From Sporisorium sorghi (taxonomy: Eukaryota; Basidiomycota; Ustilaginomycetes; Ustilaginales; Ustilaginaceae), in the NCBI GenBank assembly GCA_023212695.1, contig JALCCG010000018.1, forward strand, positions 57,062 through 121,061: 64,000 nucleotides of DNA. Reading direction: 5' to 3'. This document shows, piece after piece, positions 1 through 64,000 of the stretch. The position numbers were made by a program, and so were the translations under genes. Within the stretch, counting starts at the first letter, position 1; the number at the start of each line of letters is the position of its first letter. A model generated the notes under the pieces. The model was given only the letters and a program-made list of their open reading frames with translations. It did not search any database and was not told where the DNA came from.

Positions 1-41
1 GTGGGGGGGTGTGTGTGGAAAGGTGTTTCGGTTTTTTTGGG

Positions 42-79
<38 letters not shown>

Positions 80-309
80 GCTCAGCTACGTGGATCCTTT
101 GCGAATTTTTGAGTTTGTTAGATCAAAAGAGCTGTCGGATGAAAAATTTGGGGCCTTTCGAGAAGAAAGCTTCGGCTGGGCCGTGCAAAACTCCGAATCT
201 GAAAAAGTGACTCGGACGTGGCTCCGACTCTCTTTGAGTGCCTTCGCCCACCTTTCTCTCTCTCTCTCTCTCCCCTCCATCACAAACCCTTACTTCAAAA
301 CAGCACACG
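1..309. other. Upstream region of PRO2 with T and TC tracts
   Basis: No gene is supported here. The stretch holds a 36-nt run of T (43-78) and a TC dinucleotide tract just before the PRO2 start (about 255-273). Pyrimidine tracts like these are common in fungal promoters. Short open frames crossing the T run are homopolymer artefacts. Confidence 0.6.
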
Positions 310-1749
310 ATGAGCGAACCACACCCCGCAACCACCAGCAGCAGCGCGGAAAACGTCGCGCGCCAAGCCCGCGCAGCATTCGAATCCGCCTCCCAACTGC
401 TCTCCACCTCGGCCTCGGCCGACACGACGCGCTCCTCTGCGCTCCTCTCAATCCGCTCTGCCCTGGAAGCCAACAAAACCCGAATTCAGGAAGCCAATGC
501 GCTGGACATGCAAGCTGCGCGCACCTTGGTGGAGCAGGGCAAGCTATCCTCCTCACTCGCGGCGCGGCTGGATCTGTTCAGCAAGGCAGGGAAATGGGAG
601 TCGCTGCTCGCAGGCGTCTCGGATGTCGCTGCGCTGCCCTCGCCGCTGGATCATGTGCAGTGGGCCAAGCGGTTGGCGGACGAGACAGAGACGCAGGGCG
701 CGATTGATCTGTACCGCATCACGTGCCCTATCGGCGTGCTGCTGTGCATCTTTGAAGCGCGTCCGGAGGTCGTTGTGAACATCGCTAGTCTTGCGATCAA
801 ATCGGGTAATGCGGCTATTTTGAAGGGTGGCAAGGAGAGCAGGCATACAGCGGGTGTGCTGTCGAGTATCATTGCGGATGCGTTGGCGGATGCGGGCTTG
901 CCAGGGGCGCTGATTCAGACGGTCGAGACGAGGGAGGATATCGCGGGCTTGCTGCATTTGGAGGAGTACATCGATCTGGTGATCCCGCGGGGGAGTGGCG
1001 AGTTGGTGAAAGCGATTCAGCGGGAGGCGCGCATGCCCGTGATGGGCCACGCGGACGGGCTGTGCGTCGGCTACGTGCACCAAGATGCGCAGCTCGACAT
1101 GGTCAAGGGTACAGTGGTGGACAGCAAGACCGACTACCCCGCGGCGTGCAATGCGCTCGAAACGCTGCTCGTGCACGCCTCCCTTCTCACGCGCAACGAC
1201 TTCTGGCCGCCGCTCGCCGAATCCCTGCTCCAGGCCGGCATCAAGCTGCGCCTCGACCAAGACACCCTCGCGCACCTACCCCCGCCGCTCGTCGAGCAGT
1301 ACACCGCGCAAATCGTCCGCGCTACACCCGCCGACTACGACACCGAGTTCCTCGACCTCACCCTCGCCATCGCCTCCGTGCCCGATCTCGAAACAGCCAT
1401 CGCGCACATCACCACGCACAGCTCCGGCCACACCGACCTCATCCTCACCTCCCCCTCGACCCCGAATGCGGCAGCGGACAAGTTCGTGCGCTCGATCAAC
1501 TCGGCCAACGTGTTCGTCAACATCTCGACGCGCTTTGCCGATGGGTTTAGGTTCGGGTTGGGCACCGAGGTCGGCATCAGCACGGGCAAGACGCATGCCC
1601 GCGGGCCGGTGGGCCTGGATGGGCTGGTGATTTATAAGTATGTGGCTAAGGCGCAGGGTGCGAAGGGTGGTGCGCAGACTGCCGGGGAGTTCAACGGAGG
1701 CAGGGTGTGGGCTCATAGGGATATCGAGGCGAGGTATCCGACGCTTTGA
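310..1749 (+). CDS. PRO2: Glutamate-5-semialdehyde dehydrogenase (gamma-glutamyl phosphate reductase)
   Basis: Intronless, 479 aa. The product reduces gamma-glutamyl phosphate to glutamate-5-semialdehyde with NADPH, the second step of proline synthesis, in the cytosol. It shows the ALDH-superfamily ProA signature throughout: LLCIFEARPEV, the KGGKESRHT segment, VIPRGSGELV, and the catalytic cysteine Cys280 in the motif DYPAACNALETLLVH. The C-terminal part has FRFGLGTEVGIST followed by RGPVGLDGL, diagnostic of this family. Length matches yeast Pro2 (about 456 aa) with a short N-terminal extension. I chose the ATG at 310 because homology begins soon after it. An in-frame ATG 72 nt upstream would add only a low-complexity Ser/Pro/Leu segment encoded by the TC tract. 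The gene is convergent with the Hsp110 gene. Confidence 0.96.
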   Translation: MSEPHPATTSSSAENVARQARAAFESASQLLSTSASADTTRSSALLSIRSALEANKTRIQEANALDMQAARTLVEQGKLSSSLAARLDLFSKAGKWESLLAGVSDVAALPSPLDHVQWAKRLADETETQGAIDLYRITCPIGVLLCIFEARPEVVVNIASLAIKSGNAAILKGGKESRHTAGVLSSIIADALADAGLPGALIQTVETREDIAGLLHLEEYIDLVIPRGSGELVKAIQREARMPVMGHADGLCVGYVHQDAQLDMVKGTVVDSKTDYPAACNALETLLVHASLLTRNDFWPPLAESLLQAGIKLRLDQDTLAHLPPPLVEQYTAQIVRATPADYDTEFLDLTLAIASVPDLETAIAHITTHSSGHTDLILTSPSTPNAAADKFVRSINSANVFVNISTRFADGFRFGLGTEVGISTGKTHARGPVGLDGLVIYKYVAKAQGAKGGAQTAGEFNGGRVWAHRDIEARYPTL

Positions 1750-1930
1750 TGGAGGAAGGGTAGGGTGATTGAATGAAGAGTGGTTTGCAGCGAGGTTGGA
1801 GCGTGTGTGCCCCCGTGTGTGCTGTGTGTGTGTGTGTGTGTGTGGTGGACGTGCTGAGAGCTTGATTGTGGTTCAGCGTTGATAGAGTCTGCGCCGTAAC
1901 GGTCGCAGAGCCTCAACGCCAAACACAAGA

Positions 1931-2182
1931 GAGAGTCCACTTGAGAAGGACACACGAAACACACACAACTCAAGACGCTGCTCGAGAGAGAGACAGCCTG
2001 GAAGACACGCCTCGAGCGACACGACCTGAAAGACACATCCCGGAAGACACGGCTCGAAGGACACACCAACGACACATCTCACGAGACACAGCTCGAAAGA
2101 CGCTGCTCGAAAGACACAACTTCAACGACACAACTTCAACACAGCATCTCAACACACACACCTCAACACAACACCCAACACG
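1931..2182. repeat. Degenerate 14-bp minisatellite downstream of the Hsp110 gene
   Basis: About 15 imperfect units with a 14-bp period and a consensus close to GACACGGCTCGAAA. Units can be followed as GACACGCCTCGAGC, GACACGACCTGAAA, GACACATCCCGGAA, GACACGGCTCGAAG, then later GACACAGCTCGAAA, GACGCTGCTCGAAA and two copies of GACACAACTTCAAC. The array lies between the PRO2 stop and the Hsp110 stop, so it probably falls in the 3' untranslated region of one or both convergent transcripts. A (GT) run lies nearby at about 1826-1842. The period is not a multiple of three and no long open frame follows it, so it is not coding. Confidence 0.75.
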
Positions 2183-2278
2183 CAAACTGGAAGCAAACCA
2201 GTTAAATTTTTCACAAAGAATACAAACACCACTCCCGACGCAGGCGCACGGATCTAGACAATCCACACAAGCCGCTGA

Positions 2279-5242
2279 TTAGTCGACGTCCATCTCGCCG
2301 GGGCCGTCGTTCTTGTCAGCGTCGGCGTTGTCCTTCTTGTCGTCCTTCTTCTCCTCCTTGGCGGGGGTGGGGGCCTGGGTGGTGTCGACGCGGGGCTTGG
2401 GCTTGTTCATGCTGTTGCGGGCGAAAACAAAAGGGTCGAGAGAAAATGTGTCAGTGGGAAGATGTTTTCAAGGCGGGAGAGGCGGACTATTGACACGCTG
2501 ACGTTGACGAGTGGGTGCGTCGCCACTACCACGTCCACTGCGACGAGACGCGCTGTTGGGGCTGCTGCCGGACGGAGTGTCGGAGCGCTGGCGGATGCGA
2601 TCGTTCACTCCAGCGCTCGGCACAGTAGAGCCGATATCTGGCTCTTCCTCCGTCTCGCCCTCGGCATCGACGTCGGAATCCGACAGCTCCGACGGCAGCT
2701 CCAGCACCGATGCAGGGCTTTTCGCATGCATCAGGGTATCTGACAGCTCCGACGGCAGCTCCGGCAGCGATGGAAAACTTCTACTGCTGCCGTCATCGCC
2801 GCTGTCAGCCCCGACGTCAACGTCGGTGAGCGGAGTCGCGTTGGCAGTGGACGTGTTGGTGGTAGTAGCAGTGGCGGTGGTGGCAGTAAACTCGCCCCTC
2901 CTCCCAGAGGCAGCCGCAGAAGGACCGCCGCTGGACGAAGACGAGCTGGACTCTGGTGGTGGCGGTGGACGTGACGAATCTCGGGTCAGTGATACGTACA
3001 TTGGGTGGCAAGCGTAGATGATCTCGTCCTTCTTCTTGAGCATGTCAGCCGACAGGATCTTGGGGTCGGCGTTCTTGGGCAGTTCCGACTGCTTGTAGAG
3101 TCCATCGTCGAGCCATTTGGCAACAGTGGCGCACTTCTCGATGACCTTCTGCTTGTCGTCCTCGGAAATGTGGCTGTACTGCTCGTCGCCGCCCTGGGCC
3201 ATCTCCATGTACTTGTTGATGGCCTCGCGCAGCGCCGAAGCAGCCTTGGGACGCTCCTGGAACTCCTTCTCGCGGAACTGGATGGGCCCGCCGATCTTCT
3301 GGAGCGACTCGATGCGCTCGACGTAGGCCGACTTCTTGGCATCCTCGCCCTCGTCCGAGTAGAGCCACTCCTCCTGAGCGTTGAGAGCAGCAAGGTACTT
3401 CTCCTTCTCTTCAGCCGTGACAAACAGATTGTATCGGTCGTCGAGCTTGGATCGCTGGTCGTAGATCATCTCCTCGAGCGCGTTCTTGCGGTCCTCGGTG
3501 TCGATGACGAGCTTGTCGTTCGAGTAGAGCTGACCCTCGGTCTCCTTCATGGCGGCCACGAGCGCGGCATCCTTGCCACCAGTGAAGCCAGAGACGATAG
3601 TCAGATCAGCCTTGCGCTGGAGCTTCTTGACCTTGCGGATCTCGGTCTTGGGCGCAGCAGCAGCAGCGTCCTTGTCGCCATCGGTGTCCATGGCAGCAGG
3701 GTCGGTGACGGGCACCTCCTCCTCCTTCTCGACCTCCTCGACGGTGTAGGCCGACTCAAAGTTGAGCACGCCGTGCAGATTGAGACGCGCCTTGACCTTG
3801 ACGATCGAGTGGTCGCCCTCGGCGTTGGGGGTGACGCCCTTGATGGAGAACTTGCCGATCCAAGGGTTGATGCCCGTGGGGATCTGGTCGGGCGAGGCGT
3901 AGTGCGCCTCGAGGTCAAAGTTTTCCTTGCGGTAGAAGGTGAGGATCTTGGTGGAAGGGATGGGGTTGTTGGGCTGGAAGACGACGAGCTCGGTGTCCTC
4001 GTCGGGCACGTCGGCGGCCTTGTCCCAGGTGACCTTGATCGAGTAAGGCGTAGCGTCGTGGATGCTGAACTCACGCACCTTGAACACGGGCGAGAGAACA
4101 GCGCAGGCGAGGGTGCATCCTCGGGCGACGGCCTCGTCCTGGTTCGAGGTGAAGGAAAGGGGCTTGCCAAAGAAGGCCGAGATGCGCTCCTTGAGGGCGG
4201 GGACACGCGAGGAGCCACCGACCATCTCGATCGAGTGGATCTGGTCCTTGGTCAAGCCGGACTGGGTGAGAGCGGTCTCGAGGGGCACGGTGATGCGCTC
4301 GAGCAAGGGGGAGATGAGCTGCTCAAACTCCTCGCGCTTGAGCTGGGAGCTGGCGTCGATGTCCTCCATGAGGTTCTCGACGTTGAGGGGAGCAAGCGGG
4401 TTGGCGGAGAGCACCTTCTTGAGACGCTCGCAACCGGCGGCGAGACGGAAGGTGGCCTTGGGGCTGGAGAGGACGTCGATCTTGTATTTGCCCTTGAACT
4501 CGTTGGCAAAGTGGAGGAGGAGGGCGCGGTCAAAGTCACGGCCACCAAAGTTGCGGTCGGCGGCGGTGCCGAGGACGGTGAGCTGACCCTTGCTGAACGA
4601 GACGACGGCGACCTGGTAGGACGAGTGGCCAATGTCGCAGAAGACGACGTTGCGCGGGTTGTCTGCCTCGGGGAGGTCGGTCTTGGTGATACCGTAGCCG
4701 AGAGCGGTGGCGGTGGTGTCGTTGAGGAGGCGGAGCGGGTTGAGGCCGGCGATCTCGGCGGCGTCGAGGTAGGCGCGTCGCTGGGCGTCGGTGAACCAGA
4801 GGGGGGTGGAAAGGACGACGTCGCTGACACCGGCACCACCGAGCTCCTTGGAGGTGGTGTCGCGCAGCTTGCCGAGGTACATGGCGAGGAGCTGGGTGGC
4901 CGAGAAGACGTGCTCCTCACCTGCGAGGCGCACCTTGACGCCTACTTCACCCTTTGCGTCGACGAGCTCGGCATTGATAAAGTTCTTTTCGACTTTTTGC
5001 ACCTCGGGGTCCTGAAAGGTGCGACCTACGAGACGCTTGAGGGAGCCGACGGTGTTTTTGAAGTTGGAGGTCTGGGCGGTGGCAGCGGCCTCACCGAGCG
5101 CTCTCGCCTTCTGACCGAACGAGACGAGCGAAGGGGTGGCACGGTTGGAGACCTCGTTGGCGATGACATCGACACCACGGGCACGAGCAACGCCAATCTT
5201 GGACGAGGCGTTACCCACGTCGATACCGACGACGGACGACAT
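2279..5242 (-). CDS. SSE1: Hsp110/Sse1-type chaperone (Hsp70 superfamily nucleotide exchange factor), two exons
   Basis: Exons, in transcript order: 5242-3000 and 2411-2279, joined across a 588-nt GT-AG intron, giving 791 aa. The product is a cytosolic Hsp110 that exchanges nucleotide on Hsp70 and holds unfolded clients. It starts with the actin-like ATPase motif VVGIDVGNASSKIGVARARG and keeps the phosphate loops (FCDIGHSSYQVAVV, EMVGGSSRVPALKERI). The beta-sandwich is followed by an Asp/Ala-rich acidic loop and an extended helical domain typical of Hsp110 rather than Hsp70. The splice (CCAAT|GTACGT ... CAACAG|CATG) restores the conserved HPIMNKPKPRV segment found near the end of Sse1. The protein ends GEMDVD, not EEVD. 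Homology is strong; the intron is inferred from the family-conserved sequence it rejoins. A heat-shock element lies about 500 bp upstream. Confidence 0.95.
2412..2999 (-). other. Long Hsp110 intron that stays open in frame for 177 codons
   Basis: The intron runs from donor GTACGT (2999 downwards) to acceptor CAACAG (2412). Its length, 588 nt, is several times that of the other introns seen here (about 80-190 nt). If it is not removed, reading continues in the Hsp110 frame to a TGA at 2468-2470. This gives an alternative tail rich in Ser, Pro, Asp and Glu in place of the normal 44 C-terminal residues. Inside is a 60-bp-spaced direct repeat (21 identical nt at 2682-2702 and 2742-2762) encoding ELPSELSD twice. 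The period is a multiple of three. Translation of a retained form is inference. Confidence 0.7.
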
Positions 5243-6047
5243 TTTTTTTGGAGCGAGGTGAAGAGAGGAAAAAGAAGAAAGATGTCACAGAAAAAAGCAG
5301 CTGTGGCGAAACGGGATGAGATGGTATAAAGGAACCGGAGATGACGATGTCCCAGAGTCAAAGAGAGAGAGAGAGAGGTGAAGAATCGATACGAGATCGA
5401 AAGGGGTGATGATGGTGGTGGTGGCAAAACAAGCGGAAACGAATGTCTGAAGCAAAGACTGTGCTGAGCTGCCCATAAAAATGAATTATTCTGTTCCAAG
5501 CTGTGCAAACTCTCTTTTTTTTTTCTTTTTTTTTTTTGAGTGAGTTCTTTGGCCCAAACGTTGAATGCGCCTCGACTTGAAAAAAGGAAAAAGAAAAAAA
5601 AAAAGAAAAAAAAGAAAAGAAAAAAAAGATGAATTTTTGGAATTGAGGATTTCTTCTCAACTTTGCGCAGTCAGAGAATCGCTCAGCACCAACGCGTGGC
5701 AAAAGGCTGCGCAAAATTGTTCTTCTCGCTTCCGCAACGTCGTTCTTGAAAATTCGCGATCTTCTTATAGAAAGCTTCTTCCCACACAGCCGTTCTTTTC
5801 CATCTTTGTCTCGTACTCTGAGCTGTCTCAGCGATCAGAGGGTTCTATAGAAACGGCAAAAGAGAGAGAGAGAGAAGCAAAGAATGAGAAGCTCTCGACG
5901 TCAAACTGTGACGCCAAAAGCTGTGCTGGTCCAATCGATGTCGTGATCGCGTGCGAAGTTCTCGATCGGGAGATCCTTCCAAAGAGCCGCACTCATACGG
6001 CCGAGACGGTAGAATCTTTAGCGTGTTAAGCTGTGAACAGGTCATCA
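5243..6047. other. Hsp110 promoter region; no gene seen
   Basis: About 800 bp between the Hsp110 start and the cryptochrome remnant. It holds A/T homopolymers (T-rich 5514-5537, A-rich 5580-5629) and a perfect heat-shock element at 5743-5755. The first 100 or so residues expected for the cryptochrome gene are not encoded here in any frame that I can find. Confidence 0.6.
5743..5755. promoter_or_regulatory. Perfect three-unit heat-shock element
   Basis: The sequence TTCTTGAAAATTC is an exact TTCnnGAAnnTTC array, the binding site for trimeric heat shock factor Hsf1. It lies about 500 bp upstream of the Hsp110 start codon. Further isolated TTC and GAA triplets follow at 5760-5792 with imperfect spacing. 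Hsp110 genes are classical Hsf1 targets, so control of the chaperone gene is the natural reading, but the site has not been tested. Confidence 0.6.
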
Positions 6048-7554
6048 GTTTCGAATCTGCGCGTCGTCCCCGCGCTTGTTTCCGCGATCCGCCACGCCGG
6101 GGACACGGTCGAAGCGGTGTTTTTGGGGAGGGAGGTCAACACGGAGGAGGTGAATGTTCAGCGGCGGTTGGAACGCGTGCTCGCGGAGATGCGGTGCTCG
6201 CTGAAAGTGGTCGAGGGTAAAGCGCTGATCCACTCGCGCGACCTGGGGTTTGCGGTCAAGCAGCTGCCAGACGTGTTTACGCATTTCCGCAAGCAAGTTG
6301 AGGGCAAGGATATGTTTCGTGCGCGCCCCTACCCCGCTCCCGAGAGGCTCAAGCCGTTCCCCCAGGTCGCGGTCCAGGACAGGCAACACCCGCCAAGGGG
6401 CTCGACACCAAGGAAGCTGTCGAGAAGCACCTCCTCGCGCCGCTGCTGTCCGACCCCGTGCTCGGGCACACTCAACTCCTCCCCCCGGTACTCCACTCCG
6501 GAAAGCCGGACGTCCCGCACTCGGCCTTCCCTTACACCGGCGGCGAGACCGAAGCCCTGCGTCGCCTCGACCACTACTTTGCAGCTGGCAAGTCCAGCCC
6601 CGGCGCCTCGTACAAGGAGACGCGCAACCAGATGCTCGGTGTGGACTACTCGACCAAGTTCGCCGCTGCCCTCGCACTCGGCCTGCTCTCCCCCCCCCCC
6701 CCGCCTCATCGCTCAAAAAGCCGTTGAGCTGGACGAGCGCACAGGCAGCGGTAAAGGCGGCGGGTACTGGATCCTGTTCGAGCTGCTTTGGCGGGACTAC
6801 TTCTACTACGTCGGCTGCAAGTTCGGTTCGCACCTCTTCACGCTCGGTGGCATCGAAGAGGTCCTCTCCCCGCGCAGCGCCCAGTCCAAAGCGTACGAAT
6901 GGAAGTCCTCCACCTCTCTTAGCGATAGCAAAGATCCGTTCGTGCGCTGGGCAACCGCCCAAACAGCCGTCCGTACCCCTCATCGACGCAAACATGACCG
7001 AGCTCGTCCAAACGGGTTTCATGTCCAACCGCGGCCGCCAGAACGTCGCCTCCTTCCTCACCAAAGATCTGGGGTGGAACTGGCAACACGGCGCAGAGTT
7101 CTTCGAGAGCTGGCTGGTGGATTACGACCCCAACTCCAACTGGGGCAACTGGCAGTACGTCGCCGGCGTCGGGAACGATCCGAGGAGCTCGAGGCAGTTC
7201 AACCCGATCAAGCAGGGCAAGGATTACGATGCGAGGGGCGAGTACGTCGCTACCTGGATCCCGGCTTTGAGGGGCGTGCCGGAGGGTGTGAGGCATCATC
7301 CCTGGACTCGAGCGGGTGGAGCGAAGGTGGATGGGTACCCGGCAAAGCCGATGATTGAGCAGCAGATGTGGCGCAAGCATTATACGAATGCGGGGGCGGG
7401 AGGCGGTGGCGGTGCGAGGAACGGCGGTGGTGGGAGAGGTGGTGGTGGAGGCGGAAGGGGCGGCGGACGGGGTGGTCGAGGTGGGTTCAGAGGCAAGCGC
7501 GGCGGTGGCGGTGGTGGTGGTGGTGGAGGAGGACAGCAGAACAACCGATCGTAG
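6048..7554 (+). pseudogene. Truncated and frameshifted DASH-type cryptochrome/photolyase
   Basis: Recognisable CRY-DASH sequence begins abruptly near 6051 (LRVVPALVSAIRHAGDTVEA, then REVNTEEVNVQRRL). This corresponds to roughly residue 105 of the family, so the start of the antenna-binding domain, including the WFRNDLR motif, is missing. An in-frame stop precedes it at 6027. Family motifs then appear in three different frames. Frame A has [14 protein letters not shown] to about 6350. Frame B has [33 protein letters not shown] and ALALGLLS. Frame A resumes with [20 protein letters not shown]. Frame C has [33 protein letters not shown] and a Gly/Arg-rich tail. Breaks lie near 6350-6385, in a 13-C run (6690-6702) and near 6960-6985. 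CRY-DASH proteins bind FAD and a folate antenna. With the missing N-terminus and three breaks a functional product is unlikely, though homopolymer sequencing errors could explain some shifts. Confidence 0.88.
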
Positions 7555-7790
7555 ACTTATAGTCACATCGTCTTCCGGAACGCACGTCGACTCTCATTGA
7601 AAGGCTCATCTAGACAACACACGCACGCATAGATAGACGCACAGCATCGCAATGACAAACGAAAGCATCTTCCCGCAAAACATGCAGCTGGCAGTTTGTG
7701 GAAACGTGACATTCACATCATTCCTGTGTGCCGCAGTCGAGAGCCACGCATCGCATCTCCTCATCACGACGTGTCACCGTTTGCAACTAC

Positions 7791-10700
7791 TCAACCTCCT
7801 TCGCCTACCCCCCTAACCAACCCAAACCGCTCCACCACAACCCCGACCACCTCGCACCACTCACTCATCGCGCCCCTCCCCGTATCCCCACACGCCAGCC
7901 TCTTCTCCACCGGCCCCACCACCTCGTACCCCAACACCCTCCGCACCATCTCCAAATGCACACCCGTCAGCGGATGCATGTACATCAACGTGTTCATCGC
8001 CGGGAACAGCACCGTCGGCGTGCTCGGCGACAGCGCACGCAAGAAGCTCGTGAGCAAATCGTCGCACAGCCCGGCGTTGAGCTTGGCCAGCGTGTTGGCC
8101 GAGGTGGGCGCGACGAGCACCATGTCCGCCCACCGCCGCAGCTCGATGTGCAGGATGGGGTCGCCGATGCGTTTGAAGGACGTCCATTCGTCGGCGTTGA
8201 CCCAGAGGTGGGCGCGTGGCAGGGCGGTGGCAGGGGTGAGTGATCGTGAGGCGGATAGATTCTCGGCTGCTAGTGATGCGACGGTGTATTGTTCAGTCGC
8301 AGCGGCAGCATCGGAACCAGCGGGTGCGTAGGTTTCGTTCAGCCGTCCGATGATCGACCGGTCGTAGAAGTGCAACGACGCGTCTGTAGCGATAACCTGA
8401 ACGCGCACGTTGGCGTAGCTCAGCAGCTCTTCCACAATCAGCGGAACCTTGACCGACGCGACGCTCCCCGTGCTGGCGAGCACAACGTGCAGCGGTCGCT
8501 CAGCCGTAGGTGGACGAGAGAGCGGCGCAAACGGCGACTGCAGCGAGGCCGGAAGCGGCTTCGACGCTGTCGCCGTCGCCGCCGTCGTCACAGGCACGTC
8601 TTCCAACGCCGAAGCAGCGAGCAAAGTAGACGACGTGCTGCGTGCAGCAGTAGTGATCCTCCCGAGCTGAGCAGCGAGATACGACGTAGTCCGACCCTGC
8701 TGCGCTGCCGGTCGACTCGCCGAAGCCGGCTTGGACGGTGGTGGAGGACCGGGCAGCTCGCGCGACACTGCACGCGGCGAAGCGATCGACGACGGTGCGG
8801 ATGTGCTTTTCGGTGACAACGCCGCTGCATCGTTTGCATTCGCCGCCGCCGTGGCAGAAGGCAGACCCAGCCCAAGCGACGACGAAGGCGAAGAGGACAA
8901 CGCGGAAGCACCCAACCGGCCTAGCATCGCCAGACGATCTCCGATACTGGGCTTGTCTGCCGCCCCGCCAGTCGGTGTACCCGCAATGTCCCTGTCTTTG
9001 CTTTGCTCTTCTGAACGCGAATAGTCGGTCGGCGTTGCAGTGCTCGAAGTTCGAGATCGATGCGGTCGCGATGTTGCACCTGCAGGCGCTGCTGCGATAC
9101 TCGTCACACCAGCTCCACCGGACGGCGCAGCGACGTTCAGCGAGGCACTGCTCTTTGTGCGCTTGCGTGACGTCGACTCGCCCGTGCTCGCATCACCCCC
9201 ATTTCCCGCACCGGGGCCATTGGCATTAGCCCCCATCATGCGGCTAAACGCCGAGATGCTCGACCCCATCACACCCGTGATCACCTTGTTGCTCGCACCA
9301 GCCAGATCGCCGATCTCCTGCGTCAGCCTGCCACGAATGCGTGCGGGCATCGCCAACGTAGCCGTTGCAGCCGCCTTGTCGTTTCCAGCCTGACTGCCTG
9401 AAGGCGCACGAGGCGCCTGCTCTCCATCCGCACCTGTCACCCGCAGATGCGCTCCGATCTGACTCGAGTCCAAGCCGAGATCTTTGACGTCCACATTCTC
9501 CAAAAACGCTACGGCGGCTTGCACGTTGACGAGGCAGTACGACGTCTCGCCCTGCACGAGGCTCTCGGCGCGGAAACGCTGGATGTAGAGCAGGTTGCTC
9601 GCCAAGCGTGAAGGGTTGGACGCGACGATGCTGTAGATGAGGATGGGCAGAATGAGATCCGCGCTTGTCGATCCGCCTGTCTTTTTGGTCGTCGTCGAAG
9701 TCGCTTCTTTTGCTTCTTTTGCTTGCTCGCCAGCGTCGTCAGCGTCGTCATCTCGCATCTTGATGCTGGGCAACTCTGCCGCGCCTTCCACCGCAATCTT
9801 GTGGGCCCGCACCAGCACCTCGAGCTTGGCCTGCGGCGAACGACACGATGCGCTTTCGAGCCGCTGAAGCTCGGCCCCGCACTGCTGGACGATGCGATCC
9901 AGTCCGTCAAGAAGCGCGTTGCTCTGCTCCACCTCCGAACCGTCTCCGTGCAAGCGCTCAGACGGCACGTCCAGCCCAAGATGGCGCAGCGACAGACCCA
10001 GCACATTGAGCGCAGCGATGCGCGACGCCAGCGCATCGTCGTGGTAGCGGTCGCGAGAAGTGGCGGGGCAGAAGAGGCGGTCGTACACCTCTTCGCATAG
10101 CACGCTCTCGACCGCCTCGAGCTGGCGTTCGACGCGGCGGTCGTGCTGATCGTGCTGCGTCTCGAGCGATGCAGGCATGGAAGCGGTAGACTCTGCTTGA
10201 GCAGCAGCCGCATCGTCCTTCTGCTCTCGCGAAGGCTTGTCGTCAGCCGAGTCGAGTCGGTACAGCTGGTCGCGGATGCTGTTGAAAAAGTCTTGAAAGT
10301 TGTCCGACATGTCATCTGGATCTGCCAGGTACGGAGGGTTGGCAATGTTGACGGGAGAGCTGGCTCGAGACCGACTCGTGTCCACCCCGGATCTCGAAGT
10401 GGAAGCGTCACTGAGGGCCGGCACAGGCGGCAGGTAGGTGGCGGCGAAACTGGCGACGACCTCGGAGATGGATTCAGGTATACCCGCAGTCGAAAGTCTT
10501 TTCTTGATGCGCGCATCGAGCGTCTTTCGAATAGTTCGCATCACAGCTGAGCGACGAACAAGGTGGTCGACGACCCAGACCGACACTGTTCTGCGACTGC
10601 TTTCGATGGCAGGGGCCGTCACATTACTCGAGTCGTGCGCACTTGCTGCTTCTTTGTTCGCCTCGTCGCGGAGGTCCACGCCAAGACTGGACGGCGTCTG

Positions 10701-12218
10701 CGCACCACTGCCCATCTCGGACCCTTCCTGAGGCGTGCCGGCTGCGAGAGAGGATCCCGAATCCAGATGGGCAACATTGGCAGAGAGTCTCTGCGCATCG
10801 ATCATCTCCGATCCAGCTGGTTCTGCTGTCGTCGTCGACGTCCGTCGTCTGCGTTCGCGCCCGCTACCTCCAAAGATGCTTGCAAAGGACGCCGAAGCTC
10901 GCGACCCGGCCGCGTTGAGTTTGGAGTTGGATCTTGTTCGAGTCTTGGCTGCTGCCTGATCGTCAGCGGATCCTGTGCGTGGATTGAGCGGAGGCGGCAG
11001 GGGGAACTGTGCGTTTGCAGACGACAGCGCCAAGGTGGGATAGCGACACCTCGGATCATCAGGCGTGGTGACGTTCGGAAGTGGAGCCAGCGTCTCGAGC
11101 GTCTCTTGGCGTGAGCTGGTGTCTTTGAGGTCGGACACGGAGCTCTGTGAGGTCTTGACGGCAAAAGTCTGCAAAGTGAGCTCGAAGTTTTCCGTCTGTG
11201 TCGCTTGCTCTGGCGCATCTGATGCTTTGTCGCGAGAGGCTGCTCGAGACAGGCTTCCACGCAGCCCAGACAGCGTCAAGATTGGAAGCGAGTCGGGCAC
11301 GACGGACGGTGTTGGCTTTGCAGCCGAGGCGGAGGAAGCGTTGAAGATGGTGTGGTCGTATGCGAACGATGCGCTGAGCTGTGATGCCGACGTAAAGACC
11401 GAGGGAGGATCACGCGGAAGCAGAAGAGTGGCATCGCCATTTGCAAAAAGTTCTGCAACGGCGGCCCATTCGCCCTCGGTGGCAGCCTGGAGCGCTTCGA
11501 GGATGAGCCAGCCGGCGCTCTTTTCGTTCAAGCCGAGACGACGAGCTTCGTCCTGCATCTGCTGCAGCTGAATACGAGCCATAGCTGCTCGGGCGGTGTC
11601 TGCTTCGGATGCGACTGTAGCCGGGGTTCGCGAGCTGTTGCGCGGTGGAAGCGCATCTGGCAGCGAGATGGTAGGATACGAGGGCGAAGTGGTGAGATAC
11701 GAGGTGGACGTCAGAGGGGAAGAGTGGGATGCGATCCTGGTGGTGGAAGAGAGCGTGCTCGGCGAGGGTTGAGCAGCAGGAGAGATTCGACCGGATGGTG
11801 ATGCGGTACCAGAAGCTGCAGCCGACGCTTGTTGTTGCCCCTGGCTGAACTGCGACGAGTGCGACTGAAAGATGGAAGCCGCATTGGGCCGCAGCATCGA
11901 GTTGCGTTGACGAGGAGCATAGTTGAGGCTGTGGTAGGTGCGTGAGGATGGTGTTGCAGTCGTCGGCGTGGATGGCGTGGATGAAGAAGGCGAGTCGGTG
12001 GGTTGACTCTGCTGATCGCTGGAGGGAAACATGTCGCTGCTACGTCCTACTGTCTTGCTGTGCCATTCAGCTCTGTCGGTAGCCTCGAGTCTTGTGATGG
12101 GGAAACGAGGAGAGGTGGATCTTGACGACGTTGTGTTCGATGCTGTTTGCGATGTCCTCTCGCCTGCTCTCGAGGAGCTGGAGTTGGGATCAAACGAGTT
12201 ACCCGGAGTGCGTTGCAT
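7791..12218 (-). CDS. VPS9-domain Rab GEF region fused to phosphopantothenoylcysteine decarboxylase (Hal3/Cab3-like)
   Basis: One uninterrupted frame of 1475 aa. Residues 1-620 are Ser/Thr/Ala-rich and mostly low complexity. Residues about 630-910 form a VPS9-type guanine-nucleotide-exchange region: DNFQDFFNSIRDQLYR, then SADLILPILIYSIVASNPS, NLLYIQRFR and SYCLVNVQAAVAFLENVD, the hallmark end of a VPS9 domain. Just after it comes GDLAGASNKVITGVMGSS, a segment I associate with fungal Muk1/Vps9-like proteins. After a low-complexity linker, residues 1242-1475 are a complete flavoprotein: HVVLASTGSVASVKVPLI, catalytic His1357 (ILHIELRRWAD), Asn1409 (PAMNTLMYMHP) and Cys1443 (RLACGDTGRGAM). These are the three residues needed to decarboxylate phosphopantothenoylcysteine in coenzyme A synthesis. 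Yeast splits them between subunits; here one chain has all. Joining of the two activities is seen in sequence; its biological meaning is inference. Confidence 0.87.
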   Translation of the reverse strand: MQRTPGNSFDPNSSSSRAGERTSQTASNTTSSRSTSPRFPITRLEATDRAEWHSKTVGRSSDMFPSSDQQSQPTDSPSSSTPSTPTTATPSSRTYHSLNYAPRQRNSMLRPNAASIFQSHSSQFSQGQQQASAAASGTASPSGRISPAAQPSPSTLSSTTRIASHSSPLTSTSYLTTSPSYPTISLPDALPPRNSSRTPATVASEADTARAAMARIQLQQMQDEARRLGLNEKSAGWLILEALQAATEGEWAAVAELFANGDATLLLPRDPPSVFTSASQLSASFAYDHTIFNASSASAAKPTPSVVPDSLPILTLSGLRGSLSRAASRDKASDAPEQATQTENFELTLQTFAVKTSQSSVSDLKDTSSRQETLETLAPLPNVTTPDDPRCRYPTLALSSANAQFPLPPPLNPRTGSADDQAAAKTRTRSNSKLNAAGSRASASFASIFGGSGRERRRRTSTTTAEPAGSEMIDAQRLSANVAHLDSGSSLAAGTPQEGSEMGSGAQTPSSLGVDLRDEANKEAASAHDSSNVTAPAIESSRRTVSVWVVDHLVRRSAVMRTIRKTLDARIKKRLSTAGIPESISEVVASFAATYLPPVPALSDASTSRSGVDTSRSRASSPVNIANPPYLADPDDMSDNFQDFFNSIRDQLYRLDSADDKPSREQKDDAAAAQAESTASMPASLETQHDQHDRRVERQLEAVESVLCEEVYDRLFCPATSRDRYHDDALASRIAALNVLGLSLRHLGLDVPSERLHGDGSEVEQSNALLDGLDRIVQQCGAELQRLESASCRSPQAKLEVLVRAHKIAVEGAAELPSIKMRDDDADDAGEQAKEAKEATSTTTKKTGGSTSADLILPILIYSIVASNPSRLASNLLYIQRFRAESLVQGETSYCLVNVQAAVAFLENVDVKDLGLDSSQIGAHLRVTGADGEQAPRAPSGSQAGNDKAAATATLAMPARIRGRLTQEIGDLAGASNKVITGVMGSSISAFSRMMGANANGPGAGNGGDASTGESTSRKRTKSSASLNVAAPSGGAGVTSIAAAPAGATSRPHRSRTSSTATPTDYSRSEEQSKDRDIAGTPTGGAADKPSIGDRLAMLGRLGASALSSSPSSSLGLGLPSATAAANANDAAALSPKSTSAPSSIASPRAVSRELPGPPPPSKPASASRPAAQQGRTTSYLAAQLGRITTAARSTSSTLLAASALEDVPVTTAATATASKPLPASLQSPFAPLSRPPTAERPLHVVLASTGSVASVKVPLIVEELLSYANVRVQVIATDASLHFYDRSIIGRLNETYAPAGSDAAAATEQYTVASLAAENLSASRSLTPATALPRAHLWVNADEWTSFKRIGDPILHIELRRWADMVLVAPTSANTLAKLNAGLCDDLLTSFLRALSPSTPTVLFPAMNTLMYMHPLTGVHLEMVRRVLGYEVVGPVEKRLACGDTGRGAMSEWCEVVGVVVERFGLVRGVGEGG

Positions 12219-12662
12219 GCTGACGGAGTGACGAGGTCAGTGACACCAGTGGAACGCAGCGAAGAAAGCTCGTGCGGACGCTTCAGTAGGACGCGGACAG
12301 CACCAGGCGAGTCCAGGTCCGTTTTTGCAGCAGCAGTACAGCTGGCGAAGGCAGCAAGGTCGACAGAGGGTGGAAGAGATGAAGCAACACATGAAAGGAT
12401 GGGCGGTCTTCAGCCGGCATTTTTAAGGGTCTCGTTGAACCAACTCAGCCTGAAATTGGCGAGATGGCTCAAGCGCCAGAAAATCGCACGCTCGTGATGT
12501 TGGTCTCACAGCACAATGTCGATACGAACATTGCATCGAACTCAATTCAAGTTGCTCCAGATGTCGGCTCTGCTCGATTGCGGATGGGTCGAGTACAAAT
12601 ACAGATGATTGCGAACGTCGTCAAAACAAAGGGTATAGTCGGGAAATGATGCTCGAGAACTG
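12219..12662. other. Intergenic region between two minus-strand genes
   Basis: About 440 bp holding the presumed 3' end of DUG3 and promoter of the VPS9-PPCDC gene. I see no conserved protein, RNA gene or clear regulatory motif in it. Confidence 0.5.
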
Positions 12663-13850
12663 TTAGCGGGCAGCGGCCGAGCTTCTAGATGGTGGCGACC
12701 TGAGGTTAGAAATCGACAGACCCACCTCATCGCTCTTCCCCACTCCATTCGCCGCCACCGCCGCAGCAGCCGTCGCCCCGGACATACTCGGCGGATACCC
12801 CGTCTTGATCGCAAACGTCGGGCTCCTAATCGTCTGATCGTCCTTCCCCAACGCATACTCGTCCACAATCGGCAGCTGCAGCACGTTCATCTTGGGCGTA
12901 ATGCAGACAAGCGTATTTGTAGGGATCTCCATCCAATCCGCCTTTTCAAACGTCAACGGCTCGCTTGCCACCACAATGATCTTCTCCCTCTTATCCGTCT
13001 TGACCATCCTGTACGTCCCCGGCGAGTGCTCGTAGAAGCTCGTACCCGACGAGAAGTAGAGCGAGGCGGCCTGGTCGTGCTTGCTCGAGACGTAGCGCGT
13101 GCAGATGATGCTCTGGCCGTCGGTGACGCAGAAGTTCATCAGGCTGGGTTCGCGGATGCCCGCCTCGCGCGCCCACGTGTTGAAGTCGTGGATGGTGGCG
13201 AGCATGGCATCGCGCAGCTCCTTGTACGAGAAGGGTTCCGTTTGGAGTGGGTTGCCGAGGTGGCTGAGGAAGACGGCGAAGGCAAACTCCGAGTCGGTGT
13301 GACCTTGGGGAAAGAGGAAGAGCGGTTCCGGTAGAGAGGCGAGCACCTTGCGTTTGATCTTGGAGAACTCGGAGATCTGGCCGTTGTGCATCCACATGAG
13401 CCGACCGTAGCGCCAAGGGTGGCAGTTGGTTTCCGAAAGAGCGCCTGCTGTGGACGCACGGACGTGAGCGAATACGAGGGGAGACTTGATCTTTTCGGCG
13501 ATGCGTTGCAGGTTCTGGTTGTTCCAGGCCGGGGTGACTGAAGTGAAGATGCACGGAGCGTTGCCCAATTCCGGATCTGGCTTGGAGTCGTACCATCCTA
13601 CGCCGAAGCCGTCGCCATTGACAGCGCGGGTAGCGTCGAGACGCAGGCGAGAGTCGAAGGCTTGGTTGATGATCGAGTGGGCAGGACGGGTGACGAGGTG
13701 GCAGAGCTGGATGGGATCGGCGCCCTTGAAGACTAGACACGGCATGGTTTTGCGCAGAGAGAGAAGCACCGGAAGGTCAGTCACGGGAAGGAGCGAGCCA
13801 TCAACGGACAACATTGCTTTGGAAGAGCACTTACCAAGAAGTCGGCACAT
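12663..13850 (-). CDS. DUG3: Class II glutamine amidotransferase, glutathione degradosome subunit Dug3-like
   Basis: Two exons: 13850-13835 (16 nt) and 13732-12663, separated by a 102-nt intron (GTAAGT ... CTAG), 361 aa. Splicing gives MCRLLVFKGADPIQL, matching Dug3, where Cys2 becomes the N-terminal nucleophile after Met removal. Other family marks are LVTRPAHSIINQAFDSRLR, NGDGFGVGWY, FAHVRASTAGALSETNCHPW, WMHNGQISEF and GHTDSEFAFA, the Ntn-hydrolase glutaminase fold. With Dug2 it hydrolyses the gamma-glutamyl bond of glutathione in the cytosol. Length equals yeast Dug3 (357 aa). The unspliced frame would add a longer N-terminus and move the Cys away from position 2, so the spliced model is preferred. 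The C-terminal 45 residues are Ala/Ser-rich and not conserved. Confidence 0.93.
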   Translation of the reverse strand: MCRLLGKCSSKAMLSVDGSLLPVTDLPVLLSLRKTMPCLVFKGADPIQLCHLVTRPAHSIINQAFDSRLRLDATRAVNGDGFGVGWYDSKPDPELGNAPCIFTSVTPAWNNQNLQRIAEKIKSPLVFAHVRASTAGALSETNCHPWRYGRLMWMHNGQISEFSKIKRKVLASLPEPLFLFPQGHTDSEFAFAVFLSHLGNPLQTEPFSYKELRDAMLATIHDFNTWAREAGIREPSLMNFCVTDGQSIICTRYVSSKHDQAASLYFSSGTSFYEHSPGTYRMVKTDKREKIIVVASEPLTFEKADWMEIPTNTLVCITPKMNVLQLPIVDEYALGKDDQTIRSPTFAIKTGYPPSMSGATAAAAVAANGVGKSDEVGLSISNLRSPPSRSSAAAR

Positions 13851-14334
13851 GTTGTCCAAGCTGTGTCGAATGAGCAGGAGCAAGAAAAGGGGACGCTCCT
13901 AGATTCCGCCTGTATTAAGAGCCGAATGGCTTCAATGCAGTACTCCCGAGCTCGTTTGCTGTTACAAGTGCTGCTTGTTCTTGCGATAGACGGATGATGG
14001 AATGCAGGTGAATGGTGTATCGTGCCAAAGAGCAAGTCGAGATGGCGGAATCTTATTTCTGCTGCTCATTCGGCCTTCTTATCGCGTCATTTTCTGCCCA
14101 AAGGTGATTTTGCGGGGGAAATTTTTGGACCACTAAAAAATCGACCTGGGAAAAAAAAATAAAAATAAAAATTGAGGCACAAAAAAAATTCAAAATTGAA
14201 TGCAGTCAGCGCTACGAACGAGCAGTGTTGGTCTCGAAAAGAGTGTTGCTTTGCAGTCACACACATCTTCATTGTCACACTGTCACTCTTGACTCGCAGG
14301 TCTGAGCAGGTAGGACGTTGGATGCAGATCAGCC
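13851..14334. promoter_or_regulatory. Divergent promoter region of DUG3 and the CAK-like kinase
   Basis: Both flanking genes start outward from this 484-bp interval, so it must hold both promoters. It contains A-rich runs around 14152-14191 but no motif that I can name with confidence. Confidence 0.5.
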
Positions 14335-15834
14335 ATGTCGCTGCTCGCATCGTTCGACGACACCGTCCTGACAGCTGCATCGTCACAACGAAAGCAAGCC
14401 CTGGTCGGCGGCCACTTTGCGCACAACACCTCTTCATCCTCGGGCATCGACTGGGAGCGCATCTCGCTCACCGACCTCACGTCGCACAGTCACGGACTCT
14501 GCAGCTCTGTCTACCGTCGGGCTCTTTCCCGCGCTGCAAAATGGCCACAACACGCCTCGGAGGAGCCGATCGCGAGCTCGTCGACCTCTGCACCAGCGCT
14601 GGCGGAAGCAGCAGCACAAGCGGACGGCTTGGCGGGGTGGGTTTGCATCAAGCGCGTGCACGCGGACGAGCAGCCGCGGCCACACTCGATCTCGCGCGAA
14701 ATCGCGCTGCTCGACCGGCTCGCGCATCGTAATGTCGCCCCGCTGCTGGTGGCGATCTATGATACGTCGGACCCGTTCGGGGCGGTGATCGATCTCGTTA
14801 TGCCGCTGTACGCTGCGACGCTGGAGGAAGTGTTGCTGGAGCCTTCGCTCGCGTTGGTGGCGGAAGACGCGGTGGGCGCCGAAGCGGCGAGACCGGGCAA
14901 TTCGATCCGTCATCTGTGGTCCGATTCACCGCAGCGGTTTGTGCAGAGCGTATCGAAGCAGCTTCTGGCGGGGGTGGCCTACTTGCACCACAACAAGGTG
15001 GCGCATCGAGACGTCAAGCCTTCCAACATCTTGCTGACGCACAATGGGGTGGTCAAGATCATCGATCTCGGCACGGCGTACACCACTACGCCGTTGGACG
15101 ACCCGCTTGCTACCGACCAATCTAGCAGGACACCAAGGCGGGAAGAGGAGAAAGACGAGTGGGAAGGAGGCAAGATGGTCTGTCAAGTGGGTACGGGGCA
15201 GTTCCGCGCACCGGAACTGCTGTTCTCGCCCGTGGGAGGATACGATGCGTTCGCAGTGGACGTCTGGGCGGTCGGTGTGACGCTCGCGCATTTTTTCACT
15301 CCCCTCACTGCCCTCCCTCGACCCGACGCATCAGAGCAACAGCCACAGCAAGACGACAGAAAGGACTGGCAGAAGGCATTCGACTCTGGAGCTCCCTTGT
15401 CACCCTCACATTCCGATGCAGAGAGCAGCTCCTCGCTGTATTGGGAACAAGAGCCTCTGCCCTCGGACACACACTCGGACTCTCCGGTGACAGCGTCGGG
15501 ATACATCCGCACGCCCCTCTTCCAGCCGGACTCGGGCGACATCGGCCTAGCCGCCAGCATTTTTGCGTTGCTCGGCTTGCCCGAATCGACACAAGACTGG
15601 CCAGAAGCGCAACACTTCCAACCACCTCTGGAAAGGCTGCCCTTTGCTCCGACCAATGGCAAAGGCTTGCTCGAGGCTCTGACTCTTTTCAATCATCCTG
15701 AAGGGAAATTGCAAGAGGGGTCAAGCAGCTTGGTGCGCAACGTCATCTTGCCCGCACTCAGCTTGTCCGCGTCCAAAAGACCCACCGCTCGCTCCTTGCT
15801 GGCTGCCATCCAGTCGAGTCCTCTTGCAACATGA
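14335..15834 (+). CDS. CDK-activating-kinase-like Ser/Thr protein kinase (Cak1/Csk1 group)
   Basis: Intronless, 499 aa. It has a protein kinase core with the ATP lysine in WVCIKRVHA, HRDVKPSNILL as catalytic loop and DLGTAYTT in place of DFG. GTGQFRAPELLFSP is the P+1/APE segment and VDVWAVGVTLAHFF the subdomain IX helix. The glycine-rich loop is degenerate (SHSHGLCSSVY), as in fungal monomeric CDK-activating kinases (Cak1, Csk1), and the RAPELLF stretch also fits that group. Such kinases phosphorylate the T-loop of CDKs. A long Ser/Asp/Glu-rich insert (about residues 325-385) splits the C-lobe before GYIRTPLFQPDSGDIGLAASIFALLG. Other CDK-related kinases are possible; the kinase fold is certain and the subgroup is inference. 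Confidence 0.78.
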   Translation: MSLLASFDDTVLTAASSQRKQALVGGHFAHNTSSSSGIDWERISLTDLTSHSHGLCSSVYRRALSRAAKWPQHASEEPIASSSTSAPALAEAAAQADGLAGWVCIKRVHADEQPRPHSISREIALLDRLAHRNVAPLLVAIYDTSDPFGAVIDLVMPLYAATLEEVLLEPSLALVAEDAVGAEAARPGNSIRHLWSDSPQRFVQSVSKQLLAGVAYLHHNKVAHRDVKPSNILLTHNGVVKIIDLGTAYTTTPLDDPLATDQSSRTPRREEEKDEWEGGKMVCQVGTGQFRAPELLFSPVGGYDAFAVDVWAVGVTLAHFFTPLTALPRPDASEQQPQQDDRKDWQKAFDSGAPLSPSHSDAESSSSLYWEQEPLPSDTHSDSPVTASGYIRTPLFQPDSGDIGLAASIFALLGLPESTQDWPEAQHFQPPLERLPFAPTNGKGLLEALTLFNHPEGKLQEGSSSLVRNVILPALSLSASKRPTARSLLAAIQSSPLAT

Positions 15835-16245
15835 GCATTGCTCGACTCATACCCATTTATCAACCATGTCGCAAGCAAAGATGGCAATAGTAGTATTGTA
15901 GTATTTCAAAGACGGATCACAAGGGACAAAGATGAGCCTGAGTCGAGGCATGGATGAGCGCCACCATGCTCCTCGTTGCTGGAGTTCTCCAACCTGCAAC
16001 TAGGCCTTGAGCTACAAGGCCGTGATGCTGCTGCAAGTTGCGACCCATCCAGACAACGAGGACGAGGAGAGATGCGCGATAGGTGGTGATGATGATGATA
16101 CAAGGTGTAGATGACGATGGCCCATTTGGATCGAGCCGTGCCAGTACGAGAGCTCCGCGCTGCAACTGCGTGCAGAAAGAGAGCGCGTACATTGCGTGGC
16201 ACGGCTCGATTCAGTGGCCGAGGTATACTAGGCATGACATAGTGG

Positions 16246-16279
<34 letters not shown>

Positions 16280-16564
16280 ACGAAGAGGATTAGAGGAGAG
16301 AGGGTGCAGGTAAGATGCGGTAGGAGGCACGCGTGGAGACGGTGGTGGTACATGATGCGATGGAACAAAGTTTGACGGCACACGTGCAAACCATGGCGAC
16401 GAGGTAACGAGGACAAGACTGGCGACCGGCATAATCGTACACGAGATGCGAGTTGCAAAACAACCAATCCGAGGTCGACGTCGGTAACCGAAAGCGGGGA
16501 GGGAAGGAGACAGGGAAAGAGGGAGAGAGGTTAAAAAGGAGCAGTTGAGCTGTGCGTGGCCAGA
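15835..16564. other. Convergent 3' region with a GA microsatellite
   Basis: Lies between the stops of the CAK-like kinase and the cyclin gene. It contains a GA dinucleotide run at about 16247-16276. No gene is supported; both 3' untranslated regions probably end here. Confidence 0.55.
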
Positions 16565-18205
16565 TCAGATTTCGGCGGAGACGACTGCACCGGCGCGAGC
16601 GCGAGGGAAAGGCAGAGCAATGTCTGCGACCACCGACGACAATTGAGCGGGCTGCTGCTGCTGCTGCTGGTGCGAATCATCGCTGAGAAGGCGATACTTT
16701 GGCTGCACCTGCGACGGCAAGCGCGGGCTCACAGCACGCAGCTCCGTGTCGTGCGCCATGGCAGCGCCAGTGACGTTGTCCGACTGCGAACGGCTCAAGC
16801 TGCTGCGTCGGGCCGTAGCGTCGACGCCTGCCTCATCGGCCGTGGCAGCGACAGCAGCAACATGATGAGCAGCGTTAGCGCGCTTGAGCTCGGCGGTCCA
16901 GTTCTCCCAATCACCAACGGGCACCATGAGACGATAGTCAATGGCCTTGAGGAAAGCGCGCTCGAGCTTGCCGAGGTCCTTGACGGGCAGGCCCGAGATC
17001 TTGGACCAGGCCTTGTTCGAGTAGCAACGATCCTGCACAAACTTGACGGCGGTGATGATCGAGGCGAGAAACATGCGTCGCGGGCAGCGGATGAGGCAGA
17101 GCTCCTCCTTGGTCATGCCGAGCAGAGGCGAACAGGCTTGCGTCTCGACGTTGACCTCGACGCCAGCGGCACGTGTCGACTGCTTGAGCGAGAACTGCTT
17201 TGACTTTTCGGCAGCTTCGCCGAGTCGGACGCAGTAGAGCAGAGCGGCCTGCAAGGTGGAGCAAGAGGTGCGACCACGACGCAGGGTCTCGCGCACAAAC
17301 ACCTGGAGCGGTAGGGCGTTCTTGCCCTTGGCCAGTTCGCAGGAGCTGCCAGGGGCCGAGGCGTTCCAGACTCTGTCGAGTGTTCTGCAGGCAGCATCTG
17401 CGGGAGGGGTAAGGGAAGAGGAAGGAAGAGGGAAGGCAGGAACGAGCTCAGAGAATCAGCATATGATTCCAGGTGGAAACGGGTGAGAGAAGCAAGGAAA
17501 CGGTCCAGAAATCGAATACTTACCGACTAGACAGTCGACGAGAGCCGTCTTGGAGCCATCGGTCGAGGACGACGACGACGACGACGACGACGACGAGGCA
17601 GGGGAAACGACGCTTGGAGCAGCGGCAGCGACAGCATCGACACGAGGCTGAGCGGGCTGGGCTGCTGGCTGCGAGGCGACGCTGACCACCTCGGAAGCAA
17701 GTCGGACGACCTCACCTTGAAGGTCACGGATGCGCTTGGCACAACGGTCGCGCTCCAGCTCGGAAGCAGCCAGCTCGTGGGCAGCGAGCATGTCGGCACG
17801 CCAGGCGGCGAGGTGCTCGAACTGCTGCTGGTGAGAGATGACGTGCTGGCTGCTCATGGAGCTCTTGCGAGAAGATGGGGTCTGCTCGCCGACGCTGGTT
17901 TGCGAGTCGAAAGCGGATTCGGAACCTTGGTTGTCCGGCGAGAAGACCGAGGCGTGGAAGGTGGCGGCCGACGCCGACGACGAGGAGGACGAAGCATCCG
18001 AGCTGGATCGGGATCGCTTGCCGCAGACCGTGGGAGGCTGCCATGCGAGAGGGTTGTTGCGGAGATGTGGCTTGCCCAGCACCGACTGCTCGAGGGCAGA
18101 GGTGTGGCTGGCCAGGTTGAAGCCATTGAGCTCGACGTAGTCTGCGACGGGCAGGATGGCGCCGTCGACGACGACGGTCGGAGCGTATGGATGGAGTGGC
18201 TGCAT
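16565..18205 (-). CDS. Pho85-type (PCL) cyclin, two exons
   Basis: Exons 18205-17524 and 17397-16565, with a 126-nt intron (GTAAGT ... CCGCAG), 504 aa. The cyclin box is in exon 2. It begins across the junction (VDAACRTLDRVWNAS, then LPLQVFVRETLRRGRTSCST) and continues with ALLYCVRLGEA, CPRRMFLASIITAVKFVQDR, CYSNKAWSKISGL and LGKLERAFLKAIDYRLMV. This is the PCL/Pho80 family, whose members activate the CDK Pho85/Cdk5. The N-terminus (residues 1-225) is variable, has a run of about 12 serines encoded by a TCG repeat, and precedes the cyclin box as in Pcl5-like and Pcl1/2-like cyclins. The C-terminus has a short Gln run. The subfamily, and so whether it acts in polarity or amino-acid sensing, cannot be told from this sequence. 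Confidence 0.87.
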
Positions 18206-19140
18206 GGTTGCAGGCCGGTGTGGGGGGTGATGTCAGAGCGCTACAAGGCTGTAGCGAATCTGAACAGGTGTCAAGGCAGTCTGTGTTGCTTCTGCTGATG
18301 AGAGCCAGAGAAGCGTGACAAACTGCGACTTGAGATGAGGGTTGATTTGAGGATTAGAAGCCGATGCGACGAAACCAATTCACGTAGATAGGGACCGGGA
18401 GGATGACGGTGAGGACCGTGATCCTGAAGAGAGGGTTGGTGTGAGCGAGGCCCTACGTGGAGATGTAGGAAGACTCGCTAGAGATGATACCGAGAACGCT
18501 GGAGCGGTCTAGGTAACAAGGCGTCGAGAGGAAGACCGGCGTCGAGTGAACAACCGATCGAAAGGGTGCGAGGGGGTGGCAAGAGTTGGTGCAGATAGAA
18601 AGACGATATAGAAACGTAGTGGTGGCGACGACGTTGAGCGCGTTGGAGAAGGATGGGGGACCTTGGATGATCGTTCTGGGGTGCAGAAGGATAATCTTAA
18701 AGGTCCCACGAGGGGACGGCGACGATGGAGTAAATCATTGCGTGTACGACAAGTTGCTGAGTTTGCGGGAGGCGGTTGACTGAGTGTTGGGTTACTATGG
18801 AGCTTGGCGGAATCACAAAGTGGCGGGCTGAGTCGCACTAATGATGACGATGTTGGCCAAAGTCGGAAGCTGAGCTCGAGCTGAGTCGATGCTGAGTCTG
18901 TTCAAGGTGGATGGCAATGTCGATGACGACGGCAATGGATGGTGAGGATGCGGATGGATGGAGGCTTGAGATGAAGAGGGATGCGGATAGCGGATGGTCG
19001 AGTGTCAAATAGGTGCTGAGCAGTGCGCGCGAGTCACACCAATGGCAGGATGAGGAGGGAGAGGAGGAAGATGGGGTTTGGCTGTCGAGGTCAAATGATC
19101 CGGGATCCGACTCGAGGTCTAGAAGCCAGTTGAGAAATCC

Positions 19141-19171
<31 letters not shown>
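19141..19171. repeat. CAG trinucleotide microsatellite
   Basis: Ten uninterrupted CAG units in a non-coding region upstream of the cyclin gene. A minus-strand frame across it would give ten cysteines in a row, with no resemblance to any protein. Confidence 0.9.
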
Positions 19172-19174
<3 letters not shown>

Positions 19175-20116
19175 TCACTTTCGACTCGGGAAACGAAGAG
19201 ACAAGGCTGTGCAGTTGAAGTGGAAGTGGCAAAGTCGAGACACCACTTGAGATCGGGTGACGAGATCGAGAGCGTGAGATGCTGAGCGCGAGTCAAGTTG
19301 ATGTTTGTCGCGCGCGCCTCGATGGCTGAGTCGTTTGTATATTGATGGCTGAGTCGAGTGCTAAGAAGTGGTGGCGGCAGTGATGGTGATGAAACAATCG
19401 AAAAGACTGAGCTCGAGGATGAGGAGAAGGCGATGAGACGAGGATGTCAAACAGACGATTGAGTGGCAAGGCGGCCGAGATAGGCGAGCAGGAGAGAGAC
19501 AGAGAGACAGAGCGAGGGAGAGCTGCACTGCCTGTGAGTCACTTTGAGCAGTGAGAGGAGGCGGCACAGATAGACAGGCGGCTGAGTATCAAAGGGGCCA
19601 AAGGCAGCAGCAGCAGCAGCAGCTCAGCAGTGTGCGACTGTGACTGTGACTGTGTGGCGAGAGACGGCACTTCCGCCGCCAAAAGAAAAAAAGGACCCTT
19701 GGGGAGCATCGGCAGAGCCAGACCGCGCAGCCACAACCCTTGTGATTTCATTTTTGGTTGACTCGATTTCGAGAGCTTGGAGCGCAGTCTCTCTCCCTCT
19801 TCCCTCGCTCCCGCCCTTCTTTGTCCCTTTTTGTTCATCTGTCGAGCTGTCGAAGCTATTCTCAAACGCACCACGATGCATTCTCAACATGTTTTTGAGG
19901 GAGAAAAAAAAAAAAAAAAAAAAGGCTTTGCGTAAAGGATGAGCCAAAGAAAAGTTTGAAGCGGGATGGAAGCAACGCAGCCCAAAGTGGAGTCATTCGC
20001 TGGATCAAACGGCCTTGGTGGCAATCGCGGCGCTAAATCATCCTGCTTGTTAGCCTCATTTGACCGGCGTCGAGCACTGCACTGCACCAGTGTCTGAATC
20101 TCGCAGAGCTGTCCAA

Positions 20117-20118
<2 letters not shown>

Positions 20119-20147
<29 letters not shown>
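20119..20147. repeat. CAG trinucleotide microsatellite
   Basis: About nine CAG units in the same non-coding interval as the tract at 19141. Not part of a credible reading frame. Confidence 0.9.
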
Positions 20148-20149
<2 letters not shown>

Positions 20150-21136
20150 GAACAAGCAGCGCGACCGGATGACTCCATCCCGCCTAGCGGTCCACCCTGA
20201 AAAAGAAATTTCAGCACTTGGACAGTGTGGTCTGGGATCGCAAATCGAAATTTCAAGGAAAATCGAAATTTCGCGACATTTTTGCGCGAGAAAAGGTTGA
20301 GCCGCTCACCAACGGAAAGGCACACACGGAACGAGTCATCCAGCTTCACACCGCAGCAGCTCAGCCTGTGCTCTTCTCTTTGCCTCTCGAGATCTCGATC
20401 TTCGGTCGGGATCATGGACCCGTTCAGCGAGAGCGAGCCTGACGAGGCCCTGGAGCATCATGGTCTTTTTCTCTCATTCAATCTGTTATGCGCGCATCCT
20501 GGTTGGCTGGCTGGTCTCGCTCCTTCTCATCGCTACCTTTTCTGTTCCTTGACGGCACTGTCGTGAGTGGCATTGCTTGCTGTGGCTTTGACTTCATCGT
20601 CTCCACCAAGGCTGAAATGTGGATGAGAAGCAGCACATGACAACCTTCTGACAGTCGACGCTCCAGCTTGCTTTCGATCGAGCCTCGATGACCGGTCACT
20701 GTCCAGGTTGTTCAACATCAGATGATAGGTTCATCTTGTCTTCTCTTCCAGCCGCACTCCTGCTCATCATCATCATCGACGACGACGACGACGACCAGCA
20801 AGTGCTTGGAAACGCTTTTCCGCCGGTTACCAGACCGGTCTGTTTTGCAAAGCGTTTCGCAAGGCTCCCCACCGAAGCGGCAGCTGAAAAGGCCTCGAAA
20901 CCGTTCTCTTTGGATGCATGCATGCATGCTGCTCCAAAAAGACCCTACAGCGATGTGCGTGCATCGAGCTGCATAAAGCCGATTTGCAAGTTCGGATTTC
21001 GTGGCTGCTCGAGTCAAGTTGGGCCGACGAGGAGGCTATCGAGATTAGGCTTTCAATTGTCCCGATTGAGGAAGACCCTAAAAGCTGTATTACCTCAGCA
21101 TGACTTTGGAGAACACTCCACTCACCGAAGCTTACA

Positions 21137-21225
21137 GTAAGTGATCTTCTCGACATTTGCCGCCCGAACTTGGTCTCTCATAGACTTCACTTCTAGCATC
21201 ACCCCTCGCCATACAAGCACCTTAG
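21137..21225 (+). other. Possible intron in the 5' leader of the COQ6-COQ7 gene
   Basis: A strong donor (ACA|GTAAGT at 21137) is followed by acceptor-like CTTCTAG (ending 21196) and CACCTTAG (ending 21225), all upstream of the start codon at 21293. A short upstream frame begins at an ATG at 21100 (MTLENTPLTEAY) and runs into the donor. Either a 5'UTR intron or a small upstream ORF would explain this. No protein homology supports it. Confidence 0.3.
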
Positions 21226-21292
21226 CACCTACCCACGGATCCATCGTTGTCCTTCTTCTTGGAGGCAAGCTCCAATCAGTGCTTCTGTCACC

Positions 21293-24073
21293 ATGTCGAG
21301 ACTAGCACGCACCACCACATCGGCGAGTCATCTCTCAGCAGCCTCGAGTTCGCTGTCGAGGGTCAGTCGCTCCTCACGTTCGGCAAGCGCCATCGCAACA
21401 CAGCGAGGCTTGACCACCTCACGCCAACCACAGCGCAATGCAGTGGCTGGTCCTTCTCGATCAACCTTCTACAGCAATGCGGCAGCACCTTCATCAACTC
21501 TCGCTGTCAGTCCAAGCCTGAGCCGCACTCTGGCAACATCGGCGCCAGTCACAGCCGCGACACACAACATCGACTCTGATATCGTCATCGTGGGAGGAGG
21601 CGTGGTAGGACTTGGTCTGGCATGTGACCTCGTCGCTTCTCAAGCCATCGCCTCACCGGCTCAGCCAGACGCCCACCCAATCACCCTCATCGAAGCCTCC
21701 GATCTCAGCCGTCTCAGGAGCTGGAACACGGACCGCGCATCTACATCCTCCTCCTCGGCCGATGGAATCGACTGGGAGAACCGCGTCATCTCGCTCACAT
21801 CCGAGAACCTCGACTGGCTCAAGCGCATCGGCGTCTATCCTTACCTCGTCGAGCATCGCCTGCGCCCCGTCAACTCGATGCGTGTCTGGGACGGCCTATC
21901 CGGCGCTCTTCTCGACTTTGACTCTGCCGACCTCTCGAGCGCTGCAGGCTCCTCTTCCCAAATCAGCGTCACGGTCGAGATCAGCAACCTCCAGCAGGCC
22001 ATGCTGCGCTTCCTCGAGCACGGACCCGGAAAAGGCATTTGCGAGGTGAAAGACAAGGCGCTGGTCGAGTCGATCGCTGGCGGATCCAAAGTCGAAGCCG
22101 ACAGCTCGTCGATCGAGCAGGACCCTTGGCCTGTTGTGCAGCTCTCGATGGGCGAGGCTGTCCAGGCGCGGTTGCTCGTCGGTGCTGACGGACCCAACTC
22201 GCCCGTACGCAGGTACGCGGGCATCGGCGACTACGGCTGGCCGTACCAACGACGCGGTCTGGTTGGAACGCTTCGATGTCGCGGTGCAGAGGGTGGCGAG
22301 CCCGCCGTCGGGCACACGGCTTATCAGCGATTTCTGCCCAGCGGCACGATCGCCTTGCTGCCGCTCTCGGACTCGACCGGGTCGATGGTGTGGACGCTCG
22401 AGCCCGAGGTGGCAGCCGCCTTGACGCTGCTGCACCGCGAGACGGCTGGGTCTGCAGACGAGCCGCTCGCCAAGCTCGTCGATGCGGCGTTCCGGCTGCC
22501 CTGGTCGTACATCGAGCGGCTGTTTCAGCGCGTCGTGACGTTTACCAAGTATCCGACGCCAGACGGGACACAGCGGAACTGGAACTGGCTCGCTGCAGAG
22601 ATCCCCACCGAAGCCGAGTGGGTCGAGCGAGGCTTGGGCGATCCGTTGCCCGAGAGCGCAACCGGTCAAGTGCCGCCCAAGATCCTCTCGCTCGACGCCA
22701 AGAGCGTCGCCAGCTTCCCGCTTAACCTCAAGCACGCCGACGCCTACCTCGGCGCGTCGCTCAACAGCTCGCCTCTCCTGCCGTCGGGCCTGCTTGCCGG
22801 TGCGATGGCCGCTGTCGGGCTGGCGCCAGAGGGAGCAGGACAGGGTGGAGGTCGCGGACGCACTGTCCTTGTCGGCGATGCGGCACACACCATCCACCCG
22901 CTCGCTGGGCAAGGTCTCAATTTGGGCATTGCCGACGTGCGCTCGCTCTCCAAGACGCTGCGTACGGCGTTGGGGGCGGGTGCGGACATTGGCTCGTACA
23001 ATGCGCTCAAGGGGTATGCGAGGGATAGGTATTGGGAGAACCAGAAGATGCTCTCCGCCGTCGACCATCTGCATTGGCTGTACGCTGGCACGCCGGTACC
23101 GCTTAGCCAGCAGGCGGATGGGGGCAAGGGGCAGAGGGAGCGCGATGGGCTGGCGAGGACGGCGGCCAAGGAGGTCGTGGGCAGAGGAGTGGTGTGGGCG
23201 AGAAGCACGGGTTTGGAGGTGATCAACGAGCTTGGGTTTGTCAAGAATGCGTTTATGCGTCAAGCTGGATCCACCACTTCGACGGCAAGTGCGCCTTGGC
23301 CGACATCACGACGGGCGTATTCGACTGTTCACGGTCGAGGCTTGCATACTCCGTCGTCGCGACCACGACACTCTCTGCCACTCAACGCAGGCTCACAGAA
23401 ACGACACCACTCGTCGAGCCACACCGGCCCGCTAGCATCGGACGCCTACACCGGCGCCCAATCCAGCAGCGACGCAGCGACGACCTCCACGCCCCCACTC
23501 TCCTCCCTCACCCCATCCCAGCAGCGTGCGCTGCAAGACATGCTGCGCGTCGACCATTCAGGCGAGATCGCGGCCAACACGATCTACCAAGGCCAAGCCG
23601 ACATGTTCGGCGCGCTCGGCGACGTCAAAAACCGCGATCTGTCCGTCGAGATGTGGGCGACGGAGAAGAAGCACCTCGACGTGATGCGCGCGTTGCTGCG
23701 GCAGCACAACGTGCGGCCGTCGCTGCTGCTGCCCGTGTGGTCGGTTGCAGGGCGGGTGTTGGGCGGCGTGACGGCGCTGTTGGGCCCGAGGAGCGCGATG
23801 GCGTGCACCGAGGCGGTGGAGAGCGTGATTGGCGAGCACTACGATGATCAGTTGAAGGAGTTGAAGAGCATTCTGGATGAGGGTGGGAAAGAGGAGGTGC
23901 ACCCGTCGCTGCCGCTGCTGTCGGATATCATCAAGGAGTTTCGAGACGACGAGCTGGAGCATCTGGATACGGCGGTGGAGCACGAGTCGCAGCAGGCCGC
24001 GGGGCATGCGTTGCTGTCCGCGGTGATCGCGGCGGGCTGTAGGGGCGCTATCTGGGTCGCTTCTCGTGTGTAG
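21293..24073 (+). CDS. COQ6-COQ7: COQ6-COQ7 fusion: ubiquinone flavin monooxygenase joined to di-iron demethoxyubiquinone hydroxylase
   Basis: Single intronless frame of 926 aa. Residues 1-90 are Arg/Ser/Thr/Ala-rich with almost no acidic residues, a mitochondrial presequence. Residues about 95-640 are Coq6-type: FAD Rossmann motif DIVIVGGGVVGLG, the DG motif LVGADGPNSPVRRYAG and VLVGDAAHTIHPLAGQGLNL. Coq6 hydroxylates C5 of the ubiquinone ring. Residues 739-926 are a complete Coq7: MLRVDHSGEIAANTIYQGQ, EKKHLDVM, CTEAVESVIGEHYDDQL and EFRDDELEHLDTA supply the carboxylate and histidine di-iron ligands for C6 hydroxylation. The linker (about 655-735) lacks acidic residues near its start and contains SRRAYST (672-678), a textbook R-x-Y/S matrix peptidase motif. 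Cleavage after Tyr676 would release a 250-aa Coq7, close to normal size. Both enzymes act on the matrix side of the inner membrane in the CoQ synthome. The fusion is seen; internal cleavage is inference. Confidence 0.95.
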   Translation: MSRLARTTTSASHLSAASSSLSRVSRSSRSASAIATQRGLTTSRQPQRNAVAGPSRSTFYSNAAAPSSTLAVSPSLSRTLATSAPVTAATHNIDSDIVIVGGGVVGLGLACDLVASQAIASPAQPDAHPITLIEASDLSRLRSWNTDRASTSSSSADGIDWENRVISLTSENLDWLKRIGVYPYLVEHRLRPVNSMRVWDGLSGALLDFDSADLSSAAGSSSQISVTVEISNLQQAMLRFLEHGPGKGICEVKDKALVESIAGGSKVEADSSSIEQDPWPVVQLSMGEAVQARLLVGADGPNSPVRRYAGIGDYGWPYQRRGLVGTLRCRGAEGGEPAVGHTAYQRFLPSGTIALLPLSDSTGSMVWTLEPEVAAALTLLHRETAGSADEPLAKLVDAAFRLPWSYIERLFQRVVTFTKYPTPDGTQRNWNWLAAEIPTEAEWVERGLGDPLPESATGQVPPKILSLDAKSVASFPLNLKHADAYLGASLNSSPLLPSGLLAGAMAAVGLAPEGAGQGGGRGRTVLVGDAAHTIHPLAGQGLNLGIADVRSLSKTLRTALGAGADIGSYNALKGYARDRYWENQKMLSAVDHLHWLYAGTPVPLSQQADGGKGQRERDGLARTAAKEVVGRGVVWARSTGLEVINELGFVKNAFMRQAGSTTSTASAPWPTSRRAYSTVHGRGLHTPSSRPRHSLPLNAGSQKRHHSSSHTGPLASDAYTGAQSSSDAATTSTPPLSSLTPSQQRALQDMLRVDHSGEIAANTIYQGQADMFGALGDVKNRDLSVEMWATEKKHLDVMRALLRQHNVRPSLLLPVWSVAGRVLGGVTALLGPRSAMACTEAVESVIGEHYDDQLKELKSILDEGGKEEVHPSLPLLSDIIKEFRDDELEHLDTAVEHESQQAAGHALLSAVIAAGCRGAIWVASRV

Positions 24074-24217
24074 TTCGCTCTTCTTCAAGCATTCACAGTA
24101 ATTGGCCGGCATGGCAATGCTTCTATCGTCTCGATTGAACCATAAGGCGTGTGTCTGTTGACCGGCGGTAGTCAAAACGGATCGCCACCGTCCGAGCCTA
24201 ATGCAACGCCGAAGGGT

Positions 24218-24243
24218 GGTCTTGAACCCTGACGTTCAAGACC
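24218..24243. repeat. Perfect 10-bp inverted repeat with 6-nt loop
   Basis: GGTCTTGAAC at 24218-24227 and its exact complement at 24234-24243 would fold into a 10-bp stem about 145 bp after the COQ6-COQ7 stop codon. The nonamer ACCCTGACG also occurs twice, 15 bp apart, in the same place. It may be a 3'UTR stem or a protein-binding palindrome; function unknown. Confidence 0.55.
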
Positions 24244-24582
24244 CTGACGCCCTCCGCCGCGCTGCTGCATTGCCGCGTGTAGCGCACAGATCCGCCGATC
24301 CTCCCATTCGAGTCGAATAGCCGAGATGCACATGGGTAAACACAAATGCTAGAATTCCTTGCACACGACCACTTCGGCATTGTTGTGATAACAACTTCTG
24401 CTGGCCGCGTACGGTATGGCGTAGTGTTTGGAGCAGGGTGTACCGTAACGCTTTACACGAACCGACGGCTTGGATGCGATAGACTTGAAGCTCTTCCGGC
24501 GCTTACGGAGAAGAACTTGCTTGCTGATCAGTTTGATTTGCGATCACGGCCTGCTTGGCTAGAAGACTCGAGAGCGGACTAG

Positions 24583-24588
24583 TATAAG
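24583..24588 (+). promoter_or_regulatory. TATA-like box of the PNGase A-like gene
   Basis: TATAAG lies 93 bp before the start codon of the next gene, a usual distance for a fungal TATA element. Based on position and sequence only. Confidence 0.4.
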
Positions 24589-24675
24589 TACTTCAGCTCG
24601 ACGCTTTGTGCTCACGCCTCTTGTTGCGATAGACGAGCAACAGCAACACTTATCCCTTACTTCCACACTGCGAGG

Positions 24676-26784
24676 ATGCATCTGGCAAAGTCCGTCCTGC
24701 TGGCGGCGGCAATCGCCACGACCAATGTCGTCGGCACTCACCACGTCGATGGATCCAAACTCAAGCAGCAACTCAAGATCCCCGACATCTGGAAGTCTCC
24801 TCTCTTCAAGTCGAGCGGCGGCGGCCTCCCGGGGCTAGGCCCTCCTCTCGGTCCATCCTCTCAAGCCCACGATCCTTCCACCCCCGCCGCCTCGCAACCT
24901 CCCACGACATCGCTCCAAGAAAGCTTTCAAGTCCACGAACCAGCGCCGATCCTCACCGCACCGCTCCACACCTGCTCGGTCACCCTCGTCCAGCGCTCGT
25001 TCGGGAACAGCTACGGCTCGCCGTCCTACCTCGCCTACGACCCGCATTCCGCCTTCTCCGGCACCGCGTGCGCCGACCCTGCCGCGTGGACGGGGCTGAC
25101 GCTCGACGTGCACGGCGAGACCCGAGGTCGCCAGTTCGACCGGCTCGGCACCGTGTGGATCGGCAACAATGCCACGGGCCAGGGCGTCGAGGTGATGCGC
25201 CTTGACAATCCGGAGCCCACGCGCGCCGGGGTGTACTGGGACATCAGCAAAGATGTGGGCAAGTACTGGGCGCTGTGGAGCGCGCGGGCGGATGTGGTGT
25301 TCGACCTGCCGAACATCGTGGATTCGACGTACACGGGTGCGTTGAATGTGACGCTCAAGCTCACCGCGTCGGTGGAAGGTGTTGTGTCGCGGCGCAGCGC
25401 CAAGCTGCACGATCGAAGGGGTGCGTGGGGTACAGCCGCAGCATTGCCGCTGAAACAACGCGCGCCCGACGCAGTGCTCCCGCTGTCCAAACGCCTGCAG
25501 ACCGCCAACTCGGTCTTCCTCCTCGGCGGCAGCGCGGGCAACGGCACCACTACCCTCACCATCCCCAGCAACACAGCCCGCGCAACCGTCGAGCTCTACG
25601 CCTCCGGCACCGCAACAGAAGAGTTCTGGTACACCAACCTCCCAGACAAATTCTACAACCAGATCCCCGACGCGGCAGCGCAAGGCTACTACGCACACGG
25701 CCCCTACCGCGAGGTGCAGCTGTACATCGACTCACGCTTCGCCGGCTACGCTACGCCCTACCCCGTCATTTTTACGGGTGGCATCAACCCGCTCCTCTGG
25801 CGCCCCTCGGCCAACTACGGCACATTCGATCAACCTACGTACAATATCGACATCACGCCGTGGTTGGGCCAGCTGACGGACGGGCGGGAGCACAAGTTTG
25901 AGCTGGCGGTGGTGAGTAGTGAGAGGGGCGGGGGTATTGACGATGCGTCGTGGTTCGTGTCGGGGAGCGTGCAGGTGTATCTGGATGCGTCGGGGAAGAG
26001 GACGACGGGCGAGGTGGTGAAGGTGGTGGGAGGTGCGGAGTATGTGGATGGGTATGTGGGGGGTGAGTTGGAGGGGAACCCGTTGGGGAATGGGTCGTTG
26101 ACGTACGAAGTCGGGCTGAAGAGGGGGAGGGCGTTCGGGGTAGCGGGGAGCGTCAGGACGGGGTCGGGGATCGAGTACGTTGCAGGGTGGTACCAGACAT
26201 CGGAGTACTCGAACAAGGGATTCGTCAACGCGACGGCGCAGATCAACGACCAGAAGAGCTATGGCTGGACGCGCTCGCTCGTGCTCGACGCCGCGCACGT
26301 CGATTCAGCGATGAACGCCAACATCTCGCTCGACGCTCTACAGCCTCTTCGCGGTAACGGCGTGCAGGCGGTGCAGCTCGACTTCAACTACCCGCTGTAC
26401 ATCGCCTCTACCCTCTCGGACACCGCGTTCGACGCGCAGGTCACACAGCAATTCGACCGCACCGTGCGCCGCGCCTCGTACGTCGCTGGGCCGCACGACC
26501 TCGAGCAGATGGTCGGAGACGAGACGACGTTCGTCCACGCCCAGCCTGTGGCAGCTCTGCCGCACGTGACGCTGTCTCAGCGCAAAGAGGAGGCCGACTC
26601 GGTGCTCGTCAACGGCGCGATCGCCAATGGCACGGGCACGTCGTACCAGAGCTTCTTGTATAGGGACATGGCGGGTGGCACGATTGACAGAGAGACGCGG
26701 ACCAACACGACGAGCGTGCTCGAGGATAGCTTGGGCGGGAGTTTGAGGGCCAGAGCCCAGCCTGCGCAGTTGACTGTTGTGTAG
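24676..26784 (+). CDS. Secreted PNGase A-like protein (peptide N4-(N-acetyl-beta-glucosaminyl)asparagine amidase A family)
   Basis: Intronless, 702 aa. It starts with a signal peptide (MHLAKSVLLAAAIATTNVVG). The central region carries PNGase A family landmarks: VTLVQRSFGNSYGSP, RQFDRLGTVWIGN, VEVMRLDNPEPT, GVYWDISKDVGKY, FDLPNIVDSTYTG, EEFWYTNLP, GPYREVQLYIDSRFAGYATP, FTGGINPLLWRP and NIDITPWLGQLTDG. Plant PNGase A removes whole N-glycans from glycopeptides; fungal members are mostly uncharacterised. Several N-x-S/T sequons fit a secretory-pathway protein. There is no C-terminal GPI signal or membrane segment that I can see. Catalytic activity is inferred from family only. Confidence 0.85.
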   Translation: MHLAKSVLLAAAIATTNVVGTHHVDGSKLKQQLKIPDIWKSPLFKSSGGGLPGLGPPLGPSSQAHDPSTPAASQPPTTSLQESFQVHEPAPILTAPLHTCSVTLVQRSFGNSYGSPSYLAYDPHSAFSGTACADPAAWTGLTLDVHGETRGRQFDRLGTVWIGNNATGQGVEVMRLDNPEPTRAGVYWDISKDVGKYWALWSARADVVFDLPNIVDSTYTGALNVTLKLTASVEGVVSRRSAKLHDRRGAWGTAAALPLKQRAPDAVLPLSKRLQTANSVFLLGGSAGNGTTTLTIPSNTARATVELYASGTATEEFWYTNLPDKFYNQIPDAAAQGYYAHGPYREVQLYIDSRFAGYATPYPVIFTGGINPLLWRPSANYGTFDQPTYNIDITPWLGQLTDGREHKFELAVVSSERGGGIDDASWFVSGSVQVYLDASGKRTTGEVVKVVGGAEYVDGYVGGELEGNPLGNGSLTYEVGLKRGRAFGVAGSVRTGSGIEYVAGWYQTSEYSNKGFVNATAQINDQKSYGWTRSLVLDAAHVDSAMNANISLDALQPLRGNGVQAVQLDFNYPLYIASTLSDTAFDAQVTQQFDRTVRRASYVAGPHDLEQMVGDETTFVHAQPVAALPHVTLSQRKEEADSVLVNGAIANGTGTSYQSFLYRDMAGGTIDRETRTNTTSVLEDSLGGSLRARAQPAQLTVV

Positions 26785-26893
26785 AGTAGCAATGCAGCAG
26801 CGGTGTGGAAATCATTGGTATCATGGCAAGGCGGCAGAGACGACGAGATGTGTGCGTGTGAGTGTGAGTGTGATGCGGGGGGATCTCGATTCG

Positions 26894-28018
26894 TTACTTT
26901 TTGCCCTTCTTTTTGCTGTTCTTCTTGTCGTCTTCGGCCTTGCGTTTGGGCGGTGCCGAGCCGGGCTTGACAGTAAAGAACCCATCGAGCCTACCCTGCT
27001 GCTTCCGACTCAACGACTTTTGCAGCTTCTCGCACCCTTTACGCACCCTGTCTTCCGAGAAGCCCTTGTCCTGACACAAGAACTTGACCATGGCTTCCAC
27101 GTCCGGCGCCTCCCATTTCAGCTCCAGGTCCTTGCCCTTCTGCACGTCTGGATTCTCGAAAATCTTCCTCGCTTCCTGGAACGGCCAGTGCTCGGGGATC
27201 TGGACCGACTTTTTGCCCTCTTCCTTGAGATGCTCGACGACGTTCTCGAGCGTCTTGTGCTCGCGGATGAGCTTGAGCGCGGTTTTCGGTCCGATACCCT
27301 TGATGGGATCGAGGTAGTCGCAGCCGAGCAGGATGCAGAGGTCGATGAACTGCGGCATGGTCATCTGCAGCCCTTCGAGCGCTTTGGGCAGATCGACCTG
27401 GTGCACGGGCAGCTTCTTCTGCTCCGACGCAGTAAGATGCTTGAGCAGGATCGGCGTGCCGAACGTGAGCGTGTCCATATCTTCCGAGCCAGCAGCGTAC
27501 ACTTTGCCCGCACGAGCGAGCTCGGCACACTGCGCTTCGGCTTCAGACGGTGCAATGACGCACGGAATGCCCATGAGTTTGAGCAGATGCCTGACTTCTT
27601 CGTTGTGCTGTCGCGTAGGGCGCACCTGTCGTCGTGCGAGCTGATCCATCTTCTCGACATCAGCCACGTCCTTCTGCTCCTCCTCCTGCTCCCTCGCCTC
27701 CTCCCTGCGTCCAAAACGCTTCTGCAGCAGCTCCTTCTTGAGGTCCGGCGGCGTGCCGTCAAAGACGTACATCGGCTTGATGCCGTAGTCGATCATGCGG
27801 AGGGTACGGTAGAAGAAGCCGAGGAGATGCGAGGTTGTCTCGCCCGATTCGGTCATGAGCTGCTGGCCGTCGTTCTGACGAACGGCGATGAGGAACTGAT
27901 AGAGCGACATGGAGGCGTCGATGGCGACTTTGCGACCAAAGTAGGTCTTGATTTCCATCTCTTTGATGGCGCCAGGAGCCTCGTCGGAGATGAGCGCGGT
28001 GAGGCCTTTGATACCCAT
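26894..28018 (-). CDS. FEN1 (RAD27): Flap endonuclease 1
   Basis: Intronless, 374 aa, full length for the family. The product cuts 5' flaps during Okazaki fragment maturation and long-patch base-excision repair in the nucleus. It begins exactly [20 protein letters not shown], as required because the free N-terminus contributes to the fold. Metal-binding acidic residues are all present: [41 protein letters not shown] and [20 protein letters not shown] (helix-hairpin-helix). A PCNA-interacting box QGRLDGFF sits at 341-348, followed by a Lys-rich tail (nuclear localisation). It is divergent from the ATRIP-like checkpoint gene. Confidence 0.98.
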
Positions 28019-28699
28019 CTTGGTCGAAGGAGCTTTGCGTAGAAGTGAGTGGTAGTCGGGAGAGAAAGGGTTGATGACATGAACGACAGCTTTCGGTGGC
28101 TAACGTCGCCGGCTCTGCCTTGTCAGCGCAAAAGGGTTCTGCGAGGCTGCTGCACTGCGAGAACTGCGAGTTTGGGCCCTTTTTCAGCCTTTCCAACACT
28201 CCACTTTTTGTTTTTTTTTTTTTGTTTTTTTTTTGTTTTTTTTTTTGGTGAGAAGAAGTGCTTTACGCGTCTCTCTCTCTCTCGCTGTGCCCACGCGCCG
28301 CGTCCTTTTGGTCGGGAGTGACTAATCAAGAGGCTCAATTCCCATCGAATTTCGGCTTGTGAGTCCGACTTCCGTTCTGCTGCTGCTTTTTTTTTATTTT
28401 TATTTTTATTTTTTCTTGCAGCTTTTTGGGCGAAAAAAGTGTTGGGTCTGTCTCGATGGCGAAACGCAGTTCAAGAAAGGCAGTATTCCCGCAGCTGTTG
28501 CTTTTTGATCTTTCGACTCAGCCTCGGTCGACACCATCCGACCAACTACCATCACCATCATTACCATCTTTACTCAAAACGCGACCCGCACCTTCAACGA
28601 AAGGACATGTTCGCATCCGCACCGCCACATTCATAAAGCTAGGTTCGCTCATCGCTGTGCGGAGCATGCAGCTGCTTTCTGCTGGAAGGATCCGCCATC
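28019..28699. promoter_or_regulatory. Shared divergent promoter of FEN1 and the ATRIP-like gene
   Basis: 681 bp between two start codons facing outward. It contains T-rich homopolymers (28206-28245, 28388-28413), one exact MCB element and a near match (ACGCGA, 28579-28584). No reading frame in it looks real. Confidence 0.65.
28265..28270. promoter_or_regulatory. MCB element (ACGCGT)
   Basis: ACGCGT is the palindromic site of the MBF (Mbp1/Swi6) G1/S transcription factor. It lies about 250 bp upstream of FEN1 and 430 bp upstream of the ATRIP-like gene. Yeast RAD27 is a known MBF target, so cell-cycle control of this pair is plausible. One six-base site can occur by chance. Confidence 0.5.
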
Positions 28700-31600
28700 A
28701 TGTCCGCAGCAGCTGCTCGCTCTTTCGATGCAGATGAGGACGAGTTCGATTCGCTCTTCGATGACCAGCAGTTTCTCGATCCGGAACTCGAAGAGAGCCT
28801 CGCTCAGGCCGAAGCCACTTATACCGCTTCTCGGGCCGTTGCACAGCCGGTTGTGCGCTCCAATCCGCAACCTTCGATAGCGGGCTCCTCTTTCCGCCTC
28901 AACGCCGAGCCATCACATTCCGCAAGACGCGTTGGCGCCTTTGTTCAGCCACCCGCAAAAAAGCAACGTCTCGATCCGGGACCTTCCAACCTCGGCCGTG
29001 TAGCCGCTCGCTACCGTGAACCAGAGCCAGACCAAGTCATCGTTCGCGATCTTCGAGATGATGACTTTGCCGACAATGACGACGAGCAGTGGTGGGCTGG
29101 CAACAATGCGCTCGACCAAGTCGAGGAGGAGGCCATCCGCATGTCTCAGCAAATGCCATCAACATCTCAGCCCCACGCCTCGTCTGCTACTCATAACAGC
29201 GCGGTTGCGGCAGGCGCACTTCATAGACGTCCAGCTGTCTCCACCAAGCCACCAGATCCAAAGCAAGTCGCCAACGGATCCACATTCAACCACGTCAGTG
29301 TCGAAAACGAAGAGCTCGAGCAACTCAGAGCCGAGGTGGAAAGGCTGCGGGCCGCACACAAGGCGCAAGAAGAGACAGTTGACAAGCTCAAGCAAGAGGC
29401 CTACCGCAAGTCGGGCGAAGTCGCCGTCGTCCGTCAAAACTTGACCAAGCTCAATCTGGAAAACTCCAAGCTGCGGGAACGTGAAGTCGTGCGCGAGCAG
29501 GAACATCGCTCAGCCCTCGAGCGTCTGCAAAAGGACCAGGAGCGTCGGCTTCAGCGCCTCGAAACCGAGACCGCCTTCCGCAGAGTCGAACAAGATGCAA
29601 GTCGTCGGATATGGCCCTCCAGCGTAGCGCGTCTGCCACCTGCGGGACTTCGCGACATGGACAGGAGACAAGACAGTCATGTCCGAGCCGGTCTCACTAC
29701 CCCGACCAAGGCCAACCGTTTCGGAGTCAGCGGCGGCAGCGGCAGTTCAGGCGGTCGCCAACGATTTGCAGAGACGGCCGCAGATCGCGATGAGCCCAGC
29801 ACACCCACCAGGTCGACCAACAAGCTTGGCCCGCAGTTCCCACGGCCTCCAACTGCGACCAAGACGTCATCTGCATCCAAAGCCAAGGCGTTTCGCGGCC
29901 TGCAAAACTCGTTTGCCGACTTTGGTCCTGTGCAGGAGAAGATTCGGCAGCAGCGAAAGTCGCCATCGAAATCAGGCAAAGCAGGCACCTTGTCACCAGC
30001 CGATTGGGACATGGATCAAACCAGAGCGACCGACGCAGCACCTGCACAAGCAGAAGAACACGACGATATGCATCTCGACGAATATCAACCCCCTTCTACC
30101 GCCAGAACGACCACAACAGGACAGCGCGATGTCAGTCAGGATCACCCAGACCGGACAAAAGAGCACCAGTATCTTGCAGCTGTCTCTGAGATCCTTTCTC
30201 GACGCACCACCACCGTCTCGCTCTTGCTCAGTCATTCTTCGGCTCGAGCTGCCGCGCCAGCTTCTTATCCATCCAACCGTTTCAACCCGTCCGCCTCGCC
30301 CCCTTCCGATCTGACGTCCAAGGCGACAGACGGCAATCTATCCAGCTCCAGCACCTTGGGTCGACTCATTTCGGCCAACCTCGTTTCGGACTGCCCGCCT
30401 CTCCTGCTCTTTCGCTACAGAGAGGCGGTCGAGTCGTTGCTCACCAGTCTCAGCAGAGCCGGGGTTTTGGAACCCGAGGAAAGGGAGGACGCTCTCAGTC
30501 TACTGTCCACCGACAGCAACAGGCAGAGCATCGAAGAGCTCGACTTGTCCTCGGCCACGATGCATCTCTCCCATGCAATCGCCTCTTCGCTCATGGTCAT
30601 GGCCGGCATCTTGCTGCGCTTGTGTCAGACGGATCTCTTGACCGATGTGCTGCGCTTGGCTTCGTGCCTCGTCTCGACGCTGCCGAGGTTCTGGTTGGAT
30701 CTCGAATGCCTCCAGCCGAATCCTGAAGCCAAGAGCAACGAGATTGCCTTTCTCGGCATCGACGAATCGACGTACAAGGAGCAGTGGTCGCAGTATGCCA
30801 CTCCCATCCAGGTGCGCGAGATTCTGGCTCGGTGCATCGACGGCTGCCGATCCGGTGCAGTCTCGAATCATAATGGCGATGGAGACCGTGACCACCAAGA
30901 TCGTGCTGCTGGTGCAGATGCAGGGACCAGCGATGGAACAGGGTTAGGAGACTGGACGTTGTCGCCGGCGGCACGGGAGGATCTGCTTCATGCTGTGGTC
31001 CAAGTGCTGGAAGCCATGTCGCAATGCCCTGACGCAAATCCGTCGTCGACATACCACCCTCTCCGGCTTCTGTCTCGGCCAGGCGTGCTTCACAAGCTTT
31101 TGCACCCGGACCGATCCAGCTTCATCATCTTTAATGTCGTCCGCATGCTCATCTCGGCCGTCTCCAATGCTCCCTTGATCCACGAATGTCTTGCCTCGAA
31201 AGCGGATGGCCAGCCGAGTGGGCGCGGCACGAGCCATTCTGCGGCGCCGCGGGCGAATGCTCGCTTCCCCGTGCTCGAGTTGCTGGTAAAGCATCTGGTG
31301 GATAGACGCTTCGACATGGCAGAGAGCGAATGGCACGTTTTGCATCGCGGCATCTTGACCTTCCTAACGCAGGCGGCGCTTCGGTCTGCCGATACACTCA
31401 TCGTGTTGGCTGACAGTGCGGCGCTACTTGCTGCACTCATCAGATGTCTCTCGCTCGACTCGGACTTTGTGTGGCTCGAGAGTCGTCCCACATTCATGTT
31501 GCCACCACGCATGCCGACGTTCCGGAAAAGCTCGTCCAAGGTATCGGAAGCGGACCCTTCGGGAGGAGACCTGCTTCAGGCGGCCGAGCGCATCGTCATG

Positions 31601-32392
31601 GATACACGGCTGCTCAACTTGCTCTACAACTACCCGCTGCCCAACTCTGCGGACCACGCTCGTCGCTTCGAATCGGCCAGCCCAGCGGCACAGGAGCGCA
31701 TGGCATCCATCTCGCTCGCTGCCAAACTGGATCGGCCGGAGACGTACAGCATGCTCAACGGCATTCGCCAGAGTTTCATCGTGGCGCTGTCTCGGATCGC
31801 TTTCTGCTCCGAGCCGGACTGGATTGCGTCGGAGCGCAAGCTGCTTGCTTCGCTGCTGCCGGACCTGCGCAAGCGGGCTGAGCTGGCTCGACGGAAAGCT
31901 CAAGCCGAGAAGGATGGCGAGGCAGATGCAGAGGTGTGGGCGTCGACGGACGAGGAGACGGTGGCAGAGCAGGTGGAGCAGAGCATCGGCAGGCTGGACA
32001 GGGTGTCGATGCTGCTCGAAGCTATTGCGGACGTCGCGGGTGATCTGGCGGATATCGTGCTGAGCCCGGAAGAGATCGATAGCGTTTATGAGCTGCTAGT
32101 TTTGGAAGAGGACGAGGAGGAGGACGAGCGAGATGCGATGGATGTCGATCAGGAGGAACTGCGTAGGCGCGACGACGTGGATGGGGATCAGAAGGCGCCG
32201 GTGGGGCAAGAGGCGGGGAGCGAGACCGAGTCCGAGCCCGAGCTGGATATGGAGCAGGCACGACACAAGGGTGTGCAGAGGACAGCGTCGAGGAGCAGTA
32301 AGTCTGTTTCGCCGACGAAGCGTCGCGATGGAGGAGGAGGAGAGGAAAAGGGGGAGGATATCGATGTTATTGAGATTGACGATTCTGATTGA
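28700..32392 (+). CDS. ATRIP/Rad26/Lcd1-like DNA damage checkpoint protein
   Basis: Intronless, 1230 aa. The partner of the ATR kinase binds RPA-coated single-stranded DNA to start the checkpoint. Supporting features: an acidic N-terminal segment (DEDEFDSLFDDQQFLDPELEE) resembling the RPA-binding checkpoint recruitment motif, followed by low complexity. A coiled coil at about 200-300 contains KSGEVAVVRQNLTKLN, the most characteristic ATRIP/Rad26 stretch, and then EHRSALERLQKDQERRLQRL. A long helical C-terminal half follows, consistent with the HEAT-like region. The tail is acidic (IDVIEIDDSD). Similarity is confined to the coiled coil, so the assignment rests on that, on length and on layout. 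The divergent position next to FEN1 agrees with a DNA-maintenance role. Confidence 0.7.
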   Translation: MSAAAARSFDADEDEFDSLFDDQQFLDPELEESLAQAEATYTASRAVAQPVVRSNPQPSIAGSSFRLNAEPSHSARRVGAFVQPPAKKQRLDPGPSNLGRVAARYREPEPDQVIVRDLRDDDFADNDDEQWWAGNNALDQVEEEAIRMSQQMPSTSQPHASSATHNSAVAAGALHRRPAVSTKPPDPKQVANGSTFNHVSVENEELEQLRAEVERLRAAHKAQEETVDKLKQEAYRKSGEVAVVRQNLTKLNLENSKLREREVVREQEHRSALERLQKDQERRLQRLETETAFRRVEQDASRRIWPSSVARLPPAGLRDMDRRQDSHVRAGLTTPTKANRFGVSGGSGSSGGRQRFAETAADRDEPSTPTRSTNKLGPQFPRPPTATKTSSASKAKAFRGLQNSFADFGPVQEKIRQQRKSPSKSGKAGTLSPADWDMDQTRATDAAPAQAEEHDDMHLDEYQPPSTARTTTTGQRDVSQDHPDRTKEHQYLAAVSEILSRRTTTVSLLLSHSSARAAAPASYPSNRFNPSASPPSDLTSKATDGNLSSSSTLGRLISANLVSDCPPLLLFRYREAVESLLTSLSRAGVLEPEEREDALSLLSTDSNRQSIEELDLSSATMHLSHAIASSLMVMAGILLRLCQTDLLTDVLRLASCLVSTLPRFWLDLECLQPNPEAKSNEIAFLGIDESTYKEQWSQYATPIQVREILARCIDGCRSGAVSNHNGDGDRDHQDRAAGADAGTSDGTGLGDWTLSPAAREDLLHAVVQVLEAMSQCPDANPSSTYHPLRLLSRPGVLHKLLHPDRSSFIIFNVVRMLISAVSNAPLIHECLASKADGQPSGRGTSHSAAPRANARFPVLELLVKHLVDRRFDMAESEWHVLHRGILTFLTQAALRSADTLIVLADSAALLAALIRCLSLDSDFVWLESRPTFMLPPRMPTFRKSSSKVSEADPSGGDLLQAAERIVMDTRLLNLLYNYPLPNSADHARRFESASPAAQERMASISLAAKLDRPETYSMLNGIRQSFIVALSRIAFCSEPDWIASERKLLASLLPDLRKRAELARRKAQAEKDGEADAEVWASTDEETVAEQVEQSIGRLDRVSMLLEAIADVAGDLADIVLSPEEIDSVYELLVLEEDEEEDERDAMDVDQEELRRRDDVDGDQKAPVGQEAGSETESEPELDMEQARHKGVQRTASRSSKSVSPTKRRDGGGGEEKGEDIDVIEIDDSD

Positions 32393-32577
32393 ATCTTATC
32401 GCAGGATGATACACTCGTACTCCAACATACTATCGAGGCGAAGCGGCGTTCGCTATTCAGAGCATCACACATTACAGTCACACACTCGATGCGACGAACC
32501 GAGCCTTGGCAGCATGTGCGTGTCGATTGCAAGGTGAGAAAGTGAATGAGAAAACGACGAAACAAAGAGAAACACAA

Positions 32578-33292
32578 CTACAGCCACTGATCCTTGCTCC
32601 ATCCCGAATCCTGCAGGAAAGCCGCCATAACCTTGCTGCCTGTCTGCAGCAGCGGATGGCCCGCGACGACCTGCAGGAACCTCTCGAGCCCCTCCCTCCT
32701 ACTCTCGATCACCTCGTCCGTAAACCTGTTGGTAAAAACTTTCCCGGGCAGCGGGGGGATGTTGACCCTCGTACTCTCGCGCTCCAGAATATCCCTAAAG
32801 TACTCAAAATCGCTATACCTCCGTCTCACGCTCGAGTAGCGCAGCTTAAACGCCGGGATATTCGTGCGCGTCACAATCTCGTAATCCGTGTACATCTTCC
32901 TCCCGACTCCATGCGTGAGCGGATTGCGCACTTCCACCTCGAGAAAGTTCTCCGGGACGCCGTACATGTCCTCGACGGCCTCGCGGCGGGGGGTGCTGAG
33001 CGAGTCGACGCGCGCGAACGGCGAGTAGGCAGGCACGGTGTAGTTCGACGCCGGCAGCGGGTAGCCCGGTGCCAGCTGGCGTGGGGCGGCACCGCACTCG
33101 GAGGACGAGGCGGAGGAGAAGCCGGCGGGCTCGTGCGGGAGGAGCGTGGACGGCGTATGGGATTGGAAGCGCGATGGTGCCGTAGAAGTGGCGGTGGGGT
33201 ACTGCGCAGCGCTGACGCCCGAGGGGAAGGCGCCCGTCTGCTGCGCCGGCTGCGTCGCAGCTGCGGTGGAGGTGGTAGACGATGACGCCTGC

Positions 33293-33333
<41 letters not shown>

Positions 33334-33786
33334 ATGCTGATGCTCTATCGAGCTGATCGCCGAACCATACGTGCTAGGCGAAGAATGCGCGTTGGACAGG
33401 TGCGACTGTGTCGCCGCTGCTGCTCCAGCATGTCCAAACCCAGCCGCAGGCGCACCCGCTGTCGATCCAAACCCACCACCCGATCCCCCGCCAAAACCAG
33501 CATCGACCGATCCATCCCCACCATACGCATCCGCCTCCTGTGCGACACTCCCGGCGCCAAAGTATCCTGCCTGTTGCTGCCTGCCATTGTACTGCTGCTG
33601 CTGCGTGGAGAACGAAGCGAAGCCACCAGGGGGCGATGCGGCTGCTGCTGCAGAGGAGGACGAGGCAGCAGCGCCACCGGCACCGGGAGCAGCCCAGGGG
33701 TCTTCGTCGGCGGCGTTGTCGTTGCCTCCCCACGCCGAGGTGGTGTTGTAGCCGGGAGAGAGTGGACCTGCGCTGTAGAATGCCAT
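32578..33786 (-). CDS. SNX3: Sorting nexin 3 (Grd19/Snx3) with a 270-residue low-complexity N-terminus
   Basis: 402 aa, intronless. The last 125 residues are nearly identical to SNX3: [67 protein letters not shown] [15 protein letters not shown], and [20 protein letters not shown]. This is a PX domain that binds PI3P and recycles cargo from endosomes with retromer. Typical SNX3 is only about 160 aa; here about 270 residues of Gly, Ala, Ser and Gln come first, including a run of some 14 glutamines from a CTG/CAG tract (33296-33332). The ATG at 33786 is the first in frame after a 5' GA repeat. The upstream frame crosses the assembly gap and is not coding. It is divergent from SmD3. Confidence 0.96.
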
Positions 33787-33841
33787 GGTTTTTCGGTGAT
33801 GCTCCTCGCGATAGAGGGGTTTGATGGAGAGGTGTCTAGTG

Positions 33842-34098
33842 GTAGAGAGAGAGAGAGAGAGAGGAGCGCTCCGCATGGTCTTTGCGTCGCTTTGGAAATT
33901 TGACTCGCCGACGACGCTGCTNNNNNNNNNNNNNNNNNNNNNNNNNNNNNNNNNNNNNNNNNNNNNNNNNNNNNNNNNNNNNNNNNNNNNNNNNNNNNNN
34001 NNNNNNNNNNNNNNNNNNGTAGAGAGAGAGAGAGAGAGAGGAGCGCTCCGCATGGTCTTTGCGTCGCTTTGGAAATTTGACTCGCCGACGACGCTGCT
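33842..34098. repeat. Assembly gap flanked by identical 80-bp sequences
   Basis: 97 N at 33922-34018. The 80 bp just before the gap (33842-33921) and just after it (34019-34098) are identical base for base, including ten GA units followed by the same unique sequence. The simplest reading is two overlapping contig ends that were scaffolded instead of merged, so the gap and one copy are probably not real. The region is the divergent SNX3/SmD3 promoter. Confidence 0.9.
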
Positions 34099-34262
34099 GA
34101 GCCTGGATCGGGTCGATCGAATCGGGTTCCAGAAAAAAAAAAGTTCGGATTTCGCGTCTTGCTCGCACGTCAAGAAGACTTGCGCTCGCTCGCTCGCTGC
34201 TCCACTCATCGTTGACACCCTCCATCCGTGCATCTCGTTTCGCAAGACCTGCCTCCATCGCA

Positions 34263-34841
34263 ATGGGTACAATCGGGATCCCAGTAAAGCTCATCCACGA
34301 GGCAGTCGGCCACGTCATCACCGTCGAGCTCAAGGGCGGAGCTGCGTATCGCGGCACTCTTTACGATGGTGAGTCTCCAAGCCTCCAGCACAACCCGTCG
34401 TTGAACACCTTCTCGCTGACTCTCTCTCTCTCTCTCCTAACTTGTACCGTTGACACAGCCGAGGACAACTTCAACATCGCTATGAAGGACATCACCGTCA
34501 CCGCGCCGGACGGCAAGCAGTCGCATCTGGAAAACGTCTATATCCGAGGCAACATGCTGCGCTTCATCATTGTGCCGGATATGCTGCAGCAGGCGCCCAT
34601 GTTCAAGCGCATCGGTCCGAATGGCATGAAGGGCCGTGGTATTGGGAGTGCGCGCGGCCGTGCGACGGTTCTCAGAGGTAAGTCTGAAAGCAGCGGTTCA
34701 GAGTGTATGTGGAAGCAGTGCTGACGTTTGTTGCCATCGTTGAATGTGATTTGGACAGCACAAGCGCGGCGTGGACGAGGCGGATCGTCGAGTGCAAGTG
34801 CCGGCGGCGCAGCAGGCTCGAGACCTCCGATTCGCAGATAG
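34263..34841 (+). CDS. SMD3: Small nuclear ribonucleoprotein Sm D3, three exons
   Basis: Exons 34263-34368, 34459-34677 and 34759-34841, 135 aa. Introns (90 and 81 nt) have GTGAGT...ACACAG and GTAAGT...GGACAG ends and keep the frame. Sm1 motif: IPVKLIHEAVGHVITVELKG, then YRGTLYDAEDNFNIAMKDI. Sm2 motif: LENVYIRGNMLRFIIVPDML, followed by QQAPMFKRIG. The last exon starts with RAQARRGRGG, matching the conserved AILKAQ-RG segment of SmD3, and ends in a short Gly/Ser/Arg tail. SmD3 is one of seven proteins forming the ring on U1, U2, U4 and U5 snRNAs in the spliceosome. Without splicing, each exon runs into stops or unrelated sequence. Confidence 0.95.
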
Positions 34842-36815
34842 GCAGACCGGAGACAGGCTCCGCAGCGTTTCTCAGGCCATGTACTTTTAGCATCGACTCT
34901 TTCTCAAGCGACATTCACACGATTCAATCACACACACGCCCAGCTTCGAGTGTGGAGATCGCAAGCCACAGAGACGCGCTGGCTCAGCTTCGTAGCCGCA
35001 AGGGCGTCTTCGGGTGTGATCCGAACACGACTTCCCACGCCTTGATCGGGTTCATCTCCTCATCCGACACTTGGTGAAAGCACAGATATGCAAAACTCAG
35101 CCGCAACTGCATGGCTTGGTCGAGCTGCGTGTCATTCAACTCACGCCTCTCTCGAAGCGCCTGTATCGCTGTCGGGTGCTGCAACTAGTAGTAGTAAAGC
35201 CGGCGCAAGATTAAGCTCAAGTGGCTTGGCAATCTCTGCCCCAGTGATCGCCCCCCACCTCACCCTGCTCGAGTCTGTGAAATCACTTGCTATCAATGCA
35301 GTCGCAAGGCAAACAGATGTCATCGGGGTGTGTCTACGCGATCACCACCACCACCACCACCGACTTGACAAGAACAAGTTGACCGCTCCTCGCCATGTCG
35401 GAAGAGGCAAACAACGAGCTCAGCGTACAGTACGCACAATTTGTATTTGACAACAATGCGTGGTCTTGAAATTGAAAATTGCTTCCAAAATGAAACAACG
35501 CAAAAGCGTCAGTCAGTTGCTGAGCGGCAAGGGGGAAGCGTCGACTTTCCAAAACCTTTTTTTTTTTTTTTTTTTTTTTCCCACACGAGAGAGAAAAAGC
35601 GCGCGGAAAAGCCTTTGGGTACGGCCACGCCGACACGCTGAGAGGTTGCTTGGCGGGCACGGTAAGGCAAGGCCAGGCACGGCAAGAAGGCAACAGCGAC
35701 GCAGAGCCAGCTTTGCAGAGACTTCAATCCTTCTTCGCCTTTTTTCCGTTTCTTTTTTTGGGAATTTTTCTCTTTCTCTTTGGCAGCGTCTCCACCTCAT
35801 CGCCATCACCATCATCACCATCACCATCACCACCTCCCGGTCTTTCTTTACTTTCGCTTTCTGTTACGCTCTCCCCCTCTCTCTCTCTCTCTCTCTCGAA
35901 GCAGCGCTAGATCAAGCTTCTTTCGACCCTCGCTTCTTTTCGTATTCTGCACTCTACGTGCTGTTCCCGACCCAACCTCCATCCGATCCAGGATCTCGAG
36001 CAGACGATTCGAACCAACCGTTCCGCCGAACCCATCAGCGCAGCTACGTTCAGCTCGTCGACCTCTCGATCGTTTTCTGAAACTCGAACACCGTGGCTCT
36101 CCACTGCCATTGCTGTTGTGCGAAAACTCTTTCTACAAAAGAAGTCTTCTCGCAGACCTCGGCAACTGTCATAAGGTAAGTCATTGGCACACCCTTCCGA
36201 CCAATCTCTTCCAGTCGCCCTCCTTCCAACCTTGCATCGCCAGCCGCGACGTATTCGCAACAAGTAGCAGTGCAGCCGTCATCGCTGCCGTTCGCCAAAC
36301 ACGGTCGGAGCCGCAGCTGTCGAACTGCCACGGTCATTGCAAGGTTAGCGATGCGTCAGGCAGATCGGTCATTGCGTCAAGGAGGCACCTCGATGCATCC
36401 GTTCAGCTGCACCGACGGCCATCTCGAGTCTCATCTCCTCGCCCCTCGCCCCTGCCTCCCCACATCTTGCACCCCACTCCGCTCGCTCAGACGCTGAATA
36501 AGACCATCTACCTTCTTCTCGTTCGCGCTGGCTCACGCACCTCACGTCCATTCGTGCTGCTCTCACTACAGTCGTACGCAATCACCACATCCCGTCCCGC
36601 ACCACCTCCACCGCCTTCTTCCTTCCCCTCCTCCCTGGATCCCGACTGGATCTTGTCAACCTCCTCCCTTCAAACACCGCCGTCGCCCGCCCGCCCGCTC
36701 GCCCACCTCTTCCTCAAACTCCTCCATCTAGTGCCCCGCCAAGGCTGGACTGTGATTACTGATCTACTCAAGTCCCCCTTTCTTTGGCTCTTCCAACCTT
36801 TCTTCCGATCGAACC
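34842..36815. other. 2-kb intergenic region, probably long 5' leader of the KH gene
   Basis: No protein is recognised. It contains a 23-T run (35557-35579), CAC/CAT repeats and pyrimidine tracts. A consensus donor AAG|GTAAGT at 36176 suggests an intron in the KH gene's 5' untranslated region; several acceptor candidates follow. A 362-codon open frame (35780-36868) is low complexity and overlaps the KH start in another frame, so I do not call it. Confidence 0.5.
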
Positions 36816-38277
36816 ATGTCAGAAGTCGCCAAGCGTCAACGAGCTACCTCCGACACACCCGAGCCTGAAGCCAAGCGCCCCAACGTAGACGCCGACAACC
36901 AGGTCAAACCTGTCCAAAACGAAGACGAATCTGCTTCACCCCCCGTCGACAAGAGCAAAATGGCTTCGGACAACTCTGCAAAGCCAGTCTCTGAGGAGAA
37001 GGATGCCGTCGATCTCGGGTCCGTAACCGCAGATGCCACCACCTCGAGCGCCGACAACAAGGCCGCCGACAACAGCACCGTTTCGAATGGTCAGGATGGC
37101 GAACAGGTTGCCGGAAGCGCCGGCAGCGTAGGCGACTCGTCCGAGACTCAGGCGACGCAGATCTCGATGCGAACCTTGATCGTCACGAGCGATGCTAGTA
37201 TCATCATTGGCAAATCCGGCAAGCACATCAACGACATCCGCGACAAGAGCAATGCCCGTCTCAACATTGTAAGTCCGCGCAGAAAGACTTCCAGTTGAAA
37301 AGCTCAAGCTTACCGACTCCCATTTCTCTCTGATTCATCTTGCGACCCCGTGCAGAGCGAAATCATCCCCGGCAACCCTGAGCGTATCTTGACCGTCTCT
37401 GGTCCTCTGGATGCTGTCAGCAAGGTGAGTTCACGCGCGTCCATTCGAGCCACCGCATCGCAGCAAGCTATCGTCGATGCAAGTCCGGAGCAGCTCGTTC
37501 TGACCGTAATCTAATGTCACCTCCCTCCTCCCCACACAGGCTTTCGGTCTTATTGTGCGCAGAATCAACGACGAACCCTTCGACCAGCCCTCGGTGCCCG
37601 GCTCCAAGTCGGTCACCATCCGTTTCATCGTTCCCAACTCGCGCATGGGCTCCGTGATCGGCAAGCAGGGCTCCAAGATCAAGGAGATCCAGGAAGCCTC
37701 GGGTGCTCGTCTCACTGCTGGTGAGGCCATGCTACCCGGCTCGACCGAGCGCGTGCTCTCCATCTCGGGTGTCGCCGATGCCGTCCACATTGCAGTCTAC
37801 TACGTCGGCACCATCCTGCTCGAGCACCAGGACCGCAACGCCAACAACCTGCCCTACCGGCCCACTGCTGGTGGCCCGTCGACCCGTCCTCCCGCGCCTG
37901 GGGCCAACCCGTACGCTGCTCCCCAGCAGCCCTTCGGTTACGGCGCACCAGCTCCTCCGTTTGGCGGCGCTCCCGCAGGTGCCGGTGGAGCACCGCAGCT
38001 GCCACCTGGCTCGCAGACGCAGCAGATCTTCATCCCCAACGACTTGGTAGGCTGCATCATCGGCAAGGGCGGCTCCAAGATCAACGAGATCAGGAGCATG
38101 AGCGCCAGCCACATCAAGATCATGGAGCCCGGCGCGGGTGTCGCAGCGGGAGGCAGTGGCAACGAGAGGCTCGTCACGATCACTGGACCACCACCCAACA
38201 TCCAGATGGCCGTGTCGCTGCTGTATCAGAGGCTCGAGCAGGAGAAGATGCGTCTGGCACAGGGTAGTGCGCCTTGA
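36816..38277 (+). CDS. Three-KH-domain RNA-binding protein (Rnc1/Pbp2/PCBP-like), three exons
   Basis: Exons 36816-37268, 37356-37424 and 37540-38277, 419 aa; both introns (87 and 115 nt) are phase 0 with GTAAGT/GTGAGT donors. Residues 1-115 are acidic and low complexity. KH1 (from about 118: MRTLIVTSDASIIIGKSGKH) is interrupted by both introns. KH2 is VTIRFIVPNSRMGSVIGKQG and KH3 is QIFIPNDLVGCIIGKGGSKI. Each has an intact GxxG loop, so all three should contact single-stranded RNA. A Pro/Gly/Ala-rich linker separates KH2 and KH3. The order and spacing resemble PCBP/hnRNP K, S. pombe Rnc1 and yeast Pbp2/Hek2, which control mRNA stability or localisation. Which of these is the true ortholog is not decidable here. 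Confidence 0.92.
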
Positions 38278-38770
38278 TGAAGTGCAAATCGAACGAAGAA
38301 GGGTGGGGCAGTTCTTTCTTGTCATGCTCGCCCTCGCTTCTTCGCTAGGTTGCCTTGTTGATCTTCTCGCAACTTTCTCGATCTCGTCATCGTCATCGTC
38401 ACCGTCACCACCATCAGCCCCGAAAAGCGAAACCCAAAAACGGCGCAAAGCCTTGATCGACACCATCCAAAGCTAGGCTCGGCTTGGCTTACGCCCGTCC
38501 TCTCGTTTCCTCGCCTCTATCTCCTCTCTCGTGTAAAATAAGCCCTTGCGATCTCGAAACCAAAAAAAAATAAAATAAATAAATTTGCTTTTGACCTTGC
38601 CCTTGTACGCCTTGTGATCTTCGTTTCGCTTCGCTGCTTTGCCTGCATCGCACATCGCTGAGACGGACACAGACTCCAACCTTTCAGACCCATCTTTCTG
38701 ACAGACACGCGCACTCTCTCGCACTCCTCCAGCGTTGCACCACCGCATCACGGCAAATGAAATGTGCATT
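38278..38770. other. Convergent 3' region, no gene seen
   Basis: About 490 bp between the stops of the KH gene and the coiled-coil gene. Holds an A-rich stretch (38561-38583) and nothing else that I can name. Confidence 0.5.
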
Positions 38771-41242
38771 TCAAAACGGGCCCGGCGGCACCTGGCTCGG
38801 ACTCACCACGTCGCCCCTGCGCATCAAGGTCTTGATCCTCGTCAGCTCATCCGTCAACACCCTCAACTTGCCGACCACTTCGCTGTTCTCCCTTGCCTCG
38901 AAGCGCTTCAACTGCAGCAGGAGGGGTTGGAGCTGTGCGTCGAGCTGCGTGGACATCTGGGCGTTGAGATCCTTCAGCTGTGCGACGAGTTTTGTGGGTG
39001 GGACGACGTCCGATTCAGCCGAGTCGGTGGTGGCCAGGAGCGCAGCTTCGTCGTGCATGCGCTGTTTGAACTGCCGCACCTTTGCGTACTCGTCCCTCAG
39101 CCCGTCGACCGCCTTGGCGTGCTCCTGCTTCAGCGCGCGCACCTCCTCGACCAGCCTTACGCGTGCAGCTCTCCACTCGGCCGCAACCACGTCGTACGCC
39201 TGCTCCGCCCGGCTGCGCTTGACGCGCTCGACGCCGAGCTCCGCTTCGACCTCGCGAATGCGCGTGCCCCACTCGCGCGACGCCCGCCCCAGCTCGCGCG
39301 CCTCCGCCTCCGCCTTGCGCGCCCGTTCGAGCACCTCGCTAATCTGCCGGTCCTTGCGCGCCAGGATCCCGACTGAGGTGTCGTTCTCCAGCCGCGCACG
39401 TGACAGTGTCGCCCGCATCTCGTCGGCTGAGGCTTGGTGCTGGGCTGACTGCGCTTTGACGGTGGAGAGGGCGGTGCGGGTGGCCTCGAGGAGTTGCTTG
39501 GTTTCGGCGAGCTCGGCGGTGAGGGTGGCGATCACTTTGCCGGATGAGCGGGTGGTGGGGGAGGAGGTGGGCGAGTGTGGTGAGGGTGGGGTGAGGATGG
39601 GCGCGGCTGGTGCGAGTTTTGCTGTGGGTGGCGAGGTTGCGGTTGCGAGGTCGGAAGGGGTGCTGGGGACAGGTAGGGACGGTAAAGGGGTCGAGAGCGC
39701 GCCAGAGTCGGTGGCGTGAACCGTGGTGCCAGGCGTGCGCGCAGCAGCTGCTTCCACGATCCTATCTCCAGACTGCGCCGGCGCAGCAAGAGTCGCACCT
39801 CGATTCGCAGCCGTTGCCGCAGCAACTCTTGACCGATCCGGCGTCCTCGGCTCCCCAACCACCATCACAGCCGGAGCAGACCCGAACGCCTCCCCCTCCT
39901 TCGCCGCACCCTGCACCTCACCCTTCCTCCGCTGCTCCTCCACCTGCCGACTCAGCTCCGCGATCCGCCTATCCCGGTTCCCCAACTCCCTCTTCAACTG
40001 CCCCAGCTGCACCCTAACCGCCTCGAGCTCGGCAACCCTATCCAGCCCGTCGCCCGAAAGCCCCGTGGGAATGTTGGACATGCGCACGTCGAAACTCCTG
40101 TCCACGCTGACGTCTGCGTCGCCGTTCGCTGCAGGCGCGGCTTCGGCCTCGTTGTGGACGTCGTGCAGGATGTCGAGGCCGAGCAGCGTCTCTTCGATGT
40201 TGGTGGTCCAGAGTGAGGTCCATCGGATGGGAAGGAGGAGCGTGATGGACCGGGATCGGGCCGTGTCGTGTAGGGTTGATGCTTGGGTGGGTGTGAGTTG
40301 GCGCACTGCTGCTGGCTCGAGGAGGACAAGTTTGAGTGATGAGCCGGCAGACGAGGAGAGGACTTGCTCGAGATATGTTGACAAAGTTTCGGGAGCAGAA
40401 GCGGGTCTCGCTGACCCAACGTAGATCGCTTCCGAGCGTGTGTCCGAGATGAGACTCGATAGCCCTGCTGCGTCGAGCCGTTTTGAATGCAGCTGTTCCG
40501 TCGGCTCCTTCGACTCTTGCGTCGGGTTGGGAAGCAGCGAAGACGACGACCTCGCCACCAGCCCTTGTGCGTGTCTCGCGGCAGCTTCGTCAGCCATCGT
40601 CGTGAACGCAAGATGCACTGTGCGCGCTGACAACCCTGCACCTGTTGGTTGCTCCTTGATCGCCGCCGGATGATCCACCATCGACCAGCTGCCCGACGTC
40701 GACAATGCATTCCCTGAACCCTGAGGCGCATGAAACACATTGGCACTGGAAACACTCCCGCCCGCAGCCCTCAAGCGAGACATGAACCCTTTTTTGCCCG
40801 AACTGCCCGCATTCCCAGCCTGGTGCTGCAACGACATCCTCCGATCCTTGTCCTTTTCGCCCCCGTTCGCAGCAAGGTCGTTTTCGTACTTGCTCGCCTG
40901 CGAGCGCACGTTGGAGCTCGCAGAGGCGACTCTGGCTGAAGGGATGTTGGTGGTCTCTGTAAGCTTTTCAGAGCTGGTTGCGGCGGGGGAGGATGAGCCG
41001 CCGGGTAGTTCGCTGCAAGAGGGTTGGTGGAGGGTGCGGAGGAAGGGAAGTGCGTGGTCGTCTGCGTCGAGGAGGAGCCATGTCGAGTACGATGATGCAG
41101 AGGGGCTGGGAGAGGAAGTCTTGGTTCTGCGCGATTTGGGTACCGATGAGCCGCGAAAGGGCACTGTGGACGGTCCGCTGTCTTGAGAGGATGAGCCTGA
41201 TTTGGATGCCGCAGGGGCTGCCGAGCTTGCTAATGCGACCAT
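38771..41242 (-). CDS. Coiled-coil protein of unknown function
   Basis: Intronless, 823 aa. I do not recognise a family. Residues 1-190 are Ser/Ala-rich and disordered. A middle portion (about 195-370) looks folded (ARTVHLAFTTMADEAAARHA, SEAIYVGSARPASAPETL, LKLVLLEPAAVRQLTP, SRSITLLLPIRWTSLW). Two coiled-coil blocks follow: a short one (about 400-440, AELEAVRVQLGQLKRELGNR) and a long one (about 565-740, with heptads through EMRATLSRARLENDT, ISEVLERARKAEAEARELG and YDVVAAEWRAARVRLVEE). The C-terminus has another helical stretch ending LRVLTDELTRIKTLMRRGD. Codon use and the long clean frame make it a real gene. A structural or cytoskeletal adaptor is possible, but nothing specific supports that. 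Confidence 0.7.
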   Translation of the reverse strand: MVALASSAAPAASKSGSSSQDSGPSTVPFRGSSVPKSRRTKTSSPSPSASSYSTWLLLDADDHALPFLRTLHQPSCSELPGGSSSPAATSSEKLTETTNIPSARVASASSNVRSQASKYENDLAANGGEKDKDRRMSLQHQAGNAGSSGKKGFMSRLRAAGGSVSSANVFHAPQGSGNALSTSGSWSMVDHPAAIKEQPTGAGLSARTVHLAFTTMADEAAARHAQGLVARSSSSLLPNPTQESKEPTEQLHSKRLDAAGLSSLISDTRSEAIYVGSARPASAPETLSTYLEQVLSSSAGSSLKLVLLEPAAVRQLTPTQASTLHDTARSRSITLLLPIRWTSLWTTNIEETLLGLDILHDVHNEAEAAPAANGDADVSVDRSFDVRMSNIPTGLSGDGLDRVAELEAVRVQLGQLKRELGNRDRRIAELSRQVEEQRRKGEVQGAAKEGEAFGSAPAVMVVGEPRTPDRSRVAAATAANRGATLAAPAQSGDRIVEAAAARTPGTTVHATDSGALSTPLPSLPVPSTPSDLATATSPPTAKLAPAAPILTPPSPHSPTSSPTTRSSGKVIATLTAELAETKQLLEATRTALSTVKAQSAQHQASADEMRATLSRARLENDTSVGILARKDRQISEVLERARKAEAEARELGRASREWGTRIREVEAELGVERVKRSRAEQAYDVVAAEWRAARVRLVEEVRALKQEHAKAVDGLRDEYAKVRQFKQRMHDEAALLATTDSAESDVVPPTKLVAQLKDLNAQMSTQLDAQLQPLLLQLKRFEARENSEVVGKLRVLTDELTRIKTLMRRGDVVSPSQVPPGPF

Positions 41243-41942
41243 GATTGTCTTTGTGGTGTCAAACAGCGGAGCATCTGTTGGCGCTGGCTAAGTCCGCGTG
41301 TTGCTGATGAGACGCTAATACTTCCGACAACAGAGTGATCAGCGGGTCGACCCTATCGTGGTTGCTGACACAGCGTCAAGGGCTCGTTTCTGGATCTTTG
41401 CTGACACCACGCCTGTCGATCAGCGTCGCCGTCTCGTATCCGAATGATGAGGTAGCGAAGCAAGATACGATGTGGGAGATAACTTACGACAAATTTTGCA
41501 CTTGGTTTGCTGGCTGGACTGCTCGTGTGCTGCAACTGCGCTGCAACTGCGCTGCAACTGGCGCTTTTTGGCTGTCGAGCTTTTGCTTTTTGCTTTTGCT
41601 TGCTGCTGCTGCTGCTGCTGCTGCGCGTCTGTCGGTGCGTGCGTGCGCTGCGTGTGTGCGTCGACAGAAAAAAATCGAGCACAACAACCAACACTTTTGG
41701 CTCGCGCGGGTCGACTTTTTCGAGGGCAGCCTTCTGCACCCTGCTTTCGAGACCAACACCAAGTCGATTTTTCACCCAAAGCAAGAAGAAAGAGGCGATG
41801 TAACAAATAGCGAAAAAAAAAACAAAAAACAAAAAACAAAACAAACGTCGCATCAGCAACCGACGAGAACATCCTACTCACACACGCACCAAACACAGAG
41901 AACGCCGACGAAATTGAAGATGCATTCAAGACGCAAACATCC
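41243..41942. other. Intergenic region with CTG repeat between two minus-strand genes
   Basis: 700 bp containing the presumed promoter of the coiled-coil gene. It includes a CTG run (about 41604-41631), two copies of GCGCTGCAACT just upstream of it, and an A-rich stretch (41812-41850). Open frames across it are not conserved protein. Confidence 0.5.
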
Positions 41943-43322
41943 CTACAGCAGCGTCGACACCAAGCTCCTGCTGAACAGCCTAGCGTTACCGTTCGTCTCG
42001 ACCAACTTTTCCAAGAACAGCTCGTCGTTCGCCGCGCTCCAATGGCGCCTCTCGTCCGTGAGCTGCGCAAAGATCGCCGCCGCCTCCTCCTTGGTCAGTG
42101 GCTGCGAGGTGCTGACCACCTCGGCGTGCTTGACCGCCTGGCGCGCGTGCTCGAGGTGGTGTGCGTTGAGCTTGGTGTACGCGTTGATCGCCTGCGTCAT
42201 CAGGTGTCCATTCGAGGAGGATTCGGAGAGCGCGATCTGGAGTTCGGGCGGAGAGGGGAACTCGGTGTGCGTGGTGGAGAGCGCGGCGATGACCGCTCCG
42301 CGGGAGAGGGGGGTGGAGGTGAGCAGGGTGAGCAGGGCGCGTGGCAGGCCGAGCTCGAATGATTCCAGGTTGATCAAGTCCGGGTCTTTGTAGAGTGAGG
42401 TGCGCAAGAGCGCTTGTGCGTCGTCGACTGCGACGAGGACGGGTCGCTCAGTTTGGCTGGAGAGTGTGTGGAACACGGCTTGCAACAGAGTCTGCTTGGC
42501 TGCTGCCGACGATGCATCGTCCACGCCGCGCTTGAGCAGCACCTCGAGCGTCGTGCCTGCGTCCAGGTTGGCACCGTCCACCTCGACAGCCTGCGTCGTC
42601 TTGATCTGCTTGACAGCTGCAGCATTGACTTTAAGCACCGCCTCGAGCAGCTGCTGCGTCGCCTCGGGCTGCAGGTATGCCTTGTGCTGCGCATTGTACG
42701 TGTACAGCGTCGACGAGTTGATCAAGTTGATCGCTCTCGGCACCGAGATCACCACCCATCCGTCATCCAGCGCATACGCGATCGACTGTGCCAGCAACGT
42801 CGACTTGCCGCTCCCCCTGCTTCCATCCAGCACGATGCTCGCTCCCTTGTTGCCCTTAGACGCAGCATCGAGCTTGTCGAGCAGATCCAGCGTCTGCTTG
42901 CGCACCAGCGAGCGCGGTTTCGGCTGTGTCGCCAGCTCCCGCTCCAGCTCCTGCGGCAAGCCAAACGTCTTGAACGCAGACAAGGTCTGCTCGCTGAACG
43001 CAAACGTCTGGCCGGCCGAACTGGCCGTGAGGCTCTCGGCGTGCAGCAGTGGCAGGTGCGACATGTCCGGTGCATCGACGTGGAATTCCGACGTCTTGGA
43101 GAGGCCGGCAGATGAGTCGGCGCCTCCCTTGCGACGATCGCCGGTGGATCGTGGCCCCGAGTGCGCTGCTTTCTTCTTGACCACCGCCTTCTTTTTCACT
43201 GCAGCCGGTTTCTTTGCTGCTGCCGATGCGACGGCGGAGGTCATGAACGTGCGCGAAGCATTGCTGCTGGAGGTGCCGATCACCAGCCTGAGTGAGCTGC
43301 CGAGTCGAGGGAGGGAAGCCAT
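41943..43322 (-). CDS. RSM23: Mitochondrial small ribosomal subunit protein mS29 (DAP3/Rsm23 family)
   Basis: Intronless, 459 aa. The N-terminus is a mitochondrial targeting sequence (MASLPRLGSSLRLVIGTSSS, FMTSAVAS) followed by a Lys-rich stretch. mS29 is a P-loop GTP-binding protein in the head of the mitoribosomal small subunit. Motifs: ASIVLDGSRGSGKSTLLAQ (Walker A, near residue 165), WVVISVPRAINLINSS, the DAP3 core around YLQPEATQQLLEAVLKVN, and RPVLVAVDDAQALL (Walker B-like). The C-terminal half includes ELGLPRALLTLLTST and ends LVSTLL. I start at 43322, directly before the targeting peptide; a longer upstream frame would precede it with non-targeting sequence. Divergent from ARPC1. Confidence 0.9.
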   Translation of the reverse strand: MASLPRLGSSLRLVIGTSSSNASRTFMTSAVASAAAKKPAAVKKKAVVKKKAAHSGPRSTGDRRKGGADSSAGLSKTSEFHVDAPDMSHLPLLHAESLTASSAGQTFAFSEQTLSAFKTFGLPQELERELATQPKPRSLVRKQTLDLLDKLDAASKGNKGASIVLDGSRGSGKSTLLAQSIAYALDDGWVVISVPRAINLINSSTLYTYNAQHKAYLQPEATQQLLEAVLKVNAAAVKQIKTTQAVEVDGANLDAGTTLEVLLKRGVDDASSAAAKQTLLQAVFHTLSSQTERPVLVAVDDAQALLRTSLYKDPDLINLESFELGLPRALLTLLTSTPLSRGAVIAALSTTHTEFPSPPELQIALSESSSNGHLMTQAINAYTKLNAHHLEHARQAVKHAEVVSTSQPLTKEEAAAIFAQLTDERRHWSAANDELFLEKLVETNGNARLFSRSLVSTLL

Positions 43323-43458
43323 CGTGAAGTGGTGCTGCCGCCGAGACTGTTGATGAGATGGTTGTACGTGGCAAGTTGCACAAGGTGAGCTTCTGGTTGG
43401 AACAAAGTCGGAAAAGTCGAAAATCGGTTTGCAGCACAGATCGGAACCGATTTTGCGC

Positions 43459-43486
43459 TGAGATCTCACGTGAGATCTCACGTGAG
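43459..43486. promoter_or_regulatory. Palindromic double E-box in the mS29/ARPC1 divergent promoter
   Basis: The 22-nt perfect palindrome at 43459-43480 is centred on CACGTG (43467-43472). The 12-bp unit GAGATCTCACGT is repeated in tandem, giving a second CACGTG at 43479-43484. TCACGTGA is the classical site for bHLH factors such as Cbf1/USF. Two sites 12 bp apart face the same side of the helix. They lie about 145-160 bp from the mS29 start and 260 bp from the ARPC1 start. Confidence 0.65.
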
Positions 43487-43740
43487 GCAGCCCAAAAAAA
43501 AGCAAATCGGGCAGCGCAGGCGCGATCACGAGCGTCTGTGCGGACGGGCCATCCAAATCGGTTGAGCGACGACGGATGGGGCTGTGCTCGTCGATATCGT
43601 TCCCTTGGCATTCCTCTCCTTCCACCATCCCATCCACTCACTCCTCCCTACAATCTCTTCACCACCCCTGGGAAGTCGACTGCTAGTCCTTCCAGCACAC
43701 ACTCTATCCTCTACTTCAACCAACCTCTACTACGCCCATC

Positions 43741-45039
43741 ATGGCTACGCAAGTCTACCAGCTCTCCCTGGGCCCGCTCACCGCGCACTCGTTCAACGCG
43801 GACCGCACCAAAGTCGCCGTCTCGCCCAACTCGAACGTCGTGCACATCTACGCCCAATCCGCCACCGGATGGACTCTCGAGCACACGCTCGCCGAGCACG
43901 ACAAGCTCGTCACGGGCATTGACTGGGCGCCTTCCTCCAACCGCATCGTCACCTGCTCCCAAGACCGCAACGCGTACGTGTGGCAGCTGCAGCCCGACGC
44001 GCAGACGGGCGCGCACGTGTGGAAGCCCACGCTCGTGCTGCTGCGTCTCAACCGCGCGGCCACCTTCGTGCGCTGGAGCCCGAACGAGGACAAGTTCGCC
44101 GTGGCTTCCGGTGCTCGTATTATTAGTATCTGCTCGTTCGAGGAGGACAACGACTGGTGGGTTGCGAAGCATATCAAGCGGCCGTTGAGGTCGACGGTGC
44201 TGTCGCTGGATTGGCACGAGAACAACGTGCTGCTGGCTGCGGGCTGTGCGGATATGAAGGCGAGGGTGTTTAGCGCGTACATCAAGGGCGTTGATGCCAA
44301 GCCCCCCGCGAGCGTGTGGGGTGAGAGGCTGCCGTTCGGCACCGTGTGCGGCGAGTTCGCCACCCCCAGCGGCGGTTGGGTGCATGGCGTCAGCTTCAGC
44401 CCCAGCGGCAACGTCCTTGCTTTTGTCGGGCACGACTCGAGCCTGACCGTCGTCTACCCCGCCGGACCCGAACAGCCGCCCGCCGCGGTGCACGTCATCC
44501 GCTCGCCCACGCTGCCGTACGTCACCCTGGCGTTTGTCAGCGAGAACCAGCTGGTCGCTGCGGGACACGACTGCCAGCCCGTGCTGTTCCAGGGCGATGC
44601 GCAGTCGGGATGGTCGATTGTGAAATCGCTCGACGCCGCGGGCGCCGCTGCTTCTAAGGGCGCCCCGCCTCCCCCGCCCCCGAAGGCAGCCGGTTTGAGC
44701 AGCGTCGGCCGCCTCAACAACGAAGCGTTCAACCGCTTCAAGTCGGCCGACAGCCGCGGTGGGCCGCCGTCGCCCTCCGCCATCGCCCCCGCCGGTGGCG
44801 CTGGAGGTAGCGTGGCAGGTGCCCTCGGCGCCGTGGCCGGTGCCAGCGTCGGCGCGGACGGCGAGCTGCACACCACGCACCAGAACACGATCACCAGCGT
44901 GAGGCCGTTCTCCGGTGCCAAGCACAGCGTGGACCAGGTCTCGACCAGCGGTGTCGACGGCAGGCTGTGCGTCTTCGCTGTGGCGCAGGGTACGCCTGTC
45001 GGGGGGATTCAGAAGGGGCTATCGAGCTTGCAGCTGTAA
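43741..45039 (+). CDS. ARC40: Arp2/3 complex subunit ARPC1 (p41, WD40)
   Basis: Intronless, 432 aa. This is the beta-propeller subunit of the Arp2/3 complex, which nucleates branched actin at endocytic sites. It starts VYQLSLGPLTAHSFNADRTK and shows ARPC1 repeat motifs: EHDKLVTGIDWAPSSNRIVT, DRNAYVWQ, RAATFVRWSPNEDKFAVASG, CSFEEDNDWWVAKHIKRPLR, VLSLDWHENNVLLAAG and GWVHGVSFSPSGNVLAFVGH. Between the sixth and last blades there is an extended loop (about 300-385) rich in Pro, Gly and Ala with a run of prolines, longer than in yeast Arc40 (384 aa). The final blade is ITSVRPFSGAKHSVDQVSTS. Divergent from mS29, with an E-box pair between. Confidence 0.96.
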   Translation: MATQVYQLSLGPLTAHSFNADRTKVAVSPNSNVVHIYAQSATGWTLEHTLAEHDKLVTGIDWAPSSNRIVTCSQDRNAYVWQLQPDAQTGAHVWKPTLVLLRLNRAATFVRWSPNEDKFAVASGARIISICSFEEDNDWWVAKHIKRPLRSTVLSLDWHENNVLLAAGCADMKARVFSAYIKGVDAKPPASVWGERLPFGTVCGEFATPSGGWVHGVSFSPSGNVLAFVGHDSSLTVVYPAGPEQPPAAVHVIRSPTLPYVTLAFVSENQLVAAGHDCQPVLFQGDAQSGWSIVKSLDAAGAAASKGAPPPPPPKAAGLSSVGRLNNEAFNRFKSADSRGGPPSPSAIAPAGGAGGSVAGALGAVAGASVGADGELHTTHQNTITSVRPFSGAKHSVDQVSTSGVDGRLCVFAVAQGTPVGGIQKGLSSLQL

Positions 45040-45400
45040 AAACTCACCCATTCTGTACATCAATTGAACTTTTTGACCTCTTCGGTGATTCGTCAGTGAG
45101 GTCGATGGCTGAACACATTCTCGCACTTCTGCGTTCGCTCTCTGTGAGTGCACTCGAGTAATGTAGACGTGACGAGATCATGAAGCATTGCAGCGAGCGG
45201 GAGAACTAAAATACAGCTGGGTAGAGACAGACTAGAGGTCGTGCGACCAAAAACGATATGCGAACGGCGAGAGAAGTGCAGGATGATGCTGAGAAGAGAT
45301 ATGCTAGAGATCGAGAGAGAGAGAGAGTGTGTGTGTGTGTGTGCAGAACGATGCTTGAGTTCATGGTGGAGAATGCAAATAAAACCAAGAGGGGGATGGG
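45040..45400. other. Convergent 3' region, no gene seen
   Basis: 360 bp between the stops of ARPC1 and the PAS-kinase-like gene, with short GA and GT microsatellites (about 45313-45343). Confidence 0.5.
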
Positions 45401-47887
45401 TTAGAGTGAAGCGGGGGATCTGTTGAGCTTTGCCGCGCGTTCCTTCCACGCTCTGTGGACCCAGGGGTGGTCGCGGATCTGGGCGATGTTGGCGCGGCGG
45501 TCCGGATCGACCTCGAGGCACAACAACAACAGATCGAGCGCCTCGGCGGACCACGCGCCCTTGGGCTTGCTAATCTGGCCCTTGATCGCGGCCGCCGGGT
45601 CCGGGAAGGGGCACTGCCCGCTCAGCAGGATCGACAGGAGCACGCCCAGCGACCAGATCTCGGCGTGTGGCGCGCGGTACGGCTGGCCCTGCAGGATCTC
45701 CGGACTCGCAAAAGTCATGGTGCCAAAGAACCGGTTGAAGTAGGGCTGGGGCTTGCGCACGTCTGTGATCACCGCCGAGCCAAAGTCGATGAGCTTGACG
45801 TTGAAATCCGCATCGACGACGCAGTTCTCGTCCTTGATGTCGCGGTGGCAGATGCCGATGCGGTCGAGGTGCCAGACGGTCTCGACGACCTGGGCGAACA
45901 CCCAGCGCGCCTGCTCCTCGGTCAGGCGCGAGTGCTGCTCGATGCACTCAAACAGGTCGCGGCTCGTGCGGCGCATCATGGGCGCTGGTCGGAGTCCTTT
46001 TGGCGGAGCAATGGGTTCAGGCGCAGGCGGCTGCCACGGCGTCCCGTGAAGCTCCATGACGAGGTAGAAAAACTTGCGGTCGTCGAACAGATCGATGAAC
46101 TTGACCACGCCAGGGTGGTCCACCACTTTGAGCACGAAGGCCTCCATGGGGATGACGCCGAGCTTGGGGTCGCGCACCCAGCCGTGCGCAGGCACCTTGT
46201 TCTTGAAGATAAACTTGACTGCCACAGGCAAGCCGTCGCTGTTGCGCTTGGCAGCGACGACAAAGCCGAATCCACCGCTGCCGAGCTCGTCGCCGATCGT
46301 GTACGACGACGCGAAGCGTGGGTGCAGCTCGTGGTCAGCCAGGTGACGCGCCGACACGGTCTGAGCAGGCGGCAACGGAGCGCTGAACGACTTTTCCATT
46401 GCAGGCGCCTTGAGTGCATCGCATGGCGACAGCAGCGAAGCATCGGGCACGGGCATGGACATGGACTCGGCGGGCGCGACGTCCAACTGAGAGCTAGCCT
46501 GCTCGGACACCATGGGTTCCGGGCTCGCGCGCTGGTCGATCTCGATCTCGGTTTCGTCGTCGGCGAACGAGATCTTCATGGCGGGCGCCGAGAGCGGCTG
46601 CGGGCTGGTGGCGCCGGCGTTGAGGCTTTGCGATTCGATGGGGAAGGCCTTGTCCAGGTTGAAGGGCTTGGGCACAGCCTTGGCGCGCGTGTTGGATTTC
46701 AAGCGGTTGGCGCTGAAGGATCGCGCGAGGTCGGTGCCTCCGCCCAGCAGGCTCTCCTTGGCGCGCAGCTTTTTGCTGCTGGACGACGAGACGCTGCTGC
46801 TGGAGCTGCTCGATCTGCGCTGCGCAATCACCGACGCCTCTTCGGGCAGACTCTTGGCGAGGGCGAGTGGCGAGTAGGGCGGGGTGAGCAGCGTCGATGG
46901 CGAGCCCGCGTTGCGACCGGGAGAGAGCTCCTGCGCTCGACGCGGGATGGGCGATCCAGTCGACGAGGGGTTGTCGTTGCTCTTGGACTTGCCGCGCATG
47001 CTGACGCTGGCAAATGATTGTGAGAGCGGCGACATGCCGAGCGAGCCGTGTCGCACAAGAGGCGCGCGGACGGGCTTGGACTGGCGGGGCGTGGAAGTGA
47101 TGGGGAAGGGCAACGAGGATCCGGGCAGTGAGGGCGAGACGGAGGAGCGAGAAGCACCATCGTCGCGCATCGACCGCTGCTGGTCCGAGAGGCTCTTGCT
47201 CTGCTCGGCCTCCATCATCGAGGCAACGAGGGGCGTGGGCGGCAGGAAGGGGCTGACGGGCGTGCCGGTGGCAGCGCCATCGCGAGCGCCGTGGAAGAGG
47301 GAGCCACCAGGTGTCTGGGGAAAGTTGGGACGAGAGAAAGCCGAGGGAGCCAAGACGGGAAGGGTGAGCTTGGGCTTGTTGGGGCGGTTGAGCGGCGATG
47401 ATGGCGATGCAGCGATGAAGGATCGAGCGCCAGTCTGGACCTGACTTTTGGGAGAGACAGATTGCGCCGAGGGCAGATAGCTCTGCGTTGATGGTGCAGG
47501 CGACACATCGCTCGAGGCAGGCATATCTGATGATGACGATGGGTTGGCGGTAGGGCGGACCTTTCTTGCGGCAAGCGCTTCGGCGAGCAGGTTCTTGGTG
47601 GGACGGGATGCGACGGGCGCGCTGCTCTGCTTGTGAAGACCGAGGAGGTTGAAAGACTCGTTGGGCTCGTAGAGGTGGTTGGCAGCGAGGCTGGTCTTGA
47701 GTGGGGTGCGGAGGTCAAAGCTCGAGACGGATCCGAGCGACTGGCTGAGCTCGGGCTCCGGATCGCCATTGCTGCTGGATGAGGAAATGGAATGGTTGGA
47801 GAGGGAGGAAGCCATGTTGGTCATGACATTGTTGATACCTTGCTTGTGCGAAGGATCGACCTGGATCTCGTCGGCATCGCAGTCCAT
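45401..47887 (-). CDS. Ser/Thr protein kinase of the PAS-kinase (Psk/Ppk6) type
   Basis: 828 aa. The kinase domain is C-terminal (about 530-815): IGDELGSGGFGFVVAAKR (glycine loop), VAVKFIFKNKV (ATP lysine), DLFECIEQHSRLTEEQAR, GICHRDIKDENCVVD (catalytic loop), VKLIDFGSAV (DFG), FFGTMTFASPEILQGQPYR and AEIWSLGVLLSILLSGQCPFP. The DLFECIE, HRDIKDEN and IDFGSA combination fits the PASK group of CAMK kinases (yeast Psk1/2, fission yeast Ppk6), which link nutrient state to glucan and translation control. About 520 N-terminal residues are Ser/Pro-rich; I see no clear PAS domain there, though it could be divergent. The start is the first ATG of the frame (47887); an upstream exon cannot be excluded. 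Confidence 0.82.
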   Translation of the reverse strand: MDCDADEIQVDPSHKQGINNVMTNMASSLSNHSISSSSSNGDPEPELSQSLGSVSSFDLRTPLKTSLAANHLYEPNESFNLLGLHKQSSAPVASRPTKNLLAEALAARKVRPTANPSSSSDMPASSDVSPAPSTQSYLPSAQSVSPKSQVQTGARSFIAASPSSPLNRPNKPKLTLPVLAPSAFSRPNFPQTPGGSLFHGARDGAATGTPVSPFLPPTPLVASMMEAEQSKSLSDQQRSMRDDGASRSSVSPSLPGSSLPFPITSTPRQSKPVRAPLVRHGSLGMSPLSQSFASVSMRGKSKSNDNPSSTGSPIPRRAQELSPGRNAGSPSTLLTPPYSPLALAKSLPEEASVIAQRRSSSSSSSVSSSSSKKLRAKESLLGGGTDLARSFSANRLKSNTRAKAVPKPFNLDKAFPIESQSLNAGATSPQPLSAPAMKISFADDETEIEIDQRASPEPMVSEQASSQLDVAPAESMSMPVPDASLLSPCDALKAPAMEKSFSAPLPPAQTVSARHLADHELHPRFASSYTIGDELGSGGFGFVVAAKRNSDGLPVAVKFIFKNKVPAHGWVRDPKLGVIPMEAFVLKVVDHPGVVKFIDLFDDRKFFYLVMELHGTPWQPPAPEPIAPPKGLRPAPMMRRTSRDLFECIEQHSRLTEEQARWVFAQVVETVWHLDRIGICHRDIKDENCVVDADFNVKLIDFGSAVITDVRKPQPYFNRFFGTMTFASPEILQGQPYRAPHAEIWSLGVLLSILLSGQCPFPDPAAAIKGQISKPKGAWSAEALDLLLLCLEVDPDRRANIAQIRDHPWVHRAWKERAAKLNRSPASL

Positions 47888-48411
47888 GTCCTCGGCCGGG
47901 TTCCAAAAACGACAAGCGAGGACAAGAGTCCTAGGTGCCTTGGGGCATGAACGCGGACAGCTGCCTGGCAAGCGTACGATCCGCTGCAGCTGCTTGCTGT
48001 ATGTGTGCGTGCTAACGTCTGACGCACCTCGTGTCGCAAGCTAGCTGCAATTGCGAAGCACAGAAGCTAGTACAGCCGGCAAAAGAAAACGCAGGAGATC
48101 GTTGTTGGATAGAGTGATGAAGCGCAACGCAAAAGGCGCGCGATACAGGCAAAGAATGTGCGAGGATGGCGGCGAGCTGCGATGGTGTACCGAGTCGCCA
48201 AGCCAAGAAGGAGGAGCTCAACTCGCGCTTGTCACCGAGCGAGTTGCTATGGGACAGACGCTCCGAGGCACCAAGGAAACGAGGGTTGGTGTGTGACAGC
48301 GCGGATCGAAGCGAAACGAGGCGAGGCGAGGCGAGAGAGAGGAGCGGGTAAGTTGCCGCTGCTGCTTGGATGGCAATCCAGGGGTTAGCGTTAGTTTCTG
48401 CGCGAGATGCT

Positions 48412-48452
<41 letters not shown>

Positions 48453-48462
48453 CTGCTGCTGC
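48412..48462. repeat. CTG/TTGCTG microsatellite
   Basis: TTGCTG hexamers pass into a pure CTG tract upstream of the PAS-kinase-like gene, outside any credible reading frame. Confidence 0.85.
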
Positions 48463-49822
48463 GATGCGATGCAAATGTGAATGTGAATGTGAATGGCAAG
48501 AGCAAGCGAACAAGCCGCCGCCAGACGGCGGAGAGGGAAAAAATAAAATCGTCTTTTGGTGCTGACAGACTGAGCCTGAGCGTCGTCCTGCCACACTGAC
48601 CGACTGACCGAGCGAGCGAGCCGACGCTGCGTGCGTTGCGTGCGTTGCGTAACTTACGCCCAGGTTTGATCGTCAGAACAAAATGCATGCAAAAAAAAAA
48701 AAAAAAAAAAAAAACTGAAAAATGTAACTCGAAGATCGGTTTGGCTCGACAAAATGAAATGTTTTTACAGCTGCGTGCTGTACAAACGCCAAGCTGCGTC
48801 CGCCTCTCGTCTTCGATGCTGTCAGAGGCACCTTCAAGGACCGACTGAAACAGCGAGCGAACTTCCAAGTGTTGCGTCGTTTTCTTTTCCGCCTGCAAGG
48901 CTCAGCGGGCGTAGCGACGAGTGGGACACAAAGGGAGAGAGACTATGAAAAAGGGTCCCGGTCAACAAGCAGGTTTCTCGATACGGCTGCAGCATCAGCA
49001 GCTACAACAATCAACTGGGGAAGCAAAGCCAAGGTACAATGCCATCTCTGCCATTGTCTTGTGCGGTGAATTGGAACGATATTTTGGATCTCAGCGCACC
49101 GCATGGACGTGGCGGCGATAGGCAGCAGCGGTGTCCTTTTTCTTTTCTTTTGCGGACCCGCTTGTAGTTGGGCCACAAAGGCACGCTTGCAAGGAATGAG
49201 CGACCACCCACTCGATCTTCATGTCGTACCTCGCTCTTGATCGCCACCGACACATGCCCACCCTGTTTCCCGACGTCGTCCATTGTTCTGTGGCGATCGT
49301 CGATCATCCGATCATCTCTGACACGCCAGGGGGGAGCAATCTTGGATTCCAAAATTTCAATGCCTCGGACAAGGAAAAAAGAAAAAGAAAAAGAAAAATC
49401 AAATTCAGGAACTTTCTTTCTGCTGCTGGCGGTGATGGTACAGCTGCTCTAGTGTCCTTTTTGCAACTTACCCCGCTGTTCGTGAGCCGTCCAGCCTCGG
49501 GCAGCGTCCACCGCCGCCACACCACCGCGGTGTGTCTGCCTCGACTGCTAGTCACTTCACCTTTCGGCGAGCCACCGGTCGTCGTCGTCTTACGAGCGTG
49601 ATTTGCCCCAACATGCTCTCCGTTCCGTCTACCGACGGGCGTCTATCTCGAAAGTCAAAGTCACGATCGCTTGCGAGCAAGAGGATCGCACACCATCGGC
49701 GAAAGCGAGTTCGCTCAGGCGAGACCTCGGGAAGCGTCTGTGGAAGGTTGGACTCCTGCATGCATGCAAAGGAAATGAGCGCCGCCATCGTTGACTGCTG
49801 CTGCAGCTGCATCGGATCGACT

Positions 49823-49824
<2 letters not shown>

Positions 49825-49878
<54 letters not shown>
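49825..49878. repeat. 54-nt poly-T tract
   Basis: Longest homopolymer in the window, in the gene-poor interval. It could be the A-tail of a retroposed sequence on the minus strand or simple slippage; no target-site duplication is obvious beside it. Exact length is uncertain because such runs are poorly sequenced. Confidence 0.8.
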
Positions 49879-52800
49879 CTTTTCCCACGCCCTGCCTGCC
49901 GCTTCGACAGCCATCCGACGTCGGCTCTGTGTTTGCCCGCATGCAAATCTCTATCGACGGAGAAGGGGCTCGATTCATGTGACTGGCGTTCTTTTCTCGA
50001 TCTGCGCAGACGTTTTTTTTTCCCGAGGGAACGCCCCTTGCTGCTGCGACAGCTGTCTCGAGTTTTCCTGCGCTTCCTCGATCTCGCTCGTCTCGGCGAT
50101 CTTGGCTCGAGGATAGCAGAGCTCTATTGCAAACGCCGCTTCTATTCTCCGTTCGTTTAAGGCTCCTGTCGATTGGCTCGATCTGGAGCACGAACCAATA
50201 TGGACGCACGATGAGCCTATGATTGCAAACGCTGACCTTGAATCGGGTGCAGAATGGATTTTTCGTTCGCCTGATGAGCACTTCCAATCAGACGTGCTTG
50301 GGCAGCGAAAAGTGGACCGAGGTGGAAAAGAAATCTAAGCACGTTGACGAGGAGAGGATAAGGTGATACTGTAGGACGCTCGCCGAGGACGTCGTCATCG
50401 GGCATGCTGAACTCGCACTGCGACTCTAATGCCATGCAAATCCTTGGGCACCATGAACTTTAGTGCGAGCAGTCTTGTTCTTCATTCCTGATGCCAAAGT
50501 ACGTCTAAAAGAGCGGCATGAACGGAACGAGGACGCCCCGCAAGCCTTGCGGGCCGATCCATGACAGGACAGCTGGATCTCACGTGCCCACTCGTTGGCT
50601 CATCAGGCCGGTTCCATGCTGCGTCTCGATCCTTCTCTGTGACCTGCTCGCGTGGCGACGACGCTGAGCATGCATGCGACCCGCATTCCAGTCGCAGATC
50701 GGTCGATCTCGGTCTTGGTCTACAAATTGTTTCGCAGCAGGAAACACATGCCGATCTCTTTTCGCGTGCCTACTGTATTTTTCCTCTTTGTGGCGATCGG
50801 GAAATGCGCGTCTTTATTTACGCAAAACGCGTGGTACTCGACACGTCGTTCGATGCGTTTGACGTGTCGTGACGTGACGCTCAAGTGCCTCGCTTTTCTT
50901 CTCCAAGACACTGTTTCTGCAGCCAGGGTCCCAGGTCTCAGATGAGAAGAAACTCGACAACGCGGATTTTCCCGCCATTTACGCTTGTTAGATCAGTGTC
51001 AGTCGAGCGTCGACAATTTTTTCTCAGCCTTCCTTCACCGAGCTGCCGGTAAAAGTCGTCCTAAGCGCTCGCTCTTTCTCTCTCTGGAAGGTCGGGCGCC
51101 TGGACATCGTTGCCAGCGCTGCAAAGACACGGGAAGCCAGCTGCATGCGTGTATGTATCAACGCAGGCTTCCAATGCGGGGTAGCAAGCTCTGCTAGCGT
51201 GCGAATCACGGCGAAATTCTGGACCCTCTTTTTTTGGCACTGTTAGAACTATCCTTCTCGTCCCTTTGCTGTCCTGCAAAACGGTCCCGACTGCAGGACA
51301 ATGATCGCTCACAACAATGCGATGGTTGTGCTATTGAACTGCGTGGTAGAAGCACGAGCGGGAATGCAGCTTAGCAGGGCTGAGACAACGCAGCTGCCGC
51401 TGCTGCACTTGGCCGTGTGCGCCCGTCAGCGGAGTCTGAGGGCCTACAGCATAGCTTCGCACAGCGATCAAGAGAGGGGCTGCCTTCCTAGCATGTTCCG
51501 ATTGAGGGCCGCGCTGGATCTTCTCGAGATGGTTAAGGAAAAAGGGGCTAATCAACACGCGGAACGAATCTAATTTTCAGCTGGGCTTTGGTGAAGACCA
51601 AGCGAGGTCGAGCGCTGTTTGAAGCTTCTTCGTTCCCCCGCACTTTTCCCACTGCGAAGAACCAGGCCCAATGGTTAATCATTGATGGAATTCTGGCTGG
51701 AGTTGATCGCACGATGGCGGGCGGACTTATAGATTGGTGTTCCGTCGTAAGCCTGTACGGCAAGGCGGACGTGTTGGACGGGCAGCCTTGGTGCCGGCAG
51801 ATCACCGCTTCCCGGTCGAAGAGAGGGCCCGACGATCCGATCAAAGTCGAATGCTTCATGACCAAAGACTCGCCTCGCACGCTGTGGACTGCACTGGTCT
51901 CCCATCGACACGATAAGATACTCTCTCGATCAACGCCTTGCTACGGTCGTCTCGGCGAAAAGTGCCGGCCGTCGTCGCAGACCCTTGTTCAGGCCTGGAT
52001 CTTCCAAAGCCATTCCATGTCAGATAGGCTTTGGCAAGCCATCTCGACGCCACCCGAACCACTATCACAACGAGGTCAAGTTCTTTCAGAGCAGGTCCTC
52101 GCCAATTAGTCTCCAGCCGCTAAGTGGTCAAGCCTTCGGTACCGCGCCGCGCCCTACATTTGAATCCCAGATCTGCCGGCAATCGACAATCTCAGCACTC
52201 GCCGTGATATTCATATCGACACTTGGCGCTTCTACCGAGCCTGTCGCTCTACTACGAACCTTCTTTCAAGACGATCAGCACATTCAAGGTTCTTGAAGCG
52301 ATCTCAAGCGGGCCACGTTCCCTCGGTGTTGTAGACTTAGGCACGCAAAGCCTCTCCCCACAAGCGATCAGTGCACGTCTCGCTTACAAGCAAACCAGCT
52401 AGCAAACCAGCTTTGGCCTCCTGATCAAGCGAGCCTCCTTGCTTTGACGTTGGCTTACAAGCTTCGTAAGAGATCTGAGCCTGTCAAACTCGCCAGTGAC
52501 TTAGCATCCGCGGCTAAGTGAAGGGGTAGACGAGGAGGAAAGCCAGATGGCCGCCGATTTTTGATCATGTTTGTTACGCCGCCCTTGCTGACAGCTCCAG
52601 CAAAAAGGAAAGGCAACGCTGTTACATCTTCAAAGTCCTACACGTAGAGCAAACGTTCTTCTGCTTTCGCACGACAACTCGTGACGCGCGCTTGACGGAT
52701 CCGAATTTTGCCCGTTGATTGGTAATGAGATCGTCGAGAAGTGCTTTCGATGCTGCCTTGCTAAGCAGCTCTTGCAGCTCACAGGCGGAGACACGCAGCA

Positions 52801-52887
52801 AATTCACCATTTCGTTCTTCAACGCTCATCGTCGCCACCATCGCTCGATACCACCAACATCTCTACCAACGCAGCAAGCAGGTAAAG

Positions 52888-53816
52888 ATGGCTTCTCTTT
52901 GCTCGCTTTCTCGAGTCGGTACGTATCTGCACACATGCTGGAACCCGCCACTCGAGCCATTCTGTTCGATGCTGACTTGTCTCTTGTTCCCTTTGCCTTC
53001 GCATGCCCATTTCGTTCGGTCTCCTCTTCAACCTCGAACTGCATCGCCACACCATCTATACCACGACCACTTCAACTCTATTCCGACACACATCTTCGCA
53101 TCCCAGGCCTCGCCGCCAAGCCCACCATGGCTCTGACTCGCTCGTTCCAGACCTCGACGATCAAGTCGGTGCCCAAGGTTGCCGCTGCCGTCGCTGGCCC
53201 CTCCAAGCAGCAGCCGCAGCAGCCCACCTCAACCCGCAGCATCTCGTCCTCCGCCCCCGCCAAGGATGCCGGCCCGGACGGCCCCGTCCCTCTCATGTCC
53301 GTAGCCAACCGCGGCTCGAATCAGCTCTCGCTCGAGACGCCCAAGAACGGCGTGGAATACGTGCTGTCTTCGATGGACAGGATGGCCAACTGGGCGCGCC
53401 AGTCGAGTTTCTGGCCCATGACGTTCGGCCTGGCGTGCTGCGCCGTCGAGATGATGCACGTCGCCACGGCACGATACGACCAGGATCGCCTCGGTGTTGT
53501 GTTCCGTGCATCGCCGCGTCAGTCGGATTGCATGATTGTTGCCGGTACGCTGACCAACAAGATGGCACCCGCGTTGAGGAAGGTGTACGACCAGATGCCC
53601 GAGCCGCGATGGGTCATCTCGATGGGCTCGTGCGCCAATGGTGGTGGATACTACCACTATTCGTACTCGGTGGTCAGGGGTTGCGACAGGATCGTGCCGG
53701 TCGATCTTTATGTGCCCGGTTGCCCGCCTACGGCCGAGGCACTGCTGTACGGCTTCTTGCAGCTGCACCGCAAGATCAGGAGGAACCGCAAGACGACCCT
53801 GTGGTACCGCAAGTAG
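52888..53816 (+). CDS. NDUFS7: NADH:ubiquinone oxidoreductase 20-kDa subunit (NDUFS7/PSST), two exons
   Basis: Exons 52888-52918 (31 nt) and 53107-53816, 246 aa, with a 188-nt intron (GTACGT ... CCCAG). This core subunit of complex I carries Fe-S cluster N2 and lies beside the quinone site in the inner mitochondrial membrane. The four ligands are present: Cys121 and Cys122 ([12 protein letters not shown]), Cys186 ([15 protein letters not shown]) and Cys216 ([15 protein letters not shown]). Other conserved parts are [14 protein letters not shown] and [20 protein letters not shown]. Splicing gives a presequence start [21 protein letters not shown] shorter alternative begins at the ATG at 53127, in the same frame (229 aa), and would still leave an Arg/Ser-rich presequence. 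The spliced start is preferred but not proven. Confidence 0.93.
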
Positions 53817-54092
53817 ACAGAGAGATCAACGCGTTTCAATCATTGCGCCGTTTCGTTTCCTTTTTGGGATAATCTTCATTCCAGCTTTCGTGTTGTTGGC
53901 TTTGCAATGACAGCCATGGCTGATCTCTCCTAGACCTCTCGATGCCTGACTCTTTCCCCGACTGATCCGCTGAGCTGTGCAAGCGTGCTCATTGCGGTCT
54001 CCTCTCATTCAGCTTTTCAAGTGACTGCATCGGTCCACGATCAACTTCCATGAACGAGACTGCAGCCTGGATATGTGAGCGTCGAATTGCAT

Positions 54093-54884
54093 CTACCCAA
54101 ACCACTTGTAGATGTACCAAAAGCAAGCCAACGTAAAAACCGCCCCGACCGCAAAGATGATGTTATCCTGCGTGCTTCTTCTCTCGATATACCCGATCAC
54201 ATCCCTGCTGAGCCCCAACGTATTCGCCGCGTCTCTCAACCGCCTCTGTGTGCCCTTCAGGATGCCTCTTTGCTCTACGAGGTTGCCGAAGACCTCTCTG
54301 CCCTGGGCGATGAATGCGTCGAGCTGGGCCTCTGTTTGCTGGATGAACGAGTGTTCTCTTAGTGCATGGGATTCCCTTGCCGAAAACCCGCCGTCGGCGA
54401 ACATGGCGGCAGCGGAGGGGTTCATCTTGTACGCCGCTAGCGGGTCTTGTGGCGGGGCAGAGTTGCGCGCGTGCAGGCTGAACGGCGACTCTGCGATCGC
54501 ACTCACGCGCCGATTCGCGCCATTCCCAAAGCCTGCATTGGTGGGCGAGCGCAGCGTCCCCGTCGTCGAAGCACCCGCCGCTGAGCTCCCGTTGCCGTTG
54601 GTCAGACTGCCCTTGCTCTTGAGCCGCGCGAGCTGCGACGAGAGCTCCGCATAGTCCGTGCGGAACTTGGAAACGCGCGTGAGGGCCTTGTCCTGCTTCG
54701 ATTGGATCAGTTCCTTTTTCGCCAGGTTCTCGTACTCGTCAATCGTACGTTCCAGAGATGAGAGGGAGACGGTAACGGGTCCAAAGGCGGTTGAGGAGGC
54801 ACCATCGCCCTCGGAATCAATGCGCGCAATGTCCGACTGGATCGACGAGAACTGCCGCAACGCTTGGTTGTAGAGCGAGTTCAT
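54093..54884 (-). CDS. BOS1: Golgi v-SNARE Bos1 (membrin/GOSR2)
   Basis: Intronless, 263 aa, close to yeast Bos1 (244 aa). The product is a Qb-SNARE for fusion of ER-derived vesicles with the cis-Golgi. It begins MNSLYNQALRQFSSIQSDIA as in Bos1/membrin, has an N-terminal helical region (SLSSLERTIDEYENLAKKEL), a Ser/Gly-rich linker, then the SNARE helix (SFIQQTEAQLDAFIAQGREV, NLVEQRGILKGTQRRLRDAA). A single C-terminal membrane anchor closes the protein (IIFAVGAVFTLACFWYIYKW). The SNARE layers and tail anchor identify it as membrin rather than Gos1. It is convergent with NDUFS7, with 276 bp between the stops. Confidence 0.92.
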   Translation of the reverse strand: MNSLYNQALRQFSSIQSDIARIDSEGDGASSTAFGPVTVSLSSLERTIDEYENLAKKELIQSKQDKALTRVSKFRTDYAELSSQLARLKSKGSLTNGNGSSAAGASTTGTLRSPTNAGFGNGANRRVSAIAESPFSLHARNSAPPQDPLAAYKMNPSAAAMFADGGFSARESHALREHSFIQQTEAQLDAFIAQGREVFGNLVEQRGILKGTQRRLRDAANTLGLSRDVIGYIERRSTQDNIIFAVGAVFTLACFWYIYKWFG

Positions 54885-56670
<1,786 letters not shown>

Positions 56671-56796
56671 ATGGCTCAGAATCAAAAATAAAATAAAATG
56701 CTTGATGTGTATTTAGGTTTCCCTCATCGACTGCTGCTCCCTGGTACAGACATAAGTCATGGCCTCTTCCTCGTCCTCTGCATGATCACACCCTCC

Positions 56797-58110
56797 CTAC
56801 TCGCCCAACCGTTGCCCACCAGACCCCCAGCTGTACCCCGAACCTGCTCCGCTCTGAGCGTTACTCTTTGTCTCGGCCTCGTCATCGCTATCCCTCGCCT
56901 TGCCCTTACCCTTACCCTTCCCCCACCTCTGCTCAGCCACCGCGCCGCCACTCGAACTGTGATCCTCCTCCTGCTCCCCCTGCCCACCAGCGCGCTTCTC
57001 ATGGAGCTGTCCAAACGTGAACATATTGGACTGCCCCGCGGCAGCAGCCGTCTTGCGCAGGTTTGTCGTCGACCCCGCAGCCGCTGCCGCAGCCGGGCGA
57101 GGGTTGAGGCTTGTCGTGCCGGACACGTTCGATCCAGCCGGACGTTCGGCAGCGTTGCGACCGACGATCGAGGACGCCTGAGACGATCGCAGACGGCGTT
57201 CTGCCGCCGCGAGCAGGTCTTCTCTACTCGGCCCGCTTGCGTTTGCGCGCGACGACCAAGCGCTGCCGCGCAACGGGTTGAGCGAGGAGAAGCTGGATCT
57301 GGCGCCGGCGCCGAGTGCAGCTGCGATGCTGTTTGGGCCCGACGTTGAGCTCGACGAGCTGGAAAGCCGATGGCCGCGGTCGCGCGAGGCGTTCCACACC
57401 GTACCGCCCGCTACACGCCTTGCGTTGCGGTTGCCCATATTTTGGCCTTCGAGTGCCGGGTCGAGCGAGTCCGGCAGCAGCCTCTCCAAAACTCCGGGCG
57501 TGGGGACGTAGCTGCCGCCTCTGCCGCCGCCTCGTCCACCCGCGCCACGCTGAGCAGGGAGCACCTGGTCGAGCAGCCAGTACACGTATCCCGCGAGCAA
57601 GCCCGTGCTGCTCTGGATCGCCGCCGGTGGGCCGCCCTGCAGCAGATCGAGCCCAATGTACACATACGGCAGCCAGCGACTCGGACAGTTGACCATGCCA
57701 AAGAACGAAACACTGCTCGTCGGATTCGCCCTCGCCCACACATACACCAGCGCGTTCAACAGTGGCCCAAACAGCACCGCGGAACCCAACGGGTAATTCG
57801 CCGCCAGAATCACACTGCCCATCACGAGCAGCGACCAGGTGTAGTCCGCCGTCCGCCGGCCGAAATGGTTCAGCTCGAGATCGGAACTGTTTCGGTAAAG
57901 CAGAAACACATCGAAGAGAAGCTTGAGCCCGCTGCCGCCGTAGAAGAACGAGGTGAAGATGCGATGGATGTGGAAGCGCGAGATGATCCACGGCCAGTAG
58001 AGGACGAAGGGGGTGGGCGAGGTGATGGCAAGGATGCAGGGGAGCGTGATGGCGCCAGTTGCGCCGAGCATGTAGCGCGTGACGGGTGGGATTTTGTTGA
58101 TCTCGTCCAT
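56797..58110 (-). CDS. DFM1: Derlin (Der1/Dfm1-like) with C-terminal Cdc48-binding SHP box
   Basis: Intronless, 437 aa. The N-terminal 200 residues are a rhomboid-like derlin: IPPVTRYMLGATGAITLPC, FHIHRIFTSFFYGGSGLKLL, LYRNSSDLELNHFGRRTADYTW, ALVYVWARANPTSSVSFFG and WLPYVYIGLDLLQG. Derlins extract misfolded proteins from the ER membrane (ERAD). The 230-residue cytosolic tail is Ser/Gly/Ala-rich and ends YSWGSGGQRLGE, closely matching the SHP box (consensus WGxGxxLG) that binds p97/Cdc48. Yeast Dfm1 has such boxes and Der1 lacks them, so Dfm1-type function is favoured. It is convergent with PRMT1, with 126 bp between the stops. Confidence 0.93.
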   Translation of the reverse strand: MDEINKIPPVTRYMLGATGAITLPCILAITSPTPFVLYWPWIISRFHIHRIFTSFFYGGSGLKLLFDVFLLYRNSSDLELNHFGRRTADYTWSLLVMGSVILAANYPLGSAVLFGPLLNALVYVWARANPTSSVSFFGMVNCPSRWLPYVYIGLDLLQGGPPAAIQSSTGLLAGYVYWLLDQVLPAQRGAGGRGGGRGGSYVPTPGVLERLLPDSLDPALEGQNMGNRNARRVAGGTVWNASRDRGHRLSSSSSSTSGPNSIAAALGAGARSSFSSLNPLRGSAWSSRANASGPSREDLLAAAERRLRSSQASSIVGRNAAERPAGSNVSGTTSLNPRPAAAAAAGSTTNLRKTAAAAGQSNMFTFGQLHEKRAGGQGEQEEDHSSSGGAVAEQRWGKGKGKGKARDSDDEAETKSNAQSGAGSGYSWGSGGQRLGE

Positions 58111-58482
58111 CGTCGCAGAAATCCTTGTGTTTGGTAGAGGATGGTGGTTGGGTAGAGAAGGAAGGAGGCAGCGTTCGAGTGACCCTTGAAGCTGAGCACC
58201 TGTTTGCGTCGACGTGGCCCAAGCTCAAAGGCTCGACGTTTCCTCCACCGCATCGAAAATTTTGGAATTGTTAGACCGCTCTCCACACTTTGGAGAGTGC
58301 GGGAAAAAAAAAAAAAAAAAAGGACCCTGAACTCGAAAACGGATGTCGTTTTTTTCTTCTGCAGGAGAAAAATTAGCGGAGACTTTTCGTGAAACTTTTT
58401 TTTTTTTTTTGGTGGCGCCGAGCCGACTTTCTTCCTCTGCTTAACACCATACCACGACCACAAACTTGAACAACACAGCATC
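58111..58482. promoter_or_regulatory. Divergent promoter of the derlin and zinc-knuckle genes
   Basis: 372 bp between outward-facing starts, with an 18-A run (58304-58321) and a T run (58397-58410). Nothing else is recognised. Confidence 0.5.
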
Positions 58483-58860
58483 ATGACGAGATACACCAAA
58501 CTGGACGGAAGGCGGTCGCTCGCCAAAAAGACCGTAGACTCTGACAGCGAGCCTGAGCCTGCCCCAGCTGCGTCGCCGGTCAAGCTCGAGGTGCAGCCTT
58601 CCGTGTCCGATTCGGCACCGGAAACGCCATCCAAGGACAAGAAGAAGAAGGACAAGAAAGATAAGAAGGATCGGAAGAGCAAGAAGGACAAATCTGTCAC
58701 AACAGACGATGCTGCAGACGCTGGCGACGCAGCAGCGACCAACGACGAAACCGCAAGCACCGAGGCAGAGCCAGTTGCATCCACCTCGGCCATCCCTCCT
58801 TCCGCCGACACGGCTGACGCCACCGACGCAGCCGCATCAACACCCGCTGCTGCTGCTGCA

Positions 58861-58893
<33 letters not shown>

Positions 58894-59910
58894 CCGCCAA
58901 CCGTCGAGAAGCTCCTCAAGCGCGCGAAGCTGCTCAAGCTCAAGGCGAAGAAAGCCAAGAACGAGGAGAGCAAGAAGCGCTTCCAGCGCATGACGCGCGA
59001 TGTGGAGCGGCAGGTGGAGCAGATGTTTGGCTCGTTCGAGTACGGGCCCAAGGGTCAGCTGATCCGTCTGGGCGCAGCGCAGTCGGACACCATGTGGCAG
59101 TCGAGGCACAAGGGGGAGGACTGGTCTGCGCCTGGTGCTTCGTCTGGTGGCGGTGCGATGGGTGGTGATGGCGGGTGGGGTGCTCGTGGCGGACACTCCA
59201 ACAGCGGAGGATACTCGAACAACGGCGGGTACAGCAATGGCGGCGCAAGCGCGGGAGGATGGGGGCAGACGGACGAGCAACGCCGTATGGACCGCCGTGA
59301 CGCCCGTCGCGAAGAGCGTGCCGAGCAGCGCCAGGCCAAGCTCAAGTGCTTTGCGTGCCGCGGCATGGGGCATTCCGCCAAAGACTGCCCGAACGCGCTC
59401 GACGCCCAGTCGATCTCGCTCAAGCCCGACTCGTCTTCAACGGACACGCCGATGATCGGACGCGACGCCGTCGGCATCTGCTTCCGCTGCGGCTCCACCG
59501 AACACACACTCTCGAAGTGCCGCAAACCAGCGCTCAAGAACGACTCCCTCCCCTACGCTACCTGCTTCATCTGCCACACCAAGGGCCATCTGTCGTCAAA
59601 ATGCCCCAACAACGCAGGCCGCGGCGTCTACCCCGAGGGCGGCTCGTGCAAGCTCTGCTCGTCGGTCGAGCATCTCGCCAAGGACTGCCCGCTCGCATTG
59701 AGGAACGAGGGCAAGAGCCATAAGATGGACAAGGACGCAAAGGCGCTGGTCAACCAGGTCATTGTTGGCTCGACGACGGGAGGTGCGGCAGGTGGAGGAG
59801 ATGAGGATGACTTCCACAGCTTTGCAAGGAAGCGGGCGCAGGTGGACCAGGAGGCGAAAGCGTCGCCTGCGAAGAGGGTCAAGAAGGATGCAAAGGTGGT
59901 TTCGTTTTGA
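58483..59910 (+). CDS. Zinc-knuckle (CCHC) protein, ZCCHC9-like
   Basis: Intronless, 475 aa. The N-terminal half is charged and low complexity (Lys/Asp block about residues 50-70, Ala/Asp repeats about 125-145), then VEKLLKRAKLLKLKAKKAK and a helical stretch. The C-terminal part has four CCHC knuckles in a row from about residue 289: CFACRGMGHSAKDC, CFRCGSTEHTLSKC, CFICHTKGHLSSKC and CKLCSSVEHLAKDC. This number and spacing, with GICFRCGSTEHTLSKCRKP, match ZCCHC9, a nucleolar RNA-binding protein. Knuckles 2 and 4 have Glu before His where Gly is usual, as in the family. The C-terminus is basic (nuclear localisation). Confidence 0.88.
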
Positions 59911-59975
59911 GCATGTTCAAGGATGTCAATTGGTTGCGGATCGTCCGATGCAAATATATCTATCAAGTCCATCAT

Positions 59976-61853
59976 CTACAGCGTCTGCGTACCAACAGCC
60001 TGGATGAGCAAACTGTAAAACTCGACCGATTTCACCAACCCGTGGATCGTCGCGCGCTCGTCGACCGTGTGGATGTTCTCCCACTCGCCCTTGATGGGGA
60101 ACTCGCGGTCCGAGCCCGGGCTGAATCTGAAGATGTGGCGGGTCAGCTTCCAGTAGCTCTTGGTGTCCGTGTTGCCGCCCATCACGTCCGGCGCCACGAG
60201 CAGGTCTTGCCACACGGCGCGCATCACGCCCTGCAGCAGCGTCCACGGTGCTGCCTCGAGCGGTGTGAAGGGCGCCGGTTCCAGCGCCGAGTCGAATGCG
60301 TCGCTAAGGACGATCTTGCCCGCCGTTTTTGCGGTGTTCGCAGTGGTGGCGGGGATGAAGTCCCACGCGGGGCTGTCCCCTGTGATGGCGAGCTTGAGCT
60401 TCTTCGCCACGGGCTGGAGGGTCCGGTAGATGTGCTGTCGAACCTCAGCGACGGAGGACGTCACATCGATGCGGTGGTTGATCACCGCCGACGCCTGTTC
60501 GGGCAAATTGTTGATCTTGACCCCGCCAGAGATGAGGTCGACCGCCTGAGTCGTCTGGAAGCCGAAGCGCTGGTATCGATCCATCAGCGAGAGCACCTGT
60601 GCAGCTTGCTTATCCAGCTTCTCCTCGAGCCTTTTTCGGCCCAACTTGCCGCTGAGAGAGCCTTTGCTGTGCTCGAGCTTGCGCTGCAGACGCTCGAGCT
60701 TCTCGAGCGCCTTGCTGAGTTTGCGGTCTGCGTTGGGCGTGTCTCGCGTGCACTGAAGGTACTGTAGCGCGGGGTTGATCTCGTTGGGCTTCTTATCAGC
60801 GATACGAAGCGTTGCCGTGTACGGGTTGGCTTCGATCGCGGTGACGAGCTGAGCGAGCATGCCGATCGACGTGTGGTCACGAGGAGCCGAAGAGTGGCCT
60901 CCTGGCGTGTACACCGTCACCCTAGCGTCGAGGTATCCCTTCTCAGCCACAGCAGGCGATGCAACAGGTACACCCAATTCCAGGTCGATCTCTCCACCCT
61001 CGTCAACGATCATAGCCACGCCGTCGTCGCCGTATCGCTCGTGCAGGAAGTTGGCCAGCTGCATTCCACCCTCCGTACCAGCGCTCTCCTCGTCGAATCC
61101 GAACGAGGCCACGATGGTACGCTGAGGTGTGTAGCCGGACTTGAGCAGACTTTCGAATGTAGCGAGGATCGAGACGATCGTGGTCTTGCAATCGCCTGCG
61201 CCTCGGCCCCAGACAAGGCCAAGGTCGTTATCGATAAAGCCGGAAAAGGGTGGGTGCGTCCACGAGGAGATGGTGTCAGGCTCCACAGGTACGACGTCTT
61301 GGTGCGCCATCAGCACGAGTGGGGCCAGAGTCTCGTTCGATCCAGGGAAGGTGTATACGAGCCCCCACTCGTTGACGAGCTCGAGCTTGACAGGCGAGTC
61401 GGGAGCGTAGATCTTGGGGAACGCGCTGCGAAGGTAGCCGTGGAAGGGCGCGAACACTGCCCCCCATCGAGTGGGATCCTGCTTGACAGTGGGCCAGTCA
61501 TCTCCGACGGATGTATCGACCTGGACAGCGCCGGACAGCAGTTGGGCTAGTTCAGCGCTTGTTGGCAACTCGATTTCGCCGGGGCTGCTGCTGAGGCCTA
61601 GGGTCGAATTGGAGCTAGGCAGCTGGAACGGTGGAACTTGCGGGCAGGCTGCATTGCCTTGGCTGCTGTAGGGCTGACGATGGGTCGATGGTGTCGCTGG
61701 CTTGAATAGCTTGAAGTCGGTGTGAATCAACACGAAGCAAGCAAGTGCAAGACTGAAGATTCGAAACAGTCTTTGAAGACTTGGATGGTGTCGAGATTCT
61801 TCGGCAGGGTGGCTGGTGGGCAGACCGGCTTGGGTCTCGTCGATCTTGCCCAT
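59976..61853 (-). CDS. CPS1: Vacuolar carboxypeptidase S (Gly-Xaa carboxypeptidase, M20)
   Basis: Intronless, 625 aa. It is a type II membrane protein: short cytosolic N-terminus, then an anchor about residues 29-47 (FRIFSLALACFVLIHTDFKLF), as in yeast Cps1, which is sorted to the vacuole lumen to cleave C-terminal residues from peptides. The zinc-dependent M20 motifs are intact: VLMAHQDVVPV (first His about residue 184), VWGRGAGDCKTTIVSIL, SFGFDEESAGTEGG (catalytic Glu), MIVDEGGEIDL and VMGGNTDTKSYWKLTRHIFR. A Lys/Glu-rich helical insert (about 395-450) is typical of the fungal enzymes. I start at 61853, since the longer upstream frame adds sequence inconsistent with this topology. Convergent with the zinc-knuckle gene (65 bp). 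Confidence 0.93.
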   Translation of the reverse strand: MGKIDETQAGLPTSHPAEESRHHPSLQRLFRIFSLALACFVLIHTDFKLFKPATPSTHRQPYSSQGNAACPQVPPFQLPSSNSTLGLSSSPGEIELPTSAELAQLLSGAVQVDTSVGDDWPTVKQDPTRWGAVFAPFHGYLRSAFPKIYAPDSPVKLELVNEWGLVYTFPGSNETLAPLVLMAHQDVVPVEPDTISSWTHPPFSGFIDNDLGLVWGRGAGDCKTTIVSILATFESLLKSGYTPQRTIVASFGFDEESAGTEGGMQLANFLHERYGDDGVAMIVDEGGEIDLELGVPVASPAVAEKGYLDARVTVYTPGGHSSAPRDHTSIGMLAQLVTAIEANPYTATLRIADKKPNEINPALQYLQCTRDTPNADRKLSKALEKLERLQRKLEHSKGSLSGKLGRKRLEEKLDKQAAQVLSLMDRYQRFGFQTTQAVDLISGGVKINNLPEQASAVINHRIDVTSSVAEVRQHIYRTLQPVAKKLKLAITGDSPAWDFIPATTANTAKTAGKIVLSDAFDSALEPAPFTPLEAAPWTLLQGVMRAVWQDLLVAPDVMGGNTDTKSYWKLTRHIFRFSPGSDREFPIKGEWENIHTVDERATIHGLVKSVEFYSLLIQAVGTQTL

Positions 61854-62198
61854 GACTGTGAAGCACGGGGGTGCTGGTGATACCTTTGACGATGGTGGTG
61901 TGGTGAGAGGTTGGCAAAGATAAGAAAAGGACAGATGAAAGCCTTGTGTCCTGCGTCGATGTGTCGCGTGCACGGCCCCTAAGCGTGAAAGCGCAGGCAG
62001 GGTCTTGCGTCGGTGATCCAAATTCGGTTGAAGGGTGTGTTGAGAAAGGACCAAGACGACGTTGGACCCTGGATTCATCTTCGTCCTTGCCTACTAATCA
62101 TCGCTGCAAAGCCGTCCTTTGCATCGCCCTTCATCTCGACCTCGTTGCGTCGAAGGCATAGCTTGCACTTCTGAAACCAGGTTGAAGGTTGCGGCAGC
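61854..62198. promoter_or_regulatory. Divergent promoter of CPS1 and the F-box-like gene
   Basis: 345 bp between outward-facing starts; no recognisable gene or named motif. Confidence 0.45.
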
Positions 62199-63325
62199 AT
62201 GAACGGCGACAGGGCCCCGGCATTGCCTGCAGAACTCTTGTCGAGGATCGTGACGTTCCTTGTGCCAGCAGTTGACCCCAATGCTTCGACTTTGCCACAT
62301 CCAAACGGCGAAGATCTCGACTATACACCAGCGCTTCCATCGTCGCCGAACACTGATCTCCTGGCAGCTGCATCGTCTTGCAAGCTGCTGCACGACATAG
62401 CGAGTAACGCTCTCTGCCGGACACCGCTGCTGCGCTCCTTGAGATCCCTGAATCTTCTCGCAGACACGATCGCTGCCGATGTCAAGAAGCAAGGCTCTCC
62501 GACATCAACCAGTGACAACGGCGAATGTAGACGCACGGCAAGGATACGCTCGATCCATTTGCCACCGGGCGACGGCCTGCTCCAACCAGGCGACACGCTA
62601 GCAGACCAGACGTGCTATGTCGACAGCCTTCGGATGCTGTTCGATCATGCGACACGACTCGACTTTGTTTCGCTCGACCATCGCCAAGCAGGTGCAGCCT
62701 TGCTCGAGTTTTTGCGTCCTTCGACTGCCTGTCGTCCTCGTCGGATCACGCTTTCGAATCTATCGTTTTCGGCACCACCCTTTTCGACCACACAGTCGCT
62801 TGCGCCGCTGTCCAAGGTGACACACCTGCACCTGATCAAGATCGTACCGCCACCAGCTCTGATATCGTTCCTCGTGGGCGAGCAGATCAACGCAGATGAG
62901 CAGGGCAACGTGCCAAACAGCATCAAAGCAGGGCTGTCCCCGCGTGAGACACTCGAGTGCTTGCGTCTGTCGCTGCTACCGCCGGATGCGCTGGTCGAGT
63001 TCGAAGCATACATCGCATGGAGGCAGGCGTGGAAGGTCTACGAGAAGCTGTCTGCTCAGCAACAGGCTCAAGAGCCTGCACCACGAGCACCTCGAGGACC
63101 TGCAAGAAGGTTTGCCGTACAAGAGGCGCTGTACGATCTGGCGACGCATTCGTCTCGACTGCCAAGACTGAGGTTGCTGTTGCTGGAACTCAGCCCGTTG
63201 GGTCCTCTGCCGTCGCCAGTTGAGGAGGAGCGAGAGAGTCGCCGACTCGCTGCATCGGCAGGGTCGTCAAGGAGGATGCATGCTTCGATCGACGGAGCAA
63301 TGCAATCATCCTCTGGCAGACCTGG

Positions 63326-63360
<35 letters not shown>

Positions 63361-64000
63361 CTGCTGCTGCTGCCAACAACCGCAAGGAGCATCCCAGCGA
63401 CGTAAGGGCGACACGCTGTGATGCAGAGATTTTCCTTTCTGCTCTGACGTCCTCTCGACGAGCAGCAGAGCAATTCTCAGAGTCGGCAGGGCCGAATGGG
63501 AGGCGATATTCCACTGGCGGAGGTGATGACGAAAGTTATGCTCGCGATGAGGGCGGGTTGAACCTTGATAGAGGAAATGGAGATGATGCAGCAATTCCAG
63601 TGACAGCAGAAGAGCTCCGAATCGACGAGCGCGACAAGTACTGGCGCTGCATCGAGCGTGGGAAAGTTGCGCTCGTCCAGCTTTGGGCTTCGGCTTTGGC
63701 AGCACCGTCGGACAGCGCACCACCAGAGATCCGCGTGGTGGCAGCAAAGCCAAACGGGCACGATCGGCGCGAGGGTTTCCAGGATTTTTACTGCCAAGCA
63801 CAACATTTTTCTGCTGTGAACGAGAAAGTTGGCGCAGCGCATCCTTCAAGAAGTCACACTTCTGGAGGAGCAGCGACAGATGAGGTCGGATGCTGGGCCG
63901 ATCCCGACGTGTTTTCTCTTGTTCGCACTGCACCGTTTCTCTCTTTCAAGTCAATCGGTGCATGTGGTGGGAAAGAAGGCTGGTACTGGACAGGCGAACT
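62199..64000 (+). CDS. F-box-like protein, 3' end beyond the window
   Basis: Open from an ATG at 62199 to the window edge without a stop (600 codons), so the gene is cut here. The first 60 residues look like an F-box: APALPAELLSRIVTFLVPAV, then LLAAASSCKLLHDIASNALC and LLRSLRSLN. F-box proteins bring substrates to SCF ubiquitin ligases through Skp1. Leucine-rich stretches follow (RITLSNLSFS, KVTHLHLIKIVPPPALISFL, LECLRLSLLPPDAL, PRLRLLLLELSPLGPLP), suggesting leucine-rich repeats. A poly-Ala tract from GCT repeats is at about 63328-63376. The substrate is unknown. Codon use matches the neighbouring genes. Confidence 0.75.

What the first reader, a model, noticed from the sequence alone, without database searches (positions are those of the whole stretch)
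21293..24073. COQ6-COQ7 fusion whose linker looks like a buried mitochondrial presequence
Two ubiquinone-ring hydroxylases of different fold (flavin Coq6, di-iron Coq7) are joined in one uninterrupted 926-aa frame, both with intact active-site motifs. The linker carries SRRAYST at 672-678, an R-x-Y/S matrix-processing motif in an Arg/Ser/His-rich, acid-poor stretch. This is just what the presequence of a free-standing Coq7 would look like after gene fusion. The protein may be made as one precursor and cut into two enzymes, as yeast Arg5,6 is, or stay fused to channel intermediates in the CoQ synthome. I do not know of a description of either outcome.
Basis: partly seen in the sequence, partly recalled or inferred. 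Interest (0 to 1): 0.88.

Follow-up and report, generated by a model that had tools for sequence, protein, structure and literature searches.

The report
COQ6-COQ7 fusion with buried presequence
Smut fungi carry two coenzyme Q enzymes in one gene, and the stretch between them keeps the cutting site of the second enzyme's old mitochondrial import tag, so the protein is probably cut in two inside the mitochondrion.

Summary
One 926-codon frame (21293-24073 +) joins a COQ6 flavin hydroxylase (about 93-660) to a COQ7 di-iron hydroxylase (about 739-926). Family searches of this 23.2-Mb genome found no other COQ7 and no other strong COQ6. It is not a misassembly: 26 other protein clusters have the same architecture. 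The 14 named ones are Ustilaginomycetes, and five are already named 'COQ6 and COQ7'. Eight genera of sister classes have separate COQ6 and COQ7 records. The fused COQ7s form one group (support 100/99).

The buried-presequence idea is supported, with a correction. Residues 703-720 (KRHHSSSHTGPLASDAYT) match the presequence/mature junction of free-standing Tilletia COQ7. R-x-H-[S/A]-[S/T] survives in 27 of 28 fused rows while the linker upstream drifts. Upstream of the junction, homology to free-standing presequences could not be shown.

Most likely: one imported precursor, cut by the matrix processing peptidase (MPP) into COQ6 and COQ7, as yeast Arg5,6 is. Cleavage is inferred. A second fusion in this genome, COQ11-COQ10, has a similar-looking linker. 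My paper searches found no description of the COQ6-COQ7 fusion. New member of a known kind.

The parts
21293..24073 (+). COQ6-COQ7 fusion gene, 926 codons plus stop, open without an intron
   Evidence: same architecture in 26 other protein clusters
21293..21568 (+). residues 1-92: likely N-terminal presequence of the precursor (10 R, 0 K, 0 D, 0 E)
   Evidence: AlphaFold pLDDT under 50 for 1-87
21569..23272 (+). residues 93-660: COQ6 flavin hydroxylase, ending at the conserved COQ6 C-terminal motif (...MRQAGS)
   Evidence: 15 of 28 scored free-standing COQ6s end within 9 residues of this motif, the other 13 have tails of 17-78
23255..23257 (+). M655 codon, invariant in 28 of 28 fused rows; weak candidate for internal initiation (T at -3)
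23231..23440 (+). residues 647-716: acid-free run covering most of the linker
23273..23419 (+). residues 661-709: disordered linker, read as the buried COQ7 presequence
   Evidence: pLDDT under 50 for exactly 661-709; composition and site retention; the part upstream of the junction has no significant match to free-standing presequences
23306..23326 (+).
   Evidence: R.[FYL][ST][TS] in 21 of 28 fused linkers
23402..23416 (+). RHHSS 704-708: MPP-type site at the place of the free-standing COQ7 presequence junction
   Evidence: R.H[SA][ST] in 27 of 28 fused linkers; columns 704/706/707/708 = 27, 27, 26, 26 of 28; same place in 7 of 12 free-standing COQ7s with the core motif
23426..23452 (+). GPLASDAYT 712-720: conserved N-terminus of mature COQ7
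   Evidence: shared with free-standing Tilletia COQ7; block 711-720 has mean pLDDT 92
23507..24070 (+). residues 739-926: COQ7 di-iron hydroxylase
   Evidence: Pfam PF03232 746-923; human COQ7 7ssp E 1.4e-37 for residues 741-926

Best explanation
COQ6 and COQ7 fused, most simply once, before the three sampled Ustilaginomycetes orders split. The join lies close after the conserved end of COQ6 and kept at least the downstream end of the COQ7 presequence with its cutting site. The precursor enters the matrix by its N-terminal presequence. The matrix processing peptidase (MPP) removes that presequence and also cuts inside the linker, at R-H-H|S-S (704-708) and probably also at R-R-A-Y|S-T (673-678). 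It releases COQ6 with a short tail and COQ7 with its normal mature N-terminus at about S707, in equal amounts, for the CoQ synthome. Shown: the fusion, its one-group pattern, homology of the linker's end to the junction of free-standing COQ7, and retention of the site. Inferred: import, the cutting enzyme, the cut positions, and that separation is near complete.
For: R-x-H-[SA]-[ST] is kept in 27 of 28 fused linkers, in 23 of these 27 exactly 5 residues before the LASDAY core. The broader pattern R-x-[HYFLI]-[SA]-[ST] within 14 residues of the core is in 27 of 28; 0.87 expected from shuffles that ignore kinship. Site columns are 26-27 of 28 identical against a mean of 0.51 over 661-702. In free-standing COQ7, R-x-[HYF] stands within 8 residues of the same core in 7 of 12 rows, 0.90 expected, and R-x-H-S in 3 of 3 Tilletia rows, 0.03 expected; no set of 5000 shuffles reached either. 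An HMM of 12 free-standing N-termini scores 28 of 28 fused linkers above all 200 of each one's own shuffles, and one cut after LASDAY scores 27 of 28, but this signal comes from the LASDAY side. Upstream of the site the 28 rows hold 178 R/K and 9 D/E in 1203 residues. The AlphaFold model has pLDDT under 50 only at 1-87, 513-517 and 661-709 (segments of 3 or more residues). One COQ7 and no other strong COQ6 in the genome. Fused COQ7s lie on one side of a branch, 100/99. Precedents: Arg5,6 (PMC8847149 and PMC8835746 passages); engineered internal MPP sites RRAFHT/RRAFST, two copies cut better than one in the NifHDK test in E. coli with yeast MPP, and dual sites cut in yeast mitochondria (PMC10450427 passages).
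Against: No cleavage data. An HMM of free-standing presequences without the LASDAY core does not recognise the fused linkers: 4 of 28 rows under 5%, none above all 500 shuffles. Of 16 free-standing COQ7s examined, 8 have R-x-[HYF] ahead of the core; Ceraceosorus (2), Exobasidium and Parajaminaea do not, and four have missing or unusual N-termini. Violaceomyces P0027, the deepest fused row, lacks the site and most of the linker; its model also lacks the COQ6 N-terminus and may be faulty. The linker's largest 18-residue hydrophobic moment is 0.31, under the protein's 95th percentile of 0.45, so a classic amphipathic helix is not evident. H just before the cut is not the classic Y/F/L of the R-3 motif (motif recalled). 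MitoFates and TargetP could not be run.
Confidence: 0.6

Rival explanations
1. The protein stays whole. The linker is a flexible tether, and the two hydroxylases work as one bifunctional synthome subunit.
For: The linker is disordered and long enough to join two folded domains. Violaceomyces, the deepest fused row, appears to have a 40-residue linker without the site. The linker upstream of the junction is not recognisably a free-standing presequence. COQ10-COQ11 fusions in the same family are read in print as a sign of functional relationship (PMC11541779 passages).
Against: A mere tether would not need R-x-H-[SA]-[ST] kept in 27 of 28 rows while linker length in those 27 varies from 43 to 105 residues. 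A second R-x-[FYL]-[ST]-[TS] site is also kept in 21 of 28. MPP can cut a suitable sequence even inside a foreign protein, as with NifD (PMC10450427 passages).
Confidence: 0.26
2. A second product is made by internal initiation at M655 (or from an internal transcript start), giving free COQ7 with the linker as its N-terminal presequence, besides full-length protein.
For: M655 is invariant in 28 of 28 fused rows, but only 7 of the 28 free-standing COQ6s that could be scored (41 examined) have M there. The product would begin MRQAGS...RRAYST, presequence-like.
Against: M655 has T at -3, a poor start context, and 18 other ATG triplets lie between the main start and it. The residues around it (654, 656-660) are nearly as invariant, 27 or 28 of 28, as expected for the COQ6 end.
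Confidence: 0.09
3. Artefact: two genes run together by annotation or misassembly, or separated by an unseen intron or transcript end.
For: Run-on models do seem to occur: 4 of the 30 hits join COQ7 to other, differing partners. Two Ustilaginales-like records are COQ7-only models starting at M750 (P0032, P0033), P0050 is a broken piece, and P0152 loses the COQ7 frame after the linker.
Against: 26 of 30 hits share the same partner and order. Here the frame is open without introns. The linker's junction is conserved as protein.
Confidence: 0.03

Closest known systems
Yeast Arg5,6 precursor (with S. pombe Etp1 and Rsm22-Cox11, and rice SDHB-RPS14)
   Same: Single imported precursor of two mitochondrial proteins. 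For Arg5,6 internal MPP cutting was shown; for Etp1 and Rsm22-Cox11 the review reports internal targeting-like stretches and MPP sites found in silico (PMC8847149 passages); rice SDHB-RPS14 from PMC10450427 passages.
   Different: Here cleavage is inferred. Different pathway and a separate origin in smut fungi. The primary paper (Friedl 2020) was not held.
COQ10-COQ11 fusion of Ustilaginaceae
   Same: A CoQ-synthome gene fusion in the same fungal family (PMC11541779 passages); a matching frame is in this genome (L012:2689-4677 -), with a presequence-like linker by eye.
   Different: Other partners, order COQ11 then COQ10. I saw no statement on cleavage in the passages read.
Free-standing COQ6 and COQ7 of Exobasidiomycetes and Malassezia
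   Same: Homologous enzymes; COQ6 C-terminal motif and COQ7 presequence/mature junction shared.
   Different: Two genes; no linker between them.

Membership tests
COQ7 (PF03232) | Pfam gathering score | tested here: met
   206.5 bits against 23.5
COQ7 (PF03232) | Six di-iron ligands | tested here: met
   E758, E791, H794, E843, E887, H890 aligned with human COQ7 and invariant in the 24 rows of A1; ligand identity recalled
COQ7 (NF033656, DMQ_monoox_COQ7) | NCBIfam equivalog cut-off 180 bits | tested here: not met
   54.2 bits. Five free-standing fungal COQ7s also miss it (64, 68, 62, 63, 53 bits), so the cut-off does not separate fungal COQ7s
COQ6 (TIGR01989) | NCBIfam equivalog cut-off 489.3 bits | tested here: not met
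   296.4 bits. Five free-standing fungal COQ6s or putative COQ6s also miss it (284, 266, 301, 367, 416 bits); TIGR01989 is the top model in all
UbiH/UbiF/VisC/COQ6 hydroxylases (TIGR01988) | Subfamily cut-off 224.65 bits | tested here: met
   271.1 bits
MPP-cut tandem precursor (Arg5,6 type) | Two mitochondrial enzymes in one frame behind an N-terminal presequence | tested here: met
   presequence judged by composition and disorder only
MPP-cut tandem precursor (Arg5,6 type) | Internal MPP-type site with Arg at -2/-3 | tested here: met
MPP-cut tandem precursor (Arg5,6 type) | Internal presequence-like segment upstream of the site | tested here: inconclusive
   Basic, acid-poor and disordered, but amphipathicity is weak and no match to free-standing presequences
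MPP-cut tandem precursor (Arg5,6 type) | Demonstrated internal cleavage into two stable proteins | not testable with these tools
   needs immunoblot or N-terminomics

The most novel reading that the evidence does not exclude
Ustilaginomycetes deliver part of the CoQ synthome as polyproteins. At least two precursors, COQ6-COQ7 and COQ11-COQ10, are each cut by MPP at a presequence buried by gene fusion, so synthome stoichiometry is partly fixed at translation. The COQ6-COQ7 linker uses two MPP sites in tandem, the same arrangement that proved better than one in an engineered polyprotein.
Probability: 0.42. Interest if true: 0.75.

Novelty: new member of a known kind. Interest (0 to 1): 0.57.

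Why it matters
It would be a natural, clade-wide case of MPP-dependent polyprotein processing in quinone biosynthesis, with the cutting site traceable to free-standing relatives. It gives a direct test of whether a presequence keeps working after gene fusion has buried it. With the COQ11-COQ10 fusion it makes the smut CoQ synthome a model for fixed stoichiometry. The linker is also a natural counterpart of the tandem MPP sites used in mitochondrial engineering.

Tried and rejected
Considered and set aside: misassembly (recurrence); direct substrate channelling from COQ6 to COQ7 (steps not consecutive, recalled); the acid-free run as a proof by itself (932 of 20000 shuffles reach 70); the hydrophobic moment, which does not support a strong amphipathic helix. 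Tried and failed: an HMM of 12 free-standing COQ7 presequences cut off before the LASDAY core does not recognise the fused linkers (4 of 28 rows under 5%, 0 of 28 above all 500 shuffles), so my first reading, that the whole linker is a presequence by descent, was too strong. COQ9 was not found with PF08511 or TIGR02396, but neither search had a fungal positive control, so I draw no conclusion. Same-contig linkage in Tilletiaria rests on equal contig lengths only. Structure-library searches were not run; the second structure job was not used. Paper searches that could have shown the fusion in print. One search found one paper, not about a fusion (passages). One search found 6 papers that hold all its terms; I read passages of one (PMC10279924) and judged the other five by the listing. 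One search listed 10, judged by the listing, none on it. One search matched 398 papers and listed 15, none of which holds COQ7. One search found 0. Subscription journals are mostly not held.
Full report
What is there. The frame at 21293-24073 (+) is 926 codons with no stop. COQ7 is at 746-923 (Pfam 206.5 bits). The first 600 or so residues match TIGR01989 COQ6 best (296.4 bits). The NCBIfam equivalog cut-offs for COQ6 and COQ7 are both missed, but five free-standing fungal COQ6s and five free-standing fungal COQ7s miss them too, and the broader UbiH/COQ6 model passes. Flavin motifs and the six expected di-iron ligands are present (ligand identities recalled). The genome (23.17 Mb, 469 contigs) gives one COQ7 match, this one. 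The five COQ6 hits outside this frame are under 38 bits.

Who has it. A search with the COQ7 part, restricted by the tool to proteins of 0.55 to 1.75 times the query protein's length, gave 30 hits. Of these, 26 carry PF03232 and PF01494 together and 4 carry COQ7 with other partners. Fourteen of the 26 are named: Ustilago trichophora (2), U. tritici, U. hordei, Sporisorium scitamineum, S. graminicola, S. reilianum, Kalmanozyma, Pseudozyma hubeiensis, P. flocculosa, Melanopsichium, Testicularia, Thecaphora and Violaceomyces. I looked up nine species, at least one of each of these eight genera; all are class Ustilaginomycetes, from Ustilaginales, Urocystidales and Violaceomycetales. Five are named 'related to Ubiquinone biosynthesis protein COQ6 and COQ7', so the fusion is already in annotation. 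Free-standing COQ7 occurs in 16 named Exobasidiomycetes and Malassezia records, nine genera, among the 120 listed of 3378. Free-standing COQ6 is listed for eight of these nine genera, Ceraceosorus being the exception, among 120 listed of 271. One species of each of the nine genera was looked up. In a COQ7 tree of 51 rows the 27 fused rows lie on one side of a branch, 100/99, with Violaceomyces deepest. The tool warns of long branches, and the bootstrap had not settled.

Exceptions. P0032 and P0033 (93 and 90% identical over 69% of the query) are COQ7-only models that start at M750; P0050 is a broken piece of a fusion. P0152 has COQ6 and the linker but then leaves the COQ7 frame. I could not fetch their DNA; truncated models or sequencing shifts are likely but untested.

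What the linker is. The fusion follows COQ6 to its conserved C-terminal AG[SG] motif (S660); 15 of 28 scored free-standing COQ6s end within 9 residues of that motif, 13 have tails of 17-78 residues. Free-standing COQ7s of Tilletia have CRLHSSSSKSGPLASDAY, TRCHSHSARAGPLASDAYT or TRAHSTSSSSNAPLASDAYT, and Malassezia pachydermatis TRAYSTGKLASDAFT. The fusion has KRHHSSSHTGPLASDAYT at 703-720. An HMM from 12 free-standing N-termini scored all 28 fused linkers above all of their 200 shuffles; cut after LASDAY, it did so for 27 of 28, P0027 (Violaceomyces) failing and P0013 passing narrowly. A stricter check after that went against the broad reading: with the LASDAY core removed, only 4 of 28 linkers fall under 5% and none beats all 500 shuffles. 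So the homology shown is that of the mature COQ7 N-terminus. The site just ahead of it is shared by position: R-x-[HYF] lies within 8 residues of the core in 7 of 12 free-standing rows (0.90 expected), and R-x-H-S in 3 of 3 Tilletia rows (0.03 expected); 0 of 5000 shuffle sets reached either count. Ceraceosorus (2), Exobasidium and Parajaminaea lack it. The linker upstream of about 703 is presequence-like only in composition and disorder.

Which site. R-x-H-[SA]-[ST] is in 27 of 28 linkers and R-x-[FYL]-[ST]-[TS] in 21 of 28; 21 of 28 rows have at least two R-x-[HYFLI]-[SA]-[ST] sites, 0.1 expected from shuffles that ignore kinship. Site columns 704, 706, 707, 708 are 27, 27, 26, 26 of 28; the upstream site columns 673, 674, 676, 677, 678 are 18, 22, 16, 22, 23 of 28; the mean for 661-702 is 0.51. 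It is nonetheless close to the RRAFHT/RRAFST sites engineered as internal MPP sites; two copies cut better than one in the NifHDK test in E. coli with yeast MPP, and dual sites were cut in yeast mitochondria (PMC10450427, passages).

Shape. The AlphaFold model (118-row alignment, mean pLDDT 80.5) has segments with pLDDT under 50 at 1-87, 513-517 and 661-709 only, while the block 711-720 averages 92. The disordered stretch thus ends at the predicted cut. No inter-domain error map was available, so nothing is said on contacts between the two enzymes.

How it works. Most likely the precursor is imported by residues 1-92, cut there, and cut again in the linker by MPP, possibly with trimming by Icp55 (recalled), giving COQ6 and COQ7 one to one. 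Arg5,6 is the tested precedent; the review also lists Etp1 and Rsm22-Cox11 of fission yeast, from sequence (PMC8847149, passages). Internal initiation at M655 is a minor rival: M655 is fixed in fusions, but its context is poor and 18 other ATGs lie between the main start and it.

A second case. The same genome has one PF03364 (COQ10-type) match. Its 662-residue frame L012:2689-4677 (-) starts with a Rossmann Epimerase-type domain (PF01370, 3.2e-06) and ends with PF03364 (7.8e-24). This fits the COQ10-COQ11 fusion reported for several Ustilaginaceae (PMC11541779, passages); calling the first part COQ11 rests on that report, not on a COQ11 model. Its linker reads ...GQRRALSTRPRSSISTRMQRRTFFSLPDLGK..., again presequence-like by eye. 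I had no protein searches left to test it against relatives.

Verdict. A real, one-group, clade-wide fusion that preserves a presequence-type cutting site between two enzymes. It is a new member of a known kind (MPP-cut tandem precursors). The cleavage step is probable but unproven.

Noticed in passing
L012:2689-4677 (-) (G000:C159): COQ11-like plus COQ10 fusion in the same genome, with a linker holding RRALST and RRTFFS, presequence-like by eye; its own N-terminus (MVGTSMQQHTLLVVGGAGFLGS) shows no obvious presequence, unless an upstream exon exists.
   Followed up: partly
G000, whole genome: No COQ9 match with PF08511 or TIGR02396, although COQ9 is the known COQ7 partner (recalled); COQ4 is present. 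Sensitivity on fungal genomes is unknown.
   Followed up: partly
   Followed up: no
P0027 (Violaceomyces palustris): Deepest fused row has a short linker without the R-x-H-S-S site; the model also lacks the COQ6 N-terminus.
   Followed up: partly
window 24676-26784 (+): Neighbouring 702-residue PNGase A-type protein (PF12222, 5.8e-87).
   Followed up: no
window 26894-28018 (-): Neighbouring FEN1/XPG-type nuclease, 374 residues (PF00752, PF00867).
   Followed up: no
window 21100-21196: Possible intron in the 5' untranslated region (GTAAGT at 21137 to TTCTAG ending 21196) and a short upstream ATG at 21100, read by eye (letters checked).
   Followed up: no
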